Notes under the pieces: model-generated | What the model was told of the DNA's origin: nothing | The model's database searches: none | The model's input: the letters and a program-made list of their open reading frames with translations, nothing else | Source: Sphingomonas sp. ATCC 31555 | GTDB taxonomy: Bacteria; Pseudomonadota; Alphaproteobacteria; Sphingomonadales; Sphingomonadaceae | NCBI RefSeq assembly: GCF_000282895.1 | Contig: NZ_ALBQ01000014.1 | Coordinates: 62,001 to 126,000 of the forward strand | Reading direction: 5' to 3' | Length of the DNA stretch: 64,000 nt | Made by a program: the position numbers and the translations under genes | Part shown: positions 1 through 64,000 of the stretch, piece by piece | How the letters are laid out: each line of letters starts with the position of its first letter | How positions within the stretch are numbered: position 1 is the first letter of the stretch

Positions 1-10
1 CGTCGCTCAT
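1..10 (-). CDS. lptB: LptB, LPS export ABC ATPase (first codons only)
   Basis: Only the first three codons (Met-Ser-Asp) of a minus-strand gene lie in the window. The ATG is complementary to bases 8-10 and is preceded by a good ribosome-binding site (GCAGGAG) about five bases upstream. The gene directly upstream on the same strand is lptA, and lptB normally follows lptA. The identity is therefore inferred from gene order and not from protein sequence. The 116 bases between it and lptA show nothing else I can name. Confidence 0.45.
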
Positions 11-126
11 GACGGCTCCTGCAATGGGATCGCGTTTCACCCCGGCTATCGCGGCTGCTTGGGCGGTTCCTGCATGATAACGCGCGGAAAGGGAAGGGTT
101 CGCACGGGGCGTGGCATCACCCCGGC

Positions 127-690
127 TTATGGGTTGAGCTGATCGGCCGAACTGCGCTTCGGAACAGAGAAGCGGCCGGTCACGCGGCCGCCCTGGCTCT
201 GCGTCGCCGGGGCGCCGGACGAAGCCGAGCCGCCAACTCCCGAACCGTCGATGGTCGCGCGGCCAGTATCAAGGTTGATCGACAGCCGCCCGCCGGAGAC
301 GTTGTTGCCGGCCTGACGCAGCGTCACGCCGCCGATCATCGTGATCACCCGGCGATCGACATCGTATACGGCATAGTTGGAGCGCGCTGTCTGATCCGGC
401 CGCGTCACGGTGACGCCGCCGCCGGCATCGAGACGGGAGGCTTGGGGCGAACCGCTCAACGCGCTGCCGCTATAGGCGACGGTCACGCGCGCCGCGCGCA
501 GCGTCATCTCCGCCTGCCGGATCACCACGTTCCCAGTCAGGATCGCCCGATTCGCGCGGTCGTCGAGCTGGATGTTACGCGCGTCGAAATCGATCGGAGC
601 GTTGGTGTCGTGCCGGGTCTGCGCGGCGGCCGGGACCGCTGCCAGCATCAGCGGCACGGCAAGGACAAGGGCGGAACGACGGTTCATCAT
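127..690 (-). CDS. lptA: LptA, periplasmic LPS bridge protein
   Basis: A 187-residue OstA/LptA-family protein that would form the periplasmic beta-jellyroll bridge carrying lipopolysaccharide from the inner membrane to LptD. It has an Sec signal peptide (two basic residues, a hydrophobic run, and an AAAQ-type cleavage site near residue 24). The OstA domain follows (roughly residues 33-150, starting IDFDARNIQLDD and including GNVVIRQAEMTLRA), and then a low-complexity Ser/Gly/Ala tail. Its start codon overlaps the lptC stop (ATGA), so the two are translationally coupled. A second Met codon directly follows the first and could be the real start. The family call is firm. Confidence 0.9.
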   Translation of the reverse strand: MMNRRSALVLAVPLMLAAVPAAAQTRHDTNAPIDFDARNIQLDDRANRAILTGNVVIRQAEMTLRAARVTVAYSGSALSGSPQASRLDAGGGVTVTRPDQTARSNYAVYDVDRRVITMIGGVTLRQAGNNVSGGRLSINLDTGRATIDGSGVGGSASSGAPATQSQGGRVTGRFSVPKRSSADQLNP

Positions 691-1331
691 GGCCTCTTCG
701 TCTGCTTCGGCACCATTCGCAAGCGGGCATTACCTTCCAGCGATATGACACGCCGGTCCAAATCGGCGGTCAGCCGGTTCGCACTGAACGTGCCGGTGGG
801 CGTATTGCCGGTGACAGCCCCGCCGCTCGCAAGCTTGCGCGTCTTCAGGTCGACCGTCGCGTCGTTGGTGTTAAGGGTATAGCCGTCGCTGGTCTGGAAA
901 CGGATCGGTCCGTCGATCGCCACCTGGTCGCTGTTCAAATTGTACCGGCCGTGATTCGCCACCAGCGTCGCCGGGCCTTCGGGCAATTGCAGCCGCGCGC
1001 TCAGATCCTGCAGCTGCACCACTGGTTCGGCAGAGCTTTTCTGCACCGCGGATCCGGCATGGAGTTCGAATTGCCGGCCCTTGGTATCTTCACCGCGATA
1101 ATCGGCAGAATCGATCCGCAGCCGCTCGGGCGACATCGCCACCTTGTTCTTGTCCAACACGAAGCTGACGTCACCGCCCATGAACAGCGGCGCGGTGACG
1201 AGGAAGGCGAACAGCGCTCCAATGCCGATCGGTAGCACCACCAGCGCGGTGCGCACGGCGCGATCATGGCTGCTCCCGGGATGGGCCCAGGAACGGCTCT
1301 GTGATCGCAACCGGTTGGCGAGTTCGGACAT
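687..1331 (-). CDS. lptC: LptC, inner-membrane LPS transport protein
   Basis: A 214-residue LptC-family protein: a single N-terminal membrane anchor (about residues 28-50, ALVVLPIGIGALFAFLV) followed by a periplasmic domain with OstA-like repeats (QLPEGPATLVANHGRYNL, FQTSDGYTLNT). LptC docks LPS from the LptB2FG transporter onto LptA. I chose the start at 1331 (MSELANRL), because the longer open frame runs back over the preceding gene end and does not look like protein. The gene lies 46 bases downstream of the RNase D gene on the same strand and overlaps lptA by four bases. Confidence 0.88.
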   Translation of the reverse strand: MSELANRLRSQSRSWAHPGSSHDRAVRTALVVLPIGIGALFAFLVTAPLFMGGDVSFVLDKNKVAMSPERLRIDSADYRGEDTKGRQFELHAGSAVQKSSAEPVVQLQDLSARLQLPEGPATLVANHGRYNLNSDQVAIDGPIRFQTSDGYTLNTNDATVDLKTRKLASGGAVTGNTPTGTFSANRLTADLDRRVISLEGNARLRMVPKQTKRP

Positions 1332-1377
1332 GGCAGCCTTTTTGGGTTGCCGATCGACGATCGGCAACCTCGACGGA

Positions 1378-1998
1378 TCAGATATGCGCGAAGATATCGG
1401 TGTCGGGCCAGCCGGCCAGATCGAGTTCCGCACGCCAGGGGAGAAAATCGAAACAGGCCTGGGCAAGTTCCGTCCGCCCTTCGCGTTCCAGCCGGCGATC
1501 CAGTTCCACCTTCATCGCGTGCAAATACCGCACGTCGGACGCGGCATAGTCGCGCTGCGCGTCGGAGATGTCAGGGCCGCCCCAGTCGGAAGATTGCTGC
1601 TGCTTCGAAATCTCTGCGCCCACCAGCTCGCGCGCCAGATCCTTCAGACCGTGGCGATCGGTGTAGGTGCGCACCAGTCGCGACGCGGTCTTGGTGCAGT
1701 AAACCGGGCCAGCGGTCACGCCGAGATAGAAGCGAATCGCCGCAAGATCGAATCTGGCATAGTGATAGAGCTTCAGCCGCTCCGGATCGGCGAGCACCAT
1801 CCGCAGATTGGGCGCCGCATAATTGGAGCGCGGCCCGAAGCGGACGAGATGCTCGTCGCCAGATCCATCCGACAGCTGAACCAGGCACAGCCGGTCGCGC
1901 GGGGTGATCAGACCCATCGTCTCGGTGTCGACCGCGATCGCCACGCCGGGGGCGAACACGTCTTCGGGCAGGTCTTCTTCGTGAAAATGTACAGCCAT
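1378..1998 (-). CDS. rnd: Ribonuclease D (short form)
   Basis: A 206-residue 3'-5' exoribonuclease of the DEDD superfamily. ExoI is visible as DTE at residues 24-26, ExoII at YHYARFDLAAI, and ExoIII as YAASDVRYL (Y-x3-D type). E. coli RNase D is about 375 residues long with C-terminal HRDC domains. Those are missing here, as is common for the short alphaproteobacterial version located beside lptC. It should trim the 3' ends of tRNA and other stable RNA precursors. It is the first gene of the minus-strand run into lptC-lptA-lptB. Confidence 0.88.
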   Translation of the reverse strand: MAVHFHEEDLPEDVFAPGVAIAVDTETMGLITPRDRLCLVQLSDGSGDEHLVRFGPRSNYAAPNLRMVLADPERLKLYHYARFDLAAIRFYLGVTAGPVYCTKTASRLVRTYTDRHGLKDLARELVGAEISKQQQSSDWGGPDISDAQRDYAASDVRYLHAMKVELDRRLEREGRTELAQACFDFLPWRAELDLAGWPDTDIFAHI

Positions 1999-2357
1999 CG
2001 TGCCCGCGTAAACAGGTTGGTCGCGCAGCTCAATGCTTTGCAGAGCAACGCTCCGCGCGCAGAGCCGATTGCACCCGCCATCTGCTCGGTTTGCCGCACA
2101 AGCGGAGCGCTTCGGCGGCAGGCCGAGCCGCCCCCCACGCGGCTCCGCTCACGCAAAAGGCGTGTTCACTCCGTGACTTTCGAGACACTTTCCTGCCGCA
2201 ATCGAGGCGCGGGCGCGAAATTCGTTCGCGCACCCTGTTTTTTTGGGTTATGAAGGCTGTCGGTGGCGCTGCGTTAGTGCCGTAAGACCTGCGTTTTTCG
2301 TCCGGCGCTCAGGTTTTGATTGGTTGGTTCAGGGCGAACCGGGAAGACGAACAGGGC
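1999..2357. other. Divergent intergenic region and long leader of the cold-shock gene
   Basis: This 359-base stretch separates the minus-strand rnd gene from the plus-strand cold-shock gene, and I see no credible coding sequence in it. It holds a hairpin (GCGCGAA at 2213-2219 paired with TTCGCGC at 2225-2231), followed six bases later by a run of seven T at 2238-2244. About 110 bases of leader then precede the cold-shock start. Long structured leaders are typical of cold-shock mRNAs. The hairpin plus T run could be a leader attenuator, but that is inference. Confidence 0.4.
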
Positions 2358-3146
2358 ATGAGTTTCGATAGAGGACGTCGCGGAGAGCGCGGTGGGCGCG
2401 GCAGGGACAAGCGCGATAGTTTCGGCGACGATAACTTCGGCGGCGGCGGCTTCGGCGGCGGTTTCGAAGATCGTGGTGGATTCGGCGGCGGTAACCGCGG
2501 CGGCTTTGGCGGCGGCGGCGGGTATGGCGGCGGCGGAGGCGGCGGCTTCCGTAGCGGTGGCGGCTTCGGTGGTGGCGGCGGCGGTGGCTTCGGCGGCGGT
2601 CGGGGCGGCGGCGGCGGCATGCCCCCCCAGGTTGTCGGCGAAGCGACTGGCGTCGTAAAGTTCTTCAACGCACAGAAGGGCTTCGGCTTCATCGTTCGTG
2701 ATGACGGCGGCGAAGATGTGTTCGTGCACATCTCCGCGGTCGAACAGGCCGGCCTGACCGCGCTCGCCGAAGGTCAGCCGCTCGGCTTCACGCTGGTCGA
2801 TCGCGGCGGCCGCATCTCGGCTACCGGCATCAAGATTGATGGCGAGCCGATGGCGGTTACCGAACGCGCTCCGCGCGACGAAGCTGGCGGCCGCGACGCG
2901 CCGCGCGGTGGTCCGCAGCGCCAGCTGACTGGCGAGAAGGCGACCGGTACGGTCAAGTTTTTCAACGCGATGAAGGGCTTCGGCTTTATTCAGCGCGACG
3001 ACGGCCAGCCCGATGCATTCGTTCACATTTCGGCGGTCGAGCGTGCCGGCATGCCGACGCTCAACGAAGGCGACCGGCTAGAATTCGAGTTGGAGGTCGA
3101 TCGTCGCGGTAAGTACGCCGCGGTGAACCTCTCGCCGCAGCAGTAA
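2358..3146 (+). CDS. Two-domain cold-shock protein with Gly-rich N-terminus
   Basis: A 262-residue nucleic-acid-binding protein. Residues 1-88 are a low-complexity Gly/Arg/Phe-rich region (GGFGGG and RGG-like repeats). Cold-shock domains follow at about residues 96-160 and 195-262, each with RNP1 (KGFGFI) and RNP2 (VFVHIS or AFVHIS). The start is at 2358 (MSFDRG), because the upstream in-frame extension lies in the leader. Tandem cold-shock domains are usual in alphaproteobacteria at about 150-200 residues, so the long disordered RGG-type extension is the odd part. It probably acts as an RNA chaperone, single-stranded-RNA binder or transcript antiterminator. A strong terminator follows at 3170. 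Confidence 0.88.
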   Translation: MSFDRGRRGERGGRGRDKRDSFGDDNFGGGGFGGGFEDRGGFGGGNRGGFGGGGGYGGGGGGGFRSGGGFGGGGGGGFGGGRGGGGGMPPQVVGEATGVVKFFNAQKGFGFIVRDDGGEDVFVHISAVEQAGLTALAEGQPLGFTLVDRGGRISATGIKIDGEPMAVTERAPRDEAGGRDAPRGGPQRQLTGEKATGTVKFFNAMKGFGFIQRDDGQPDAFVHISAVERAGMPTLNEGDRLEFELEVDRRGKYAAVNLSPQQ

Positions 3147-3169
3147 CCCGCACGGGATACGAAAACGAA

Positions 3170-3205
3170 GGGGCCGGGCGGCAACGCCCGGCCCCTTTTT
3201 CTTTT
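3170..3205 (+). terminator. Intrinsic terminator of the cold-shock gene
   Basis: An 11-base perfect stem (GGGGCCGGGCG at 3170-3180 with CGCCCGGCCCC at 3185-3195) closes a GCAA tetraloop and is followed by TTTTTCTTTT. It lies 24 bases after the cold-shock stop codon and abuts the expected end of the convergent LuxR/DUF4019 gene. Confidence 0.92.
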
Positions 3206-3993
3206 ACTGGATGAGATACCCCACCACGCGCCAGCCGGTGCCTTCCCGCGCCAGAATGACCGTTTCGGTCGCGCCAGAGCGCTGCGCGAAGTCGGTCTGG
3301 ATTCAGCACCTCATAGTCGCCATCGGGCGCCCCAAGCAGCGTCTTGGTCTTGGTCGCCGACTGAAAACTGCGCAAGGAGACGGCGCCCAGCGGCCCCCGC
3401 ACCGGCTTGACCATGCCCGCCCAGCGGTCGCTGGTAACCTGGGTGCGGAACATCGCTCCCGCGCTTTGCCAGCTCGCCTCCCACTTCGCCTGGTCGGTGA
3501 GGGCAAGCCATTGCCGGGCGGCCTCCAGCCCCTCGGCGTGAACGGCGCTCGCCGCGGGCGACGGCATGGGCGTCTGTGCAGACGGCGTGGCAGGGGTGTG
3601 CAGCGCGACAGCTGCGATGGCAGCGATAACCAGGGACATGATCAGCATTCCTCCACTGAGCCAGGCGAGCCGGTGCACCCCATGGTGCCGGCGCTGACTC
3701 GAACCGGAAGAAGCCATGGCTGGTGCCTCCCCCGACACCCTGATTGGCATGTCCCTCAATTTTTCGGGAGCGTTTTCCTCGCGCTCGGCAAGCCAGCGCG
3801 CAGCCTCGCGACTGCTAGAAACGCCCAACTTGCGTCGCGCATCTCGCAGCCGTTCGTTGACTGTGTGCACCGACAGATCGAGCATGCGCGCGATCGACTT
3901 CGCATCATGCCCCGCCAGCAACAGCCGCAGCGTCGCTTTCTCGCGCTCCGTCAGCGATGCCCCGCTGCCCTGCGCTGGTTCCCCCATAGCCAT
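3204..3993 (-). pseudogene. LuxR-type HTH / membrane anchor / DUF4019 regulator, frameshifted
   Basis: Residues 14-70 form a LuxR/GerE helix-turn-helix (LTEREKATLRLLLAGHDAKS, then SVHTVNERLRDARRKL), residues about 108-131 are one transmembrane helix, and from residue 157 there is a DUF4019 domain. This is the layout of a membrane-tethered one-component regulator. In the original frame homology stops after YEVL (residue 230, near base 3302). The remaining DUF4019 end (TDFAQRSGATETVILAREG, then WRVVGYLIQ and a stop at 3204) is found in another frame. The frame is therefore broken near 3300-3306 by an indel equivalent to +1 or -2. Unrepaired, the frame reads on through the terminator and into the antisense of the cold-shock gene, stopping at 3061. 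It could be a real lesion or a sequencing error. Confidence 0.8.
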
Positions 3994-4059
3994 GCCCGCT
4001 TGTACGAAACTGTGGTTGGGGGTGCTATGCTTGGGAGTGGGAGACTAGAAATTTGTCTT

Positions 4060-5637
4060 TTAGGTCGTCAACCGCCGCAGGGCGGCGATGGTGTCGGCCT
4101 CCTCCACCGGCTTGTCGATGCGAATCCGGCTGATTCGCGGAAAGCGCATCGCCAGACCCGACTTGTGCCGCTTCGATTCGTGGATCGAATCGAACGCGAC
4201 CTCGAGCACCAGCGACTTGTCGGTCTCACGGACCGGCCCGAAGCGGTTCACGGTATGGGTGCGTACATGGCGATCGAGCCATTTCAGCTCCTCGTCGGTG
4301 AAACCGAAATAGGCCTTGCCCACCGGCAACAGCTCGCCCGCGTCCGTCCAAGCGCCGAAGGTGAAATCCGAATAGAAGCTGCTGCGCTTGCCGGAGCCGC
4401 GCTGCGCATACATCAGCACACAATCGGCGACGAGCGGATCGCGCTTCCATTTGTACCACAGGCCAACGCGCCGACCGGCGATATAGGGCGAATCGCGCCG
4501 CTTCAGCATCACGCCTTCGATCGCCGCATCGCGCGCGCCGGCGCGGATTTCCTCCAGCGCTGCGAAATCTTCGGCCTGGATCACCGCGGAAAGATCGAAC
4601 CGATCAGGATCAAGCCGCGGCACGAACGCTTCGAGCCGAGCCCGCCGATCGCGCCAGCCGAGCGCCCGCACATCCTCGCCGCCGTCGAACAGGATGTCGT
4701 AGAGGCGGACAAAGGCAGGATAGTCCGCCAGCGTCTTCGCCGAAACCAGCTTGCGCCCCAGCCGCTGCTGCAGCGCGTTGAAGCTGCCGGCCTCGCCGCC
4801 CTGCGCCTCGCCGCGGACCAGCAGCTCACCGTCGAGCACGCCCGGGGTGACGAAGGCGGCTGCGACCTCGGGGAAGCTGCGGGTGATGTCGTCCCCGGCC
4901 CGGCTGTAGAGCCGCGTCTCGCCGCCGGCATGGACGAGCTGGACGCGGATGCCGTCCCATTTCCACTCGGCGGCATAGTCCGCCAGGTCGACCTGCGTTT
5001 CCTCCAGCGGATGGGCGAGCATGAACGGCCGGAACACCGGCACATCCTCGGCGCGCGGCTGATCGGCGCGGCCCTCGGCCCAATCGAACAGCCGATCATA
5101 GGGCGGGTGCAGCCCGTGCCAGACCTCTTCCACGGCATCGACGTCGAGCCCGAACGCCTGCGCCAGCGCGGTCTTGGCGAGTCGGGCGGAGATGCCGACT
5201 CGCAGCGCGCCGGTCGCCAGCTTGAGCAGCGCATAGCGCTCGTCCGCCTCAAGTCGATCGAGCATCGCCGCCAGCACCCCGGGCGCGTCCGAGCGCGAAA
5301 GACCGCCCAGCGTCGCCACCACCTGCGACAGCGTCAGTGGGCCGCTTTCCGGCGGCGGCACCTTCGGCTCGGGCCAGAGCAACGCGATCGTCTCCGCCGA
5401 ATCGCCGACAAAGTCGCGACTCATGCCGTACAGTACCGGATCAACGCGCGCCTCGATCATCGCGCGCAGCAGCGCCGGCTTCACTGCAGGCAGATCGAGC
5501 GCGCCGGTCAGCGCCGCCATCGCCCATCCGCGATCGGGATCGGGAGTCGCGCGGAGATAGTCGCCGATCAGGCGAAGCTTGGCGTTGCGCGAACGGGTGT
5601 AGATCAGCCGGTCGAGCAGGTCGGCAAAAGCGCGCAT
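4060..5637 (-). CDS. ATP-dependent DNA ligase
   Basis: A 525-residue ATP-dependent ligase. An N-terminal DNA-binding domain (about 1-200) is followed by the nucleotidyltransferase domain, with the adenylated lysine at K226 in WKWDGI. Then come DGELLV (about 269), EGVMLKRRDSPY and the motif-V-like WYKWKRD. A C-terminal OB-fold covers roughly 420-525. It seals nicks in repair alongside the NAD-dependent LigA. The sequence matches the ligase of the alphaproteobacterial ligase/exonuclease/Lhr-helicase repair group. None of those partners is adjacent here: its neighbours are a racemase gene and the LuxR/DUF4019 gene. Confidence 0.9.
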   Translation of the reverse strand: MRAFADLLDRLIYTRSRNAKLRLIGDYLRATPDPDRGWAMAALTGALDLPAVKPALLRAMIEARVDPVLYGMSRDFVGDSAETIALLWPEPKVPPPESGPLTLSQVVATLGGLSRSDAPGVLAAMLDRLEADERYALLKLATGALRVGISARLAKTALAQAFGLDVDAVEEVWHGLHPPYDRLFDWAEGRADQPRAEDVPVFRPFMLAHPLEETQVDLADYAAEWKWDGIRVQLVHAGGETRLYSRAGDDITRSFPEVAAAFVTPGVLDGELLVRGEAQGGEAGSFNALQQRLGRKLVSAKTLADYPAFVRLYDILFDGGEDVRALGWRDRRARLEAFVPRLDPDRFDLSAVIQAEDFAALEEIRAGARDAAIEGVMLKRRDSPYIAGRRVGLWYKWKRDPLVADCVLMYAQRGSGKRSSFYSDFTFGAWTDAGELLPVGKAYFGFTDEELKWLDRHVRTHTVNRFGPVRETDKSLVLEVAFDSIHESKRHKSGLAMRFPRISRIRIDKPVEEADTIAALRRLTT

Positions 5638-5670
5638 GGCCAGATAGATGGGGGCAGAATGCGCGCGGCG

Positions 5671-6396
5671 CTAGCGCCGGATGTCGCCGGGCACAGCCCC
5701 GCGTTCGGCCAATGCCCATTCCACCGCGGCGGCGGCGTGAATCGCGGCCGTGTCGAACACCGGCACCGGGCTGTCTTCGGGCCCGACCAGCAGCATGATC
5801 TCGGTGCATCCCAGGATCACCGCCTCGGCCCCTGCCGCCACCAGCCGGCGGATGATGGCGCGATAGGCCTCGCGCGACGCCGGTAGGACCTGGCTCGCGA
5901 CCAGTTCCTCATAGATGATCCGGTGCACGATGCGGCGATCCGGCTCGTCGGGAAAGATCACCCGCAATCCGTGCATGTCGGTCAGGCGATCCTTGTAGAA
6001 GGATTGCTCCATGGTGAAGGCGGTGCCCAGCAGGCCGACCGTGCCGATGCCGGCAGCCTGGATGCGTCGGGCGGTGGGATCGGCGATGTGCAGCAGCGGA
6101 ATCGAGACCGACGCCGTCACCGCATCGGCGAGCCGGTGCATGGTATTGGTGCAGATCAGCAGCGCTTCGGCACCCGCCGCCTCCAGTCGTTGCGCCGCAT
6201 CGACCAGCCGTTCCGACAGGCCATCCCAGTCGCCACGATGCTGCAGTGCCTCAATCTCGGCAAAGTCGAACGACCAGAGCAGGCAGCGCGCCGAGGCGGT
6301 GGGGCCGCATCGCGCCCGCACCCCTTCGTTGAGCAGGCGATAATAGGCTGCCGAGCTTTCCCAGCTCATCCCGCCAATCAGTCCGATCATCCGCAT
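5671..6396 (-). CDS. Aspartate/glutamate racemase family protein
   Basis: A 241-residue member of the Asp/Glu/hydantoin racemase superfamily, YgeA/RacX-like. It starts with the MIGLIGGMSWESSAAYY signature and has the two catalytic cysteines in LLICTNTMH (C82) and VILGCTEI (C197). These enzymes interconvert L- and D-amino acids by a two-base mechanism without cofactor. I use the start at 6396 (MRMIGLIGG); Met 3 is equally possible, and the longer upstream frame lacks family similarity. The gene is divergent from the phosphoesterase at 6491. The exact substrate cannot be told from sequence. Confidence 0.85.
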   Translation of the reverse strand: MRMIGLIGGMSWESSAAYYRLLNEGVRARCGPTASARCLLWSFDFAEIEALQHRGDWDGLSERLVDAAQRLEAAGAEALLICTNTMHRLADAVTASVSIPLLHIADPTARRIQAAGIGTVGLLGTAFTMEQSFYKDRLTDMHGLRVIFPDEPDRRIVHRIIYEELVASQVLPASREAYRAIIRRLVAAGAEAVILGCTEIMLLVGPEDSPVPVFDTAAIHAAAAVEWALAERGAVPGDIRR

Positions 6397-6490
6397 GGCG
6401 ACATGGTGGCACGGGCAGGCGAGGACATCCATGCCCCGATTCGCGCCCGGCAAGGCTTCGAAAGTTCGCATCGATGCCCTAGGAGGCCGG

Positions 6491-7342
6491 ATGATGAAGC
6501 GCCTCTTCCTCTTGCTGGCAGCCGTTGCGATCGGCATCCTCGCCCTTGGCTATCACACCGCCACGCGCGATCCGGTCGTGCGCCGGCTCAACGTGCATAT
6601 GCGGGACTGGCCTGCCGGGGCTCCACCGATGCGGGTGGTGCTGCTCAGCGATCTGCACGTCGCCGGACCGGATACCCCGCCCGCCCGGCTCGCCCGGATC
6701 GTGGCGCAGGTAAATGCGCTTCGCCCCGATCTCGTGCTGATCGCCGGCGATATCGAACAGGAGCGGACGATCTCCACCCGCGTCTACGATGCGGCGGAAG
6801 CCGCGGCACCGCTGGCCGGGCTGAAGGCGCGCTACGGCACGGTCGCAGTGCTCGGCAATCACGATTATTCGATCGCCGGGAAGACCGATCTTCCGCCCAG
6901 GCTTGTCGCCAACGGCCTCACCGTGCTGCGCAACACGGCCGTGCGGCGGGGAGCGTTGACGATCGCCGGGGCGGACGACCTCTACCACGGCAAGTTTCGC
7001 GCCGATCGCCTCGATCGCGCGGCACGAAAGCTCGACGGCCCGACGATCGTGCTGAGCCATACGCCCGATGTCGCGCCGATGCTGCCAGCCCGCTTCCCGC
7101 TGGTGTTCGCGGGGCACACCCATTGCGGCCAGATCTCGCTGCCGCTGATCGGCCCACCCAAGACAGCGTCGCGCTATGGCCGCCGCTATACCTGCGGGCT
7201 GATCCGCGAGCCCGGCCGTGACGTGCTCGTCACCGCGGGAATCGGTACCAGCGGCGTGCCGCTGCGGATCGGCGCGGTGCCCGATCTGTGGCTGGTCACC
7301 CTGGACGGCGCGGCCGACGGACGATTCGCAAAGCTGCCTTAA
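6491..7342 (+). CDS. Membrane-anchored metallophosphoesterase
   Basis: A 283-residue calcineurin-type phosphoesterase like YkuE/YaeI. An N-terminal hydrophobic anchor (residues 4-20) precedes the metal-binding motifs LSDLHVAG, IAGDIEQE, LGNHDYS, LSHTPD and FAGHTHCGQ, which together supply the dinuclear metal ligands. Homologues hydrolyse phosphodiesters, including lipid-linked ones, at the outer face of the membrane. The start at 6491 is set by a perfect AGGAGG at 6481-6486. The gene is complete, and the substrate is unknown. Confidence 0.87.
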   Translation: MMKRLFLLLAAVAIGILALGYHTATRDPVVRRLNVHMRDWPAGAPPMRVVLLSDLHVAGPDTPPARLARIVAQVNALRPDLVLIAGDIEQERTISTRVYDAAEAAAPLAGLKARYGTVAVLGNHDYSIAGKTDLPPRLVANGLTVLRNTAVRRGALTIAGADDLYHGKFRADRLDRAARKLDGPTIVLSHTPDVAPMLPARFPLVFAGHTHCGQISLPLIGPPKTASRYGRRYTCGLIREPGRDVLVTAGIGTSGVPLRIGAVPDLWLVTLDGAADGRFAKLP

Positions 7343-7402
7343 TTGCCGCCTAGCCTCCCCCCACCGGGTGCGCACCGCGCCCGTTCAGGGAGAGCCTTTC
7401 CG

Positions 7403-7735
7403 ATGAAGCTTCTTGTCGCATGTGCGCTTGCCACGGCCGTATCCAGCCCCGCGGCGATGGCGCAGCAGACTCCGCCGGCTGCAGCCCCGGCTCCGGCGCA
7501 GGCCGCGACTCCGGCAAGCGCCGCCAAGTTCAGCCTCGATACCCCGATCGAGCAGCTGATCGCCGATCCCAAGGCGAAGGCGGTACTCGACGCCGATCTG
7601 CCGGGCGTCTCCACCCACCCCGCGCTCGACCAGTTCAAGACGATGAGCCTGCGTGCGGTGCAGCCCTTTTCGAACGGCGCACTGACCGACGAGATGCTGG
7701 CGAAGGTGGAAAAGGATCTCGCCGCGATCCAGTGA
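7403..7735 (+). CDS. Small secreted protein of unknown function
   Basis: A 110-residue protein with a clear signal peptide (MKLLVACALATAVSSPAAMA, cleavage near residue 20), then an Ala/Pro/Gln linker and a compact domain (FSLDTPIEQLIADPKAKAVL, PGVSTHPALDQF, TDEMLAKVEKDLAAI). The domain looks like a short helical module. I recognise the type from sphingomonads, but no function is known to me. The start at 7403 follows a GGGAGAG ribosome-binding site. It sits 60 bases after the phosphoesterase and may be co-transcribed. Confidence 0.75.
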   Translation: MKLLVACALATAVSSPAAMAQQTPPAAAPAPAQAATPASAAKFSLDTPIEQLIADPKAKAVLDADLPGVSTHPALDQFKTMSLRAVQPFSNGALTDEMLAKVEKDLAAIQ

Positions 7736-7745
7736 CGCGGCGAAG

Positions 7746-7774
7746 GGCCGGCGCGCGCCCCGCGCACGCCGGCC
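7746..7774. terminator. Convergent-gene hairpin
   Basis: GGCCGGCG (7746-7753) pairs with CGCCGGCC (7767-7774) in the 48-base gap between two convergent genes. There is no T run, so it may act as a weak bidirectional terminator or RNA-end stabiliser. Confidence 0.4.
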
Positions 7775-7783
7775 GGTTCCCGC

Positions 7784-8278
7784 TCAGCCCTTGCGGCTGG
7801 CCTCGAACAAGAACCAGGCGCGCTCTTCGGCCTGGTCGGTCCATTCGTCGACGATACCGCTGGTGGCATTATCCTTGGCAGCTTCCGCCGCATCCTTCAC
7901 CGCGCGGAAGCTCTCGACGAGCTTGAGATTGTCGTCGCGCAGCTCGGCAAGCATATCGCCCGGCGCCACGAAATCTGCGTCATTGTCCGAAATCGTCTGC
8001 CGGCGCGCAATGTCGCCGATCGACCGCAGCGTGGTGTTGCCGGTCTTGCGCACGCGCTCGGCGATCGCGTCGGTCACGCCCAGGATCTGCGTCGCCTGAT
8101 CGTCGAGCAGCAGGTGGTAATCGCGGAAGTGCGGGCCCGAGACGTGCCAGTGGAAGTTCTTGGTCTTCAAATACAGCGTGAAGCAATCGGCCAGCGCGCT
8201 ATTCAGCGCTTCCGCCACACTCTTGGTGTCGTTGCGGTTGAGGTCGGTCGGCGTCGCGAGGGCGGGATTTTCAGCCAT
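7784..8278 (-). CDS. dps: Dps, DNA-binding ferritin-like protein
   Basis: A 164-residue Dps-family protein with the ferroxidase signature KNFHWHVSGPHFRDYHLLLD and later acidic residues. It should form a 12-subunit shell that oxidises Fe(II) with peroxide and shields DNA in stress or stationary phase. The start at 8278 (MAENPALATPTDL) has a strong GGAGG 8 bases upstream. The longer upstream frame (to 8374) is in the promoter region. The N-terminal tail is short and poorly basic, so DNA binding is not assured. Confidence 0.92.
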   Translation of the reverse strand: MAENPALATPTDLNRNDTKSVAEALNSALADCFTLYLKTKNFHWHVSGPHFRDYHLLLDDQATQILGVTDAIAERVRKTGNTTLRSIGDIARRQTISDNDADFVAPGDMLAELRDDNLKLVESFRAVKDAAEAAKDNATSGIVDEWTDQAEERAWFLFEASRKG

Positions 8279-8506
8279 AGGGTCCTCCAGGGCGTTTCGA
8301 TTCGAAGCGATAACGATCGGCATATAGGATCCGGTTCCCGGGTGCAGCCAGAGGGTTGCCGGGATTATCTGCATCAGCCTGATCGAACGGCTTCATCGCA
8401 GCCCGCTTGACTTTTGCCGGTGATTCGCGCATCCGCTCGCCCCTGTCAGCGGTGTGCCCATGGCGCGCCGCTCTTTTCTTTTCGCACGAATCAAGGGTTC
8501 CGGGTC

Positions 8507-8674
8507 ATGGCAAAGCCGACCACCGTAAAGATCAAGCTCGTCAGCACGGCGGATACGGGCTTCTTCTATGTCACCAAGAAGAATCCGCGCACGCAGACCG
8601 AGAAGCTGAGCTTCCGCAAATATGATCCGGTCGTGCGCAAGCACGTGGATTTCAAGGAAGCGAAGATCAAGTAA
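8507..8674 (+). CDS. rpmG: 50S ribosomal protein L33
   Basis: The complete 55-residue L33 ([20 protein letters not shown], ending in VDFKEAKIK). It lacks the two Cys-x2-Cys zinc pairs and so is the zinc-independent form. A TTGACT element at 8407-8412 is a possible -35 box, about 95 bases before the start. In many alphaproteobacteria rpmG follows divK-pleD. Here divK lies just downstream but on the opposite strand, and pleD is absent from between them. Confidence 0.95.
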
Positions 8675-8749
8675 CGGGCTTGCCGGGCGCTGTAGCCCGG
8701 TTGCGCAAGGTTTTCGGCGTCGGACCCCGCGGTTCGGCGCTTTCCTTGT

Positions 8750-9136
8750 TTATGCCTCCGCGTCCGGCGCGTTTGCGAGCAGGCGTTCCACTTGTTCGAT
8801 GAACCGAGCCAGCGAAATCGGCTTGGCGACATAGGATCGGGCCCCTGCGGCCCGAATCCGCTCCTCATCTTCATGACTGGCATAGGCGGTTACCGCCATG
8901 ATCGGGACTCGGCAGAGCGAGTCGTCCTGCTGCATCCTGCCGATCAGTTCGAAGCCGGTGACGTGCGGCATCTGGATGTCCATGATCACCAGATCGGGCG
9001 CGAAACGAAGCGCCGTGGCCACCGCTTCGCGCCCGTCGCGAACCGGCTCGGCGACATAGCCATGCGCCCGCAGCAGATCACAGAACAGCTTCAGGTTCAG
9101 TTCGTTGTCCTCGACAACGAGTACTCTTTTTGGCAC
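8750..9136 (-). CDS. divK: DivK-type single-domain response regulator
   Basis: A 128-residue stand-alone receiver domain with no output domain. It has the acidic pocket (ED at 9-10), phospho-acceptor D53 in VIMDIQMP, T83 in AVTAY and K105 in VAKPIS. The DNELNLKLF start and KPISLARFIEQVERLL end match Caulobacter DivK, which is phosphorylated by the DivJ/PleC kinases and controls the CckA-ChpT-CtrA cell-cycle relay through DivL. The start chosen is GTG at 9136 (VPKRVLVVEDNE), the position seen in the family. The longer ATG frame to 9418 overlaps the divergent gene at 9170. Confidence 0.85.
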   Translation of the reverse strand: MPKRVLVVEDNELNLKLFCDLLRAHGYVAEPVRDGREAVATALRFAPDLVIMDIQMPHVTGFELIGRMQQDDSLCRVPIMAVTAYASHEDEERIRAAGARSYVAKPISLARFIEQVERLLANAPDAEA

Positions 9137-9169
9137 GCGCAACCCCGATCGTTTGGAGCTAGTTAAGCG

Positions 9170-9436
9170 ATGGCGAACCCGGTGACAAATCCCGAGGCGG
9201 TGGCGCTGCAGGCCCTGGCCTGGACGCTGGGCGATCCGGGCCGGGCCGCACGCCTGCTCGACCTGACCGGCCTGGATCCCGCGACGCTCCGTGCCCGCGC
9301 CGCCGATCGCGATCTGCTCGCCGCGACGATCGGGTTCCTCGAGGCCCATGAACCCGATCTGGTCGCCTGCGCCGATGCGCTGGACCTTTCCCCCCAGGCG
9401 CTGGTCCACGCCCGCCACCAGCTGGAGCAGGCATGA
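9170..9436 (+). CDS. DUF3572 family protein
   Basis: An 88-residue, Ala/Leu-rich helical protein (MANPVTNPEAVALQALAWTL, LLDLTGLDPATLRARA, LDFLxAHEPDL-like core) that matches the DUF3572 family found near divK in alphaproteobacteria. No function is known. Its stop overlaps the start of the next gene (ATGA at 9433-9436), so both are probably made from one mRNA driven by the 33-base divK/DUF3572 divergent gap. Confidence 0.8.
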   Translation: MANPVTNPEAVALQALAWTLGDPGRAARLLDLTGLDPATLRARAADRDLLAATIGFLEAHEPDLVACADALDLSPQALVHARHQLEQA

Positions 9437-10044
9437 AGCCGTTGCTGATTACCGACTGCGATGAAGTGCTGCTCCACATGGTGCGGCACTTCGGCGAATG
9501 GCTGGGCGAAACCCATGCGATCGATCTGGCGCTGCAGGACGGCGACTTCGCCGATGCGATGCGCCGCCGCAGCGACGGCAGCCGCCTGGCCCCGGAAGAG
9601 ATGTGGGCGATGCTCGACGCTTTTTTCCCGCAGGAGATGGAGCGCCAGACGCTCGTTCCCGACGCGCGCGAGGTGCTGGGCCGACTGTCGCAGATTGCCG
9701 ATATCGTCGTGCTCACCAATCTTCGCGATCATTGCCGCGATCACCGGATCACCCAGCTCGCCAACCATGGCATCGTCCACCGCGTCGAATGCAACCAGGG
9801 CGGCAAGGGCCAGCCGGTCGCGCGCCTCGTCGAGGAGCATGGCGCATCGGTGGCGGTGTTCGTCGACGATCTCGCGACGCACCACGAATCGGTGGCGCGC
9901 CACGCGCCGGGCGTCTTCCGCCTGCACATGATCGCCGAGCCCAGCCTGGCGGCGGTGGTGCCGCCGGCGCCGCATGCCCATGCCCGCATCGACGATTGGC
10001 GCAGCGCCGAGCCCTGGATCCTGGCGCGCTTCGCCCAGGCTTGA
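9433..10044 (+). CDS. HAD-superfamily hydrolase
   Basis: A 203-residue haloacid-dehalogenase-like protein. Motif I is changed: ITDCDEVLLHM has the first Asp and an Asp-Glu pair instead of the usual DxD, similar to sphingomonad homologues. Motif II is VVLTNLRD, Lys is in GGKGQPVARL, and motif IV is VFVDDLATHH. It is probably a phosphatase on a small metabolite, and the substrate is not predictable. It is translationally coupled to the DUF3572 gene and followed 33 bases later by the ridA-type gene. Confidence 0.75.
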   Translation: MKPLLITDCDEVLLHMVRHFGEWLGETHAIDLALQDGDFADAMRRRSDGSRLAPEEMWAMLDAFFPQEMERQTLVPDAREVLGRLSQIADIVVLTNLRDHCRDHRITQLANHGIVHRVECNQGGKGQPVARLVEEHGASVAVFVDDLATHHESVARHAPGVFRLHMIAEPSLAAVVPPAPHAHARIDDWRSAEPWILARFAQA

Positions 10045-10076
10045 CGGTGCGCGGCCCGGATGGTTGGACAGGCCGC

Positions 10077-10541
10077 ATGACCACCGCCATCGATCACAAG
10101 CTCGCCGAGCTTGGCCTCGCCCTTCCCGAGGCCGCCGCTCCTGTCGCCGCCTATGTGCCCGCGGTCGCCGCGGGCGGGCTGCTCCACATTTCCGGCCAGC
10201 TGCCGTTCAAGGACGGTGCGCTGATGACCGGCCGGCTCGGCGAGGATCGCGACATCGGCTATGGCACCGAAGCCGCGCAGCGCTGCGGCCTGATGCTCGT
10301 CGCCCAGATCAAGAAGGCGCTGGACGGCGATCTCTCCCGCGTGAAGCGGATCGTGAAGCTGGGCGTGTTCGTGAATTCGACGGCCGACTTCACCGATCAG
10401 CCCAAGGTGGCCAATGGCGCGTCCGAGCTGATGCAGGCGCTGTTCGGCGATGCCGGCCGCCATGCCCGCAGCGCGGTGGGCGTCGCGGCGCTGCCGCTGG
10501 GCGCGGCGGTCGAAATCGACGCGATCGTCGAACTCGCCTGA
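10077..10541 (+). CDS. RidA/YjgF-family enamine/imine deaminase
   Basis: A 154-residue protein of the YjgF/YER057c/UK114 family in the longer subgroup (MTTAIDHKLAELGLALPEAA, VAAGGLLHISGQLPFKDG, RSAVGVAALPLGAAVEIDAI). The Arg in HARSAVG corresponds to the catalytic Arg of RidA. Canonical members destroy reactive 2-aminoacrylate, whereas this subgroup is less well characterised. The start is at 10077, as the longer frame runs back through the HAD gene in another reading frame. Confidence 0.85.
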   Translation: MTTAIDHKLAELGLALPEAAAPVAAYVPAVAAGGLLHISGQLPFKDGALMTGRLGEDRDIGYGTEAAQRCGLMLVAQIKKALDGDLSRVKRIVKLGVFVNSTADFTDQPKVANGASELMQALFGDAGRHARSAVGVAALPLGAAVEIDAIVELA

Positions 10542-10548
10542 CGCCCGA

Positions 10549-10950
10549 TCAGATCAGCCCCAGCCCGGCCAGCTCGCCCAGCAGGCCGGGCGGCATCGCG
10601 TCCAGCCCGGCATCGGCCTCGCCGAGATCGGCGGGCGCGTCCGCCGCTTCGAGATAGCGCCAACCCTGGTGCGCGCGCTTGGGCCGTGCCTGCACCAGGA
10701 TCAACCGCGGCTCGAGCAGGATCGCGGTGCGCCCGCCCTCCGCCTCGCCAAAGCCCAGGATCGGCGAACGGCCGACCAGCTGGTGCTTCAGGATCCAGAA
10801 CAGCGATCCGCCGGCAATCTCTTCATGCCGCTTGGGCAGATAGCGGGTGGTGAGCGCCACCCCGCCCGTGGCGGCGCGCGCCTCCAGCCGGGAGCGCAGG
10901 AAATCGACGCTGTCGCAGGCAAAGGCGACCTTGGTGAGATGAAGCGGCAC
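10549..10950 (-). CDS. DUF1489 family protein
   Basis: A 133-residue alphaproteobacterial protein of unknown function. The family core is plain: PLHLTKVAFACDSVDFLRSR, LTTRYLPKRHEEIAGGSLFW, ILKHQLVGRSPILGF, VQARPKRAHQGWRYLE. The GTG at 10950 gives the N-terminus seen in the family (V/M-PLHLTK). A TTG at 10986, two bases past the mgtE stop, would add twelve residues and would fit coupling to mgtE. The function is unknown; the short basic conserved stretches suggest nucleic-acid or nucleotide contact, but that is only a guess. Confidence 0.8.
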   Translation of the reverse strand: MPLHLTKVAFACDSVDFLRSRLEARAATGGVALTTRYLPKRHEEIAGGSLFWILKHQLVGRSPILGFGEAEGGRTAILLEPRLILVQARPKRAHQGWRYLEAADAPADLGEADAGLDAMPPGLLGELAGLGLI

Positions 10951-10987
10951 GCGCGCGGATTTGGGCGCGCGCCAGCCCGCAATCAAG

Positions 10988-12391
10988 TCAGCCGCCCAGC
11001 CCCACCAGCGTCGCGAGGCCGAGGAACGAGAAAAATCCCATCACGTCGGTCATCATCGTGACGAACACCGCAGATGCGACGGCGGGATCGACCCGCAGCC
11101 GATCGAGCGTCACCGGGATCAGCACGCCGGCGAGGCCCGCGATCAGGTTGTTGATCACCATCGCCATCGCGATCACGCCGGCCAGCCAGGGGATACCATA
11201 GACCAGCATCGTCCCCGCCCCGATCGCCAGCCCCAGCGTCGCGCCGTTGGCGGCGGCGATGCGCAGCTCGCGCAGGATCATCCGCACGGTGTTCGATTCC
11301 GTCAGCTGGTTGGTGGCGATCGCGCGGACCACCACGGCCAGCGTCTGCGTGCCCGCATTGCCGCCCATGCCCGACACGATCGGCATCAGCACGGCGAGCA
11401 GCGCGAACCGGGCGATCTCGCCCTGGAACAGCCCGACCACCGATGCGGCGAGCATGGCCGTGCCCAGGTTGACGAACAGCCAGGTCAGCCGCGTCCGCAC
11501 GGTAAGCAGCACGGGCTCGTTGATGTCGCCCTCGCCGGCACCGGAGAGGCGGAGAATGTCTTCGCCGGCTTCCTGCGAGATGATGTGGACCACGTCGTCC
11601 ACCGTGATCATGCCGACCAGCCGGCCGCTGGCGTCCACCACCGCGGCGGAGATCAGCGCATATTTCTGGAAGCGCAGCGCCACTTCCTCCTGGTCCATGT
11701 CGACCGGGATCAGCGTCTGCTCGCGCTTCATCACGTCGCTGATCGTGATGCCGCGCGGCGTGCGCAGGATCCAGGAAAGCTCGCAGGTGCCGATCGGCTT
11801 GTGCGAGGGATCGACGACGAAGATTTCCCAGAAGTCGGTGGTCAGCGCGTCGTTGCCGCGCAGATAGTCGAGCACATGGCCGACGGTCCAATGCTCTGGC
11901 ACCGCGATCAGCTCGCGCTGCATCAGGCGGCCGGCGGATTCCTCGGGATAGGACAGCGCCTCTTCGATCGCGGCGCGGTCGTCGGGGTCGAGCGCGCGCA
12001 GCACCTCGCGCTGGTCCTCGACGTCCATGTCCTCGATGATCGCGACGGCATCGTCGGTATCGAGTTCGGCGGCGATGTCCGCCACCTGGTGCGGCTCGAG
12101 CGCGTCGACCAGCGCCTCGCGCACCCAGTCGTTCATCTCGGCGAGCACGTCGCCGTCGATCAGGTCGGGTATCGCGGTGACGAGATCGGCGCGCCGGTCC
12201 GCCGGCGTCAGCTCCACCAGATCGGCGATGTCCGCGGGGTGCAGCGGCGCCACCAGCGCACGCGCGGCTTCGTCGTCGCCGGCTTCCACCGCCTCCAGCA
12301 CCGCCGCCACGAATTCGGGGCGGAGCAGGTCGTCCTCATCCAGCTGGCTCTCGGCCGCTGCGGATTCGTCGTGCAGTTCGGTCTCGCTCAT
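10988..12391 (-). CDS. mgtE: Magnesium transporter MgtE
   Basis: A 467-residue MgtE with the full domain order: an acidic N-terminal MgtE_N superhelix (about 40-150), a CBS pair (about 155-285) and a five-helix membrane pore domain (about 305-465). The pore carries the conserved PIVSGMGGNAGTQ selectivity stretch and the VINN/TMMTD motifs. It is a Mg2+-gated Mg2+ channel whose CBS/N domains act as the sensor. The start at 12391 (MSETELHD) has GGAGG eight bases upstream. The DUF1489 gene follows immediately. Confidence 0.95.
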   Translation of the reverse strand: MSETELHDESAAAESQLDEDDLLRPEFVAAVLEAVEAGDDEAARALVAPLHPADIADLVELTPADRRADLVTAIPDLIDGDVLAEMNDWVREALVDALEPHQVADIAAELDTDDAVAIIEDMDVEDQREVLRALDPDDRAAIEEALSYPEESAGRLMQRELIAVPEHWTVGHVLDYLRGNDALTTDFWEIFVVDPSHKPIGTCELSWILRTPRGITISDVMKREQTLIPVDMDQEEVALRFQKYALISAAVVDASGRLVGMITVDDVVHIISQEAGEDILRLSGAGEGDINEPVLLTVRTRLTWLFVNLGTAMLAASVVGLFQGEIARFALLAVLMPIVSGMGGNAGTQTLAVVVRAIATNQLTESNTVRMILRELRIAAANGATLGLAIGAGTMLVYGIPWLAGVIAMAMVINNLIAGLAGVLIPVTLDRLRVDPAVASAVFVTMMTDVMGFFSFLGLATLVGLGG

Positions 12392-12507
12392 CGTCCGACC
12401 TCCCGTGCTGCGGCCACTCCGGCGGGCGCTGCCATCCCGGGCGCGGATTTGCAAGTCGGCGAAGCACCGCCTAGGGCAGCGAACCAGCTTTGCAGGAGAG
12501 TTGCCCC

Positions 12508-12963
12508 ATGGCCGAACCCACCACGCTCGTTCTCACGCTCGATACCGGCGATGTCCGTATCCGGCTCCGTCCCGATCTCGCGCCGAACCATGTCGCGCGC
12601 ATCGCCGGCCTGGCCGATGAAGGCTTTTACGACGGCGTCGTGTTCCACCGGGTCATCGACGGCTTCATGGCACAGGGCGGCGACCCGAGCGGCACCGGCA
12701 TGGGCGGTTCGGACAAGCCCGATCTCGCGCAGGAATTCTCGAAGGAACGCCACGCCCGCGGCGTCTGCTCGATGGCCCGCACGATGAACCCGAACAGCGC
12801 CAATTCGCAGTTCTTCATCTGCCTGGACGATGCCAGCTTCCTCGACGGCCAGTACACCGTCTGGGGCGAGGTCGTCGAAGGCATGGAACATGTCGACGCG
12901 CTGCCCAAGGGCGAACCGCCCGCGAATCCGGGCAAGATCCTGAAGGCGCGTACCGAAGCCTGA
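12508..12963 (+). CDS. Cyclophilin-type peptidyl-prolyl isomerase
   Basis: A 151-residue cytoplasmic cyclophilin (no signal peptide) with the core motifs VVFHRVIDGFMAQGGDPSGTG (catalytic Arg in FHRVI), SMARTMNPNSANSQFFIC and YTVWGEV. It catalyses cis-trans isomerisation of Xaa-Pro bonds. The start at 12508 (MAEPTT) follows a GGAGAG site. The gene is monocistronic, divergent from mgtE and convergent with the LysR gene. Confidence 0.92.
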   Translation: MAEPTTLVLTLDTGDVRIRLRPDLAPNHVARIAGLADEGFYDGVVFHRVIDGFMAQGGDPSGTGMGGSDKPDLAQEFSKERHARGVCSMARTMNPNSANSQFFICLDDASFLDGQYTVWGEVVEGMEHVDALPKGEPPANPGKILKARTEA

Positions 12964-12990
12964 TCCGAATCGATTCTGCGACGACGGGCC

Positions 12991-13899
12991 TTAGCTTGAA
13001 GGCCCGTCGTTCAGCTTGTCGGCGTCCATTGCTTCGATCAGCCAATCGTGGAACAGCCGCACCGGCCGTAGCGCCAGCGCACGCGGACGGCACACGAACC
13101 AGTAGCTGTAATGGCTCTCCACCGTCAGATCGAACAGCTGCACCAGCCGCTCGTCGCGTGCCGATTGGTAATGCGACTCGAGCATGAAGGCGACGCCCAG
13201 CCCCTGCGCGGCGGCTTCCAGCATCAGATTGCCCGAATCGAACAGGTCGATCGCCGCCGGCTCCAGATCGGGATAGCCGGCCGCCATGCGCCAGGCGGTG
13301 AAGGTTTCCGGCATTTCGCGATGGACCAGCGCGGTCAGGCGCGAAAGATCGGTGGGATCGCGCACCGGATTTGCCCCTTCCAACAGCGCGCGCGCGCCGA
13401 TCACGTGCACGCGATTGCGATCCAGGCGACGCGAATAATAGCCGGGATCGATATCGCGCGCGATCACGATCGCTGCATCCAGGCCATCGCCCAGCCGCGC
13501 CATGCCATGGCTGCCGGTATCGACGTCGAGGTGCAATTCGGGGTGCCGCTGCTTAAGTTCCGGCAGGCGCGGCAGCAGCTGCTGCGTCGCGTAGAGCGGC
13601 AGTACGCCGAGCCGCAGCCGCAGCAGTTCGCTGCCGCTCGTCATCGTCTCAATCGCATCCGTCATGGTATCAAGCGCAGGCGCGATCAGGCCGAGCAGGC
13701 GATCGCCATCGTCGTTCAGCCGCAGCGCCTGGTGGCGGCGTTCGAACAGCGGCTTGCCAATGAAGCGCTCGAGCGCCTGCACGCGTCGGCTCAATGCGGG
13801 CGAGGATAGCGCGAGCTCTTCGGCGGCGGCCTTGATCGAGCCCAGCCGCGCGACTTGGACAAAGGCTTCGATGGCGGTGAGCGGCGGCAGGCGGCGCAT
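12991..13899 (-). CDS. LysR-type transcriptional regulator (GcvA-like)
   Basis: A 302-residue LysR regulator: a winged HTH at residues 1-62 (RRLPPLTAIEAFVQVARLGS, ELALSSPALSRRVQALE) and a substrate-binding domain to the end. The RRLPPL start, GSIKAAAEEL and the C-terminal RLFHDWLIEA are typical of the GcvA/AmpR-like branch. The ligand is unknown. The start is MRRLPPL at 13899, and the upstream frame extension is intergenic. It faces 290 bases of non-coding DNA and the divergent CDC48-like gene, the usual position for a LysR-regulated target, but regulation of that gene is only a possibility. Confidence 0.85.
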   Translation of the reverse strand: MRRLPPLTAIEAFVQVARLGSIKAAAEELALSSPALSRRVQALERFIGKPLFERRHQALRLNDDGDRLLGLIAPALDTMTDAIETMTSGSELLRLRLGVLPLYATQQLLPRLPELKQRHPELHLDVDTGSHGMARLGDGLDAAIVIARDIDPGYYSRRLDRNRVHVIGARALLEGANPVRDPTDLSRLTALVHREMPETFTAWRMAAGYPDLEPAAIDLFDSGNLMLEAAAQGLGVAFMLESHYQSARDERLVQLFDLTVESHYSYWFVCRPRALALRPVRLFHDWLIEAMDADKLNDGPSS

Positions 13900-14041
13900 C
13901 GATCCGTCTTTCTTATTGTGCAGTGCAACAAAACAAGGAACGCCGGAACAAACCTTTGCTCCCACGCTCCACCACCGGATGACTATCGCCTCGGACAATC
14001 GCGATTGCAACCCATGCATCTACACGGTGTAATTTTCGCAC

Positions 14042-14140
14042 TTGCACAAAACCGTGCCGCGCTGCACATAGAACAGGCCTTTCAGGCATCCTCTCCTAAA
14101 ACTTTCCAAGGCCGCCCTTTTTGAGGCGGCCCTTTTTTTT
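14042..14140 (+). ncRNA. Possible small RNA or leader ending in an intrinsic terminator
   Basis: An intrinsic terminator (next entry) faces the plus strand here, yet no plus-strand gene precedes it within 1 kb. A TTGCAC hexamer at 14042-14047, with a weak CACATA -10-like hexamer 17 bases downstream, could give a transcript of roughly 60-70 bases ending at 14140. The promoter match is poor. The alternative is an attenuating leader for the CDC48-like gene that starts 50 bases further on. Confidence 0.3.
14110..14140 (+). terminator. Orphan intrinsic terminator
   Basis: GGCCGCC (14110-14116) and GGCGGCC (14125-14131) form a perfect seven-base stem around an 8-base loop, followed by C and eight T. 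The T run lies only on the plus-strand side, so it terminates rightward transcripts. It sits upstream of the CDC48-like gene and not after a gene. Confidence 0.75.
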
Positions 14141-14189
14141 GCCTCCGCCGTTCTTAGCTTTCGGGCCCAACGCCACGAAGGAACCCAGA

Positions 14190-16475
14190 ATGGCCGATGA
14201 CGAATCCCGCACCCGCCGCCTGCAGGTCGCCAATGCGCGGCCCGAGGACAGCGGCCGCGGACTGGCCCATATTCCCCGCAGCCTGATGGCGGCGCTCGGC
14301 ATCACCGAAGGCGACGTGATCGAAATCGTCGGCAAGCGCAGCACGCCGGCGCGCGCAGTGCTGCCCTATACCGAAGACGAGGGGCTGGAACTGCTCCGCA
14401 TCGACGGGCTTCAGCGCGCCAATGCCGGCGTGGGTTCGGGCGATTTCGTCGAGGTTCGCCGAGTCGAGTCCAAGGCAGCGACGCGCGTCGTCTTTGCGCC
14501 GGCGCAGGAAAATCTGCGCCTGCGCGGCACCGGCGAGGCGCTGAAGCGCACCTTCTTCGCCCGCCCGCTCACGGCCGGGGATACGATCGCCACGGTCGGC
14601 CACCAGCGTGCCGACGTGCCGCCCAATGTCGCCCAGTTCGTCCGCGCGCCAGCCTATGCGCTGCAGGAAATCCGGTTGAACGTCGTCTCCACCGTGCCAC
14701 GTGGCGTGGTGCATATCGACGAGAATACCGAAGTCGAGCTGCGCCCCGAATATGAAGAGGCGAAGGAAAGCCGCCGCGCTGACGTTACCTATGACGATAT
14801 CGGCGGCATGGGCGCGACGATCGATCAGCTGCGCGAAATGGTCGAGCTGCCCCTGCGCTATCCCGAGCTGTTCCAGCGGCTGGGCGTAGATCCGCCCAAG
14901 GGCGTGTTGCTGCATGGCCCGCCCGGGACCGGCAAGACCCGCCTTGCCCGTGCGGTCGCGAACGAAAGTGACGCCAGCTTCCACTTGATCAACGGCCCCG
15001 AGATCATGGGCTCGGCCTATGGCGAATCGGAAAGCCGGCTGCGCCAAGTGTTCGAGGAAGCGGCGAAGAACGCGCCTTCCATCGTGTTCATCGACGAGAT
15101 CGATTCGATCGCACCGAAGCGCGGCCAGGTGACCGGCGAGGCCGAAAAGCGCCTCGTCGCCCAGCTGCTAACGCTGATGGACGGGCTGGAGGCGCGCGCC
15201 AACATCGTGGTGATCGCCGCCACGAATCGCCCCGAAGCGATCGACGAGGCGCTGCGCCGTCCGGGCCGGTTCGATCGCGAGATCGTCGTCGGCGTGCCGG
15301 ACGATCGCGGTCGTCGCGAAATCCTGGGCATCCACACCCGCGGCATGCCGCTGGCCGACGATGTCGACCTGCCCGAGCTGGCGCGCACCACCTACGGCTT
15401 TGTCGGCGCCGATCTCGCCGCGCTGACCCGCGAGGCGGCGATCGAGGCGGTGCGGCGGATCATGCCACGCCTTAACCTTGAGGAAGGCACAATCCCGCCC
15501 GAGGTGCTCGACACGCTGTCGGTTACCCGCGACGATTTCCTGGAGGCGCTGAAGCGCGTCCAGCCCTCGGCGATGCGCGAAGTGATGGTGCAGGCGCCCA
15601 CGGTGCGCTGGGACGATGTCGGCGGGCTCGACTCGGCGCAGATGCGGCTCAAGGAAGGCGTCGAGCTGCCGCTCAAGGATCCGGACGCGTTCCGCCGCCT
15701 CGGCATCCGGCCGGCCAAGGGCTTCCTGCTCTACGGCCCGCCGGGCACCGGCAAGACGCTGCTCGCCAAGGCCGTGGCGCGCGAGGCGGAGGCGAATTTC
15801 ATCGCCACCAAGTCCAGCGACCTGCTCTCCAAATGGTATGGCGAGAGCGAGCAGCAGATCGCCCGGCTGTTCGCCCGCGCGAGGCAGGTGGCGCCTTGCG
15901 TGATCTTCATCGACGAGCTCGACTCGCTCGTCCCTGCACGGGGCGGCGCGATGGGCGAGCCACAGGTGACGGAGCGCGTGGTCAACACCATCCTCGCCGA
16001 GATGGACGGGCTGGAGGAGCTCCAGTCGGTGGTGGTGATCGGCGCGACCAACCGGCCGAACCTGATCGACCCTGCCCTGCTCCGCCCGGGCCGGTTCGAC
16101 GAGCTCGTCTATGTCGGCGTACCGGACAAGGCCGGGCGCGAACGCATCTTGCGCATCCAGACGGCAAAGATGCCGCTGGCTGCCGATGTCGACCTCGGCT
16201 CCGTCGCCGAGCAGACCCAGCGCTATACCGGCGCCGATCTGGAAGACGTGGTCCGCCGCGCCGGCCTGGTCGCGCTCCGCCAATCGCTGGCGACGCGCGA
16301 AGTGACGATGGCGCATTTCGAGGAAGCGCTGAAGGACTCGCGCGCCACCGTCACGCCGGAGATGGAGAACGAGTATGAAGCGATGCAGAGCCGGCTGAAG
16401 CAGCAGGCCTCGTCAATTCAGCCGATCGGCTTCATCGCGCCGGGCATGCTCGAAGGCCGCGGCCCCAAGGGCTGA
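14190..16475 (+). CDS. CDC48/VAT-like double AAA+ ATPase
   Basis: A 761-residue AAA+ unfoldase of the CDC48/p97/VAT architecture. An N-terminal double-psi barrel domain (about 12-190; ARPEDSGRGLAHIPRSLMAAL) is followed by AAA D1 (Walker A GPPGTGKTRLARAV near residue 240, Walker B FIDEIDS) and AAA D2 (Walker A GPPGTGKTLLAKAV near 513, pore-loop region KWYGESE, Walker B FIDELDS). Both carry RPGRFD arginine-finger motifs. In archaea and eukaryotes such hexamers extract and unfold proteins for the proteasome. In a bacterium without a proteasome the partner protease or role is unclear. The start at 14190 (MADDESRTRR) gives the family N-terminus. It is complete and single. Confidence 0.9.
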   Translation: MADDESRTRRLQVANARPEDSGRGLAHIPRSLMAALGITEGDVIEIVGKRSTPARAVLPYTEDEGLELLRIDGLQRANAGVGSGDFVEVRRVESKAATRVVFAPAQENLRLRGTGEALKRTFFARPLTAGDTIATVGHQRADVPPNVAQFVRAPAYALQEIRLNVVSTVPRGVVHIDENTEVELRPEYEEAKESRRADVTYDDIGGMGATIDQLREMVELPLRYPELFQRLGVDPPKGVLLHGPPGTGKTRLARAVANESDASFHLINGPEIMGSAYGESESRLRQVFEEAAKNAPSIVFIDEIDSIAPKRGQVTGEAEKRLVAQLLTLMDGLEARANIVVIAATNRPEAIDEALRRPGRFDREIVVGVPDDRGRREILGIHTRGMPLADDVDLPELARTTYGFVGADLAALTREAAIEAVRRIMPRLNLEEGTIPPEVLDTLSVTRDDFLEALKRVQPSAMREVMVQAPTVRWDDVGGLDSAQMRLKEGVELPLKDPDAFRRLGIRPAKGFLLYGPPGTGKTLLAKAVAREAEANFIATKSSDLLSKWYGESEQQIARLFARARQVAPCVIFIDELDSLVPARGGAMGEPQVTERVVNTILAEMDGLEELQSVVVIGATNRPNLIDPALLRPGRFDELVYVGVPDKAGRERILRIQTAKMPLAADVDLGSVAEQTQRYTGADLEDVVRRAGLVALRQSLATREVTMAHFEEALKDSRATVTPEMENEYEAMQSRLKQQASSIQPIGFIAPGMLEGRGPKG

Positions 16476-16485
16476 CCGCTTTCCC

Positions 16486-16513
16486 CCCTCCCCGGGCCCT
16501 AGCTCGGGGAGGG
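16486..16513. terminator. Convergent terminator hairpin
   Basis: CCCTCCCCG (16486-16494) pairs with CGGGGAGGG (16505-16513) between the convergent CDC48-like and MFS genes. It overlaps the MFS stop codon. There is no T run, so strength is uncertain. Confidence 0.45.
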
Positions 16514-17800
16514 TTCGCCGTTCCCCTCGCGCGTCGCCACCCAGCCATAGCCGAGCAGCAGCGCCAGCGCGCCCGCCGCCACGAGATAGGGCAGCGCGCC
16601 CCAGAGTTCGTACAGCCCCACGCCGATCGACGGCCCCAGCACGAAGGCGGCGCCGTTGATCGACGTCACCCGCCCCGCCACCGATCCCTGCGCCGCCGGC
16701 CCCACCGCCAGCGAGGCCCCGGCGGTGAAGCCCGGCCGGGCGAACCCGATGCCGAGCGCGATCGTCGCATAGCCGAGCGCGATGCCGTACAGGCTGCCTG
16801 CCATTGCCGTCATTGCGCAGCCGATCGCACCCAGCGCAGCGCCCACCAGGATCAGCGCGCGCGGCCGCAGGTCGAGCAGGGGGATCAATCCCCATTGCAC
16901 CAGCAGCGAAGCGCCCGCGCCGATCATCAGCACCAGCCCGGTCGGCTCCAGCGCCGCCGCGGGCGCCAGCGCCAGCCGGTCGATGATCAGGAAGCCGATC
17001 GCCTGCCCGGTCATCGCCTGCGCATGGCCGGTGACCAGTCCCACGATCATCCAGGCGCGCACGCGGGAATCGAAGGTCCGGACATGCTCGACATGGTCGC
17101 GCGTGGCCGCCGTCACGCTCGCGCCGGTCGCCTGACCGCCGATCGTCGGATAGCTGGCGGCGGCGCCATGTTCGGCGGCGCTGCTATCGGCCGGGAGCAT
17201 GCGCAGCAGCACGATCAGCAGCACCAACCCGACCGCGCTTGCCGCAAAGGCGGGGCCGGACAGCCCGATCAGCGGACCGCCGGGCCAGAGATGCCCCATC
17301 ACCAGATAGGGCGCGACCGCCGGCCCCAGGATCGTCCCCAGCCCGAAAGCCGAGGCGAGCAGCGTCAACGCGCGGGTGCGCTCGTCGCGGCCGGTTCGGG
17401 CGGCGACGATCGCCTGCACCGCCGGGGGCGCCGCCGATCCGAAGCAGCCATAGAGCATCCGCCCCACCACAAAGGCGGCGAAGGTGGCGACCGGCCCGAG
17501 CACGCCGTTGATGCCCAGCGCCAGGCAGAATCCGCACAGGCCGAGCGACGCGGTGAAGCCGATCACCCCCAGCAGCACCATCGCGCGCTGCCCGGTCCGC
17601 TCCGATCGCCTGGCCCAGAAGGGGGCGGCGAGCATCCACAACAGCGCCGATACCGAAAACACCGCCGCCACCGCGCTATCGGCCGCGTGCAGCGATCGGC
17701 CGAGCGCGGGCAGCACCGATTGCAGCGCGGTGTTGCCGGCAGCGATCACCAGCATCACCGTGAACATCAGCGCGAAATCGCGATCGATCCCGCGCCTCAT
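16499..17800 (-). CDS. MFS transporter
   Basis: A 433-residue major-facilitator protein with twelve predicted helices and a central loop (SSAAEHGAAASYPTIGG). The A-like motif is seen at FWARRSERTGQRAMVL. It fits the drug/proton antiporter type (similar to Bcr/TetA-like efflux proteins), but the substrate cannot be read from sequence. Its start overlaps the upstream monooxygenase-domain gene by four bases (ATGA), so the two form an operon. Confidence 0.82.
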   Translation of the reverse strand: MRRGIDRDFALMFTVMLVIAAGNTALQSVLPALGRSLHAADSAVAAVFSVSALLWMLAAPFWARRSERTGQRAMVLLGVIGFTASLGLCGFCLALGINGVLGPVATFAAFVVGRMLYGCFGSAAPPAVQAIVAARTGRDERTRALTLLASAFGLGTILGPAVAPYLVMGHLWPGGPLIGLSGPAFAASAVGLVLLIVLLRMLPADSSAAEHGAAASYPTIGGQATGASVTAATRDHVEHVRTFDSRVRAWMIVGLVTGHAQAMTGQAIGFLIIDRLALAPAAALEPTGLVLMIGAGASLLVQWGLIPLLDLRPRALILVGAALGAIGCAMTAMAGSLYGIALGYATIALGIGFARPGFTAGASLAVGPAAQGSVAGRVTSINGAAFVLGPSIGVGLYELWGALPYLVAAGALALLLGYGWVATREGNGEPSPS

Positions 17801-18120
17801 TGCCGGCTCCAGCGGTACCCGCGCTCGACGCGCGTGACGATGACCTCATACCATTCGTACCAGCGCGCGCGGCCGAGGCCGCGAATCGCGGCATGCTCCG
17901 GATGGTCGCGCCAGGCCGCAGCGCTCGGCGCATCGGCCCAATAGCTGATGGTGATGCCCACCCCCTCCGGGCCGCGCTGCGATTCGACGCCGCGATAGCC
18001 CGGCTGCGCGGCGGCAAGCGCGTCCATCGCCGCAGCGGCGCAGGCATAGCCCGCCGCGTCCTCCGCCGTCCGCTTCGATACGAACAGCACGGCGATCTGC
18101 CCGGTGCGATCCTCTTCCAT
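17797..18120 (-). CDS. Antibiotic biosynthesis monooxygenase (ABM) domain protein
   Basis: A 107-residue single-domain ABM/dimeric alpha-beta-barrel protein (QIAVLFVSKRTAEDAAGYA, PGYRGVESQRGPEGVGITIS, YWADAPSAAAWRDHPEHAAI). The C-terminal WYEWYEV region is typical of the DUF4188/heme-degrading-like branch with a final VxRVERGYRW. Possible activities include quinone or heme oxidation. No specific substrate is supported. It is coupled with the MFS gene, and divergent from the TauE gene. Confidence 0.78.
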   Translation of the reverse strand: MEEDRTGQIAVLFVSKRTAEDAAGYACAAAAMDALAAAQPGYRGVESQRGPEGVGITISYWADAPSAAAWRDHPEHAAIRGLGRARWYEWYEVIVTRVERGYRWSRQ

Positions 18121-18185
18121 GCGCCCAAGCGTAGAACCGTCGCCACGCTTTGCAATCCGCCGTTGCCCCTGCGAAAGCGGCGGCG

Positions 18186-18941
18186 ATGATCACCGATTGG
18201 CATTTCTACGCGCTCGCCGTTCCCGCCGTGCTGCTGCTCGGCCTTTCCAAGGGCGGATTTGCGGGCATGGGCGCGCTGTCGCTGCCGATGTTGGCGCTGG
18301 CGATCGATCCGGTGCGCGCCGCGGCGATCACGCTGCCGATCCTGATCCTGCAGGATGTGGTGAGCGTGTGGGCGTTCCGCCGCACCGTCGACTGGCGGCT
18401 GCTGGCGTGGATGCTGCCCGGGTCGATGGCCGGAATCGCGCTCGGCTACCTGTTCGCCGCGAGCGTATCTCCCGTGCTGGTGCTCGCGGCGGTGGGCGGC
18501 ATCTCGATCCTGTTCGGCGCCTATCGGCTCTGGGCCCAGGGGCGGGCGACACCGGCGGCGGCGGCGCGCTGGCCCGAATGGGTGGGCAGCCTGTTCGGCG
18601 TGGCCTCGGGCTTCACCAGCCAGATCGCGCATGCCGGGCAGCCGCCATTTCAGCTCTGGGTGCTGCCGCGGGGCCTGCCCCGCGATCGGCTGGTGGGCAC
18701 GACCGCGCTGTTCTTCGCCGCCACCAACTGGATCAAGGTGCCCGCCTATGCCGCGCTCGGCCAGTTCACGGCAGCCAACCTGCTGACCTCGGCCGCGTTG
18801 TTCCCGCTGGCGCTGGCATCGACGCTGGCGGGGGTACGGCTGGTGCGGCGGGTGTCGCCGGAGCGCTTCTACACCGCGATCTACGTGTTGATGATCGCGG
18901 TGGGCGTGCTGCTGGTGTGGGAAGCGCTGGCGAAGGCATGA
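18186..18941 (+). CDS. TauE/SafE-family sulfite/anion exporter
   Basis: A 251-residue integral membrane protein with about eight helices and the family features GLSKGGFAGMGALSLP near the N-terminus and FTSQIAHAGQPPFQLWVLP in the middle repeat. Family members export sulfite, sulfoacetate or related organosulfur anions. No sulfur-metabolism gene is adjacent. The start at 18186 (MITDWHFY) is preferred over an upstream in-frame ATG at 18150, as it begins directly at the first helix. Confidence 0.85.
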   Translation: MITDWHFYALAVPAVLLLGLSKGGFAGMGALSLPMLALAIDPVRAAAITLPILILQDVVSVWAFRRTVDWRLLAWMLPGSMAGIALGYLFAASVSPVLVLAAVGGISILFGAYRLWAQGRATPAAAARWPEWVGSLFGVASGFTSQIAHAGQPPFQLWVLPRGLPRDRLVGTTALFFAATNWIKVPAYAALGQFTAANLLTSAALFPLALASTLAGVRLVRRVSPERFYTAIYVLMIAVGVLLVWEALAKA

Positions 18942-18942
18942 C

Positions 18943-18966
18943 GCCCCTCCCCTGAAGAGGAGGGGC
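18943..18966. terminator. Convergent terminator hairpin
   Basis: GCCCCTCC (18943-18950) pairs with GGAGGGGC (18959-18966) between the convergent TauE and prs genes. No T run follows on either strand. The C/G-rich palindrome resembles the small intergenic palindromes common in sphingomonads. Confidence 0.4.
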
Positions 18967-18975
18967 CAAGCAGGC

Positions 18976-19911
18976 TCAATCGAACAGGCTGGAAACCGAA
19001 CTCTCGTCCGCGATGCGGCGGATCGCCTCGGCGATCAGCGGCGCGATGGTCAGGTGGCGGACCTTGTCGCTTTCCTCGATCACCTTGTGGTTGCCGATCG
19101 AATCGGTGATCACCAGCTCGCGCAGATCCGATGCCGCCACGCGCGCCACCGCCGCGCCCGAAAGCACGCCATGCGTACAATAAGCGACGACATCCTCGGC
19201 GCCCGCCGCCTTCAGCGCGGCGGCGGCGTTGCACAGCGTGCCCGCCGAATCGACGATATCGTCGATCAGGATGCAGAAGCGCCCCTTCACGTCGCCGATG
19301 ATGTTCATCACCTCGGACTCGCCCGGCCGTTCGCGGCGCTTGTCGACGATGGCGAGCGGGGCATTGTCCAGCCGCTTGGCGAGCTGACGCGCGCGCACCA
19401 CGCCGCCCACGTCGGGGGAGACGACCATCCACTGCTTGTCGATGAAGCGCGTCTGGATATCGGCCGACATCACCGGCGCGGCGAAGAGGTTATCGGTCGG
19501 GATATCGAAGAAGCCCTGGATCTGTCCCGCGTGCAGGTCGACCGATAGCACCCGGTTGGCGCCTGCGGTGGTGATCAGGTTGGCGACCAGCTTGGCCGAG
19601 ATCGGCGTGCGCGGCCCCGGCTTCCGATCCTGGCGGGCATAGCCGAAATAGGGCAGCACCGCGGTGATCCGCTTGGCCGACGCGCGGCGCAGCGCATCGA
19701 TCATCACCAGCAGTTCCATCAGATTGTCGTTCGCCGGGAAGCTGGTCGATTGCAGGACGAACACGTCCTCGCCGCGCACATTCTCCAGAATCTCGACGAA
19801 GATCTCCTCGTCGGCGAAGCGACGCACGTTCGCCTGCGTCAGGGGAATTTCCAGATAGTCTGCGATGGCGCTCGCCAGGGGCAGATTGGAATTGCCCGCC
19901 ATGAGTTTCAT
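18976..19911 (-). CDS. prs: Ribose-phosphate pyrophosphokinase
   Basis: A complete 311-residue PRPP synthetase making phosphoribosyl pyrophosphate from ribose-5-phosphate and ATP for nucleotide, histidine, tryptophan and NAD synthesis. Visible landmarks are [11 protein letters not shown], the ATP loop [10 protein letters not shown], the Mg/PRPP region [12 protein letters not shown] and the PRPP-binding loop [15 protein letters not shown]. Class I (bacterial) by length. It is divergent from gltX across a 116-base gap. Confidence 0.96.
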
Positions 19912-20027
19912 TGGTTTTTGGCCTCCCGTGCCCCGTTGCGCGTATCCCGTGCCGCCCCCTTAGTGCGACGTTTCCATGACGCAAAGAGGGCATTGCCGCT
20001 GACCCTGTGCCAGCCTAGGCCGTCGCC

Positions 20028-21359
20028 ATGACCGTGATCACCCGTTTCGCCCCCAGCCCCACCGGCACGCTGCATGTCGGCAACCTGCGGACCGCGCTCC
20101 ACAATTGGCTGTTCGCGCGCCGCCATGGCGGCCGGTTCCTGCTGCGGATCGACGATACCGATGCCGCCCGCTCGGAAGAACGCTTCGTCGAAGCGATTCG
20201 CGCCGATCTCGCCTGGATGGGCCTGACCCCGGATGGCGAGGAGCGTCAGTCCGCGCGATTCGATCGATACGAAGCGCGCTTCGCCCAGCTGGTCGCCGAT
20301 GGCCGCATCTATCCCGCCTATGAAACCGCGCAGGAACTGGAGCTGAAGCGCAAGGTGCTACTCGGCCGCGGTCTGCCGCCGGTCTATGATCGGGCAGCGC
20401 TGGCGCTCACCGAGGCCGACCGCGCAAAGCTGGAAGCCGACGGCGTCCGCCCGCACTGGCGCTTCAAGCTCGATCACGATGCCCCCATCGCCTGGGACGA
20501 TCTGGTGCGCGGGCCGCAGCGTTTCGAAGCGAAGCTGCTGAGCGATCCGGTGGTGCGCCGCGCCGACGGCTCGTGGCTGTATCTGCTGCCCTCCGTGATC
20601 GACGATATCGACATGAGCATCACCCATGTCGTGCGCGGCGAGGACCATGTCTCCAACACCGCGACGCAGATCCAGATGTTCGACGCGCTGTCGGGCACGG
20701 TACCGGCCTTCGCGCACGAGGCCCTGCTCACCGGCGCGGAAGGCAAGCTGTCGAAGCGACTCGGGTCACTCGGCATCGCGCATTTCCGCGATGCGGGGAT
20801 CGAGCCGGAAGCGCTGATCGCGCTGCTCGCCCGGCTCGGCACCAGCGACCCGGTCGAGCCCTTTGCTGACACCACGCCGCTGATCGCCAGCTTCGATTTC
20901 GGCCGCTTCGGCCGCGCGCCCGCCCGGTTCGACGAAGCCGAACTCGCCCAGCTCAATGCCCGAATCGTCCACCAGCTGGGGCATGCCCGTGTCGCCGATC
21001 GGCTGCCTGCCGGCATCGACGCGGCCGGGTGGGAAGCGATCCGCCCGAATCTTTCTACCGTCGCCGAGGCAGCGGACTGGTGGGCCGTAGTAGAAGGCCC
21101 GATCGCCGCGCCGCCCGTGGAAGCGGAAGATCGCGCCTTTCTCGATCAGGCCCGCGCCACCGCGCAGGCGCTCGACTGGTCGGCCGATCCGTGGCGCGCG
21201 CTCACCGAAGCGCTGAAGGCGGCCACCGGTCGCAAGGGCAAGGCGCTGTTCCTGCCCCTGCGCCGCGCGCTCACGGGTCGCGATCATGGCCCGGATATGG
21301 CTGCGCTGCTTCCGCTGATCGGCAAGGATCGTGCGCTGGAGCGCCTGGGCGCGGGGTGA
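20028..21359 (+). CDS. gltX: Glutamyl-tRNA synthetase
   Basis: A 443-residue class I synthetase with the HIGH-type motif as HVGN (PSPTGTLHVGNLRTAL) and KMSKS as KLSKR. It is complete, with the C-terminal anticodon-binding cage. Alphaproteobacteria often carry two GltX copies, and in those lacking a glutaminyl-tRNA synthetase one of them also charges tRNA-Gln for GatCAB. Which of the two this is cannot be decided here. No proofreading-type truncation is present, so it is not the short GluQ. Confidence 0.92.
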   Translation: MTVITRFAPSPTGTLHVGNLRTALHNWLFARRHGGRFLLRIDDTDAARSEERFVEAIRADLAWMGLTPDGEERQSARFDRYEARFAQLVADGRIYPAYETAQELELKRKVLLGRGLPPVYDRAALALTEADRAKLEADGVRPHWRFKLDHDAPIAWDDLVRGPQRFEAKLLSDPVVRRADGSWLYLLPSVIDDIDMSITHVVRGEDHVSNTATQIQMFDALSGTVPAFAHEALLTGAEGKLSKRLGSLGIAHFRDAGIEPEALIALLARLGTSDPVEPFADTTPLIASFDFGRFGRAPARFDEAELAQLNARIVHQLGHARVADRLPAGIDAAGWEAIRPNLSTVAEAADWWAVVEGPIAAPPVEAEDRAFLDQARATAQALDWSADPWRALTEALKAATGRKGKALFLPLRRALTGRDHGPDMAALLPLIGKDRALERLGAG

Positions 21360-21383
21360 ACCGCTCCCGCTTTACGACGTTTA

Positions 21384-21403
21384 TGTAATGTTGTACCATT
21401 TCC
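21384..21403 (+). promoter_or_regulatory. Candidate Zur-like operator before tonB
   Basis: A 20-base imperfect palindrome, TGTAATGTTGTACCATTTCC, lies 47 bases before the tonB start. As I recall it, the alphaproteobacterial zinc-uptake-regulator site is close to TGAAATGTTATAACATTTCA, and 16 of 20 positions agree. The TATGTA inside its left edge could also act as a -10 box. This is a motif match from memory only. Confidence 0.35.
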
Positions 21404-21449
21404 TTCATCCGGCGTTCACAGACCGGTGGTGGAGAAGGAGTGCAACGAA

Positions 21450-22118
21450 ATGCATGCCGACACGCGCTATCATGCCAAGGCACCACGCTCGCTCAGCTTC
21501 GGGGCTGCGCTCGCGCTTAACGGCGCGATCCTTGCCGGATTGATCTTCTCGGCGCCGAACTTCCTGCCAAAACCCCAGAACAAGCCGTTCGAAGGCAAGA
21601 ACATTCCGCTGCCCGTGCCGCCGCCGCCCACGCCCGCGAAGCCGCAACCGAAAAAGGTGCAGCCGCGCACGACCTCTCAGCCGCTGGCGCGCGATCCGAT
21701 CGTGCCGACGCGCAGCGAAGCGACGATCGAAACCAGCACGGTTCTGCCCGACAGGCTTCCCACCATCGAAAAGCCCGCCGACCCCGGGCCGACCTTGGTC
21801 GTCGATCCGCCCAAGCCGATCCCGGCGCTGATCGGCGCCAGCCAGGACCCGCGCTACCTGCGGGATTTCCAGCCGGAATATCCTTCGCAGGAAATCCGCG
21901 CCCAGCGCGACGGCGTGGTGACGCTGCGGGTGCTGATCGGCGCGGACGGCCGGGTGAAGGCGGTGGAGCCGGTCAGCGCCACCAGCGACGCCTTCTTCGC
22001 CGTCACGCGGCGCCAGGCGCTCGGCAAGTGGCGCTTCCGCCCTGCAACGCGCGGCGGGATCGCCGAGGAAAGCTGGAAGACGATGACGGTGCGCTTCCGT
22101 CTCGAAGACGCACGCTGA
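21450..22118 (+). CDS. TonB-family energy transducer
   Basis: A 222-residue TonB: a short cytoplasmic N-terminus, one membrane helix (about residues 18-36, FGAALALNGAILAGLIFSA), a Pro/Lys-rich periplasmic spacer (PLPVPPPPTPAKPQPKK) and a C-terminal TonB domain (about 140-222) with VTLRVLIGADGRVKAVEPV and WRFRPATRGG. It passes proton-motive energy from ExbBD to outer-membrane receptors. No exbB/exbD is adjacent. The start at 21450 is set by GGAG at 21437-21440. A possible metal-responsive operator lies upstream. Confidence 0.9.
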   Translation: MHADTRYHAKAPRSLSFGAALALNGAILAGLIFSAPNFLPKPQNKPFEGKNIPLPVPPPPTPAKPQPKKVQPRTTSQPLARDPIVPTRSEATIETSTVLPDRLPTIEKPADPGPTLVVDPPKPIPALIGASQDPRYLRDFQPEYPSQEIRAQRDGVVTLRVLIGADGRVKAVEPVSATSDAFFAVTRRQALGKWRFRPATRGGIAEESWKTMTVRFRLEDAR

Positions 22119-22182
22119 AGCCCAGGGGATCGGGACGCGGGGGCTGGCCCTAGCCCGCCCGCGTCCCTATCTTTGGGCCGCG

Positions 22183-22530
22183 ATGACCTTCCTCAAATAT
22201 ATCTCGCCGCTCCGGGCCCTTCGCGATCTGCGTGGCTATCTGGCGTCGCGCAAGCGCCACGAACTCTGGTTCATGCTGCTGGCGCTGGTGGTCACCTTCG
22301 TGGTGATCGTGGCGTTCGTGAAGGATTCGCACATCCCGGTGCCGTATCGGAAGAACATCATCTACGTCGAATCCTGGCCGATCACTCGCACCCAGGCGGA
22401 AATCCGCGCGCAGCAGAAGGTGGATGAAGCCAAGCGACTCGCCGATGAGGCAGCGCTCGCCGAACGCCGCAAGAAGCGCCAGGCCGAATTCAAGAAATAC
22501 GACGACTGGCTCGAGAAGCACGGGATTTGA
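22183..22530 (+). CDS. Conserved small inner-membrane protein
   Basis: A 115-residue protein with one strong transmembrane helix (about 29-47, WFMLLALVVTFVVIVAFVK), a basic N-terminus (RALRDLRGYLASRKRHELW) and a charged, probably helical C-terminus rich in Ala/Lys/Glu/Arg. I know the pattern from sphingomonads, where it precedes ribD, but no function is known. Its stop overlaps the ribD start, so it looks like the first gene of the riboflavin operon. Confidence 0.75.
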   Translation: MTFLKYISPLRALRDLRGYLASRKRHELWFMLLALVVTFVVIVAFVKDSHIPVPYRKNIIYVESWPITRTQAEIRAQQKVDEAKRLADEAALAERRKKRQAEFKKYDDWLEKHGI

Positions 22531-23510
22531 GCGACGCCCGCTGGATGGCGGCGGCGCTGGCGCTCGCCGAACGCGGTCGCGGCCGCACCGCGCCCAATCC
22601 CAATGTCGGTTGCGTGCTTGTGCGCGACGGGCACGTCGTCGGGCGCGGCTGGACGCAGCCGGGCGGTCGCCCGCACGCCGAGGCGATGGCACTCGCCCAG
22701 GCCGGCGACAAGGCGCGCGGTGCCACCGCCTATGTCACACTGGAGCCCTGCGCCCATGAATCACCGCGCGGTCCAGCCTGCGCCGATCTGCTCGTTCAGA
22801 CGCGAGTCGCGCGCGTGGTGGCGGCGCTGCGCGATCCCGATCCACGCACCGACGGCAGCGGCTTCGCCCGCCTGTATGATGCTGGAATACAAGTAGAATT
22901 CGGCGTGCTTGAAGCCGAAGCCCGGCGCAGCATGGCCGGCTTCCTCACGCGCCTGGCCCACGGGCGGCCGCATATCACGCTGAAGCTCGCCACGTCGCTC
23001 GACGGTCGCATCGCCCTCTCCACCGGCGAAAGCAAATGGATCACCGGTCCGCAGGCCCGTGCCCATGCCCATCTCGAACGCGCCCGGCACGACGCCATCC
23101 TGGTCGGCCGCGGCACCTTCCTCGCCGATTCGCCGAAGCTCGACGTGCGGCTGCCCGGCCTCGGCGATCGGGCGCCACGACGTATCCTGCTCTCCTCAAC
23201 GGGCCCTACTCCGCCCGGCTGGGAACGCGTCGCCGATATGCGCGATGTTCGCGATCTTTCGGCCATCGATTCCCTGATGGTTGAAGGCGGCGCCAAGGCC
23301 GCTACCGCCTTTCTCCGCGCCGATTGGGTCGACCGGCTGCTGCTCTACCGCGCGCCGATCCTGATCGGCGGCGGCAAACCCGCGGTCGAGGGGTTTGGCC
23401 TCGCCGCATTGTCCGAGGCGCATGATCGCTGGCGCCTGCTGGACTCTCGACTGCTTGGCAGCGATCGGTTCGAGGTCTACGAGCGCAACGCATGTTCACC
23501 GGAATCGTAA
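22527..23510 (+). CDS. ribD: RibD, bifunctional pyrimidine deaminase/reductase
   Basis: A 327-residue enzyme for the second and third steps of riboflavin synthesis. The deaminase half (1-145) has the zinc motif HAEAMAL and EPCAHESPRGPACADLL. The reductase half (about 150-320) has ITLKLATSLDGRIA, WITGP and LMVEGGAKAATAFL. The start codon is TTG at 22527, overlapping the previous stop in ATTTGA. A Met at residue 7 is the alternative. It runs into ribE with a 19-base overlap. Confidence 0.92.
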   Translation: MSDARWMAAALALAERGRGRTAPNPNVGCVLVRDGHVVGRGWTQPGGRPHAEAMALAQAGDKARGATAYVTLEPCAHESPRGPACADLLVQTRVARVVAALRDPDPRTDGSGFARLYDAGIQVEFGVLEAEARRSMAGFLTRLAHGRPHITLKLATSLDGRIALSTGESKWITGPQARAHAHLERARHDAILVGRGTFLADSPKLDVRLPGLGDRAPRRILLSSTGPTPPGWERVADMRDVRDLSAIDSLMVEGGAKAATAFLRADWVDRLLLYRAPILIGGGKPAVEGFGLAALSEAHDRWRLLDSRLLGSDRFEVYERNACSPES

Positions 23511-24100
23511 GCGATGTCGGCACGATCGACGCGGTAGAGCGCCAGGGCGACCTGCGCGTGCGCGTGGCGACGGCCTATCCCACCCATGAGATCGATCTCG
23601 GCGCCTCGGTCGCCTGTTCGGGCGTGTGCCTGACGGTGGTCGACAAGGGGCCAGGCTGGCTCGACTTCGACGTGTCGGGCGAGACCGTCTCGCGCACCGC
23701 CGACGACCAGTGGACCGCCGGCCGCAAGCTCAACCTCGAGCGCGCGCTGCGTCTGGGCGACGAGCTTGGCGGCCATATCGTCACCGGGCATGTCGACGGC
23801 ATCGGGCGGGTGAAGCTGATCGAGGCGATCGATGGCTCGCACCATGTCGTGATCGCGGCAGGGCCGGAAATCGCGCCGTACGTCGCGCCCAAGGGCTCGA
23901 TCACCGTCGACGGCGTGTCGCTGACGGTCAACGCGGTGGACGATACGCCCGAGGGCGTCGAATTCCACCTCAACATCATTCCGCACACCGCGGCCGTCAC
24001 CACCTTCGCCACGCTGGCGGAAGGCCAGGCGGTCAATCTGGAGATCGACGTGCTGGCGCGCTATCTTCAGCGCATGGAGGCATTGCGTGCCAAAGGCTGA
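23492..24100 (+). CDS. ribE: Riboflavin synthase alpha subunit
   Basis: A 202-residue lumazine-binding protein with two tandem barrels, starting [12 protein letters not shown] and containing GHVDGIGRV in the first and [17 protein letters not shown] in the second. It dismutates two 6,7-dimethyl-8-ribityllumazine molecules to riboflavin. It overlaps both ribD and ribB, showing tight translational coupling. Confidence 0.95.
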
Positions 24101-24617
24101 ACTCGCCGCGCTCAAGCACGGCTTCCTCTCCTCGCCCGAGGAACTGATCGACGAGGCCCGCAACGGCCGGATGTTCATCCTGGTCGATGACGAGGATCGC
24201 GAGAATGAAGGCGATCTGGTCATCCCGGCGCAGATGGCGACGCCCGACGCGATCAACTTCATGGCCAAGTACGGCCGCGGGCTGATCTGCCTCGCCATGA
24301 CCAAGACGCGGGTCGACCAGCTCGGGCTCGAGCTGATGAGCCGCGCCAACGGCACCCGGCACGAAACCGCCTTCACCGTCTCGATCGAAGCCAAGGAAGG
24401 CGTGACCACCGGCATCTCCGCCGCCGACCGCGCCCGCACCATCTCGGTCGCAATCGACGCGAGCAAGGACCGGGCGGACATCGTAACCCCGGGCCATGTC
24501 TTTCCGCTGGTCGCGCGCGACGGCGGCGTGCTGGTCCGCGCCGGCCATACCGAGGCGGCGGTGGACGTCGCCCGCCTCGCCGGGCTCAACCCCGCCGGCG
24601 TGATCTGCGAGACATGA
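24087..24617 (+). CDS. ribB: RibB half: 3,4-dihydroxy-2-butanone-4-phosphate synthase
   Basis: A 176-residue RibB domain with the catalytic stretch [17 protein letters not shown] (acidic loop) and the later [11 protein letters not shown] and TPGHVFPL motifs. It makes the four-carbon unit from ribulose-5-phosphate. The start is GTG at 24087 with GGAGG upstream. In relatives the RibB domain continues without a stop into a RibA-like domain. Here the reading frame ends at 24617, because one base, apparently a T, is missing in the GAG-ATC-ATG context at 24611-24614. The ATGA created there can restart translation in the next frame. Confidence 0.85.
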
Positions 24618-25222
24618 AGGACGACGGGACGATGGCGCGGCTCGACGACCTCGTCGGCTTCGCCCAGCTCCACAACCTCAAGATTGGCACGATCCGCGAC
24701 CTGATCGCCTATCGCCGCCGCCACGACCATCTCGTCGAGCAGCGTGCCGAGGCCAGCTTCACCAGCGAATGGGGCGGCGAGTGGCGCGCGCTCACCTTCT
24801 GGAACAAGGCGACCGGCAGCGAGCAGGTCGCGTTGGTCAAGGGCCGGATCGATCCCGACAAGCCGACGCTCGTGCGGATGCACGCGCTGTCGCCCTTTGC
24901 AGACGTGTTCGGCGAAGGCGGTCCGCGCGGCGGGCTGCTGCGCAAGTCGATGGAGATCATCGGCAAGGAAGGTGCCGGCGTGATCGTGGTGATCAACCGC
25001 CCCCGCCCCGACGGCTATACCGTGGCGCTGCAGACCCGCAGCGGCGCGATCCCGCCCAAGGACATGGACGAGCTGCGCGACTATGGCGTCGGCGCGACCA
25101 TCCTCACCGAACTCGGCGTGCAGGAGATGATCCTGCTCTCCAACACCCATCACACGCTGATCGGGCTCGACGGCTACGGCCTGTCGATCGCCGGCACGCG
25201 CCCCATCGACTCGGAGCAATAA
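24614..25222 (+). CDS. RibX-like half (degenerate GTP cyclohydrolase II domain)
   Basis: A 202-residue segment aligning with the C-terminal half of RibBA proteins ([34 protein letters not shown]). The Cys-rich zinc motif of true GTP cyclohydrolase II is absent: the equivalent region reads [17 protein letters not shown] with no cysteine. This is the RibBX variant known from Proteobacteria, in which the RibA-like half is not a GTP cyclohydrolase. A separate RibA must then exist elsewhere. Here it sits in a -1 frame relative to ribB and starts at the overlapping ATG. Confidence 0.82.
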
Positions 25223-25641
25223 TGGCCAACGTCCTCATCGTCGAAGCGCGCTTCTACGAGCATCTCAACGACCTGCTGATCGCCGGCGCCAAGGCGGCGA
25301 TCGAGGCGGCGGGCCACAAGGCCGAGGTGATCACCGTGCCGGGCGCGCTGGAGATCCCGGGCGCGGTCGCGCTGGCGGCGGACAGCGGCCGCTACGACGC
25401 CTTCGTCGCGATCGGCGTGGTGATCCGCGGCGAGACCTATCATTTCGAAATCGTCGCGGGCGAAAGCGCGCGCGGGCTGATGGCGCTGTCGATGGACGGC
25501 GTCGCGATCGGCAACGGCATCCTGACGGTGGAGAACGAGGCGCAGGCGCTGGTCCGCGCCGATCCGAAGCAGAAGGACAAGGGCGGCGAGGCGGCCAAGG
25601 CGGCGCTGGCGATGCTCGCGCTCAAGGCCAAGTTCGGCTGA
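25222..25641 (+). CDS. ribH: RibH, 6,7-dimethyl-8-ribityllumazine synthase
   Basis: A 139-residue lumazine synthase that joins the RibB and RibD products. Seen: [19 protein letters not shown] (substrate Phe/Tyr), [28 protein letters not shown] (catalytic His in the HFE context) and [13 protein letters not shown]. The start at 25222 overlaps the upstream stop in TAATG. It is the last gene of the riboflavin operon. Confidence 0.95.
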
Positions 25642-25645
25642 TCCC

Positions 25646-26146
25646 ATGGACATGCCGCCCTCCCGCTACCGAGTAGAAGAGCGGGGGCGGCGGTTGGTCG
25701 TGGTGGACCGCACCACCGGGCGCGAAGTGTCCCAAAGCAAATCTCCCCTTCCGCTTGCGGGAGAGGTCGGGGGAGGGGGTGGCCGTACCGGCCGACGGCG
25801 TGTCGGGGGAGATCCTCCCCCCGCCCCTCCCGCAAGCGGAAGGGGTGCGCAAGGCTGGCGGTTCGGGATCCAACGGCCGAGAACCACACCCGATAGTTTC
25901 GTCACCCGCAGCTGGTTCGACGCCAAGGCGCCGCGCACGATCAAGCTCAACTATACCGCGCATTCGCGGCTGGCGGCGCTGCGCTTCGGCGGTGCCATCC
26001 TCATCGCGCTGCTGGTGACGGGCAGCTTCCTGTTCTGGCCGTGGTTTCCCTTCCTGATCGGCATGGTGCTGGCCCCACCAAAAATGCGTGCGCATTTCCG
26101 CGCGGCCAGCACCCGCTGGATCGATGGCTTCGATCAGGCCGACTGA
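25646..26146 (+). CDS. Small membrane protein interrupted in frame by a palindromic repeat
   Basis: A 166-residue protein. Residues 1-29 (MDMPPSRYRVEERGRRLVVV) and about 68-166 read like a continuous conserved sphingomonad protein, with one or two transmembrane helices at about 110-140 (FGGAILIALLVTGSFLFWPW). Residues about 33-67 (SPLPLAGEVGGGGGRT to PPAPPASGRG) are the translation of an inserted palindromic repeat of about 100 bases. The insertion keeps the frame open. Function unknown. It overlaps the convergent ene-reductase gene by 13 bases. Confidence 0.65.
   Translation: MDMPPSRYRVEERGRRLVVVDRTTGREVSQSKSPLPLAGEVGGGGGRTGRRRVGGDPPPAPPASGRGAQGWRFGIQRPRTTPDSFVTRSWFDAKAPRTIKLNYTAHSRLAALRFGGAILIALLVTGSFLFWPWFPFLIGMVLAPPKMRAHFRAASTRWIDGFDQAD
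25743..25847. repeat. Palindromic REP-like element inside a coding region
   Basis: Perfect 19-base inverted arms, CCCCTTCCGCTTGCGGGAG (25745-25763) and its complement (25827-25845), flank an inner region. That region is itself an imperfect palindrome of G-rich then C-rich sequence with a GGCCGTACCGGCC core. The CCGCTTGCGGGAG motif is typical of the dispersed palindromes in sphingomonad genomes. Only this copy is in the window. It lies in frame within the small membrane-protein gene. Confidence 0.85.
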
Positions 26147-27249
26147 AGCGCGAGCTCGTCGGCGGTCGGGTAGTCGGTATAGCCCTCGGCCCCGCCGACG
26201 TAGAACAGTTCCTCGCGCTGCGGATTGAGCGGCAGGCCCTCGCGAAGGCGGCGCGGCAGATCCGGATTGGCGAGGAAGGTGCGGCCGAACGCGATCGCAT
26301 CGGCCTCGCCCGCATCGAGCGCCGCCTGGGCGCTGGCCGCATCATAGTCCGAGTTGAGCGCCAGCACGCCGCGATACACCTTCCGCATCACCGGATGGAT
26401 CGGCGGCTGGTCGGGCTCGCCCCGGCTGCCGCCCGGGCGCGGCTCGCGCATCTCGAGGAACGCAACGCCGATTTCGTCGAGCGCCGCCGCGGCGGCTTCG
26501 AACAGCGGCACCGGGTTGCTGTCGTTGACGCCCTGCACCTCGCCATTGGGCGAGAGGCGCACGCCGGTGCGATCGGCGCCAACCGTGTCGACCACGCGCT
26601 GGCTCACTTCGCGGAGCAGGCGGATGCGGTTTTCGACCGACCCGCCATATTCGTCCTCGCGGAAGTTGGAATTGTCGCGCAGAAACTGGTCGATCAAATA
26701 GCCATTGGCGGCGTGGATCTGCACTCCGTCAAAGCCGGCGCGGATCGCGTTCTGGGCCGCGCGTTCATAATCGGCGAGAATGCCGGGGATCTCGTCGGTA
26801 CGCAGCGGACGCGCCTGGGTGTAGGGCCGCTTGATCTCGCCGGAATCCTCCGCCGGATAGGTGCGCACTTCACCGGGCGCGGTAGTCGCCGAGGCGGAGA
26901 CCGGCGGCTCGCCGCCGAGAAAGTCCGAATGCACCAGCCGGCCCATGTGCCAGAGCTGCGAGACGATCTTGCCGCCGGCTTCATGGACCGCGGCGGTGAT
27001 CGGCTTCCACGCCTCGACCTGCTCGTCGCTCCAGATGCCGGGCGCATAGGCCCAGCCGAGCCCCTGCTGGCTGATCCCGGTCGCCTCGGTGATGATGAGC
27101 CCGGCACTGGCGCGCTGGCGGTAATAGTCGGCCATGATCGGCGTCGGGACATGGCCGCGCGTCGCACGGCCGCGAGTGAGCGGCGACATCCATACGCGAT
27201 TGGCGGCATGGATCGCGCCGACTTGAATCGGATCGAACAGGCTGGGCAT
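26134..27249 (-). CDS. Old yellow enzyme family alkene reductase
   Basis: A 371-residue FMN-dependent ene-reductase (NemA/OYE class). Visible are LFDPIQVGAIHAANRVWMSP (FMN-binding start with the Thr/Ser position as PLTRGRA), SQLWHMGRLVHSD, the substrate-binding HAANGYLIDQFL (His and Asn pair) and the barrel end ADAIAFGRTFLANPDLPRRL. It reduces activated C=C bonds or nitro-esters with NADPH. The start at 27249 (MPSLFDP) has AGGGAA upstream. Upstream in-frame extensions would run into the divergent transporter gene. Confidence 0.93.
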   Translation of the reverse strand: MPSLFDPIQVGAIHAANRVWMSPLTRGRATRGHVPTPIMADYYRQRASAGLIITEATGISQQGLGWAYAPGIWSDEQVEAWKPITAAVHEAGGKIVSQLWHMGRLVHSDFLGGEPPVSASATTAPGEVRTYPAEDSGEIKRPYTQARPLRTDEIPGILADYERAAQNAIRAGFDGVQIHAANGYLIDQFLRDNSNFREDEYGGSVENRIRLLREVSQRVVDTVGADRTGVRLSPNGEVQGVNDSNPVPLFEAAAAALDEIGVAFLEMREPRPGGSRGEPDQPPIHPVMRKVYRGVLALNSDYDAASAQAALDAGEADAIAFGRTFLANPDLPRRLREGLPLNPQREELFYVGGAEGYTDYPTADELALQSA

Positions 27250-27304
27250 TGAAATTCCCTTATGCAGCTTGTGACTTGAGCGAGATAGGGCGCTACAGGG
27301 CGCC

Positions 27305-28210
27305 ATGCATCGCAACGCATCGACAACAAAAACTACCCCGGCACGAAGCCATGTTGCGACGGCGCTGATTGCGGCGCTGATCGCCAATGCCGCGCTCGCC
27401 ACCGGCCCGTTGTTCGTGCGAATGGCGGATGTGGGGCCGGTGTCGGCGGCGTTCTGGCGGCTGATCATCGCCACGCCGATCCTGTTCGCGGCGGCGACCG
27501 CGATGGGGGAGAAGCCGATCGCCGCCGGACGTGGACGCTGGTGGATCCTTTCCATCGCCGGCGTGATCTTCGCGCTCGATCTAGCCAGCTGGCATATCGG
27601 CATCGTTCGCACCACGCTCGCCAACTCGACGCTCTTCGGCAATTCGGCATCGCTGATCTTCCCGATCTACGGTTTCGTGATCGCGCGCGCCTGGCCGAGC
27701 AAGATGCAGGGCGCGGCGCTGCTGCTCGCGGCAATCGGCGGCGCGTTGCTGCTCGGGCGCTCGGCCGAGCTTTCCTCGCGGCATCTGGCAGGCGACCTGT
27801 TCTGCCTGCTCGCCGGCGTGTTCTATGCCGTCTATTTCGCGCTGATGGCGCGGGTGCGCACCTCGCTGGGGCCCGTGCCGGCGTTGGCGCTGTCGTCACT
27901 CGCCACCATCCCGCCGCTGCTGGTGATCGCGCTGGCAATGGGCGAGCAGATCGTGCCGCACCTCTGGTGGCCCTTGCTCGCGCTCGCCATCGTCAGCCAG
28001 CTGATCGGCCAAGGCTGCATGATCTACGCGCTCGGCCATCTTTCGCCGCTGGTGATCGGCATCGCGCTGCTGGTGCAGCCGGCAGTGGGCGCGGCGCTGG
28101 GCTGGATCATTTTCGACGAGAAGCTCGCTGCCGCCGACCTGTTCGGCGCGGCGCTGGTCGCGGCGGCGCTGGTGCTGGTGCGGCAAGGGGCGGTACGGTC
28201 CAAGGGGTAG
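27305..28210 (+). CDS. DMT-family (EamA) transporter
   Basis: A 301-residue protein with ten predicted helices in two EamA repeats (about 20-150 and 165-295). The repeat ends are marked by YGFVIARAWPSKMQGAALLL and LVQPAVGAALGWIIFDEKLA. It is likely an exporter of amino acids, nucleotides or drugs; the substrate is unknown. It is divergent from the ene-reductase with only 55 bases between. Confidence 0.85.
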   Translation: MHRNASTTKTTPARSHVATALIAALIANAALATGPLFVRMADVGPVSAAFWRLIIATPILFAAATAMGEKPIAAGRGRWWILSIAGVIFALDLASWHIGIVRTTLANSTLFGNSASLIFPIYGFVIARAWPSKMQGAALLLAAIGGALLLGRSAELSSRHLAGDLFCLLAGVFYAVYFALMARVRTSLGPVPALALSSLATIPPLLVIALAMGEQIVPHLWWPLLALAIVSQLIGQGCMIYALGHLSPLVIGIALLVQPAVGAALGWIIFDEKLAAADLFGAALVAAALVLVRQGAVRSKG

Positions 28211-28249
28211 CCGGTTGCCGGGGCGCGGCTTCGCGCCTAAATCAAGGCC

Positions 28250-28906
28250 ATGGATCTCGCCGACGCCACCCTCGATGAACTGCGCGCGGCGCTCGCGCCG
28301 TCGCTTGCCGCCAACGCCGCCTTCGATGGCTGGAACACGCGGGCGCTCGATGCCACCGCCGATGCGATGGGCGTCGATCGCGACGTGGCGCGACTTGCTT
28401 TCTCGGGCGGCCCGCTGGCGATGATCGACGCATGGTTCGCGCATATCGACCGCGCGATGCTGGACGAACTTTCGCCCGAGACGCTGGCGGGCATGAAGAT
28501 TCGCGCGCGCATCACCGCGCTGGTTGAGGCCCGGCTGGCGCTGCTCGCTCCCTATCGCGATGCGCTGCGCCGCGCGCTGGCGATCCTCGCCATGCCACAG
28601 AACCTGACCCGCGCCAGCAAGCTCGGTTGGCGCGCGGCGGATGCGATGTGGCGCGCAGCCGGGGACACCGCTACCGACTATAACCACTATACCAAGCGGA
28701 TGACGCTCGGCAGCGTCTATGCCGCCACCATCGCGGTGTTCGTGCAGGACGAAAGCGAGGAATGGGCGGACACCCGCGCCTTTCTAGGCCGCCGGATCGA
28801 AGGGATCATGCGCTTCGAAAAGGCCAAGGCTGGATTCGTGGCACGCACCGGCAACCGGCCCAGCCTTTCGCGGTTCATTGGCCGCCTACGCTACCCGGCA
28901 ATTTGA
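28250..28906 (+). CDS. COQ9 family ubiquinone biosynthesis protein
   Basis: A 218-residue helical COQ9-type protein with a TetR-like fold (AFDGWNTRALDATADAMGVD, then the lipid-binding C-terminal half TDYNHYTKRMTLGSVYAATI). In mitochondria COQ9 presents lipid intermediates to COQ7 for hydroxylation. In alphaproteobacteria it is assumed to aid the same ubiquinone steps. Monocistronic. Confidence 0.88.
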   Translation: MDLADATLDELRAALAPSLAANAAFDGWNTRALDATADAMGVDRDVARLAFSGGPLAMIDAWFAHIDRAMLDELSPETLAGMKIRARITALVEARLALLAPYRDALRRALAILAMPQNLTRASKLGWRAADAMWRAAGDTATDYNHYTKRMTLGSVYAATIAVFVQDESEEWADTRAFLGRRIEGIMRFEKAKAGFVARTGNRPSLSRFIGRLRYPAI

Positions 28907-28912
28907 CCGAGA

Positions 28913-28948
28913 TGCCTGCGTTCTCCCGGGCGACACGGTGCGCAGGCA
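28913..28948. terminator. Hairpin after coq9
   Basis: TGCCTGCG (28913-28920) pairs with CGCAGGCA (28941-28948) across a 20-base loop, just after the coq9 stop and before the feoA promoter region. There is no T run. A possible weak terminator or transcript-end structure. Confidence 0.3.
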
Positions 28949-28966
28949 CTAGCCATGCGGTCGAGT

Positions 28967-28984
28967 AATTGATAATCGCTCGCA
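28967..28984 (+). promoter_or_regulatory. Candidate Fur box before feoA
   Basis: AATTGATAATCGCTCGCA (reverse TGCGAGCGATTATCAATT) lies directly before the feoA start. It retains the GATAAT half and the TGC end of Fur-type boxes. The location in front of a ferrous iron uptake operon supports it, but the right half-site is degenerate. Confidence 0.4.
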
Positions 28985-28986
28985 GC

Positions 28987-29265
28987 ATGGACGCTTCCGC
29001 CGCGGTTTCAGGGCCCGTACGCCTCATGCAATTGCGCCCCAATGCCCTCGGCACCGTCGCCGGCGTGGATTGGGACCGACTCGCCGAACCCGAAGCGCGC
29101 CGTCTGCGCGAACTTGGGTTGGATGAAGGCGTGGAGGTGGAGCTGCTGCGCCGGTCTGGCCTGTTCGGCGGCCCGCTGGCGTGCCGAATCGGCCGCATGA
29201 CGGTGGCACTGCGCCGTCACGTCGCCGCCGCTATCCATGTCACACCCCGGACCGGCGCGGCATGA
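28987..29265 (+). CDS. feoA: FeoA family protein
   Basis: A 92-residue SH3-like FeoA with the core RRLRELGLDEGVEVELLRRS, FGGPLACRIGRMTVALRR. FeoA assists the FeoB ferrous-iron transporter on its cytoplasmic side. The start at 28987 (MDASAAVSG) is uncertain, as there is no good ribosome-binding site. A Met at 29026 (MQLRPNALG) would give a 79-residue protein closer to the usual length. It overlaps feoB by four bases (ATGA). Confidence 0.88.
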   Translation: MDASAAVSGPVRLMQLRPNALGTVAGVDWDRLAEPEARRLRELGLDEGVEVELLRRSGLFGGPLACRIGRMTVALRRHVAAAIHVTPRTGAA

Positions 29266-31118
29266 ACGCCACGCCGCTGGTGGCGCTGGTCGGCAATCCC
29301 AATGCCGGCAAGAGCGCCCTGTTCAACGCACTGACCGGCGCGCGGCAGAAAGTGGGCAATTATCCCGGCGTGACCGTCGAGCGCCACTCGGGCCGCATGG
29401 CCCTGCCGGATGGCCGGCCGATCGAGCTGATCGACCTGCCCGGCGCGTACAGCCTCGATCCCTCCAGCCCCGACGAGCAGGTGACGCGCGACGTGCTGCT
29501 CGGCCGCCAGCAGGGCGAACGGCTGCCCGATGCCATCCTGACCGTGGTCGACGCATCTAACCTCGACAATCACTTGCGTTTCACGCTTCAACTGATCGCG
29601 CTGGGGCTGCCGATCGTGGTCGTGCTCAACATGATCGATCTAGCGGAGCGCGACGGCCTGAAACTCAACCCGGAAGCGCTCGAGCGCGAGCTGGGCGTGC
29701 CGGTGGTCGCCACCGTGGCGGTGCGTCGCCGCGGGCTCGACGCGCTCAAGGAGCGCATGGCCGAGATGGTGCGGGGGGTGAACAAGATTCGCCCGTCCGT
29801 GGGTGTCGAGCACGACATCGTTCTGCTTCAGCGCCGCGCACGACAAATTGCCACCACCGTCACCGTGTCCGAAACCGCCGCGCGCCGGTGGACGCACCGG
29901 CTTGATGCACTGTTCCTCCATCCGGTCGCCGGGCCGGTGATCCTGCTGGCCACGATGTTCCTGATGTTCCAGGCGGTGTTCGCCTGGTCAGAGGCGCCGA
30001 TCGGCTGGATCGAAGCCGGCATGGCATGGCTGGGTGCCGAAGTGGGCACCGCGCTGCCCGATGGCGTGCTGCGTTCGCTGATCGTCGACGGCGTGATCGC
30101 CGGCGTGGGCGCGGTGGTGGTGTTCCTGCCGCAGATCCTGATCCTGTTCGCCTTCATTCTGGTGCTGGAGGCGACCGGCTACATGGTTCGCGCCGCCTTT
30201 CTGATGGACCGGGTGATGGCGAGCGTCGGGCTCTCGGGCCGCGCTTTCATCCCGCTCCTCTCCAGCTTCGCCTGCGCAGTGCCGGGCATCATGGCGACGC
30301 GCACCATTTCCGACGAGAAGGATCGCCTGACAACGATCCTGATAGCGCCGCTGATGACCTGTTCGGCGCGGCTGCCGGTCTACACCATCATCATCGGCGC
30401 GCTGATTCCCGATCGCGCCGTGCTGCCCGGCATCGGATTGCAGGGGCTGGTGCTATTCTGCCTGTACGTCCTCGGCATTGTCGGCGCCTTCTGCGCGGCG
30501 ATGGTGCTGCGTCGCACGGTGACCAAGGGCGCCACCTCCGGCTTCATGATGGAAATGCCCAAATATCAGTGGCCGCGCCTGCGCGACGTGCTGCTGGGCC
30601 TGTGGCAGCGCGCGCTGATCTTCCTCAAACGCGCAGGCACGATCATCCTCTACACCACCGTGGTACTCTGGGCGCTGCTGAGCTTCCCCAAGCCGCCTGA
30701 GGGCAGCACGGTTTCCAAAGTCGACTATTCGATCGCAGGGCGGATCGGCAACGGCCTGCAGACCATCGTTGCGCCGATCGGCTTCAACCGCGACATGGCG
30801 CTGGCGCTGATCCCGGCCATGGCGGCGCGGGAGGTTGCCGTGGCGGCCATCGGCACCGTCTATGCCATCGACAATGCCGATGACGCGACAGGGGAGGCTT
30901 CGATCCGCGAGCAGCTCCAGCGGCATTGGAGCCTGCCAAGCGCGCTCGCCTTCCTGATGTGGTTCGTGTTCGCGCCGCAATGCATCTCGACCATCGCGGT
31001 GACGCGGCGAGAGACCAACGGCTGGAAATGGCCAGCCTTCATGATCGGCTATCTGTTCGCGCTGGCCTATGTCGCGGCGGGGATCACCTATTGGAGCGCG
31101 ATCGGGCTGGGCTTTTAA
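29262..31118 (+). CDS. feoB: FeoB, ferrous iron transporter
   Basis: A 618-residue FeoB. The N-terminal G domain has G1 GNPNAGKSALFN, G3 DLPGAYSL, and NMIDLAERD for the NxxD base-specific motif. Two Gate domains follow (about 280-380 and 460-580), each with the conserved Cys/Pro stretch, the first as SSFACAVPGIMATRTI and the second preceding FAPQCISTIA. It moves Fe2+ across the inner membrane. It is somewhat shorter than E. coli FeoB (773), with the C-terminal cytoplasmic FeoC-like tail missing, which is usual in this group. Confidence 0.95.
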   Translation: MNATPLVALVGNPNAGKSALFNALTGARQKVGNYPGVTVERHSGRMALPDGRPIELIDLPGAYSLDPSSPDEQVTRDVLLGRQQGERLPDAILTVVDASNLDNHLRFTLQLIALGLPIVVVLNMIDLAERDGLKLNPEALERELGVPVVATVAVRRRGLDALKERMAEMVRGVNKIRPSVGVEHDIVLLQRRARQIATTVTVSETAARRWTHRLDALFLHPVAGPVILLATMFLMFQAVFAWSEAPIGWIEAGMAWLGAEVGTALPDGVLRSLIVDGVIAGVGAVVVFLPQILILFAFILVLEATGYMVRAAFLMDRVMASVGLSGRAFIPLLSSFACAVPGIMATRTISDEKDRLTTILIAPLMTCSARLPVYTIIIGALIPDRAVLPGIGLQGLVLFCLYVLGIVGAFCAAMVLRRTVTKGATSGFMMEMPKYQWPRLRDVLLGLWQRALIFLKRAGTIILYTTVVLWALLSFPKPPEGSTVSKVDYSIAGRIGNGLQTIVAPIGFNRDMALALIPAMAAREVAVAAIGTVYAIDNADDATGEASIREQLQRHWSLPSALAFLMWFVFAPQCISTIAVTRRETNGWKWPAFMIGYLFALAYVAAGITYWSAIGLGF

Positions 31119-31174
31119 CGGCTGGGCCTCTAGCAATTGCATCCCCGGCTCGAAAACGGCAGAGGCGGGGGACT

Positions 31175-32770
31175 ATGAGCACCGTATCCCCCGAACTCCG
31201 CGCTGCTGCGCTCGTCTCCAAGGCTTGGCCCTATGAAGAGGCGCGCAAGCTGCTCAAACGCTACCCGCAGATCGCAGAGGGTGGCGCGCCGGAGAAAGGC
31301 CATGTGCTGTTCGAGACCGGTTACGGTCCCTCGGGGCTGCCGCATATCGGCACGTTCAACGAAGTGCTGCGCACCACCATGGTCCGTCGCGCCTTCGAGA
31401 GCCTGTGCGATGTCCCCACCCGCCTGATCGCGTTCAGCGACGACATGGACGGCCTGCGCAAGGTGCCGGACAATGTGCCGAACCAGGAAATGCTGCGCGA
31501 ACATCTCGGCAAGCCGCTCACCCAGGTGCCCGATCCGTTCGGGAAGTATGAGAGCTTCGCGCACCACAACAACGCGCGTCTGCGCGAATTCCTCGACCAG
31601 TTCGGCTTCGAGTACGAATTCGCCTCGTCCACCGACTATTACACCGGCGGCCGCTTCGACGACGCGCTGCGCAAGGTGCTTCGCCATTATCAGGGCATCA
31701 TGGACGTGATGCTGCCGACGCTTCGCGCCGAGCGCCAGGCGACCTATTCGCCGGTGCTGCCGATCAGCCCCAAGTCGGGCATCGTGCTGCAGGTGCCGGT
31801 CGAGGTCGTCGATGCCGAGGCCGGGCTGATCGCCTTCGAGGACGAGGGCGAGCGGATCGTCCAGTCGGTTCTCGGCGGCAAGGCCAAGCTCCAGTGGAAG
31901 GTCGACTGGGCGATGCGCTGGGTCGCCCTCGACGTCGATTACGAGATGGCGGGCAAGGACCTGATCGACTCGGTCACCCAGTCCGGCAAGATCGCGCGCG
32001 TGCTCGGCGGCCGCCCGCCCGAGGGCTTCAACTACGAGATGTTCCTCGACGAAAAGGGCGAGAAGATCTCCAAGTCCAAGGGCAACGGCCTCAGCCTCGA
32101 GCAGTGGCTGACCTATGGCCCCGAGGAGAGCATCGCCTTCTACGCCTATCGCGAGCCCAAAAAGGCCAAGCAGCTGCACCTGGGCGTGATCCCGCGCGCG
32201 ATCGACGAGTATTGGCAGTTCCGCAGCAACTATGCCGGCCAGCCGATCGAGCAGAAGCTGGGCAACCCGGTCCACCACATCCACAATGGCGAGCCGCCGG
32301 CGGAGACGCTGCCGGTCACCTTCGGGCTGCTGCTCAACCTGGTCGGCGTGATGGGCGAGGCGACCAAGGAGCAGGTCTGGGGCTATCTGACCAACTATGT
32401 GCCCGATGCGAACCCGGAAACCTATCCGGCGCTCGATCGGCTGATCGGCTATGCGCTTGCCTATGCCCGCGATTTCGTCGCGCCGACGCTGAAGAAGCGC
32501 GCACCGGCGAGCGTGGAGGTCGAGGCGCTGCAGCGCCTCGACGCCCAACTAGCCGCGCTGCCGGCAGATGCGCCTGCCGAGGCTATTCAGGACCAAGTGT
32601 ACGAGATCGGCAAGACCGCAGGCTTCGAGAATCTACGCGACTGGTTCAAGGCGCTGTACGAGACGCTGCTCGGATCCGAGCAGGGGCCCCGCATGGGCAG
32701 CTTCATTGCGCTCTACGGGATCGAAAACAGCCGGAAGCTGATCGCCGAGGCGCTGGCACGCGCCGCCTGA
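31175..32770 (+). CDS. lysS: Lysyl-tRNA synthetase, class I
   Basis: A 531-residue LysRS of the archaeal/alphaproteobacterial class I type, unrelated to the class II LysS of most bacteria. HIGH-type motif as HIGT (GPSGLPHIGTFNEVLRT) and KMSKS-type motif KISKSKGNG. The C-terminal helical domain binds the anticodon. The start at 31175 (MSTVSPEL) follows GAGGCGGGG. It is followed by a hairpin that overlaps the stop. Confidence 0.95.
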   Translation: MSTVSPELRAAALVSKAWPYEEARKLLKRYPQIAEGGAPEKGHVLFETGYGPSGLPHIGTFNEVLRTTMVRRAFESLCDVPTRLIAFSDDMDGLRKVPDNVPNQEMLREHLGKPLTQVPDPFGKYESFAHHNNARLREFLDQFGFEYEFASSTDYYTGGRFDDALRKVLRHYQGIMDVMLPTLRAERQATYSPVLPISPKSGIVLQVPVEVVDAEAGLIAFEDEGERIVQSVLGGKAKLQWKVDWAMRWVALDVDYEMAGKDLIDSVTQSGKIARVLGGRPPEGFNYEMFLDEKGEKISKSKGNGLSLEQWLTYGPEESIAFYAYREPKKAKQLHLGVIPRAIDEYWQFRSNYAGQPIEQKLGNPVHHIHNGEPPAETLPVTFGLLLNLVGVMGEATKEQVWGYLTNYVPDANPETYPALDRLIGYALAYARDFVAPTLKKRAPASVEVEALQRLDAQLAALPADAPAEAIQDQVYEIGKTAGFENLRDWFKALYETLLGSEQGPRMGSFIALYGIENSRKLIAEALARAA

Positions 32771-32787
32771 CCCGTTTGCGGTCAGGC
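32765..32787. terminator. Bidirectional hairpin overlapping two stop codons
   Basis: GCCTGACC (32765-32772) pairs with GGTCAGGC (32780-32787) around a 7-base loop. The left arm contains the lysS stop (TGA) and the right arm contains the stop of the convergent MFS gene. There is no T run. Confidence 0.45.
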
Positions 32788-33963
32788 GCGCTTGCGGCCG
32801 GCGAGCACCGCCACGCCCAGGATCGCCAAGCCGCCCAGTGCCAGCAGCGCGCCGACCCAGCCCGTCGACGTCCAGCCATAGCCGGCGGCGATCGCCAGGC
32901 CGCCCAGCCAAGGGCCCAGCGCATTGGCGGTGTTGAACGCCGAATGGTTGAGCGCCGCTGCCAGCGCCTGCGCCTCGCCTGCCACGTCCATCAGCCGGGT
33001 CTGCAGCACGGGCCCGAGCGCACCGGCGAAGCCGATCGCGAACACATCGACCGAAATCCACACCAGCGACTGCGCCGCGAGTGGATAGAGCGCGAGCGCG
33101 GCCGCGCTGCCGAGCAGCAGCGCGGCGCCTGTCGGCATCAGTGCGCGATCGGCGAAACGCGGTACCACCAGGTTGCCGGCGATCATGCCCGACCCGAAAA
33201 TAGCCAGCACCAGCGGCACCGCCCAAGCGGGCGTGCCGGTGACGTGCATCAGCGTCGAGGCGACATAGGTGTAGACGCAGAACAATCCCCCAAAGCCGAT
33301 CGCGCTCACCCCCAGCGTCAGCCACACCTGCCCGTTGGCCAGGGCGCCGAGTTCCCGCAAGGGGCTCGCTCCCGGCTCCGGCCGGTCCTTGGGCGCCAGC
33401 CAGACGACCAGCGCGACGGTGAGCAGCGCCAGCGCCGCAACCACCGCAAACCCCCAGCGCCAGCCCACCGCCTGGCCCAGCCAGTTGGCCGCGGGCACGC
33501 CCAGCACGGTGGAGATCGCCAGGCCCAGCATCACGCGCCCCACCGCCTGCGAACGCTGGTCGTAGCGGACGAGCGACGCCGCAACGAGCGCGGCGATGCC
33601 GAAATAGGCGCCGTGCGGCAGCCCGCTCAGGAACCGGAACAGCAGCATCCAGGGATAGCTGGGCGCCAGTGCGCTCATCGCGTTGAACAGCGCAAAGCTC
33701 GCCATCAGCCCGATCAGCAGCGTCCGGCGCGACCATTTCGCTGCCGCCACCGACAGCAGCGGCGCCCCGACCACTACTCCGAGCGCATAGGCGCTGATCA
33801 CGTGACCGGCAGTCGGTTCGTCGATGCCGAGGCCGGCGGAAAAATAGGGCAGCAAGCTCATCGTCGCGAATTCGGTGGTGCCGATCGCGAATCCGCCCAT
33901 GGCCAGGGCGAAGTGGACGAGACCCGGCGAGCGGGTAGCGGGGTGGGACAGGGGGGCGTGCAC
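32782..33963 (-). CDS. MFS transporter (AraJ/sugar-efflux-like)
   Basis: A 393-residue MFS protein of the AraJ/SotB-like efflux branch, recognised by the first helix FALAMGGFAIGTTEFATMSLLPYF, the A-like motif AAAKWSRRTLLIG and helix 11 HSAFNTANALGPWLGG. The start is taken as the GTG at 33963 (VHAPLSHPATRS). A TTG at 34035 would add 24 poorly protein-like residues. Neither has a good ribosome-binding site, so the start is uncertain. The substrate is unknown. Confidence 0.82.
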   Translation of the reverse strand: MHAPLSHPATRSPGLVHFALAMGGFAIGTTEFATMSLLPYFSAGLGIDEPTAGHVISAYALGVVVGAPLLSVAAAKWSRRTLLIGLMASFALFNAMSALAPSYPWMLLFRFLSGLPHGAYFGIAALVAASLVRYDQRSQAVGRVMLGLAISTVLGVPAANWLGQAVGWRWGFAVVAALALLTVALVVWLAPKDRPEPGASPLRELGALANGQVWLTLGVSAIGFGGLFCVYTYVASTLMHVTGTPAWAVPLVLAIFGSGMIAGNLVVPRFADRALMPTGAALLLGSAAALALYPLAAQSLVWISVDVFAIGFAGALGPVLQTRLMDVAGEAQALAAALNHSAFNTANALGPWLGGLAIAAGYGWTSTGWVGALLALGGLAILGVAVLAGRKRA

Positions 33964-34041
33964 GCCGGGCAAATGGGTTTGCTGCAGTGCAGCGTCAACG
34001 CCCCTTCGCTGCAACCGTCCGTGCAGCACCTGCAACCATCG

Positions 34042-35109
34042 TCAAGGCGCGGGCGGCGCCGCTGCCTCGGGGCGATCGAGCAGTCGAGTGAACACCGCCT
34101 GCGCCAGCGCCGCGACCAGCGGGCCGACGAGCAAGCCGTCGAAGCCGAACGCTTCCACGCCGCCGAGCGTGGAAAGCAGCACGATGAAATCGGGCATCTT
34201 GGTTTCTGATCCGATCAGGATCGGTCGCAGGATATTGTCGACCATGCCGATCACGAACAGCCCGCACAACACCAGGATCACCGCCTGGATCACCTGGCCC
34301 GTCGCCAGCAGGTACAGCGCGACCGGCAGCCAGACCAACCCGGTTCCTACCGCCGGCAGCAACGCCGCGACCGCCATCACCAACCCCAGCAGCAGCCAAC
34401 TCTCGATCCCGAGCAGCGCCAGCACCGCTCCGCCGACCGCGCCTTGAGCAAGCGCCACGAAGATGCCGCCCTTGACGGTGGCCCGCACAACGGTGACGAA
34501 CGTGGCGTCGATCACTGCCTGATAGCCGGCATCGATCGGCGCCAGTGCAGCCATTCGCCGCACCAGCTTCTCGCCGTCGCGCAGGAAGAAAAAGCCCAGA
34601 TAGAGGATCACGATCAGCGACAGCAGAACGTTCAGCACGCCGCCACCGAACGCCAGCGCCTGGTTGGCGAAGGCGGGCATGCCGCGGCCCAGCCCCGCGA
34701 CCACGCGCGACTGGATCGCCTCGAAATCGCCCAGGCCGGCCCGGGCGAGCAAGCCGCGCACGCTGTCCGGAAGGTGCGCGACCGCGCTTTCCAAAGCCGA
34801 GGCCGGATTGAACCTACCGGAAGCAAGACCCTGATAGAGCGCGGCGACCTGATCGATTGCCACTGCCAGCAGCAAGCCCATAGGCAACAGCAGCGTGAGC
34901 GACATGGCGGCCAGGGCGACGAGCGCGGCGCGATTTTCCTGGCCGGGGTTCCGCGCGAGGTACCAGCGCTTGACCGGCAGGAACAGGATCGTGCCGACGA
35001 TGCTCCACAGGATCTCGTCAAGGAACGGCAGGAAAACGCGAAAGCACAGCAGCGCCAGAACCACCACCACCAGCGGCAGCGCCATCGATCGAACCCAGTT
35101 TGCCGGCAC
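34042..35109 (-). CDS. AI-2E family (PerM-like) transporter
   Basis: A 355-residue membrane protein of the AI-2E/PerM family with about seven helices. Visible are the N-terminal helix pair (VVVVLALLCFRVFLPFLDEILW) and the C-terminal conserved segment MVDNILRPILIGSETKMPDF, then FIVLLSTLGGVEAFGFDGL. Members are linked to autoinducer-2 export or Na+/H+ exchange, so the specific role is open. The start is GTG at 35109, supported by AGGAG 9 bases before it. Confidence 0.86.
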   Translation of the reverse strand: MPANWVRSMALPLVVVVLALLCFRVFLPFLDEILWSIVGTILFLPVKRWYLARNPGQENRAALVALAAMSLTLLLPMGLLLAVAIDQVAALYQGLASGRFNPASALESAVAHLPDSVRGLLARAGLGDFEAIQSRVVAGLGRGMPAFANQALAFGGGVLNVLLSLIVILYLGFFFLRDGEKLVRRMAALAPIDAGYQAVIDATFVTVVRATVKGGIFVALAQGAVGGAVLALLGIESWLLLGLVMAVAALLPAVGTGLVWLPVALYLLATGQVIQAVILVLCGLFVIGMVDNILRPILIGSETKMPDFIVLLSTLGGVEAFGFDGLLVGPLVAALAQAVFTRLLDRPEAAAPPAP

Positions 35110-35226
35110 CCCTTGCTCCTGCCCTTGCGTCCCGCTGTGACGACGTAGCGGGTCGACGGGCGCTTCGTCCAGCGCCGCGCCGAACCGCGCTTGCCCGCGC
35201 CGGATTAGTCGTTACACCGTTGGCTC

Positions 35227-35802
35227 GTGGCTTCCCCCACTCCTTCTGCCGGCGAGGGTGCGCGCGCCCTGCTCGTCCAGGCGCTGGCCGATGTCGCGCA
35301 GGGCGACCGCGCGGCGCTCAAAACCGTCTATGATCTGACGGCGGCGAAGCTGATGGGCGTCTGCCTGCGTATCTGCCAGGACCGCGAGGCGGCGGAGGAC
35401 GTGATGCAGGAAGTGTTCCTGAAGATCTGGAATCGGGCCGGGCGCTTCGATGCGGCGCGCGCCAGCCCGATCACCTGGCTGTGCGTGATCGCGCGCAACA
35501 GCGCCGTCGATTGGCGGCGAACGCGCGGCTTAGGCGAGGCCGCGCCGATCGATGCAGCGATGGACGTGCCGGACGGCGCCGACTCGGCCGAAGCACGGCT
35601 GCAAGCAGTGGAGATGCAGGCGCGCATCTTTTCCTGCATCGAGGCGCTGGAGGAAAAGCAGCGAGGCGCGATCCGCGCCGCCTTTTTCAACGGGCGCACC
35701 TATCCCGAACTGGCCCAGGCCGCGGCCGTGCCGCTGGGAACGATGAAAAGCTGGATCCGACGTGGGCTGCTCCAGCTCAGGGGATGTCTCGGCGATGGCT
35801 GA
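35227..35802 (+). CDS. ECF sigma factor (SigK/RskA-associated type)
   Basis: A 191-residue extracytoplasmic-function sigma factor: region 2 (about 30-95) with YDLTAAKLMGVCLRICQDRE, AAEDVMQEVFLKIWNRAG and WLCVIARNSAVDWRR, and region 4 (about 125-185) with FFNGRTYPELAQAAAVPLGTM and SWIRRGLLQLRGCL. The following gene encodes an RskA-type anti-sigma factor, with an eight-base overlap. The start is GTG at 35227 without a clear ribosome-binding site. The next in-frame Met would remove part of region 2, so the GTG is preferred. Confidence 0.9.
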   Translation: MASPTPSAGEGARALLVQALADVAQGDRAALKTVYDLTAAKLMGVCLRICQDREAAEDVMQEVFLKIWNRAGRFDAARASPITWLCVIARNSAVDWRRTRGLGEAAPIDAAMDVPDGADSAEARLQAVEMQARIFSCIEALEEKQRGAIRAAFFNGRTYPELAQAAAVPLGTMKSWIRRGLLQLRGCLGDG

Positions 35803-36466
35803 TCCGCTGCTGCCGGAAGAGGAAGACGTGGTGCTCGCGGCCGAACTCGCGCTGGGCCTGCTGGACGGCGCCGAGCTCGCCGCTGCCCGCCGGCGGCAGC
35901 TTGCCGATCCTGCCTTTGCCGCCTCGGTGGAGCGCTGGGCACTGGACTTCGCACCGATGGCGCAGGAAGTTGCCGAAGCGGGGCCCGCACCCGGGCTTTG
36001 GGATCGGATCGCGGCGCGGTTGCCGGGGGCGGACGATCGCCGCCTTGTCCTCGCCGTCCGGCGCTGGCGCGCACTGGCGGTTGCCGCGAGCGCGGCAGCG
36101 GCGGCGCTGCTGGTAATCCTCCTGCTGCCGCCGGAACCAGCGGTGGTCGCGCAGATCACCGGCAGCGAAGGTGCCATTTTCCAGGCGCGTTATGACGGCG
36201 CGCAGGGCATGCTCCACGTCCGCACCGAAGCGATGCCCGCCACCAGGCTGGCGCCCGAGCTTTGGGTTATCCCGGCTGGCGGCAAACCGGTATCGCTGGG
36301 ACTGGTGGCGAACCGCGGGGGGCGCGACGTTGCGGTGGCGCCAGCCCATCGCGCGCTGCTCGCCGAAGGAGCGACGCTTGCCATCACGATGGAAGAACCC
36401 GCCAGCGCGCCGCATGCCGGACCCAGCGGTCCGCCGGTCGCGGCAGGAAAGATACTAATTTTTTAG
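35795..36466 (+). CDS. Anti-sigma factor, RskA family
   Basis: A 223-residue membrane anti-sigma factor. The cytoplasmic N-terminus (about 1-85, VLAAELALGLLDGAELAAAR, then VERWALDFAPMAQEV) is followed by one transmembrane helix (about 96-114, ALAVAASAAAAALLVILLLP) and a periplasmic RskA domain ending in LAITMEEPASAPHAGPSGPP, VAAGKILIF. It should hold the upstream sigma factor at the membrane until the periplasmic part is degraded. It is translationally coupled to the sigma gene. Confidence 0.9.
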   Translation: MADPLLPEEEDVVLAAELALGLLDGAELAAARRRQLADPAFAASVERWALDFAPMAQEVAEAGPAPGLWDRIAARLPGADDRRLVLAVRRWRALAVAASAAAAALLVILLLPPEPAVVAQITGSEGAIFQARYDGAQGMLHVRTEAMPATRLAPELWVIPAGGKPVSLGLVANRGGRDVAVAPAHRALLAEGATLAITMEEPASAPHAGPSGPPVAAGKILIF

Positions 36467-36473
36467 AAACCGC

Positions 36474-36500
36474 TGCATCCGGGGCGCAATGCGCGCCGTA
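36474..36500 (+). promoter_or_regulatory. Candidate ECF promoter of the fasciclin gene
   Basis: TGCATCC (36474-36480) and CGTA (36497-36500) are separated by 16 bases and lie about 50 bases before the fasciclin start. Sequence and spacing suit an ECF-type promoter (SigK-like sigmas recognise CATCC-type -35 elements). I see no matching pair before the sigma gene itself. Confidence 0.4.
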
Positions 36501-36550
36501 GCTTCCGTGCACCTCCGCCAGAGGGGTGTGTAGAAAGAGGAAGCTAGAAG

Positions 36551-37117
36551 ATGACGCGCAAGTCCAGTCTCGCCTCGCTAACGGGGATGATCGGTTTCGC
36601 CCTGCTCGCCACCGGCGCCGTCGCTGCCGTTCAGAATGCACCGATCGTAGGGGGCGCCGCGATGTACCCGACCAAGAACATCGTCGAAAATGCCGTCAAC
36701 TCGAAGGATCACACGACGCTCGTCGCGGCAGTCAAGGCCGCCGGCCTGGTGGATACGCTCTCCGGGCCCGGCCCGTTCACCGTCTTCGCGCCCACCAATG
36801 CGGCATTCGGCAAGCTGCCCGCCGGCACGGTGGACACGCTGGTGAAGCCGGAGAACAAAGCCACGCTGACCAAAATTCTCACCTATCACGTCGTCGCCGG
36901 CAAGATGAGCGCCGCGGACATCGCTGCCAATGCCCAGGCCCATGGCGGCAAGGCCATGCTCACCACCGTACAGGGAGAGCCGATCACGGTCATGAAAGGT
37001 CCCGATGGCGGCTGGTGGATCGAGGATGCCAAGGGCGGCAAAGCCAAGATCACCATGGCAGACGTGAATCAGTCGAATGGCGTAATTCACGTGATCGACA
37101 GCGTCTTGATGCCCTGA
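36551..37117 (+). CDS. Secreted fasciclin-domain protein
   Basis: A 188-residue protein with an N-terminal signal peptide (about 1-26, LTGMIGFALLATGAVAA) and one FAS1 domain (about 42-186): H1-type motif GPGPFTVFAPTNAAFGKLP, then ILTYHVVAGKM and GVIHVIDSVLMP. FAS1 domains mediate adhesion. In proteobacteria such proteins commonly sit beside SigK/RskA-type pairs and are their probable target. It ends before a strong hairpin terminator. Confidence 0.92.
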   Translation: MTRKSSLASLTGMIGFALLATGAVAAVQNAPIVGGAAMYPTKNIVENAVNSKDHTTLVAAVKAAGLVDTLSGPGPFTVFAPTNAAFGKLPAGTVDTLVKPENKATLTKILTYHVVAGKMSAADIAANAQAHGGKAMLTTVQGEPITVMKGPDGGWWIEDAKGGKAKITMADVNQSNGVIHVIDSVLMP

Positions 37118-37160
37118 CGCTGCCGAGGGCCTCGCGCTGTCCCCCCCTATGGCGAGGCCT

Positions 37161-37191
37161 GGCCCGCCGGCGACCTCCTCGCCGGCGGGCC
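37161..37191. terminator. Strong bidirectional terminator hairpin
   Basis: A perfect 12-base stem (GGCCCGCCGGCG at 37161-37172 with CGCCGGCGGGCC at 37180-37191) with a 7-base loop, located between the convergent fasciclin and PhyH-like genes. The U-rich tail is poor (TTCTCG). Confidence 0.7.
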
Positions 37192-37198
37192 TTCTCGA

Positions 37199-37861
37199 TC
37201 AGATTCCAAGCCATTCCAGGCCGCCGGGCAGCGCTTCCATCGCATAGTCCACCTGCAGCACCCGGCGATGCCGCGCGACGCTGCTTGCCGCAGAGGCGTG
37301 GAGGATCGGGGTGCTATACATCCAGATGTCGCCGGCCTCTGCGAGGCACGTCGCAGTTCCACAGCGGCCGACGGCTGCGACGACCGCTGCTTCCGGCACG
37401 CGCCCCAGCCGGTGCGAACCGGGGGCGATCAGCAGCGGTGCATTGTCTGCGGGAACTGCATCGAGATGGATGCGCAGCGTCACCATGGTTTCGATCAGCG
37501 CGAAAGGCGGCTCGACATGGAGGAGCCCCTGCTTGATGGACCAGGGACCATAGCCGGTGACCTCCACCCGCTCGCGCACTGCGATTGTGCGGTCCTGGTG
37601 CCAGCCGAGCGCCCAGTTGGTCGCGGCGCTCTTGTCGAAGAGGATCGCGCGAACGGGACGAGCGGTGGGACCCAGCCGTGCCGCGGCAGCCGCACCGAGC
37701 GCGTCGCTCTCCAGCAGTGCCGCCAACCCGGATGCGCCGTGCAACCGCAGGCCCGCGCGGTCGGGCGGCAGCGTGCCGGCCAAGGCATAGAGGGCGGAAA
37801 GAAACGGGGCGGCCGCACCGGCAAGGTGCGCCGCCCCATCGCGTTCGAAATCGAGCGTCAC
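37199..37861 (-). CDS. Phytanoyl-CoA dioxygenase-like protein
   Basis: A 220-residue member of the PhyH/Fe(II)-2-oxoglutarate dioxygenase group. The metal-binding HxD is in WHQDRTIAV (about residues 88-92). The distal His is probably the one in [11 protein letters not shown], with a downstream Arg ([10 protein letters not shown]) to hold 2-oxoglutarate. Substrate unknown. The start is GTG at 37861 ([10 protein letters not shown]), just downstream of etfA on the same strand, so it may be the last gene of the etf operon. Confidence 0.78.
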
Positions 37862-37868
37862 GCCTGGA

Positions 37869-38801
37869 TCAGAGCTTCTCGGTCAGCTCCGGTACCAGCG
37901 TGAACAGGTCGCCGACGAGGCCGATGTCCGCCACCTGGAAGATGGGGGCGTCCTCGTCCTTGTTGATCGCGACAATCGTCTTCGAATCCTTCATGCCGGC
38001 GAGGTGCTGGATCGCACCCGAGATGCCGACCGCGACATAGACCATGGGTGCCACGATCTTGCCGGTCTGGCCGACTTGATAGTCGTTGGGCGCATAGCCT
38101 GCGTCCACCGCCGCGCGACTCGCGCCAACCGCAGCACCCAGCTTGTCCGCCAGCGGATCGATCAGCGCGTGGAACTGTTCCGACGAGCCCAGCGCGCGAC
38201 CGCCCGAGACGATGATCTTGGCGCTGGTCAGCTCCGGACGCTCCGACGCGGCGATTTCCGAGCCGGCAAAGGTCGAGAGACCCGTGTCGCCCGCCGCCGC
38301 CACGGCTTCCACCGTGCCGCTGCCGCCCGTCGCCGCCGCCTTGTCGAAGGCGGTGCCGCGCACGGTAATCACCAGCTTCTTGTCGCTGGTCTGCACGGTG
38401 GCGATCGCGTTGCCGGCATAGATCGGCCGGGTGAAGGTGTCCGGACCCTCGACCGAGAGGATGTCCGACAGCTGCATCACGTCGAGCGCGGCGGCGACAC
38501 GCGGCGCCACGTTCTTGCCCGTGGTGGTCGCCGGGAAGAGCACCGCGTCATGGGCATCCATCAGCTGGACGACCAGCGGCGCGACATTCTCGGCGAGGAA
38601 ATGCTCGTACGCCGCATCGTCGGCGACATGGACCTTGCCCACGCCGGCGATCTGCGCCGCTGCCTCTGCCACGGCCGAGACGCCCTTGCCGGCGACGAGC
38701 AGGTGCACGTCACCCAGCTTGGCGGCCGCGGTGACGGTGGAGAGCGTCGCGTCCTTGACGCTCTGATTGTCGTGTTCGACCCAAACCAGCGTCTTCATCA
38801 C
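37869..38801 (-). CDS. etfA: Electron transfer flavoprotein alpha subunit
   Basis: A 310-residue EtfA that binds FAD (C-terminal region with [39 protein letters not shown], and [20 protein letters not shown]). With EtfB it collects electrons from acyl-CoA and other dehydrogenases and passes them to ETF:ubiquinone oxidoreductase. It overlaps etfB by four bases (ATGA). Confidence 0.96.
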
Positions 38802-39547
38802 GCGACTCCCATGCCCTTGAGCTTCTCGACCAGTTCGTCGACCGAACCCACCTTGATGCCCGCCTGGCGCTTGGCCGGCTCGACGACCTTGAGCGTCTTG
38901 AGGCGCGGGGTGACGTCGACGCCATAGTCGGCGACGGTCTTCTTCGCGACCGGCTTGGTCTTCGCCTTCATGATGTTCGGCAGCGTCGCGTAGCGCGGCT
39001 CGTTGAGGCGGAGATCGGTGGTGACGATCGCCGGGAGCTTGAGGTCGACGGTCTCGAGGCCGCCGTCGATCTCGCGCGTCACGTGCACGCGGTCACCCGC
39101 GATCTCGACCTTCGAGGCGAAGGTGCCCTGCGCCCAGCCGAGCAGCGCGGCGAGCATCTGGCCGGTCTGATTCGAATCGTCGTCGATCGCCTGCTTGCCG
39201 AGGATGATCAGCCCAGGCTGCTCCTCGTCGGCGACCTTGGCAAGCAGCTTGGCGACCGCCAGCGGCTCGATCTCGTCGTCGGTCTGGATCAGGATGCCGC
39301 GATCGGCACCCATGGCGCGCGCGGTGAGCAGCACATCGGTCTCCGCCTTGGCGACGCCGATCGTGACGACGACGATCTCGGTCGCCGCGCCCTTCTCCTT
39401 CAGCCGCACCGCTTCCTCGATCGCGATCTCGTCAAAGGGGTTCATGCTCATCTTGACGTTCGCCAGATCGACGCCCGTCCCGTCCGCTTTCACGCGGGGC
39501 TTCACGTTATAGTCAAGCACACGCTTGACCGGTACCAGGACCTTCAT
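38798..39547 (-). CDS. etfB: Electron transfer flavoprotein beta subunit
   Basis: A 249-residue EtfB ([40 protein letters not shown], the adenine-nucleotide loop [20 protein letters not shown]). It forms the heterodimer with EtfA and carries an AMP. It is the first gene of the etfB-etfA pair. Confidence 0.96.
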
Positions 39548-39607
39548 CGCATCCTTCCTGTCTGCCGGGGCTCTCCCCCTGACAATTGGGTTACGTTTAC
39601 GCGAACG

Positions 39608-40077
39608 TCAACCGCTCGCAAGCGATTCGGCGTACGCCTGCATCAGCGTGCCGAAGGATTCCGGGGGCGGAAATTTTGGATAGCTGTACGAAGCGCCAGT
39701 CGCGGCCCAGGGCAGCGCATCCTCGGTCCAAGTCTCAAGGAAGGGCGGGGCGGACATTCGCGCGTCGAGCATCGTAGTACGGATGTTGACGACGGCGTCG
39801 AGGCCCTCGGGCCGGGTGAACAGCCAGCTTTTGCAATGGTCGCAGTGGAAATGCCGGGTGGCGCCGTGCAGGCCGCCAAGCACCGGTTCGCCTCCAATCA
39901 CGGCGAAGCTTTCCGCCGGGTAGAGGCCGCTCAGCGAATAGGCGCTGGCAGTCATGCGCTGGCACCCGGTGCAGTGGCAGGCCATGGTGACGAGCGAATC
40001 GCCCGTCACCCGGAACCGCACGCGGCCGCAGCGGCAGCCGCCTTCGACCGTCTTCACAGTCGAGGCGGCCGCGTCGC

Positions 40078-40081
<4 letters not shown>
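39608..40081 (-). CDS. GFA/CENP-V family zinc protein
   Basis: A 157-residue protein with the GFA domain: [12 protein letters not shown] (first Cys pair), [17 protein letters not shown] (second) and [12 protein letters not shown] (third). These bind two zinc ions. Many members are annotated as glutathione-dependent formaldehyde-activating enzyme, an activity that is doubtful outside Gfa itself. It begins with GTG overlapping the sucC stop (GTGA), so it is co-translated with sucC. Confidence 0.88.
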
Positions 40082-41277
<1,196 letters not shown>

Positions 41278-41368
41278 GAGAGCAGTCCGCCTTTTCAAGG
41301 GAACGGGGAGGGATCGCGCCCGCCTAAAGCACAGCGCGCGCGCAGAATCCACCCTTTTAGGTGTTATT

Positions 41369-41428
41369 GCTATTGCAAATTAGCTTCAGAAAGTCGATCC
41401 TGTGCGCGTACTGTTCGCCCGCCGAACA
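41369..41428. promoter_or_regulatory. Dyads in the sucC/crtZ divergent promoter region
   Basis: The 216-base gap between divergent sucC and crtZ carries two operator-like dyads: GCTATTGCAAATTAGC (41369-41384, GCTA/TAGC ends) and TGTTCG-CCCGC-CGAACA (41412-41428, a perfect 6-base inverted repeat). No regulator can be assigned. The rest of the gap shows nothing else I can support. Confidence 0.3.
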
Positions 41429-41493
41429 CACACGAATTTCCCCTTTGGGCAAAGTCAATGGCAAGCGCCGCCAGGATCGCCTAGATAGGCTGC

Positions 41494-41994
41494 ATGTCCC
41501 TCCCAACTGGAATCGCGCTGTTCGTCGTCACCGTGCTCGGCATGGAGCTGTTCGCCTATGCCGCACACCGCTGGATCATGCATGGGCCGGGCTGGTTCCT
41601 GCATGCCAGCCATCACCGGCCGCGCACGGGCAATTGGGAATGGAACGACCTGTACGCCGCGATCTTTGCGGTGCCATCGTTCGTGCTGCTACTGGGCGGC
41701 GCGCATCTCGGCTGGTGGACCGGCTGGGCATGGATCGGCGCGGGCATCGCCGCCTACGGCATGATCTATTTCGGCTTTCACGACCTGATCGTCCACAAGC
41801 GCGTCCGCCATCGCTACATTCCGCGATCGAGCTACATGAAGCGCATCGTCCAGGCACATCGGCTGCATCACGCGGTGCACACGCGCAAGGGCACGGTGAG
41901 CTTCGGCTTCCTCTATGCCCCGCGTCCGGAGGTGCTGAAGGCGCAGCTGCGCAGCAGCGGGGCGCTGACGCAATCCAGCACGATCCCGGATTGA
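41494..41994 (+). CDS. crtZ: Beta-carotene hydroxylase
   Basis: A 166-residue non-heme di-iron membrane hydroxylase with the four His clusters of the CrtZ/fatty-acid-hydroxylase family: HRWIMHG, HASHH, FHDLIVHKRVRH and HRLHHAVH. It adds the 3 and 3' hydroxyls to beta-carotene to give zeaxanthin, the precursor of nostoxanthin in sphingomonads. No other carotenoid gene is in the window. The start at 41494 (MSLPTGIAL) gives a usual length. Confidence 0.93.
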   Translation: MSLPTGIALFVVTVLGMELFAYAAHRWIMHGPGWFLHASHHRPRTGNWEWNDLYAAIFAVPSFVLLLGGAHLGWWTGWAWIGAGIAAYGMIYFGFHDLIVHKRVRHRYIPRSSYMKRIVQAHRLHHAVHTRKGTVSFGFLYAPRPEVLKAQLRSSGALTQSSTIPD

Positions 41995-42027
41995 CGGAGA
42001 GGCCCGGGAGACCCACATCCTGGGCTT

Positions 42028-42441
42028 ATGGAGCACCTCAACCTCCCCGAATCCGAATGGCGCAAGCGCTTGACCCCGCAGCAATATAGCGTGCTGCGCG
42101 AGGCTGGCACGGAACGCGCTTTTTCCGGTCGTTACAACGACAACAAGGCCGACGGCGTCTATCGCTGCGCCGGCTGCCAGCTCGAACTGTTCGACAGCAT
42201 CGATAAATATGATTCAGGCTCGGGGTGGCCCAGCTTCACCCAGCCCGCAGCGGCGGAGCATGTCTCCGAACACGCCGATGTGAGCCACGGCATGCGCCGG
42301 GTAGAGGTGCGCTGTGCCCGCTGCGACGGCCATCTGGGCCATGTTTTCCCCGACGGACCTCCACCAACCGGGCTGCGCTATTGCATGAACTCGGTAAGTC
42401 TCGACTTCCGACCGCGCGCCGCGGGCGCGTCGGCAGCCTGA
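42028..42441 (+). CDS. msrB: Methionine-R-sulfoxide reductase MsrB
   Basis: A 137-residue MsrB with two Cys pairs binding zinc (CAGC and CARC), the [10 protein letters not shown] substrate region and the catalytic Cys in [12 protein letters not shown]. It reduces the R-sulfoxide of methionine in proteins. No signal peptide, so cytoplasmic. Monocistronic or co-transcribed with the downstream penicillin-binding protein gene (45-base gap). Confidence 0.93.
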
Positions 42442-42485
42442 TCCTTGTGAGAATGCCCCGCACCCTGTAATCGGCGACGCCGTAC

Positions 42486-44612
42486 ATGGCCGCAAAATCG
42501 AAAACCGCAGGTGCGCCTTGGTGGCGCCGGGGCTCCTTCTGGAAGAAGTTCTTCCTCTGGTCGTTCATCGGCGGCCTGGGCGTGGCATTGCTCGCGTTCA
42601 TCGCGTTGGCGGTCACGGTCTATTCCGCCAAGTCGACGCTGCCCAGCTTCGACGAGATGAAGTCTTCGCCGAACGGCCAGATGATCCGCGTGCATGCGGT
42701 GGATGGCACCGTGCTCGTTTCGCTCGGGCCGAGCTATGGCGAATGGATTCCGTACGACCAGATCCCGCAGCAGATGAAGGATGCGATCATTGCCGTCGAG
42801 GATCGTCGGTTCGAGTCGCACTGGGGCGTCGATCCGGTGGGCGTTGCGCGCATGTTCTGGGTCGCCAAGCGGCTGCACGACGAAGGCCGCCGTCTGCAAG
42901 GCGCCTCGACGATCACGCAGCAGGTCGCGCGTACGATTTTCCTGTCGACCAAGTACAGCGTTACCCGCAAGATTCGCGAGGCGATCCTGGCGCTCGCGTT
43001 GGAACGCAAGTTCAGCAAGCAGCAGATCCTCGAGCTGTACCTGAACAAAGTGTATTTCGGTGGCGGCGCCTATGGCATCGACGCGGCGAGCCGGAAGTTC
43101 TTCGGCCATCCTGCGACCAACCTGTCGCTCGGCGAATCTGCGATCATCGCCGGCCTAGTGAAAGCGCCCTCGCATTACTCCCCCACCGCCGATGCCGAAG
43201 CCGCGGTGGATCGCGCGACCGTGGTGCTGAAGGTGATGGCCGATGCGGGCAAGATCAGCACCGCGGAGGCCAATGCGACCGATCCGCACAGCGTCCAACT
43301 GGCGCCAGAACCCAAGCAGAACAGCGTGCGCTACTTCACCGACTGGGCGCTGCCACAGCTGGAGACGCTGATCGACGAGACCGAAGCGCCGCTCGACGTG
43401 TGGACGACGCTCGATCTAAACATGCAGCGCAGCGCCGACGAAGCGATCCGCGCCAATGCGCCCGATGGCGCGCAGGGTGCGCTGGTCTCGATCGATCGAG
43501 ACGGTGCGGTGCGGGCGATGGTGGGGGGGAAGGACTATGTCTCCTCGATCTACAACCGCGCCACCCAGGCGCAGCGTCAGCCGGGATCCTCGTTCAAGCT
43601 GTTCGTCTATCTCGCCGCGCTGGAATCCGGGCACAAGCCGGATGATGTGGTGGTCGACGAGCCGGTCACGATCGACGGATGGACACCCCGCAACGATTCT
43701 CGCCGCAACAGCGGCCCGATCACGATCCGCACCGCCTTCGCCTATTCGGTGAATACGATCGCCGCCAAGCTTGGGCAGGAAGTCGGCTTCACCACCGTGG
43801 CGGACATGGCGCGCCGGTTCGGCATTACCACCCCGATCAACACGCAGCCGGCGATGGTGCTCGGGACTTCCAACGTGCGCCTGATCGACATGACGCGCGC
43901 GTTCGCTTCGGTGGGCAACAACGGCGTCGCTGTGACGCCTTATGGCATCACGCGGGTGACCGCCAACGGCCAGGTGATCTATCAGCACGAGGTGGATACC
44001 AGCCATGTGCTGGTGGCCAGTTACGTCGCGGCGCAGATGATCGATCTGATGCAGACCGCCGTCGCCACCGGCACCGGCCGCGCCGCGCAGATCGGTCGCC
44101 CGGTCGCCGGCAAGACCGGTACGACCAGCTCTAACAAGGATGGCTGGTTCATCGGCTTCTCCAGCGGGCTCACCACCGGCGTTTGGATGGGCAGGGACGA
44201 TGCCAAGGTGGTGCCGGGCCTGCAGGGCGGCCGCGCACCAGCGCGTGCCTTCCACGACTTCATGGTCCAGGCTGTGGCCAAGCGCCCGGTGGAGCAGTTC
44301 GAGACCGAGCTTACGCCGCCGGACAATATGCTTGAGCCCGACGAGGACGCCTATGGTGCCCCCGACAACGGCATGATGCTGGACGAGAACGGCAATCCGC
44401 TCACGCCGCCGCCGCAGGTACCGGTGGAACCGCAGGAGGACGGCGCCGTCGACGGGCCTGTCTCGACACAACCGGGAGGCCGCCCGGCTCCGGTCCAGCA
44501 GCAGGGGGACAAGCTCGACCGCGACTGGATTGCGCGGATGACCGGCCGTGCGCCGGGCCAGCAGCGCCAGCCCGTCCAGCAGGATCGCCAGCGGCCCAAC
44601 GACGGCGATTGA
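42486..44612 (+). CDS. Class A penicillin-binding protein (PBP1A-like)
   Basis: A 708-residue bifunctional peptidoglycan synthase. A short cytoplasmic end and a membrane anchor (about 21-48) are followed by the glycosyltransferase domain (about 60-240, EDRRFESHWGVD, GASTITQQVAR, ELYLNKVYFGGGAYGID). The transpeptidase domain (about 320-600) has the active-site Ser in PGSSFK, the SxN motif SVN and the KTGTT motif. The tail is Pro/Gln-rich. It polymerises and cross-links cell wall in the periplasm. Confidence 0.94.
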   Translation: MAAKSKTAGAPWWRRGSFWKKFFLWSFIGGLGVALLAFIALAVTVYSAKSTLPSFDEMKSSPNGQMIRVHAVDGTVLVSLGPSYGEWIPYDQIPQQMKDAIIAVEDRRFESHWGVDPVGVARMFWVAKRLHDEGRRLQGASTITQQVARTIFLSTKYSVTRKIREAILALALERKFSKQQILELYLNKVYFGGGAYGIDAASRKFFGHPATNLSLGESAIIAGLVKAPSHYSPTADAEAAVDRATVVLKVMADAGKISTAEANATDPHSVQLAPEPKQNSVRYFTDWALPQLETLIDETEAPLDVWTTLDLNMQRSADEAIRANAPDGAQGALVSIDRDGAVRAMVGGKDYVSSIYNRATQAQRQPGSSFKLFVYLAALESGHKPDDVVVDEPVTIDGWTPRNDSRRNSGPITIRTAFAYSVNTIAAKLGQEVGFTTVADMARRFGITTPINTQPAMVLGTSNVRLIDMTRAFASVGNNGVAVTPYGITRVTANGQVIYQHEVDTSHVLVASYVAAQMIDLMQTAVATGTGRAAQIGRPVAGKTGTTSSNKDGWFIGFSSGLTTGVWMGRDDAKVVPGLQGGRAPARAFHDFMVQAVAKRPVEQFETELTPPDNMLEPDEDAYGAPDNGMMLDENGNPLTPPPQVPVEPQEDGAVDGPVSTQPGGRPAPVQQQGDKLDRDWIARMTGRAPGQQRQPVQQDRQRPNDGD

Positions 44613-44634
44613 AGCAGCCTGCGGCGCGTAGGCG

Positions 44635-45312
44635 TCAGGTCTGCGCGCGGCCTATCCAGTGCAGCCCTGCACCGTATCGGCGAAGCCAGTGGCGATGCGG
44701 CGTCGGATCGGCACCGTACAACTGCTCGACCAGAGCATGGAAATCGGGGCCGTGATTCATGTGGACGCGATGTGCGACTTCATGCGCCACCGTCGCTCGC
44801 CGCACCGCGCTGGGCGCCAGGATCAGTCGCCAGCTATAGCGGATCACGCCGGTAGAGGCGCAGCTGCCCCAGCGGCTCCGCGCGTCGCCGATCGCCACCT
44901 TGGTCACGCGAACGCCCGCCAACGCGGCATATTGAGCGGTTTCCTCGCTCAGCGTTCGTAGCGCCTCCGCGCGCAGCCAGCGCTCGACACGGCGTGCCAG
45001 TCCCTCCGCGGTTCCACCGCACAGCAACTGCCCGCCCGCTTGCCGCACGCCACGAACGCCTGTCACAGGCCAAACGATGGTAAGGTCGCCGTCGCCAAAC
45101 GGAATGCGCGCACCGGGCACGAACGGCCGGCACTCCGGTAGCGTCTCGCGCTGGGCTGCAATCCAGCCCTGCTGCTCGCGCACCCACTGCATCGCCTTGG
45201 CCAGCGACGCTCGCGGCGGTATCGTCAGCCGTATTTTGCCGTCCCGCGGATCGATGGCGAGCCGCATCCGCCGCGCACGGGGATGACGGATGACTTCGAC
45301 ATCGGGTGTCAC
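44635..45312 (-). CDS. YgjP-like (M48-type) metallopeptidase-domain protein
   Basis: A 225-residue protein of the YgjP/DUF45 family: RRMRLAIDPRDGKIRLTIPP N-terminal part, then VTKVAIGDARSRWGSCAS and the zinc motif HEVAHRVHMNHGPDFH (HExxH with a third His). Related to SprT/Wss1-type proteases, but the activity is not established. It starts with GTG overlapping the ycgN stop (GTGA). Confidence 0.85.
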   Translation of the reverse strand: MTPDVEVIRHPRARRMRLAIDPRDGKIRLTIPPRASLAKAMQWVREQQGWIAAQRETLPECRPFVPGARIPFGDGDLTIVWPVTGVRGVRQAGGQLLCGGTAEGLARRVERWLRAEALRTLSEETAQYAALAGVRVTKVAIGDARSRWGSCASTGVIRYSWRLILAPSAVRRATVAHEVAHRVHMNHGPDFHALVEQLYGADPTPHRHWLRRYGAGLHWIGRAQT

Positions 45313-45743
45313 AGCCGCCGATCGGTCATGTGATGTTCGAGATCGCCCGCATCGTCCTCGGAAATCGTCCAGCCGCGCGTCGACTCACCCGCCCGGTGCA
45401 CCGCCTCCGGATCTCCGGAAACGAGATAATGCCAGTCCGGCAGCTTCTCGCCATTGGCCCGCAGCCGATAGGCGCAGGTGGTGGGCAGCCATTCGATGTC
45501 GCCTACGTTGCGGGTCGTCAGCCGCACGCACTCGGGCACATAGGCACGGCGGTGCTTGTAATCCTTGCACCGGCCCATCTTCCGGTCGAGGAGCCGGCAG
45601 GCGACGTTCGTAGCGAACAATTCGCCCGTCTCCTCGTCCTCCAGCTTGTGCAGGCAGCATTTTCCGCAGCCGTCGCACAATGCCTCCCATTGCGCGCGGT
45701 CCAGCGCCTCCAGCGGCAAATCTTCCCAGAATTTAACGGTCAC
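45309..45743 (-). CDS. YcgN-family cysteine-cluster protein (UPF0260)
   Basis: A 144-residue protein with the conserved cysteine set CDGCGKCCLHKLE, ACRLLD, CKDYKHRR, PECVRL and TTCAYRL, expected to bind a metal or an iron-sulfur cluster. Function not known. The GTG at 45743 overlaps the SCO stop (GTGA) and is preferred over the TTG at 45752. The run sco-ycgN-ygjP is one coupled cluster on the minus strand. Confidence 0.87.
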   Translation of the reverse strand: MTVKFWEDLPLEALDRAQWEALCDGCGKCCLHKLEDEETGELFATNVACRLLDRKMGRCKDYKHRRAYVPECVRLTTRNVGDIEWLPTTCAYRLRANGEKLPDWHYLVSGDPEAVHRAGESTRGWTISEDDAGDLEHHMTDRRL

Positions 45744-46324
45744 CGCACCCAATGCTCAAGTTCGGCGACGATCGCCGGGGGATCCTTTTCCAGCGGCAGG
45801 CTGGTGATCGGCTTGCCATCGGGCCCCATCAGATAGGCGACTTCGCTGTGCCCCATCAGATAGCCGGACGGCGTAGGCTGTTTCATATAGGCGATGGCGT
45901 AGGCCTTCGCCACCTGCGCGACTTGTTGCGGGGTGCCGGTCAGGCCGATGAGGCGCGGGTGAAAATTACCGACATATTGCTTCAGCTGCGCAGGCGTATC
46001 GCGTTCGGGATCAACCGAAATGAACAGCGGCACGATCTTCGCCGCCGTGCGGGGCGCCTGCTTCTCCAGCGCGCGGAAGGCCGCACCGATCTTCGCCAGA
46101 TCCGTGGGGCATACGTCCGGGCAATAGGTGTAGCCGAAGTAGACGATGCGATATTTGCCCGCAAAGTCCGCATCCTGCACGCGCTTGCCGTTCTGATCGG
46201 TGAGGGTGAACGGCCCGCCGATCCGCGCCCCCGCCAGCGGGGGTTCGCCGGTATTGTCGGCGCCGCATGCCGCAAGCGCCAACGCGGCCGCCAAAGGTTG
46301 CAGCTTCTGAAACACGCTGTTCAT
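45740..46324 (-). CDS. SCO1/SenC-family copper chaperone lipoprotein
   Basis: A 194-residue protein with a signal sequence ending in a lipobox (LALAACG, so likely a lipoprotein) and a thioredoxin-like domain with the copper site CPDVCP and a distal His (LMGHSEVAYLM). It should deliver copper to the CuA site of cytochrome c oxidase. The start at 46324 (MNSVFQ) is chosen to give a normal signal length; 46339 (MAGDTM) is the alternative. First gene of the sco-ycgN-ygjP run. Confidence 0.9.
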   Translation of the reverse strand: MNSVFQKLQPLAAALALAACGADNTGEPPLAGARIGGPFTLTDQNGKRVQDADFAGKYRIVYFGYTYCPDVCPTDLAKIGAAFRALEKQAPRTAAKIVPLFISVDPERDTPAQLKQYVGNFHPRLIGLTGTPQQVAQVAKAYAIAYMKQPTPSGYLMGHSEVAYLMGPDGKPITSLPLEKDPPAIVAELEHWVR

Positions 46325-46397
46325 GGTGTCACCCGCCATCTTCTGTTAGGGTCCGTTCCGGCAAGCGCCGCCAGTAACCAAGGGTTTTGATCACGCA

Positions 46398-47015
46398 ATG
46401 AACGTTCGCCTTGCTCAGGCCGCCGCGGCGGCTCTTCTGCTCCTGCCGCTTCCGGCACTCGCCCAGGGCGCCGGCCAACCTCGCGAAAGCATCCAGTTCC
46501 TCGACGCGATCCGTAAGCAGGATGGCTCCAAGGTCAACGAGTTCCTGCGCGACAAGGCGACCTCGATGGTCAACGTGAAGGATCCGTACGGCACGGGCGA
46601 GGCCGCGCTGCACATCGTCGTGAAGCGCAGCGATCCCACCTATCTCAGCGTGCTGATCAACCAGCCCGGCGTGAACGTGAACATCCAGGATCGCGAGGGT
46701 AACACGCCGCTGATCTTCGCCGCCGAACGCGGCTGGGTGGCCGGCGTCGAAGCGCTGCTGGCCAAGAAGGCCAACGTCAATCTCGCCAACAATGCCGGGG
46801 TGACACCGCTGATCCGGGCGGTGCTTGCCCATGACGGCGAAGTAGTCCGCAAGCTGCTGGATGCCGGCGCCGATCCCGATCGCAGCGATTTCGGCGGCGG
46901 TCTTTCGGCCCGTGAATATGCCAAGCGGGAAACCCGCTATCCCAGCATCGCCAAAATGCTGGCGGATGCACCGAAAGTAGGGCGGGCTGCAACCGCGGCG
47001 GGGCCGAAGCTCTGA
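46398..47015 (+). CDS. Periplasmic ankyrin-repeat protein
   Basis: A 205-residue secreted protein with signal peptide MNVRLAQAAAAALLLLPLPA (cleavage ALA-Q near 22) and about four ankyrin repeats (about 35-175, e.g. GEAALHIVVKRSDPTYLSVL, GNTPLIFAAERGWVAGVEAL and GVTPLIRAVLAHDGEVVRKL). It is presumably a periplasmic protein-binding partner. Partner unknown. Convergent with mmcB (six bases between stops). Confidence 0.88.
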   Translation: MNVRLAQAAAAALLLLPLPALAQGAGQPRESIQFLDAIRKQDGSKVNEFLRDKATSMVNVKDPYGTGEAALHIVVKRSDPTYLSVLINQPGVNVNIQDREGNTPLIFAAERGWVAGVEALLAKKANVNLANNAGVTPLIRAVLAHDGEVVRKLLDAGADPDRSDFGGGLSAREYAKRETRYPSIAKMLADAPKVGRAATAAGPKL

Positions 47016-47021
47016 CGCTTC

Positions 47022-47528
47022 TCAGAACCCGTCAGCAACGTCGGGATCAAGCATACCCAACAGCCTTCGTCCGGCCCGCCGGGCGAAGGCAAGCGTCGCC
47101 TTCCGCCGCATCGCCGCCGCCAACGGCACCGTAGCCGCTTCGCGCGCCACTGCAGCGTCGTAGCGATCGGCGACGATCAGGCCGGTGCGTTCTGGCAGGA
47201 AATGGGGTTGTTCCAAAGGGCGGAGATCGAATCCGCTGGGCACCGCCCAGAAGAATCGATCGCAATGGCCAAGATATTCGTGCCATTTGCCGTCGCCCAG
47301 CAGATCGGCCCGCGACACCTTGATCTCAACGATCACCACATTGCCTCGCGAATCCAGCGCCATCAGATCGACGCGCCTGCCGCCGTCCAGCGGCACTTCC
47401 GCGATCGCCACGCAATCGTGCCGCAGCAACATGCGGCAAACTCCGCGCACGACATCAGCAGCCACCAGTGGTGCGGCTTCCGTCGTCAGATCGGCAGCGG
47501 GAACGAGCGCGGGCAGGGCAGCGGACAT
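47022..47528 (-). CDS. mmcB: MmcB-family DNA repair nuclease
   Basis: A 168-residue protein with the DUF1052/MmcB PD-(D/E)xK-type core: AIAEVPLDGGRRVDLMALDS, VVIVEIKVSRADLLGDGKW, YLGHCDRFFWAVPSGFDL. In Caulobacter mmcB is induced by DNA damage and is needed for resistance to mitomycin C. Here a LexA box lies 13 bases before the start. Complete. Confidence 0.9.
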   Translation of the reverse strand: MSAALPALVPAADLTTEAAPLVAADVVRGVCRMLLRHDCVAIAEVPLDGGRRVDLMALDSRGNVVIVEIKVSRADLLGDGKWHEYLGHCDRFFWAVPSGFDLRPLEQPHFLPERTGLIVADRYDAAVAREAATVPLAAAMRRKATLAFARRAGRRLLGMLDPDVADGF

Positions 47529-47540
47529 CGTCGCAATTTA

Positions 47541-47555
47541 GAACAAGAAGCGAAC
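47541..47555 (-). promoter_or_regulatory. LexA (SOS) box of mmcB
   Basis: GAAC-AAGAAGC-GAAC on the plus strand, i.e. GTTC-GCTTCTT-GTTC on the mmcB strand, is an exact alphaproteobacterial LexA site (GTTC-N7-GTTC). It is positioned to block transcription of mmcB. Confidence 0.85.
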
Positions 47556-47559
47556 ATAG

Positions 47560-47589
47560 AAAAGCCGCCGAATCGCTTCGGCGGCTTTT
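47560..47589 (-). terminator. Intrinsic terminator of the cell wall hydrolase gene
   Basis: AAAAGCCGCCGAA (47560-47572) pairs perfectly with TTCGGCGGCTTTT (47577-47589). Read on the minus strand it follows the hydrolase stop by 24 bases and ends in TTTT, just before the mmcB LexA box. Confidence 0.85.
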
Positions 47590-47612
47590 CTGCTGTCTCC
47601 ACCCGTAGCGGG

Positions 47613-48263
47613 TCAGCGATAGAAGACGTGGTTCCCAACGGTCGCGACGGTCGCGCGGCCGAAATTAGGGCTGACATAACGCGCATGGAAATACAGCGCG
47701 TCGCCCGCCGGGCTCTCCCACAGATTCTTACGGGCAACCTGCGCCACGGCCATCGCACGACGCCACTGGGCATTGTCGGGCGCCTTGGGCAGCTTGCCAC
47801 CGCGAACGAAGGAAAACTGGCCACGCTGGGTGATTACCGAGCAGACCGAGCCAGGGAAGCGCCCCGACGTGCTGCGGTTAAGGATCACATCGGCGACTGC
47901 GAGCTGGCCGGAGAGAGGCTCGCTGCGAGCTTCGTAATAGACGCCGGTTGCCAGGCAGCGCAGTTCGCGATCGTCTTCGAGCGCGACCGCTTCTTCCTGC
48001 GAATCCACTGCTTCGGACAGGCTGGCATATTCAGGCTTGGGATCGGCGGTGGCCTCCGCCTGCTGCTCGACCGCGGCATCGCCTGCGGGAACCTGCACGG
48101 ACGGGGAGGCGTTCTGATTCTGAACCGGGATCGGTTGTACCATCGCGCGACCCTGGAGGTCCTGCGGCACGGCCGGGTTCAGGTTGAGCGTGGCGGCATT
48201 TGCCAGTGCGCCAGCGCAAAAAGTCACAGCTGCAAAGGTTGCAGCCCGTGGCAAGAGCTTCAT
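47613..48263 (-). CDS. SleB-type cell wall hydrolase
   Basis: A 216-residue exported protein: signal peptide (MKLLPRAATFAAVTFCAGAL), a low-complexity linker rich in Gln/Ala/Glu, and a Hydrolase_2 (SleB) domain (about 105-216) with CLATGVYYEARSEPLSGQL, ADVILNRSTSGRFPGSVC and ALYFHARYVSPNF. The Glu in YYEARSE is the expected catalytic acid of a lytic transglycosylase-like peptidoglycan hydrolase. The start at 48263 follows a run of A's. Confidence 0.88.
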   Translation of the reverse strand: MKLLPRAATFAAVTFCAGALANAATLNLNPAVPQDLQGRAMVQPIPVQNQNASPSVQVPAGDAAVEQQAEATADPKPEYASLSEAVDSQEEAVALEDDRELRCLATGVYYEARSEPLSGQLAVADVILNRSTSGRFPGSVCSVITQRGQFSFVRGGKLPKAPDNAQWRRAMAVAQVARKNLWESPAGDALYFHARYVSPNFGRATVATVGNHVFYR

Positions 48264-48425
48264 TTTTTTACAGTAATGTGCGGTTGGCGCGCGGACAGCC
48301 ATTGCTCCAACGGAGACGAGACCGCCGGGCTTACCCCCCGACTGCGTAACCGATCGACTTCACACCCCGAACGGCACAACGCGATTTGACGTTGTCGAAC
48401 CCTTTCGCGGGATGGCGCTGGAGTG

Positions 48426-48767
48426 TCAAGAAAGGTTCATCGTTTCAGCGGCGAACCGTTCGGCGCCTGCGATATCCAGTTCGACGACCCACAAATCAGG
48501 ATCGCGCTCGCGCCGCCTTCGCCAGTAAGCGCTCGCCTCTGCCTCTCCGGCTAGGTCGCCGGGACCCGAGGGCAGCAGCGCAGGCAAGCCCGCCGGCCCG
48601 ATCCCGCGTTCAACGAAGCGTGGGCGCGTACCGCGCTCGAGCAGTAGGAGCAGTATCGCGCCGGAGGTCGCATCGCCCTTCGCCAGCACCATCGCGGACC
48701 CGCCTTCGGCATCGGCGCGGCGTATCAGCGCGCTCACCAGCGTCGCGCTGGTCAGGCGCGGCATCAT
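48426..48767 (-). CDS. DUF1491 family protein
   Basis: A 113-residue alphaproteobacterial protein of unknown function (LTSATLVSALIRRADAEGGS, AMVLAKGDATSGAILLLLLE, DLWVVELDIAGAERF). The start at 48767 overlaps the upstream thioesterase stop (ATGA). It is the last gene of a minus-strand run that begins at hpf. I know the family only as conserved, with no assigned role. Confidence 0.82.
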   Translation of the reverse strand: MMPRLTSATLVSALIRRADAEGGSAMVLAKGDATSGAILLLLLERGTRPRFVERGIGPAGLPALLPSGPGDLAGEAEASAYWRRRRERDPDLWVVELDIAGAERFAAETMNLS

Positions 48768-49240
48768 GCGGTGCGGTAGCCGGGCAGGGTGGCGAGCGGG
48801 ATTCGGGAGCGCATGAAGGTGCCAGTGCCGCGCGCCGCTTCCTCGCCGCGCGCGTCGATCAGCCGCGCCTCCGCCACGAACACGCGCCGCTGACCGCTCA
48901 CCCATCGCCCCTCGGCAATCACCGGGCCTTCGGGCAGCGGCCTGGTGAGCAGCAGGTTGAATGCCGTCGTCAGCAGAAACCGATCGGTGACCAGGCTGTT
49001 CGCCGCATAGAAGGCGGCATCGTCGAGCATCTTGAAATAGCTGGTACCATGCGCGGCTCCCGCGGCATGGAAGAAGCGCGCGTCCACCTCGAACCGGATG
49101 CGCGCCACACCGGCTTCGGGGATCTCGAGGACGGACGGGAAAAGCTGATTGATGGGTGCCGCGGCGTAGAGCGATTCCAGCGCGCGGTAATGCGCTTCCG
49201 CACCGGTGGGGGCCACGGCCCCCGCCTCAAGCGGCGTCAC
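48764..49240 (-). CDS. PaaI-type hotdog thioesterase
   Basis: A 158-residue hotdog-fold acyl-CoA thioesterase (VARIRFEVDARFFHAAGAAH, HGTSYFKMLDDAAFYAANS with the catalytic Asp, and FVAEARLIDARGEEAARGTG). The start is GTG at 49240 (VTPLEAGAV), overlapping the ptsN stop by fourteen bases. Substrate not predictable. Confidence 0.85.
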   Translation of the reverse strand: MTPLEAGAVAPTGAEAHYRALESLYAAAPINQLFPSVLEIPEAGVARIRFEVDARFFHAAGAAHGTSYFKMLDDAAFYAANSLVTDRFLLTTAFNLLLTRPLPEGPVIAEGRWVSGQRRVFVAEARLIDARGEEAARGTGTFMRSRIPLATLPGYRTA

Positions 49241-49694
49241 GCGCCTCGACCCCGGTGAGCAGCGCGAAGAGCGCATCGGGCGACCCGGCGCCGCGCAGCT
49301 TCTCGGCGAACGGGCGCTCACGCAGCCGGCGCGATACCGATGCCAGGGCCTTCAGATGCTCGCTCCCGGCATTGCTGGGGGAAAGCAGCATAAACACCAG
49401 GTCCACCGGCAGATCGTCGACCGCCCCGAAATCGACCGGCTGTGCCAGTCGCGCGAACACCCCGCACACACGCGGCAGATCGTCCAGCCGCGCATGGGGG
49501 ATGGCGATGCCAGCGCCAAAGCCGGTGGAGCCGAGCCGCTCGCGTTCGGCCAGCCGCTCGGCCACCAGCCGCGGGTCGACGCCATGCGCCATCGCCGCAG
49601 TGGCGCCAAGCTGCTGGAACAGCGCCTTCTTGTTACCCGCCGTTACGCCGGCGAGCACCGCCTCCGGCACGAGCAAATCGCTCAGATCAGTCAT
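49227..49694 (-). CDS. ptsN: PtsN, nitrogen PTS EIIA-like protein
   Basis: A 155-residue EIIA-Ntr with the phosphorylated His in GIAIPHARLDDL (about residue 65) and LVFMLLSPSNAGSEHLKALA. It is the last carrier of the PtsP-PtsO-PtsN chain, which regulates K+ uptake, nitrogen and stress genes. The start at 49694 (MTDLSDLL) is the family start. It directly follows hpf (42-base gap), as in many proteobacteria. Confidence 0.93.
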   Translation of the reverse strand: MTDLSDLLVPEAVLAGVTAGNKKALFQQLGATAAMAHGVDPRLVAERLAERERLGSTGFGAGIAIPHARLDDLPRVCGVFARLAQPVDFGAVDDLPVDLVFMLLSPSNAGSEHLKALASVSRRLRERPFAEKLRGAGSPDALFALLTGVEARDAA

Positions 49695-49736
49695 TGTCGT
49701 TCCAAAGAAGCGGCTGCCCGCGGGCAAGCCGGCGCC

Positions 49737-50336
49737 TTACGCCGGTGCGCGGTTGGGCTCAACCCAGCCGATTGTACCGTCACCGCGGCGATACACCATA
49801 TTATAAGCCCCGGTGCCGCTGTTGCGGAACAGAAGCGCGTTGGTGTGACGCAGATCGAGCATCATCACCGCGTCCGATACGGTCGCATCCGGCACGTCGA
49901 CGCGCGTCTCGGCGATCACCAGGGGCGCATCGGCCACCTCTTCCTCGGCGTGCGGTTCCTGGAACAGCGTGTAGCCGGCATTGTCGAAGCCATTGTCGTA
50001 CGCGCCGCCCTCAGCCAGTGCGATCACCTCGTTCGGCCGGCGATCCTTCAGACGGCGAACATAGCGGCGCAATTGCTTGTCGATCCGGTCCGCTGCACCA
50101 TCAAACGCGCCATGCGCTTCCATGCCGCTGTTGGTCGCCTTCAGCACCAGCCCCTGCGTCACGTGCATCACGATGTCACAGGTGAATCCGTTGTCATGCG
50201 GCCCCTTGCCGAAGGTGATCTGCGACGAAATGGCGCGGGAGAAATACTTGTCGGCGATACCCTGGACCCGATCCGTCACCTGCGTCTTGAGCGCTGCGCC
50301 CGTATCGACCTGATGCCCCGAGATCCGGATATCCAT
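49737..50336 (-). CDS. hpf: Ribosome hibernation-promoting factor, long form
   Basis: A 199-residue long-type HPF: an N-terminal YfiA/HPF domain (about 1-105, MDIRISGHQVDTGAALKTQV, ALLKAT-type strand) and a C-terminal dimerisation domain (about 135-199, MMLDLRHTNALLFRNSGTGA, YNMVYRRGDGTIGWVEP). The long form dimerises ribosomes into 100S particles. The start at 50336 is fixed by a GGAGGT three bases before the ATG region, one of the best ribosome-binding sites in the window. Confidence 0.94.
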   Translation of the reverse strand: MDIRISGHQVDTGAALKTQVTDRVQGIADKYFSRAISSQITFGKGPHDNGFTCDIVMHVTQGLVLKATNSGMEAHGAFDGAADRIDKQLRRYVRRLKDRRPNEVIALAEGGAYDNGFDNAGYTLFQEPHAEEEVADAPLVIAETRVDVPDATVSDAVMMLDLRHTNALLFRNSGTGAYNMVYRRGDGTIGWVEPNRAPA

Positions 50337-50370
50337 ATGTACCTCCACTTCGCAATTAGGGACGAGCGAC

Positions 50371-51081
50371 CTAGGGCTGCGCCGGAACCGCGTCGATTGT
50401 GGGAACACCCCATAGCGGCTCGTCCAGGGACTTCAGAAACGCTGCGTGCCGTTCAAGTTCCATCGCACTCGCGGTGAACCGCCGCGCCGGCCGGACGTGC
50501 ACCCGAGTCGGCGCCTCTGCGACGGTTTCCGGCATCACCGGCACCTCCTCGGCCAGGCCCAGCGTAATCTGGCGGCCGCCGGTCAGCTCGACATAGACCT
50601 GCGCCAGCAGCTGCGCGTCGAGCAGCGCGCCGTGCAGCGTACGCGCGCTCAGATCGATGCCGTAGCGGCTGCACAGCGCATCGAGCGTATGCTTGGCGCC
50701 GGGATGGCGGGTGCGGGCGAGCACCAGCGTATCGACCATGCGGCTCAGGTCGACAAGCGGCCGGCTGCAGCGGCCGAGCTCGCCGTTGAGGAAGCTGAAA
50801 TCGAAGCCCGCATTGTGCGCGACCATCGGCGAATCGCCGATGAAGTCGAGCAGATCCTCGACGACATCCTCGAACACCGGCTTGTCGGAGAGGAATCGTT
50901 CGGACAGGCCGTGGACGTTGAACGCCTCCACCGGCATCGGCCGCTGCGGATTGATATAGGCGTGGAAATGGTTGCCGGTGGCAACCCGGTTGACCAGCTC
51001 GACACAGCCGATTTCGACGAGGCGATCTCCGCCTGAGAAGCTGAGTCCCGTCGTTTCGGTGTCAAACACGATTTCCCGCAT
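50371..51081 (-). CDS. dnaQ: DNA polymerase III epsilon subunit
   Basis: A 236-residue 3'-5' proofreading exonuclease with DEDDh motifs: FDTETTGL (Exo I), HNAGFDFSFLN (Exo II) and LHGALLDAQLL (Exo III, with the His and Asp). A C-terminal tail (about 185-236) binds the polymerase alpha subunit. The start at 51081 (MREIVFDTET) is chosen over a GTG at 51096, which overlaps the coaE stop. Part of the origin-side cluster coaE-dnaQ. Confidence 0.95.
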   Translation of the reverse strand: MREIVFDTETTGLSFSGGDRLVEIGCVELVNRVATGNHFHAYINPQRPMPVEAFNVHGLSERFLSDKPVFEDVVEDLLDFIGDSPMVAHNAGFDFSFLNGELGRCSRPLVDLSRMVDTLVLARTRHPGAKHTLDALCSRYGIDLSARTLHGALLDAQLLAQVYVELTGGRQITLGLAEEVPVMPETVAEAPTRVHVRPARRFTASAMELERHAAFLKSLDEPLWGVPTIDAVPAQP

Positions 51082-51088
51082 GGAGCGC

Positions 51089-51694
51089 TTATCCACCCGC
51101 AGGCGGCGCGAGGCAAGCGATGACCGTGCGTACGCAATCTTCCGTAACCTGCAGACCTTCGCCGGTGGGAATCACGAAATCGGCGCGGGCGCGCTTTTCG
51201 GCGTCGGGCATTTGCCGGGCGAGAATGGCCTCGAACCGCTCTGCGGTCATGCCGGGGCGGGCGAGAACGCGCTCGCGCTGCACCTCGGGCGGTGCGGATA
51301 CGACCGCAATCTTGTCGACATGCCGCCAGCCGCCCGCCTCGAACAGCAACGGTACGTCAAGAACGACGAGTGGCGCGTCGGCGTGCATCGCCAGGAACGA
51401 CTCGCGCGCCTCTGCGACGGCGGGGTGCAGAATCGCTTCGAGTCGGGCGAACGCGGTGGGGTCGGCCATCACCGCTTCCCGCAACAGCGTGCGATTCACG
51501 CCGAGCTCGGTAGTCGTGTCTGGAAATTCGGCCTCGATCGCTGCTACCGCTGCGCCATTGGGCCCCTGTAGGTGGTGGACGATGGCGTCTGCATCGAACA
51601 CCGGCACGCCGCCCGCCGCGAACATCGCCGCCACGGTCGACTTGCCCATGCCGATCGAGCCGGTGAGCCCGAGCACGATCGGCCGCCTGCTCAT
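51089..51694 (-). CDS. coaE: Dephospho-CoA kinase
   Basis: A 201-residue P-loop kinase for the last step of CoA synthesis. Walker A GLTGSIGMGKSTVA, DADAIVHHLQGPNG, LDVPLLFEAGGW and DFVIPTGEG are all present. It overlaps aroE by four bases (ATGA). Confidence 0.95.
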   Translation of the reverse strand: MSRRPIVLGLTGSIGMGKSTVAAMFAAGGVPVFDADAIVHHLQGPNGAAVAAIEAEFPDTTTELGVNRTLLREAVMADPTAFARLEAILHPAVAEARESFLAMHADAPLVVLDVPLLFEAGGWRHVDKIAVVSAPPEVQRERVLARPGMTAERFEAILARQMPDAEKRARADFVIPTGEGLQVTEDCVRTVIACLAPPAGG

Positions 51695-52500
51695 GCGGTA
51701 AGCAGTGCGCGCAGTTCCTCGTCGCGGTCGCGCGGGGGCTCGGCGCCGAAGAACAGTTCGAAGGCAAGCGCGGCCTGACCGACCAGCATCTCGAGTCCGT
51801 CCACCGTGTCCAGCTCGCGGTCCCGTGCCTGGGCGAGCAGCGGCGTCTCGAGCGGGGCGTAGACGATATCGTACACCACCGCATGTTCGGGCAGCGGATC
51901 GAGGTCCAGCTCGAGCGGGGGCTGGCCACCCATGCCGAGCGGGCTGGCGTTGACCAGGAGGTCGGCCGCGGGCAGCGCCACGCCGATCGGCAAAGCATCG
52001 CCCTTCACCCCGAAGCTCGAGAGCAGCGCCGCCGCCTTGAGCACGTTGCGGTTGAGGATGGTCACTCGGCCGATACCCACGCGAGACAGCGCGAACAGGA
52101 CCGCCCGGGCGCCACCGCCGGCGCCGACTACCACCGCGTGGCGGCCTTCGAGTTCCAGTCCAGCGATCGGCGAGAAGAAGCCGCCTGCATCGGTATTGGT
52201 GCCGATCAGCGTGCCGTCCTCGCCGCGGATCACGGTGTTCATCGCTCCGATCGTGCCGCGCACCCCGCCGGGATCACCGACCAGGTCCATCACCGCCAGC
52301 TTGTGTGGGATGGTGACGTTGCAGCCGCGCCAATCGGCATCGTCCTTCGCGCGAGCGAAATAGCCGGCGAGATCGTCGCCCAGCACATGGGTGCGGCGGT
52401 AATCGCCCTCCAGACCCAGCGCATCGAGCCAGAATTTATGGATGATCGGCGATTTCGAATGGGCGATCGGATCGCCGATCACCTCGGCATAACGAGTCAC
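51691..52500 (-). CDS. aroE: Shikimate dehydrogenase
   Basis: A 269-residue NADP-dependent enzyme converting 3-dehydroshikimate to shikimate. Shikimate-binding GDPIAHSKSP and NVTIPHKLAVM (catalytic Lys), NTDAGGFFSPI, and the Rossmann loop VVVGAGGGARAVLFALS are visible. The start is GTG at 52500, overlapping the maf stop (GTGA). Confidence 0.95.
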   Translation of the reverse strand: MTRYAEVIGDPIAHSKSPIIHKFWLDALGLEGDYRRTHVLGDDLAGYFARAKDDADWRGCNVTIPHKLAVMDLVGDPGGVRGTIGAMNTVIRGEDGTLIGTNTDAGGFFSPIAGLELEGRHAVVVGAGGGARAVLFALSRVGIGRVTILNRNVLKAAALLSSFGVKGDALPIGVALPAADLLVNASPLGMGGQPPLELDLDPLPEHAVVYDIVYAPLETPLLAQARDRELDTVDGLEMLVGQAALAFELFFGAEPPRDRDEELRALLTA

Positions 52501-53096
52501 TTGGGCATCACTCCCCGGGTGCGCAAATAGTCGAGAATCGGCAGCAGCGGCATGCCGAGGATGGTGAAATGGCTGCCCTCGGTGCGGTGGAACAGCTGCA
52601 CGCCAGGTCCTTCGATCCGGAAGCAGCCGACACAGCCGGCGATGGCGGGCCATTCCAGGTCGAGATAGGATTCGATGAACGCCTCGCTCAGCGGCCGGAC
52701 GTGGAGTCGCGCCCGATCGACGTGCCGCCAGACCGGGCGGCCGCCCTCGGCGATCACCGCGGCGCTGTAGATGTCGTGGGTCTTGCCCGACATGCGCTGA
52801 AGATGGTCGCGCGCCTGTTCGCGGCTCTCGGGCTTGTCGAGCAAGCTGCCATCGTCGAGCGCGACCAGCGAATCGCCGCCGAGCACCAGCGCCTGCGGCG
52901 CCATGCGTGAGACCTTGAGCGCCTTGAGCTCGGCGAGCGCGTCGGCAAGGTCACGGGGAGACGTGCCCTCGGCAAGCAGCGATGTTTTGGCGCTGGCCTC
53001 GTCGACCAGGGCGGGCAGCGCCTCGTGCGCCACCCCGGCGGCATCGAGCATCGCCCGGCGCGACGCGCTCTGGGAAGCGAGAACCAGAGTCGGCAT
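52497..53096 (-). CDS. Maf family nucleotide pyrophosphatase
   Basis: A 199-residue Maf protein (VLASQSASRRAMLDAAG, GGDSLVALDDGSLLDKP, HFTILGMPLLPIL). Maf-type enzymes hydrolyse modified or non-canonical NTPs. This one reads as the YceF-like alphaproteobacterial branch. Its start overlaps the upstream ppsR stop (TAATG). Part of the conserved ppsR-maf-aroE-coaE-dnaQ block beside the origin. Confidence 0.92.
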   Translation of the reverse strand: MPTLVLASQSASRRAMLDAAGVAHEALPALVDEASAKTSLLAEGTSPRDLADALAELKALKVSRMAPQALVLGGDSLVALDDGSLLDKPESREQARDHLQRMSGKTHDIYSAAVIAEGGRPVWRHVDRARLHVRPLSEAFIESYLDLEWPAIAGCVGCFRIEGPGVQLFHRTEGSHFTILGMPLLPILDYLRTRGVMPK

Positions 53097-53911
53097 TATC
53101 GGCGTTCCATTTCACGGTCGTTGCACAGCTGGATGATCGCGGCGGCGGTTTCCTCGATCGAGCGGCGGGTAACGTCGATCACCGGCCAGCCATTGTCGGC
53201 AAACATGCGGCGCGCAAAGGCGATCTCGCGCTGCACCGCTTCCTGGTCGACATAGTCGGTCTCCGGCGCCTGGTTGAGCGAGAGCAGCCGGTTGCGGCGG
53301 ATCTGGACCAGCCGATCGGCGCTGGTCGTCAGCCCGACGATCAGCGGCCGCTGGAGCTGGAACAGCTTGGCCGGCGGCGGCGATTCCACCACCACGGGAA
53401 TGTTCGACACCTTGTAGCCGCGATTGGCGAGATAGATCGAGGTCGGCGTCTTCGACGAGCGCGACACACCTGCGAGCAGGATGTCGCTCTCCTCCCAATC
53501 CTCCCAGCCGATGCCGTCGTCATGCGCGATGGTGAACTGGATCGCATCGACGCGGGCGAAATAGGCGGCGTCGAGCATGTGCTGGCGCCCCGGCCGTGCC
53601 TTGGCCTCCTGGCCGAGCAGGTTGGAGAGCGCATGGCTCACCTGGTCGAGCGGCGCGATCGCCGGCAGCCCCAGCGCGCGGCACCGCGTCTCGAGCATGC
53701 GGCGGATGTCGCGATTGACCAGGGTGTAGATCACCAGACCCGGGTTCTGCGCGATCTCCTGCAGGATGCGCTCGAGATGCGCCTCGCTGCGCACCATCGG
53801 CCAGAAATGGCGCAGCGGCTCGACATCGTCGAACTGCGCCAGTGCCGCCTTGGCGATGTTTTCCAGCGTCTCCCCGGTGGAGTCCGAGAGCAGGTGCAGG
53901 TGCAGCCGCAT
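53096..53911 (-). CDS. ppsR: PpsR/PDRP, pyruvate phosphate dikinase or PEP synthase regulatory protein
   Basis: A 271-residue bifunctional kinase/pyrophosphorylase of the DUF299 family (MRLHLHLLSDSTGETLENIA, P-loop AGVSRSSKTPTSIYLANRGY, SLNQAPETDYVDQEAVQREI). It switches PPDK or PEP synthase on and off by ADP-dependent threonine phosphorylation. In Caulobacter this gene flanks the chromosomal origin on the side opposite hemE. The start at 53911 is preferred over a Met at 53935 (MHRSVPSL). Confidence 0.93.
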   Translation of the reverse strand: MRLHLHLLSDSTGETLENIAKAALAQFDDVEPLRHFWPMVRSEAHLERILQEIAQNPGLVIYTLVNRDIRRMLETRCRALGLPAIAPLDQVSHALSNLLGQEAKARPGRQHMLDAAYFARVDAIQFTIAHDDGIGWEDWEESDILLAGVSRSSKTPTSIYLANRGYKVSNIPVVVESPPPAKLFQLQRPLIVGLTTSADRLVQIRRNRLLSLNQAPETDYVDQEAVQREIAFARRMFADNGWPVIDVTRRSIEETAAAIIQLCNDREMERR

Positions 53912-54220
53912 CAGGCTGGGGACCGATCTGTGCATAACATGGCGAACAAGCGGTAGCGTAACCGCGGCATCCGGCCAACCCGCCGAGATTCGGGAAAGCC
54001 CGTGTGATTCGTCCACAGCGGCATCCCCAGCTTGTGCTTTCCATTCACAGGCTGTGAGTCTTGTGGACAGATTTCCCGAATCCGTGCGATTCCGGATGGC
54101 CGCAGGAGTCAAATTGTTGGCAACTGACTCACATCGCCATAAGCCCCGGCTTTCACCGGCCAACAGACTCCAACATCCTGAGAATCGAATCTTCTAGTAG
54201 TGGGATCCCGGCTCTGACTC
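53912..54220. other. Candidate chromosomal replication origin (oriC)
   Basis: This roughly 300-base region lies between divergent ppsR and hemE, the position of the origin in Caulobacter and relatives. It has a consensus DnaA box (TGTGCATAA, i.e. TTATGCACA reversed, at 53929-53937) and weaker look-alikes: TCGTCCACA (54009-54017), CCATTCACA (54041-54049), TGTGGACAG (54062-54070) and TGACTCACA (54125-54133). Eleven GANTC sites fall within 53987-54220, about one being expected by chance. An IHF-like TCAANNNNTTG lies at 54109-54119. There is no TTAA, so no CtrA site. Three parS sites and parA lie downstream. Confidence 0.75.
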
Positions 54221-55245
54221 TTCGCGCTTCCAAGCCGCTGCTCGCGACCCTGACAGGGACTCGCCAGCCCGTTCCGCCCGTCTGGCTCATGCGCCAGGCC
54301 GGTCGATACCTGCCCGAATACCGTGCGCTCCGTGCCGAAAAGGGCGGATTCCTGGCACTCGCGATGGATTCCGAGTCTGCCGCGGAAATCACGTTGCAGC
54401 CGATCCGCCGCTTCGGCATGGACGGCGCCATCCTGTTTTCCGACATCCTGGTGGTGCCGATGGCGCTCGGCCAGAAGCTCTGGTTCGAGACGGGCGAAGG
54501 CCCCAGACTCGCGCCGACGGTGACCGCGCGCGACGTGCTCGACGGCTTCGATGCCGATTCCAGCGTCCTGGAGCCCATCTACGGCACGATAAGGCGGGTG
54601 AAGGCGGCCCTGGACCCCCAGACCACCTTCCTGGGCTTTGCGGGCTCTCCCTGGACCGTGGCGACGTACATGATCGCGGGACAGGGCAGCCGTGAACAGG
54701 CCGAGGCGCGCCGCCTCGCCTATCGCGACCAGGGCCTGATGCAGGCGCTGGTCGATCGCATCGCCGACCAGACCATCGCCTATTTGCGCGCCCAGGCGGA
54801 AGCCGGCGTGGAGGCTGTGCAGCTGTTCGACAGCTGGTCGGGCAGCCTCAGCCCCGCCCAGTTCGAACGTTGGGTAATCGCCCCCAACGCCCGGATCGCG
54901 GCAGCGGTTCGGGATCTGGTGCCCGTGATTGGATTCCCGAAGGGGGCAGGGGGCAAACTCGCCGCCTATGCCCGCGAAACCGGAGTGGATGCGATCGGAC
55001 TCGACGAGACGGCCGATCCCGAATGGGCCAACGCGGTGCTGCCCGAAGGGCTGCCGGTGCAGGGCAATCTCGATCCGCTGGCGCTGATCACGGGCGGCGC
55101 GGTGCTCGACAGCGCGATCGACCGGATCCTCGCGGCCTTTCCGGCGCGGCCGCATGTGTTCAACCTGGGCCACGGCATCCTGCCCGACACGCCGATCGCG
55201 CATGTCGAGCAGCTGCTGGCCCGCGTGCGGGGGACGGCGGAATGA
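54214..55245 (+). CDS. hemE: Uroporphyrinogen decarboxylase
   Basis: A HemE of about 344 residues for the conversion of uroporphyrinogen III to coproporphyrinogen III. Family motifs PVPPVWLMRQAGRYLPEYR, FSDILVVPMALG, FAGSPWTVATYM, LFDSWSG and FNLGHGILPDTP are intact. The start is a problem. Relatives begin a few residues before KPLLATL, but no ATG, GTG or TTG is in frame there, only a CTG at 54214 or an ATC at 54205. The only standard in-frame start is a TTG at 54061, which would add 51 residues encoded within the origin. Rare start codon or sequence error near 54200. It overlaps hemJ by four bases. Confidence 0.85.
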   Translation: MTLRASKPLLATLTGTRQPVPPVWLMRQAGRYLPEYRALRAEKGGFLALAMDSESAAEITLQPIRRFGMDGAILFSDILVVPMALGQKLWFETGEGPRLAPTVTARDVLDGFDADSSVLEPIYGTIRRVKAALDPQTTFLGFAGSPWTVATYMIAGQGSREQAEARRLAYRDQGLMQALVDRIADQTIAYLRAQAEAGVEAVQLFDSWSGSLSPAQFERWVIAPNARIAAAVRDLVPVIGFPKGAGGKLAAYARETGVDAIGLDETADPEWANAVLPEGLPVQGNLDPLALITGGAVLDSAIDRILAAFPARPHVFNLGHGILPDTPIAHVEQLLARVRGTAE

Positions 55246-55694
55246 TCGGCTGGTTGGGCAGTGCCTATCTTTGGGTGAAGGCGTTCCACGTCATCTTCGT
55301 GATGTTCTGGATGTCGGGGCTGTTCCTGTTCCCGCGCTACCTGATTCATCACCAGGAGGCGCTGGGCACGGCCGAGGCGGCGGCCTGGGCGAAGCGGGAG
55401 GGGATGCTGAAGCGGATGATCCTCACGCCCTCGTTGCTCATCGTCTGGGCGCTCGGACTGGCGCTCTCGGCCAATATTGGGCTGTTCGACGGGCAGGCGG
55501 GGATCGGCTGGCTCCATGCCAAGCTGCTCCTGGTGGTGCTGCTGAGCGGCTATCATGGCTGGGCAGTGGGCTATGGGAAGAAGCTGGGGCGCGGCGAGGC
55601 GCCGATCGCCACCCGCACGCTGCGCTTCCTCAACGAAGTGCCGGCGCTGGCGCTCGTCTTCATCGTCATCCTCGCCGAGGTGAAACCGTTCTGA
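55242..55694 (+). CDS. hemJ: HemJ, protoporphyrinogen IX oxidase
   Basis: A 150-residue four-helix membrane protein of the HemJ/CopD-like family (YLWVKAFHVIFVMFWMSGLF with the conserved His, WLHAKLLLVVLLSGYHGW and FLNEVPALALVFIVILAEVK). It oxidises protoporphyrinogen IX to protoporphyrin IX in heme synthesis. It is coupled to hemE through ATGA, and lies before rho as in many alphaproteobacteria. Confidence 0.9.
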   Translation: MIGWLGSAYLWVKAFHVIFVMFWMSGLFLFPRYLIHHQEALGTAEAAAWAKREGMLKRMILTPSLLIVWALGLALSANIGLFDGQAGIGWLHAKLLLVVLLSGYHGWAVGYGKKLGRGEAPIATRTLRFLNEVPALALVFIVILAEVKPF

Positions 55695-55870
55695 AAAACC
55701 CTGCGATTCGGCGGGGTGAATCTGCGCCGAATCGCAGTTGACTTGGGGCACCCCCCCACCTAATTTTGCTGTCGTGTACCGAACCCCGGTGCATCCTTCC
55801 TCCAAGCATCGAATCCTGCGCGTACACATCGCCGATCGACGCTCTCCCCCTTAGAATTTCCGGACCTTCC

Positions 55871-57127
55871 ATGCATCTCAAGGACCTCAAGAAAACCGCC
55901 CCTGCCGAGCTGGTCACCATGGCCGAGGCACTGGGCGTCGAGAGCGCGTCGACGCTGCGCAAGCAGGACCTGCTCTTCGCCATCCTCAAGGCCCAGGCCG
56001 AGCAGGGCGACCAAATCACCGGCGAAGGCACGATCGAAGTGCTGCCCGACGGTTTTGGCTTCCTCCGCTCGCCCGAGGCGAACTATCTCGCCGGCCCCGA
56101 CGACATCTATGTCAGCCCCAACCAGGTCCGGAAGTTCGGCCTGCGCACCGGCGACACGGTGGAAGGCGAGATCCGCGCGCCGAAGGACGGCGAGCGCTAT
56201 TTCGCTCTTACCAAGCTGCTCAAAGTCAATTTCGACGATCCCGATGCGGTGCGCCACCGCGTCAATTTCGACAATCTGACGCCGCTCTATCCCGAGCAGA
56301 AGCTGCGCCTCGACACGCTCGACCCGACCGTCAAGGACAAGTCGGCCCGCGTGATCGATATCGTCGCGCCGCAGGGCAAGGGCCAGCGCGCGCTTATCGT
56401 CGCGCCGCCGCGCGTCGGTAAGACCGTTCTTCTGCAGAACATCGCCAAGGCGATCACCGACAATCACCCCGAAGTCTTCCTGATCGTGTTGCTGATCGAC
56501 GAGCGCCCGGAAGAAGTCACCGACATGCAGCGTTCGGTGAAGGGCGAAGTGATCAGCTCGACCTTCGACGAACCGGCCAACCGCCACGTGCAGGTCGCTG
56601 AAATGGTGATCGAAAAAGCCAAGCGCCTGGTCGAGCACAAGAAGGACGTGGTGATCCTGCTCGACTCGATCACCCGCCTCGGCCGCGCCTACAACACCGT
56701 GGTGCCCAGCTCGGGCAAGGTGCTGACCGGCGGTGTCGACGCGAACGCCTTACAGCGCCCGAAGCGCTTCTTCGGCGCGGCGCGCAACATCGAGGAAGGC
56801 GGTTCGCTCTCGATCATCGCAACCGCGTTGATCGACACCGGCAGCCGCATGGACGAAGTGATCTTCGAAGAGTTCAAGGGTACCGGCAATTCGGAAATCG
56901 TGCTCGACCGCAAGGTTGCGGACAAGCGCATCTTCCCCGCGCTCGACGTTGGCAAATCGGGCACCCGCAAGGAAGAGCTGCTGGTCGAAAAGGCCAAGCT
57001 CACCAAGATGTGGGTGCTGCGTCGCATCCTCATGCAGATGGGCACCATCGACGCGATGGAGTTCCTGCTCGACAAGATGAAGGATTCGAAGACCAACGAA
57101 GATTTCTTCGACAGCATGAACCAGTAA
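55871..57127 (+). CDS. rho: Transcription termination factor Rho
   Basis: A 418-residue Rho. The N-terminal helix bundle ([20 protein letters not shown]) precedes the cold-shock-like RNA-binding domain ([18 protein letters not shown]) and the RecA-type ATPase with Walker [25 protein letters not shown] and the Q-loop/R-loop. The start at 55871 is the family start. A leader of about 175 bases without an ORF precedes it, and the gene ends in a strong intrinsic terminator. Monocistronic. Confidence 0.97.
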
Positions 57128-57156
57128 CACGCGCCGCGCTGAAGCGAGGCATAAGA

Positions 57157-57184
57157 AGGCCGGGCCTTGTCGCCCGGCCTTTTT
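57157..57184 (+). terminator. Intrinsic terminator of rho
   Basis: AGGCCGGGC (57157-57165) and GCCCGGCCT (57172-57180) form a perfect nine-base stem around a 6-base loop, ending in a run of five T (57180-57184). It is 29 bases after the rho stop. Confidence 0.88.
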
Positions 57185-57261
57185 GCGTGCGGCGGCAGGG
57201 AACGGATGCGATGATGCCGCGTAGGCTTTGCGCGCGCCGATCCTGGCGCTAGGGCTTGAGC

Positions 57262-57981
57262 ATGATCGATCTTCTTCTCAGCGCCGCTGCGGCGGGCATC
57301 GGAACGCCGCTGGACATCTGGCAGCACATCGTCGCCGATTTCTCGAACCTCGACGATCCTGCGGCGCTGGCCGCGTTCGGATCGGTGCTGATGATCGATC
57401 TGGTGTTGGCCGGCGACAACGCGATCGTTGTGGGCGCACTGGCGGCGGGACTGCCGGCGGACCAGCGCAAGAAGGTTATCCTGATCGGCATCGGCGCGGC
57501 CCTGGTGCTGCGCATCGCCTTTGCGCTGGTCGTCAGCTGGCTGATGGGCATTGTCGGCCTGATCTTCGCTGGCGGACTGCTGCTGCTATGGGTCAGCTGG
57601 AAATTCTGGCGCGAGATCCGCCATGGCGGCGAGAGCGGCGGTTCGGAAGAGATCGAAGGCGACGAGCGATCGGGTCTTCGGCCCGCGCGCAGCTTTGCCG
57701 GTGCGGCCTGGGCCGTCGCGGTGGCCGACGTCTCGATGAGCCTGGACAATGTGCTCGCCGTTGCCGGTGCGGCACGCGAACACCCTGGCATCCTGGTGGT
57801 CGGCCTCCTGCTGTCGGTGGCGCTGATGGGCCTCGCGGCCAATCTGATCGCCAAGCTGATCGATCGCCACCGCTGGATCGCTTATTTCGGTCTCGCGGTG
57901 ATCGTGTTCGTGGCGTTCAAGATGATCTACGAAGGCTGGGTGGGCACCGAAGGCACCATGGGGCTGACCAGCCTGTTCTAA
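57262..57981 (+). CDS. TerC-family integral membrane protein (YjbE-like)
   Basis: A 239-residue protein with about seven helices and the TerC family residues LMIDLVLAGDNAIVVGAL and VAVADVSMSLDNVLAVAGAA, each giving the acidic Asp-Asn pair typical of metal transport. Members act in manganese export or extracytosolic metal loading. The start at 57262 (MIDLLLS) has AGGG upstream; the TTG six bases earlier is less likely. Confidence 0.86.
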   Translation: MIDLLLSAAAAGIGTPLDIWQHIVADFSNLDDPAALAAFGSVLMIDLVLAGDNAIVVGALAAGLPADQRKKVILIGIGAALVLRIAFALVVSWLMGIVGLIFAGGLLLLWVSWKFWREIRHGGESGGSEEIEGDERSGLRPARSFAGAAWAVAVADVSMSLDNVLAVAGAAREHPGILVVGLLLSVALMGLAANLIAKLIDRHRWIAYFGLAVIVFVAFKMIYEGWVGTEGTMGLTSLF

Positions 57982-57984
57982 TCC

Positions 57985-58025
57985 CCTGCCGGCCCTCCCC
58001 GCGTGTCGGGAAGGGCCGGTGCAGG
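57985..58025. terminator. Convergent terminator hairpin
   Basis: CCTGCCGGCCCTCCCCG (57985-58001) pairs, with small bulges, with CGGGAAGGGCCGGTGCAGG (58007-58025) between the convergent terC-like and dienelactone hydrolase genes. There is no T run. Confidence 0.55.
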
Positions 58026-58028
58026 TGC

Positions 58029-58724
58029 CTAGGCCAGATGTTCGGCGAAGAACTCCGCCGTGCGCTGGTCTGCCAGTTGCGCGGCCGCCTCGGACCGGCG
58101 CTTTCCCATTTCGGCTGCGAAGCCATGGTCTTCGCCCGGATAGTCGTACAGGGTAATGTTGGGGTGATCGTCCAGTCCTGCGTGCATCTTCGCCTGCACT
58201 TCTGGCGAGACGAAATGGTCTGCCTGCGGAATGTGGAGCAGCAGCGGCTTGGCGATCGCGTGCTTTTCCCCCAGCAGACCGTCGATCCCGACTGCATAAT
58301 AGCCGACGCTGGCATCGATATCGGTGCGGGACGCCGTCATATAGGCTAGCCGGCCCCCCAGGCAAAAGCCTACGGCGCCCACCTTGCCGCCCCCGAGCGC
58401 GGCGCGCGCGACCTGAATAGTGGACTCGATGTCGGCAATGCCCTTGTCCTGGTCGAACTTGCCCATCCAGTTCAGCGCCTGTTCGAACTGGTCGGGAACG
58501 TCGGGATCGAGCTCGATGCCGGGTTGCAGCCGCCAGAACAGGTCGGGCGCGATCGCCAGATAGCCCTTGGCGGCCCAGCCGTCGCACTTCTGGCGAATGC
58601 CCGGGTTCACCCCGAAAATTTCCTGAATCACAAGAATCGCGGCGCGCGGAGTGCCTTCAGGGTGCGCGACATAAGCGGAGAAGCTGCCGCTCTCGTCCAG
58701 CGCATCGATCGTCAGGGTGCTCAT
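58029..58724 (-). CDS. Dienelactone hydrolase family protein
   Basis: A 231-residue alpha/beta hydrolase with the DLH triad: Cys in VGFCLGGRLAY, Asp in PQADHFVS and His in EDHGFAAEM. Also present is ILVIQEIFGVN near the N-terminus. No degradation-pathway neighbours, so it is a general hydrolase of unknown substrate. The start at 58724 (MSTLTIDAL) overlaps the ogt stop (ATGA); the two genes are one operon. Confidence 0.9.
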   Translation of the reverse strand: MSTLTIDALDESGSFSAYVAHPEGTPRAAILVIQEIFGVNPGIRQKCDGWAAKGYLAIAPDLFWRLQPGIELDPDVPDQFEQALNWMGKFDQDKGIADIESTIQVARAALGGGKVGAVGFCLGGRLAYMTASRTDIDASVGYYAVGIDGLLGEKHAIAKPLLLHIPQADHFVSPEVQAKMHAGLDDHPNITLYDYPGEDHGFAAEMGKRRSEAAAQLADQRTAEFFAEHLA

Positions 58725-59200
58725 AGCAGATACTCTCCGGTTAAGCGCCGCTCGTGCTCGAGCAGCCAGGATTTGGTGGTGGGGCCCTGGCCGGCCGAAT
58801 AGGCACCCAGGCTGCCGCCTTCGTTCAACACGCGGTGGCACGGTACGATCAACGGAAACGGATTCCGCGCACAAAGTTGCCCGATGGCTCGTGCGCTGGA
58901 GCCCAGCGTTCGCGCCAGCTGGCCATAGCTGATGGTGCTGCCGAACGGCACGGCGATCAGCCCCTCTCGCAGCAGCATGCCGCGGGCGCTTTGGAGCGGC
59001 GAAAGCGGAAGATCGAAGCTCCGGCGCTCGCCCGCGAACCAGGCGGCAAGCTGATCGACTGCCGCGCGCACCGTGATGCTGCTGCCGTTTGCCGGTGTGC
59101 CATCGGCGCCGATGGCGATCCGGTACAGCTGCCGATCATCGCCTTCGATCCGGATCGGGCCGATGGGCGTTGCGATCAGGGCATGGTCGCGCGCATACAT
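58721..59200 (-). CDS. ogt: Methylated-DNA-protein cysteine methyltransferase
   Basis: A 159-residue O6-alkylguanine-DNA alkyltransferase (Ogt type, without an Ada regulatory half). The C-terminal DNA-binding domain has SYGQLARTLGSSARAIGQLC and the acceptor Cys in IVPCHRVL, followed by GSLGAYSAG. It repairs O6-methylguanine by suicide transfer. Complete, first gene of the ogt-dlh pair. Confidence 0.93.
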   Translation of the reverse strand: MYARDHALIATPIGPIRIEGDDRQLYRIAIGADGTPANGSSITVRAAVDQLAAWFAGERRSFDLPLSPLQSARGMLLREGLIAVPFGSTISYGQLARTLGSSARAIGQLCARNPFPLIVPCHRVLNEGGSLGAYSAGQGPTTKSWLLEHERRLTGEYLL

Positions 59201-59253
59201 GGCAACAGGCCTAGCAGGGGGCCGGCGATGCGCTCAAGCGCGGAAGGAAACGC

Positions 59254-59490
59254 ATGAAGATCAATGTCGAAGTCGAGTGCACGCCGGAAGAGGCCCGCCG
59301 CGCGATGGGCTTGCCGGATCTCACGCCCGTGCACGATCGCTATGTCTCGCTCATGGTTCAGGCGATCGAGAATCACGGCACCCCTGAAGGATTCGAGACG
59401 ATGATGCGCAACTGGGCGCCAATGGGGGAGGCGGGCATGAATTTCTGGCGGGGCCTGTTCGATGCCGCCACCAAGAAGCCGGGAAGCTGA
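59254..59490 (+). CDS. DUF6489-like small protein
   Basis: A 78-residue protein (MKINVEVECTPEEARRAMGL, PDLTPVHDRYVSLMVQAIEN, then GMNFWRGLFDAATKK). I recognise it as a conserved sphingomonad/alphaproteobacterial small protein placed next to mnmE. The amphipathic helical look is similar to phasin-like or polyhydroxyalkanoate-associated small proteins, but a role is not established. Nine bases separate it from mnmE, so co-transcription is likely. Confidence 0.75.
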   Translation: MKINVEVECTPEEARRAMGLPDLTPVHDRYVSLMVQAIENHGTPEGFETMMRNWAPMGEAGMNFWRGLFDAATKKPGS

Positions 59491-59499
59491 TCGGCCGGC

Positions 59500-60786
59500 A
59501 TGGACACGATCTTCGCGGTTTCCAGCGGCGCCTTGCCTGCCGCGATCGCCGTGCTGCGTATCAGCGGGGAAAAGGCATTTGCTGCGGCGCAGCAAATGAT
59601 CGGAGCGCTGCCCCCTGCGCGCAGGGCAGGCGTACGCCGGCTTCGCGACCCATCCGATGGCGGAACGCTGGACGACGCGCTGGTGCTTTGCTTCCCGGGT
59701 CCGCGCACCGCGACCGGCGAGGATCTTGTCGAGCTTCATCTCCATGGCGGGCGTGCGGTGGTACGCGCGGTGGAGGCGGTTCTGGCCGGCATGCCTGGCT
59801 TGCGGGCGGCGGAAGCGGGAGAATTCACGCGTCGCGCGCTGCTGCACGGCCGGCTGGATTTGAGCGAAGCGGAAGGCTTGGGTGACCTTCTGATGGCCGA
59901 GACGGAGGCGCAGCGTCGCGCGGCGGTGCGCAGTGCCGGCGGCGCCGTGCGACGGCATGCAGAAGCCTGGGCCGAGCGCTTGTTGGCCGTCGCCGCGCGC
60001 ATCGAAGCCGAACTTGACCATGGTGACGAGGACGATGTGGCGGGTGACGATCCGCTGCCAGCATTGCGCGTGCAGGCTGAGGCGTTGGCGCAGGATATCA
60101 TGGTCGTCGCGATGCGGCCGCCAGTGGAGCGCCTGCGCGACGGGCTGCGGGTTGTGCTAGGGGGGCCGCCGAACGCGGGAAAGTCTACCTTGTTCAATGC
60201 ACTGGCCGATCGCGATGCGGCGATCGTGTCGCCGATTGCGGGCACGACGCGTGACAGGATCGAGGTGCCTGTCGTGCGCGCGGGGATCGCATGGCTGCTG
60301 ATCGATACGGCGGGACTTGCCGAGGCTACCGATGATCCGATCGAAGCGATCGGCGTGGAACGAGCCCGGTCGGCACTTGCCGAGGCTGATCTGCTGTTAT
60401 GGCTCGGCGACGATGCCCCGCCTGCGCACCCTGCCAGCCTGTGGATCCATGCGCGGGCGGATGCACCCGAACGAAGGGCACCGCGCCCGGAGCAGATTGC
60501 CATATCAGTGCAGCAGGGCAGGGGACTGGAACTGCTATGGGCACGTATGGCCGAGATTGCCACCGAGTTGCTGCCGCCGCCGGATATGGTGGCACTCAAT
60601 GCACGGCAGCGGCATTTATGTTGCACCGCAGCGGAGGCGCTGCACCGCGCTGCGCTCTTGGACGACTCCCTTCTGTTTGCGGAGGAGGTCCGGGCGGCGC
60701 GGCTGGCTATCGACGCGATCACCGGGCGAGCGGGGGTGGAAGACGTGCTGGATGCCTTGTTCGGGCGCTTCTGTATCGGCAAGTAA
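59500..60786 (+). CDS. mnmE: MnmE, tRNA modification GTPase
   Basis: A 428-residue MnmE (TrmE). The N-terminal tetrahydrofolate-binding domain (about 1-115, [21 protein letters not shown]) and a helical domain surround the G domain: G1 [13 protein letters not shown]3 DTAGL, G2 AGTTRD. The C-terminus ends in FGRFCIGK, with the catalytic Cys. With MnmG it makes the cmnm5U modification at U34 of several tRNAs. The helical/linker parts are slightly short relative to E. coli (454). Confidence 0.95.
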
Positions 60787-60787
60787 A

Positions 60788-60803
60788 TGTTCCACGTGGA
60801 ACG
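60788..60803. repeat. parS-like site 1
   Basis: TGTTCCACGTGGAACG lies directly between mnmE and mnmG. It is palindromic except at the outermost base and matches the ParB-binding parS consensus (TGTTNCACGTGNAACA) at all but the last position. Confidence 0.85.
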
Positions 60804-60868
60804 CAGAACAAGCTCCTTCGGTCGATCGGGGACTGGACAAGGATGCGCAAACAAAGTCTAGCAGCCGC

Positions 60869-62704
60869 ATGCAATTCGATGTGATCGTCATCGGCGGTGG
60901 CCATGCCGGTACGGAAGCAGCAGCGGCGGCGGCACGCCGCGGTGCCCGCACCGCCCTGCTCAGCTTCGACCTTACCAAGCTCGGCGCCATGTCGTGCAAT
61001 CCTGCGATCGGGGGCTTGGGGAAGGGGCACCTCGTGCGTGAGATCGACGCGCTGGATGGCCTGATGGCGCGCGCGGCTGACGCAGCCGGCATCCATTATC
61101 GGATGCTCAACCGATCGAAGGGCACGGCAGTGCAAGGGCCGCGCGTGCAGGCGGATCGCATTCGCTATGCAGCGGCGGTTCAGCAGATGCTGCTCAGCCA
61201 GCCTGGGCTGTCGCTGATCGCGGGAGAGGCCGAAGCGCTGCTGCTCGAGGGTGATCGCGTAACGGGCGTGCAGCTGCGGGACGGCAGCTCGCTTTCCGCT
61301 GCAGCCGTTGTGCTGGCAACCGGGACGTTCCTGGGCGGCAGGCTGTACCGCGGCGAGGAGCGGATGGAGGGCGGTCGCGTAGACGAAGCGGCTGCCCTGC
61401 GGCTGGCAGCGCAGTTGCGGGAGCTCGCCCTACCAATGGGCAGGCTGAAAACCGGCACGCCACCTCGGCTCGATGGTCGGACAATCGACTGGACTCGCAC
61501 CGAGGAGCAGCCGTCCGACGCGGAGCCTTGGACAATGTCCCCGGTCACCGTATCGCGCCCGTTGCCGCAGCTGCACTGTGCAGTGACGCGAACAACCCAC
61601 CGTACGCACGACGCGATCCGCGGCGGACTATCTCGTTCGCCTCTGTTCACCGGCGCAATCGAAGCGCAAGGGCCACGCTATTGCCCCTCGATCGAAGACA
61701 AGGTCCACCGATTCGGCGACCGCGACGGACACCAGATCTTTCTGGAGCCGGAAGCGCTCGACCACCACTGGATCTATCCCAACGGCCTTTCGACCTCGCT
61801 TCCGGTCGACGTGCAGCAGGCGATGATCGCGTCGATTCCGGGGCTCGAGGCGGCAGTGATCACCGTTCCTGGTTATGCGGTGGAATATGACTATATCGAC
61901 CCGCGCGCACTCGACTCTACGCTGAGCCTGCCGCAAATCTCCGGCATCTTTTTCGCTGGCCAGATCAACGGCACGACCGGATATGAAGAGGCGGGCGGAC
62001 AGGGCCTGATCGCCGGCGCCAATGCGGCCGCGCATGCGCTCGGGCTGGCACCGTTAGTGCTGGATCGCGCAACTTCCTATCTTGGGGTAATGATAGACGA
62101 TCTCGTGCTGCAGGGCGTCACCGAACCTTATCGAATGCTTACTGCGCGGGCCGAGTTCCGCCTGCGGCTTCGAGCAGACAACGCAGAAACGCGATTGGGC
62201 CCGATCGGAGCGACATTGGGATTGCTGGGGCCTGCGCGCCGTGGACGGCTGGAGGCGCGCAGCGCGGGGAGGGCAATGCTTGATTCGCTCTTTGCTGTCG
62301 AGCGGACAGCGCATGCGCTGGCTGCACGGGGCGCGCCGGTGGCACAGGATGGTGCGCGGCGTCCTGCGCGCGATTGGCTGCGCTTTCCAAGCGTTACGCT
62401 TGATCATGTGCTGGACGATGTACCAGACGTGGATCCTGCGCTGCTCGCCGAATATGTCGAAGATGCCCGCTACGCGCCATATCTGGAGCGCCAGGATGCC
62501 GAGGTGGCGCAATTGCGGGCGAATGACGCGGTCCGGTTGCGCGCCGACATGAACTATGCGGCGATACCTGGACTGTCGAACGAGATGGTCGAGCGCCTCA
62601 GCGCCGCGGCACCCGAGACGCTGGGCGCCGCCGCGCGCATCCGCGGGATAACGCCGGCGGCGCTATCTGCGATCCTTCTCCACGCGCGGAAGGCAGCTGC
62701 ATGA
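60869..62704 (+). CDS. mnmG: MnmG, tRNA uridine-5-carboxymethylaminomethyl modification enzyme
   Basis: A 611-residue FAD-dependent enzyme (GidA), with FAD loop [37 protein letters not shown] (catalytic Cys) and [10 protein letters not shown]-type sequence as [14 protein letters not shown]-terminal helical domain MnmE-binding ([20 protein letters not shown]). It is preceded by the parS-like site 60788 and overlaps rsmG by four bases. Confidence 0.96.
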
Positions 62705-63324
62705 CCGAGGATGAGGCACGTGCCTGGGTCCGCGAGCGGTTTGGTGTTTCACGTGAAACACTATTGGCACGATTCGGCGATATTCTCGTAGAGGGAGCAG
62801 AGCACCAGAACCTGATCGCACGCTCTACCTTACCGGCGCTTTGGGGGCGCCACCTGGCGGATTCGGCGCAGCTTGTGCTGCTTGCGACCGGAGCGCGCGA
62901 GGGCGTGTGGCTAGATGTAGGTAGCGGGGCAGGCCTCCCTGGTATCGTCGTGGCGATCCTTACCGAGCGTCCAATGGTGTTGGTGGAGCCGCGCGCCAAA
63001 CGGGTGGCCTTTCTTCGCGAGTGCGCCGAGACTTTGGGATTGGGCGATCGCGTGCGCGTCGTGCAGAGCAAGGTCGAAGCGTTCCGCCCCGATTCACCTG
63101 TAGCCGTCGTATCGGCGCGCGCGGTCGCGGAATTGTCAGTGCTGTTGTTATCCACAGTGTCGTGCACAGATTCGTCCACGATATGGGTGCTGCCAAAAGG
63201 ACGAAGCGCGCATTCGGAGGTGGATGCCGCGCGTGCGAAATGGCAAGGTCGGTTCCACGTGGAACCCAGCATCACGCAGCCGGACTCGGGCATCGTGGTC
63301 GCAACACAGATAGGCGCCAGATGA
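62701..63324 (+). CDS. rsmG: RsmG, 16S rRNA guanine-N7 methyltransferase
   Basis: A 207-residue SAM methyltransferase (GidB) for m7G527 of 16S rRNA, with the SAM loop [16 protein letters not shown] and N-terminal HLADSAQLV. The gene contains two parS-like sites at the DNA level: one encodes GVSRETL (about residues 15-21), the other encodes part of RFHVEPS near the C-terminus. It overlaps both mnmG and parA (ATGA each). Confidence 0.95.
62745..62760. repeat. parS site 2 (perfect consensus)
   Basis: TGTTTCACGTGAAACA is a perfect 16-base palindrome identical to the consensus parS bound by ParB. It lies inside the rsmG coding region, 560-576 bases before the parA start. Confidence 0.96.
63251..63266. 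repeat. parS-like site 3
   Basis: GGTTCCACGTGGAACC is a perfect 16-base palindrome with the parS core (GTTCCACGTGGAAC) and only the outermost pair altered. It lies in the 3' end of rsmG, 55 bases before parA. Confidence 0.85.
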
Positions 63325-64000
63325 TCACCATCACGATCGCCAATCAAAAGGGCGGGGTGGGTAAGACCACCACGGCCATCAATGTCGGTACCGCCCTTGC
63401 CGCCACCGGCAAGCGCGTGCTGCTGATCGACCTCGACCCGCAGGGCAACGCATCGACCGGGTTGGGCATCGCCCGATCGCACCGAGAGCATTCGAGCTAC
63501 GATCTGCTGGTCTCCGACGCGCAGCTAGAAGATGTGGCGGTTCCTACGGACGTTCCCGGCCTGGACGTCGTCCCCGCGACACAGGATCTGTCGGGTGCTG
63601 AGATCGAGCTGATCGAGTTCGATGCGCGCACGCATCGGCTCGATGCTGCCATTCGCCGGCATCAGGCGATGCGCTGGGACGTGATCCTGATCGATTGCCC
63701 GCCGTCCCTGGGCTTGCTGACCGTCAACGCCATGGTCGCATGTCATGCGCTGCTGGTGCCGCTCCAGTGCGAGTTCTTTGCGCTCGAAGGGCTCAGCCAG
63801 CTGCTCAACACCGTCGAGCGGATCCGCAGCCGCTTCAATCCAGGCCTGTCGATCCTCGGCGTGGCGCTGACCATGTATGATCGCCGCAATCGTCTGACGG
63901 ATCAGGTTTCGGAAGACGTTCGGGCCGTGCTCGGCCGCGTCGTGTTCGACACTGTCATCCCCCGCAATGTCCGGCTTTCCGAAGCGCCCAGCCACGGCGT
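63321..64000 (+). CDS. parA: ParA chromosome partitioning ATPase (truncated by window end)
   Basis: The frame from ATG at 63321 stays open to the window end (226 codons), so the protein is incomplete at its C-terminus. It starts [20 protein letters not shown], with the deviant Walker A KGGVGKTT. Then come the Walker A' VLLIDLDPQGNAS and Walker B VILIDCPPSLGLLTVNA. It matches Caulobacter ParA, which pulls the ParB-parS complex to the new pole. parB is expected just past the end. It overlaps rsmG by four bases. Confidence 0.96.
   Translation, partial: MITITIANQKGGVGKTTTAINVGTALAATGKRVLLIDLDPQGNASTGLGIARSHREHSSYDLLVSDAQLEDVAVPTDVPGLDVVPATQDLSGAEIELIEFDARTHRLDAAIRRHQAMRWDVILIDCPPSLGLLTVNAMVACHALLVPLQCEFFALEGLSQLLNTVERIRSRFNPGLSILGVALTMYDRRNRLTDQVSEDVRAVLGRVVFDTVIPRNVRLSEAPSHG

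Follow-up and report, generated by a model that had tools for sequence, protein, structure and literature searches.

Eleven CcrM (GANTC) sites cluster in the ppsR–hemE gap of Sphingomonas sp. ATCC 31555, a predicted chromosome origin at which DNA methylation may gate initiation

The gap between ppsR and hemE in Sphingomonas sp. ATCC 31555 is almost certainly the DnaA-dependent origin of the chromosome, and eleven GANTC sites, the target of the methylase CcrM, lie in a 234-bp stretch there (53987–54220; coordinates are those of the window, the whole 64,000-nucleotide stretch of DNA that was analysed, and features cited without a strand are unstranded). We put the probability that this cluster makes the origin responsive to CcrM methylation, and so gates initiation, at about 45%; the arrangement suggests that DNA methylation helps hold copying to once per cycle. 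The location of the origin at hemE is not new, as a hemE-adjacent origin has already been predicted for Sphingomonadaceae (in Sphingopyxis granuli TFA, with DoriC predictions cited alongside; PMC4741004). What is new is the density of GANTC and its conservation: the portions of the literature covered by our search contained no description of GANTC density at a Sphingomonas origin.

Results

Genes, parS sites and GC skew around the gap

The gap is bounded on the left by ppsR, which encodes a kinase/pyrophosphorylase (53096..53911, minus strand; PF03618, E = 1e-92), and on the right by the uroporphyrinogen decarboxylase gene hemE (54214..55245, plus strand; PF01208, E = 3e-109). According to a survey of start codons, hemE probably begins with the CTG at 54214–54216. 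In 21 of the 141 loci surveyed, the conserved MRQAGR is not preceded by any ATG, GTG or TTG at a distance of 40–130 bases; the window itself accounts for three of the 21 and near relatives for the others. In five loci (L123, L124, L127, L128 and L029) the frame is interrupted by a stop at most 21 bases upstream of the CTG. Against a CTG start, the near relatives L003, L120 and L122 have a GTG in the same frame, 15 bases ahead of the CTG.

By Pfam, the gene order runs from ppsR and hemE to rho, mnmE, mnmG and rsmG. The open frame after rsmG encodes a 17-letter protein stretch that, by eye, resembles the Walker sequence of ParA. These are the neighbours, rho and mnmE-mnmG-rsmG-parA, that the first-pass annotation had invoked for a strong origin call, together with three parS sites. 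Of the three parS-like sequences recovered, GTTTCACGTGAAAC at 62746..62759 is exact to the searched pattern, and the other two, both GTTCCACGTGGAAC (60789..60802 and 63252..63265), have two mismatches to it. The ppsR motif lies upstream of hemE in 78 of 81 loci, in all 29 loci of the genus and in 24 of 27 loci from other families. The dnaA gene is on a different contig from the gap; according to PMC8116508, proximity of dnaA to the origin is not a conserved feature of Sphingomonadales.

The GC-skew check that had been proposed for the origin call also supports it. On the 271,648-bp contig that carries the gap, the minimum of the cumulative skew is at 118,698, 2.5 kb off the cluster (115,987–116,220 on the contig). 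In a complete relative of the same genus (G102; 3,605,070 bp), which was sampled in 19 spaced stretches of 12 kb (a resolution of about 180 kb, with individual stretches being noisy), the minimum of the centred cumulative skew is the stretch from 2,520,001, beside the homologous gap at 2,487,999, and the maximum is at 720,001, half a chromosome off. The strong origin call is thus backed by gene order, parS sites, the skew of the contig and the complete relative.

Number and density of GANTC sites

A recount returned the eleven GANTC sites reported for 53987–54220, with starts at 53987, 54006, 54056, 54078, 54088, 54106, 54126, 54166, 54182, 54187 and 54216. Their placement exactly in the ppsR–hemE gap holds for ten of them, and fails for the site at 54216, which overlaps the probable hemE start codon. 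Once the gap and the first part of hemE beside it are set aside, no 234 bp of the window contain more than four sites, and the window total of 182, compared to 288 expected, shows that GANTC is depleted overall. The cluster is likewise the maximum of a genome sample of 611,324 bases (the 271,648-bp contig and 17 stretches from other contigs, about 15% of 4.05 Mb), in which GANTC averages 1.74 per kb (0.41 per 234 bp) and any unconnected cluster has at most six sites. Markov models that took their composition from the 288-bp piece covering the gap gave a mean of 1.65 and a maximum of 8 GANTC at order 1 and a mean of 2.29 and a maximum of 9 at order 2, with 0 of 5000 draws reaching at least 11 in either case.

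The second densest cluster of the sample (C14:220489, or L099 from 14489; six sites in 234 bp) lies shortly before an open frame or inside its beginning; by eye, this frame appears to be Ppx/GppA exopolyphosphatase-like.

The spacing of the sites in the window has a resultant R of 0.71 at 10.0 bp (the best period of 9–12 bp, p = 0.024). Helical phasing at the origin was rejected as a general property, because the statistic summed over ten representative loci was 13.3 at 10.0 bp compared to 10 expected, with about 5.6 coming from the window itself. An Rfam search of 53700–54500 with E up to 1 gave no match to an RNA element, and a generic scan of 53880–54300, which does not model alphaproteobacterial promoters, gave no sigma-70 consensus promoter or terminator.

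DnaA boxes and the anatomy of the gap

The consensus DnaA box annotated at 53929–53937 is present and perfect (TTATGCACA, minus strand, found by a box scan); in an alignment, most relatives of the genus have a TGTGGANAA-type sequence in its place. The several degenerate boxes that accompanied it in the first-pass annotation amount to five with two mismatches, two of which overlap. Together with the perfect box they make six compared to 1.7 expected (p about 0.02), and at no more than one mismatch the perfect box is alone (p = 0.13).

Several GANTC sites touch such elements. In what follows, their occurrence refers to an alignment of 25 sequences of the genus, in which two are duplicates of others across the gap. 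The core site at 54006 (22/25) abuts a degenerate DnaA box found by the box scan, the two forming GATTCGTCCACA (54006..54017, plus strand) in which the site adjoins TCGTCCACA. With the preceding T, 54005–54011 read TGATTCG, a form of the extended GcrA motif (PMC7987155). At 54041..54070, alignments and the box scan place twin inverted DnaA boxes (about ATCCACAGNCTGTGGANAA) in the relatives. In the clade of the window the second half of this element is TGTGAGTCT or TGTGAGTCC, which puts a GANTC inside the box, and the box-like TTGTGGACAG follows just past the GANTC-bearing half. At 54056–54060, the clade has apparently swapped the second DnaA box of the relatives' pair for a GANTC.

Further to the right, the core site at 54078..54082 (CGAATC) is invariant (25/25). 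The conserved block GAGTCAAATTGTTGGCAA at 54106..54123 superimposes a core GANTC (22/25) on either an IHF-like site, GTCAA-N4-TTG, or the −35 element of a promoter. The IHF-like sequence is one letter off what we take to be the IHF consensus, and sequences of the GTCAA-N4-TTGG type are present in 54 of 109 loci, 37 times with a GANTC. The alignment shows another conserved block, CATAAGCCCC, at 54138..54147. It is followed by a three-GANTC stretch (54166..54199) in which the AT content of the gap peaks (54170–54199, 60% AT, with two GANTC sites) and which is a candidate unwinding element. Two core sites are found here, at 54166 (18/25) and at 54182 (22/25, or 25/25 if a GANTC near this position is accepted).

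Conservation of GANTC across relatives

Three sets of loci were compared: (i) the best 80 of 583 HemE-matched relatives, mostly with Sphingomonadales titles and a few given as other taxa or by class only, a set that was not chosen by the gap because its members were picked as best HemE matches; (ii) 27 loci from other families, which are the best HemE matches outside the family (146 genomes matched of 190 searched); and (iii) 29 loci of the genus, which are the best DNA matches to the gap and hence biased towards likeness, and of which L121, L122 and L142 repeat the gaps of L004, L003 and L005 from the 81-locus set. In 80 loci including the window, the ratio of GANTC density in the gap to that in the flanks is 6.9, compared to 0.7–3.9 for seven control pentamers made of the same letters (the ratios exclude the partial locus L020). 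The ratio is 6.7 in the 76 loci outside the clade of the window, 5.7 in the 27 loci of other families (controls 0.7–1.9) and 6.5 in the 29 loci of the genus (controls 0.3–5.0). The highest control of the genus, AGNCT, may partly owe its value to the conserved AGNCTGTGG of DnaA boxes. As the flanks are mostly coding, part of every such ratio is the general intergenic excess of GANTC (PMC3973325).

The gap is denser in GANTC than the flank in 80 of 81 loci, in 29 of 29 of the genus and in 27 of 27 of other families, and the excess is significant relative to the gap's own composition in 40 of 81, 25 of 29 and 7 of 27, respectively. The best count per 234 bp is graded across the 80 loci and ranges from 0 to 12: the nearest three (L002–L004) have 12, 11 and 11 sites, L021 and L029 have 10, L062 has 9, L036 and L071 have 8, and the others, apart from L014, have 2–7. 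L014, with none, has no ppsR motif upstream, and L039, likewise without the motif, nevertheless has six. The first-pass annotation had made its call depend on conservation of the cluster, and relatives do show the enrichment of the gap. This enrichment is widespread, but the very high count is limited to a few lineages. A locus from another family of the class, L159, has 10 GANTC per 234 bp compared to 0.22 per 234 bp in its flank.

Within the genus alignment, the five core positions persist at 61–67% aligned identity. Five sites are nearly confined to the clade of the window (53987 with 6/25; 54056, 54126, 54187 and 54216 with 8/25 each), and 54088 is intermediate (13/25). The ten gap sites of the window have a mean retention of 0.44 in the 17 sequences outside the clade, compared to 0.22 for other pentamers of the gap (p = 0.03; p = 0.04 relative to GC-matched pentamers). 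Selection on the fixed GANTC letters was not detected among the six distinct sequences of the clade, where 3 of 40 of these letters vary compared to 37 of 226 others (p = 0.23).

CtrA, CcrM, GcrA and SeqA

As reported earlier, the gap has no TTAA half-site: the 430 bp that precede the HemE match are free of it, and the full CtrA site TTAA-N7-TTAA is absent from the gap, where the best match has three mismatches. Full sites (N6–7) are found within 700 bp upstream of hemE in one of 109 loci, and any TTAA in 41 of 81 loci and in 2 of 29 of the genus. The conclusion previously drawn, that CtrA cannot bind, is correct as to the missing motif but too strong, since CtrA is encoded (416 bits compared to a cut-off of 350) and the test concerns the TTAA motif alone. 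Work cited in PMC8116508, according to which loss of ctrA does not harm the growth of Sphingomonas melonis, is in line with a CtrA-independent origin. A trade of CtrA sites for GANTC sites was considered and rejected as specific: TTAA and GANTC counts correlate with rho = −0.20 over 109 loci, and other AT-rich tetramers behave alike (−0.21 to −0.28).

The genome encodes one CcrM-like methylase (PF01555 and RAMA), and each of 59 genomes of the family, taken at one per genus, has a CcrM. GcrA is matched in two complementary halves on two contigs (G000:C59:17-223 and G000:C31:11946-12179). As these are 16 bases and, by locus length, at most 171 bases from contig ends, gcrA was probably broken by the assembly. 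PF03925, the SeqA family, has no match in the genome, and the control search matches in E. coli only; we know of no other reader of hemimethylated DNA here.

The region upstream of ccrM was surveyed in the best-matching 30 of 59 loci (L201–L230), over about 360 bp around the estimated start. It contains 4–10 GANTC sites (6.4 on average); 16 of the 30 loci have a perfect DnaA box there, one a full CtrA site, 21 a TTAA and 12 TTAACCAT, presumably a CtrA half-site. Given the occurrence of these last two motifs, CtrA may control ccrM. The sites are spaced by 29–30 and then 19–21 bp in 22 of 30 loci, with a phasing peak at 9.75–10 bp that is no independent evidence because the spacing is inherited. 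The 300 bp upstream of the organism's own ccrM (L092) have five GANTC sites, two perfect DnaA boxes and no TTAA. Since the upstream region of ccrM is dense too, GANTC density alone is no marker of an origin; the origin and the methylase may be parts of one circuit.

Discussion

We propose the following model for the role of the cluster. After firing, both daughter origins would be hemimethylated at the 10–11 clustered GANTC sites, several of which touch DnaA-like and IHF-like sites. In the hemimethylated state, the loading of DnaA (or IHF) would be weaker, or a reader of hemimethylation would keep the origin shut, and the block would be lifted when CcrM remethylates the sites late in the cycle. 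From the sequence, we infer the methylation in vivo, its effect on DnaA binding and its timing. The model is supported by (i) the position of GANTC on conserved DnaA-like and IHF-like elements, (ii) the equal number of sites at E. coli oriC, with 11 GATC in 232 bp, and (iii) the enrichment of the gap over its flanks and the retention of the gap sites. Against it, loss of CcrM leaves the control of initiation in Caulobacter intact (PMC3973325), the genome has no SeqA match, many relatives have just 2–5 GANTC, and the AGNCT control reaches 5.0 compared to 6.5 for GANTC in the 29 loci of the genus. Furthermore, the GANTC letters are no more conserved than others within the clade, the phasing is not general, and the array upstream of ccrM is also dense.

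The main rival to gating is GcrA-dependent transcription of hemE. The gap would still be an origin, but GANTC would serve transcription, with GcrA and sigma-70 reading the methylated sites at the hemE and divergent ppsR promoters and replication being affected indirectly. GcrA is indeed encoded, albeit as two halves on two contigs; the core site at 54005–54011 has the extended GcrA form (PMC7987155); a GAGTCAA-N2-TGTTGGCA ... CATAAG block looks by eye like a possible promoter; Caulobacter cannot replicate without transcription from inside Cori (PMC4287350); and the dense GANTC upstream of ccrM are at a promoter as well. However, the extended motif YGAKTCK fits 3 of the 11 sites compared to 78 of 182 GANTC in the window (raw counts), the sites are spread across the whole gap instead of being gathered at one promoter, and the generic sigma-70 scan, which does not model alphaproteobacterial promoters, found none. 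PMC7987155 itself, though, saw no preference for the extended motif in Brevundimonas. On balance, we regard a purely transcriptional role as somewhat unlikely.

Alternatively, the cluster might be passive, either because GANTC is tolerated between genes but kept out of coding sequence or because adenine methylation eases the opening of the duplex, and have no role in timing. It is true that, in Alphaproteobacteria, coding DNA is somewhat poor and intergenic DNA somewhat rich in GANTC (PMC3973325), that GANTC density varies widely among relatives and that conservation within the clade is not significant. A passive cluster is nevertheless unlikely, as it would have to accommodate the large excess of 11 sites compared to at most 6 elsewhere in the 611-kb sample, the persistence of five core positions at an aligned identity of 61–67%, and control motifs that are not enriched alike. 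Finally, that the gap is merely a conserved divergent promoter region and no origin is highly improbable: a second skew dip of the contig near 176 kb is nearly as low as the minimum (−1460 compared to −1547), and skew was read on 7% of the organism's own genome, which is split into 62 contigs, but the skew of its contig and of the complete relative, the parS sites and par genes close by, the synteny with Cori (PMC1914354) and the DoriC predictions cited in PMC4741004 all speak for an origin.

Gating by methylation could be extended to a more general, and rather doubtful, proposition: that sphingomonads restrict their main DnaA origin to one firing per cycle with a CcrM-based lock, the counterpart of Dam/SeqA. 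This lock would be independent of CtrA, would employ a hemimethylation reader of its own or methyl-sensitive DnaA or IHF, and would have the same logic wired into ccrM. The upstream region of ccrM has a GANTC array in the 30 genera surveyed; 16 of them also have a perfect DnaA box there, and one a full CtrA site. The finding bears on the means of once-per-cycle control in Alphaproteobacteria with a dispensable CtrA. The CcrM sites of the gap described here equal the Dam sites of E. coli oriC in number, and there is no canonical CtrA site and no SeqA. Such a naturally occurring origin, together with relatives whose counts run from 0 to 12 in 234 bp, puts the question within direct reach of experiment. 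It also cautions that the dispensability of CcrM for initiation, found in Caulobacter, may not hold elsewhere.

The predicted oriC of Sphingopyxis granuli TFA (DoriC) is likewise beside hemE, and the words GANTC and CtrA do not occur in the main text of the paper that describes it (PMC4741004). The Cori origin of Caulobacter crescentus, between hemE and a COG1806 gene, shares with the Sphingomonas gap its boundary genes, DnaA boxes and an IHF-like site. Several GANTC motifs are present at Cori as well (PMC3973325), compared to 11 in 234 bp here, but Cori has five CtrA sites (PMC1914354), and none of that form is found in the Sphingomonas gap. At ori2 of Agrobacterium, a repABC origin under CcrM and GcrA, hemimethylation of GANTC has been proposed to limit refiring (PMC11514494). 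That origin is a RepC-dependent secondary one with three GANTC over the predicted ori2, whereas the Sphingomonas gap is a DnaA origin. The nearest formal parallel is oriC of E. coli, where Dam acts with SeqA, whereas Sphingomonas has CcrM, which targets GANTC, and no SeqA match; CcrM and Dam have different evolutionary histories (PMC3973325). The parallel lies in number, as the annotated oriC has, by our count, 11 GATC in its 232 bp, compared to the 11 GANTC in 234 bp here. It extends to placement: some GATC sites of E. coli touch DnaA boxes, and GANTC sites of the Sphingomonas gap touch DnaA-like boxes.
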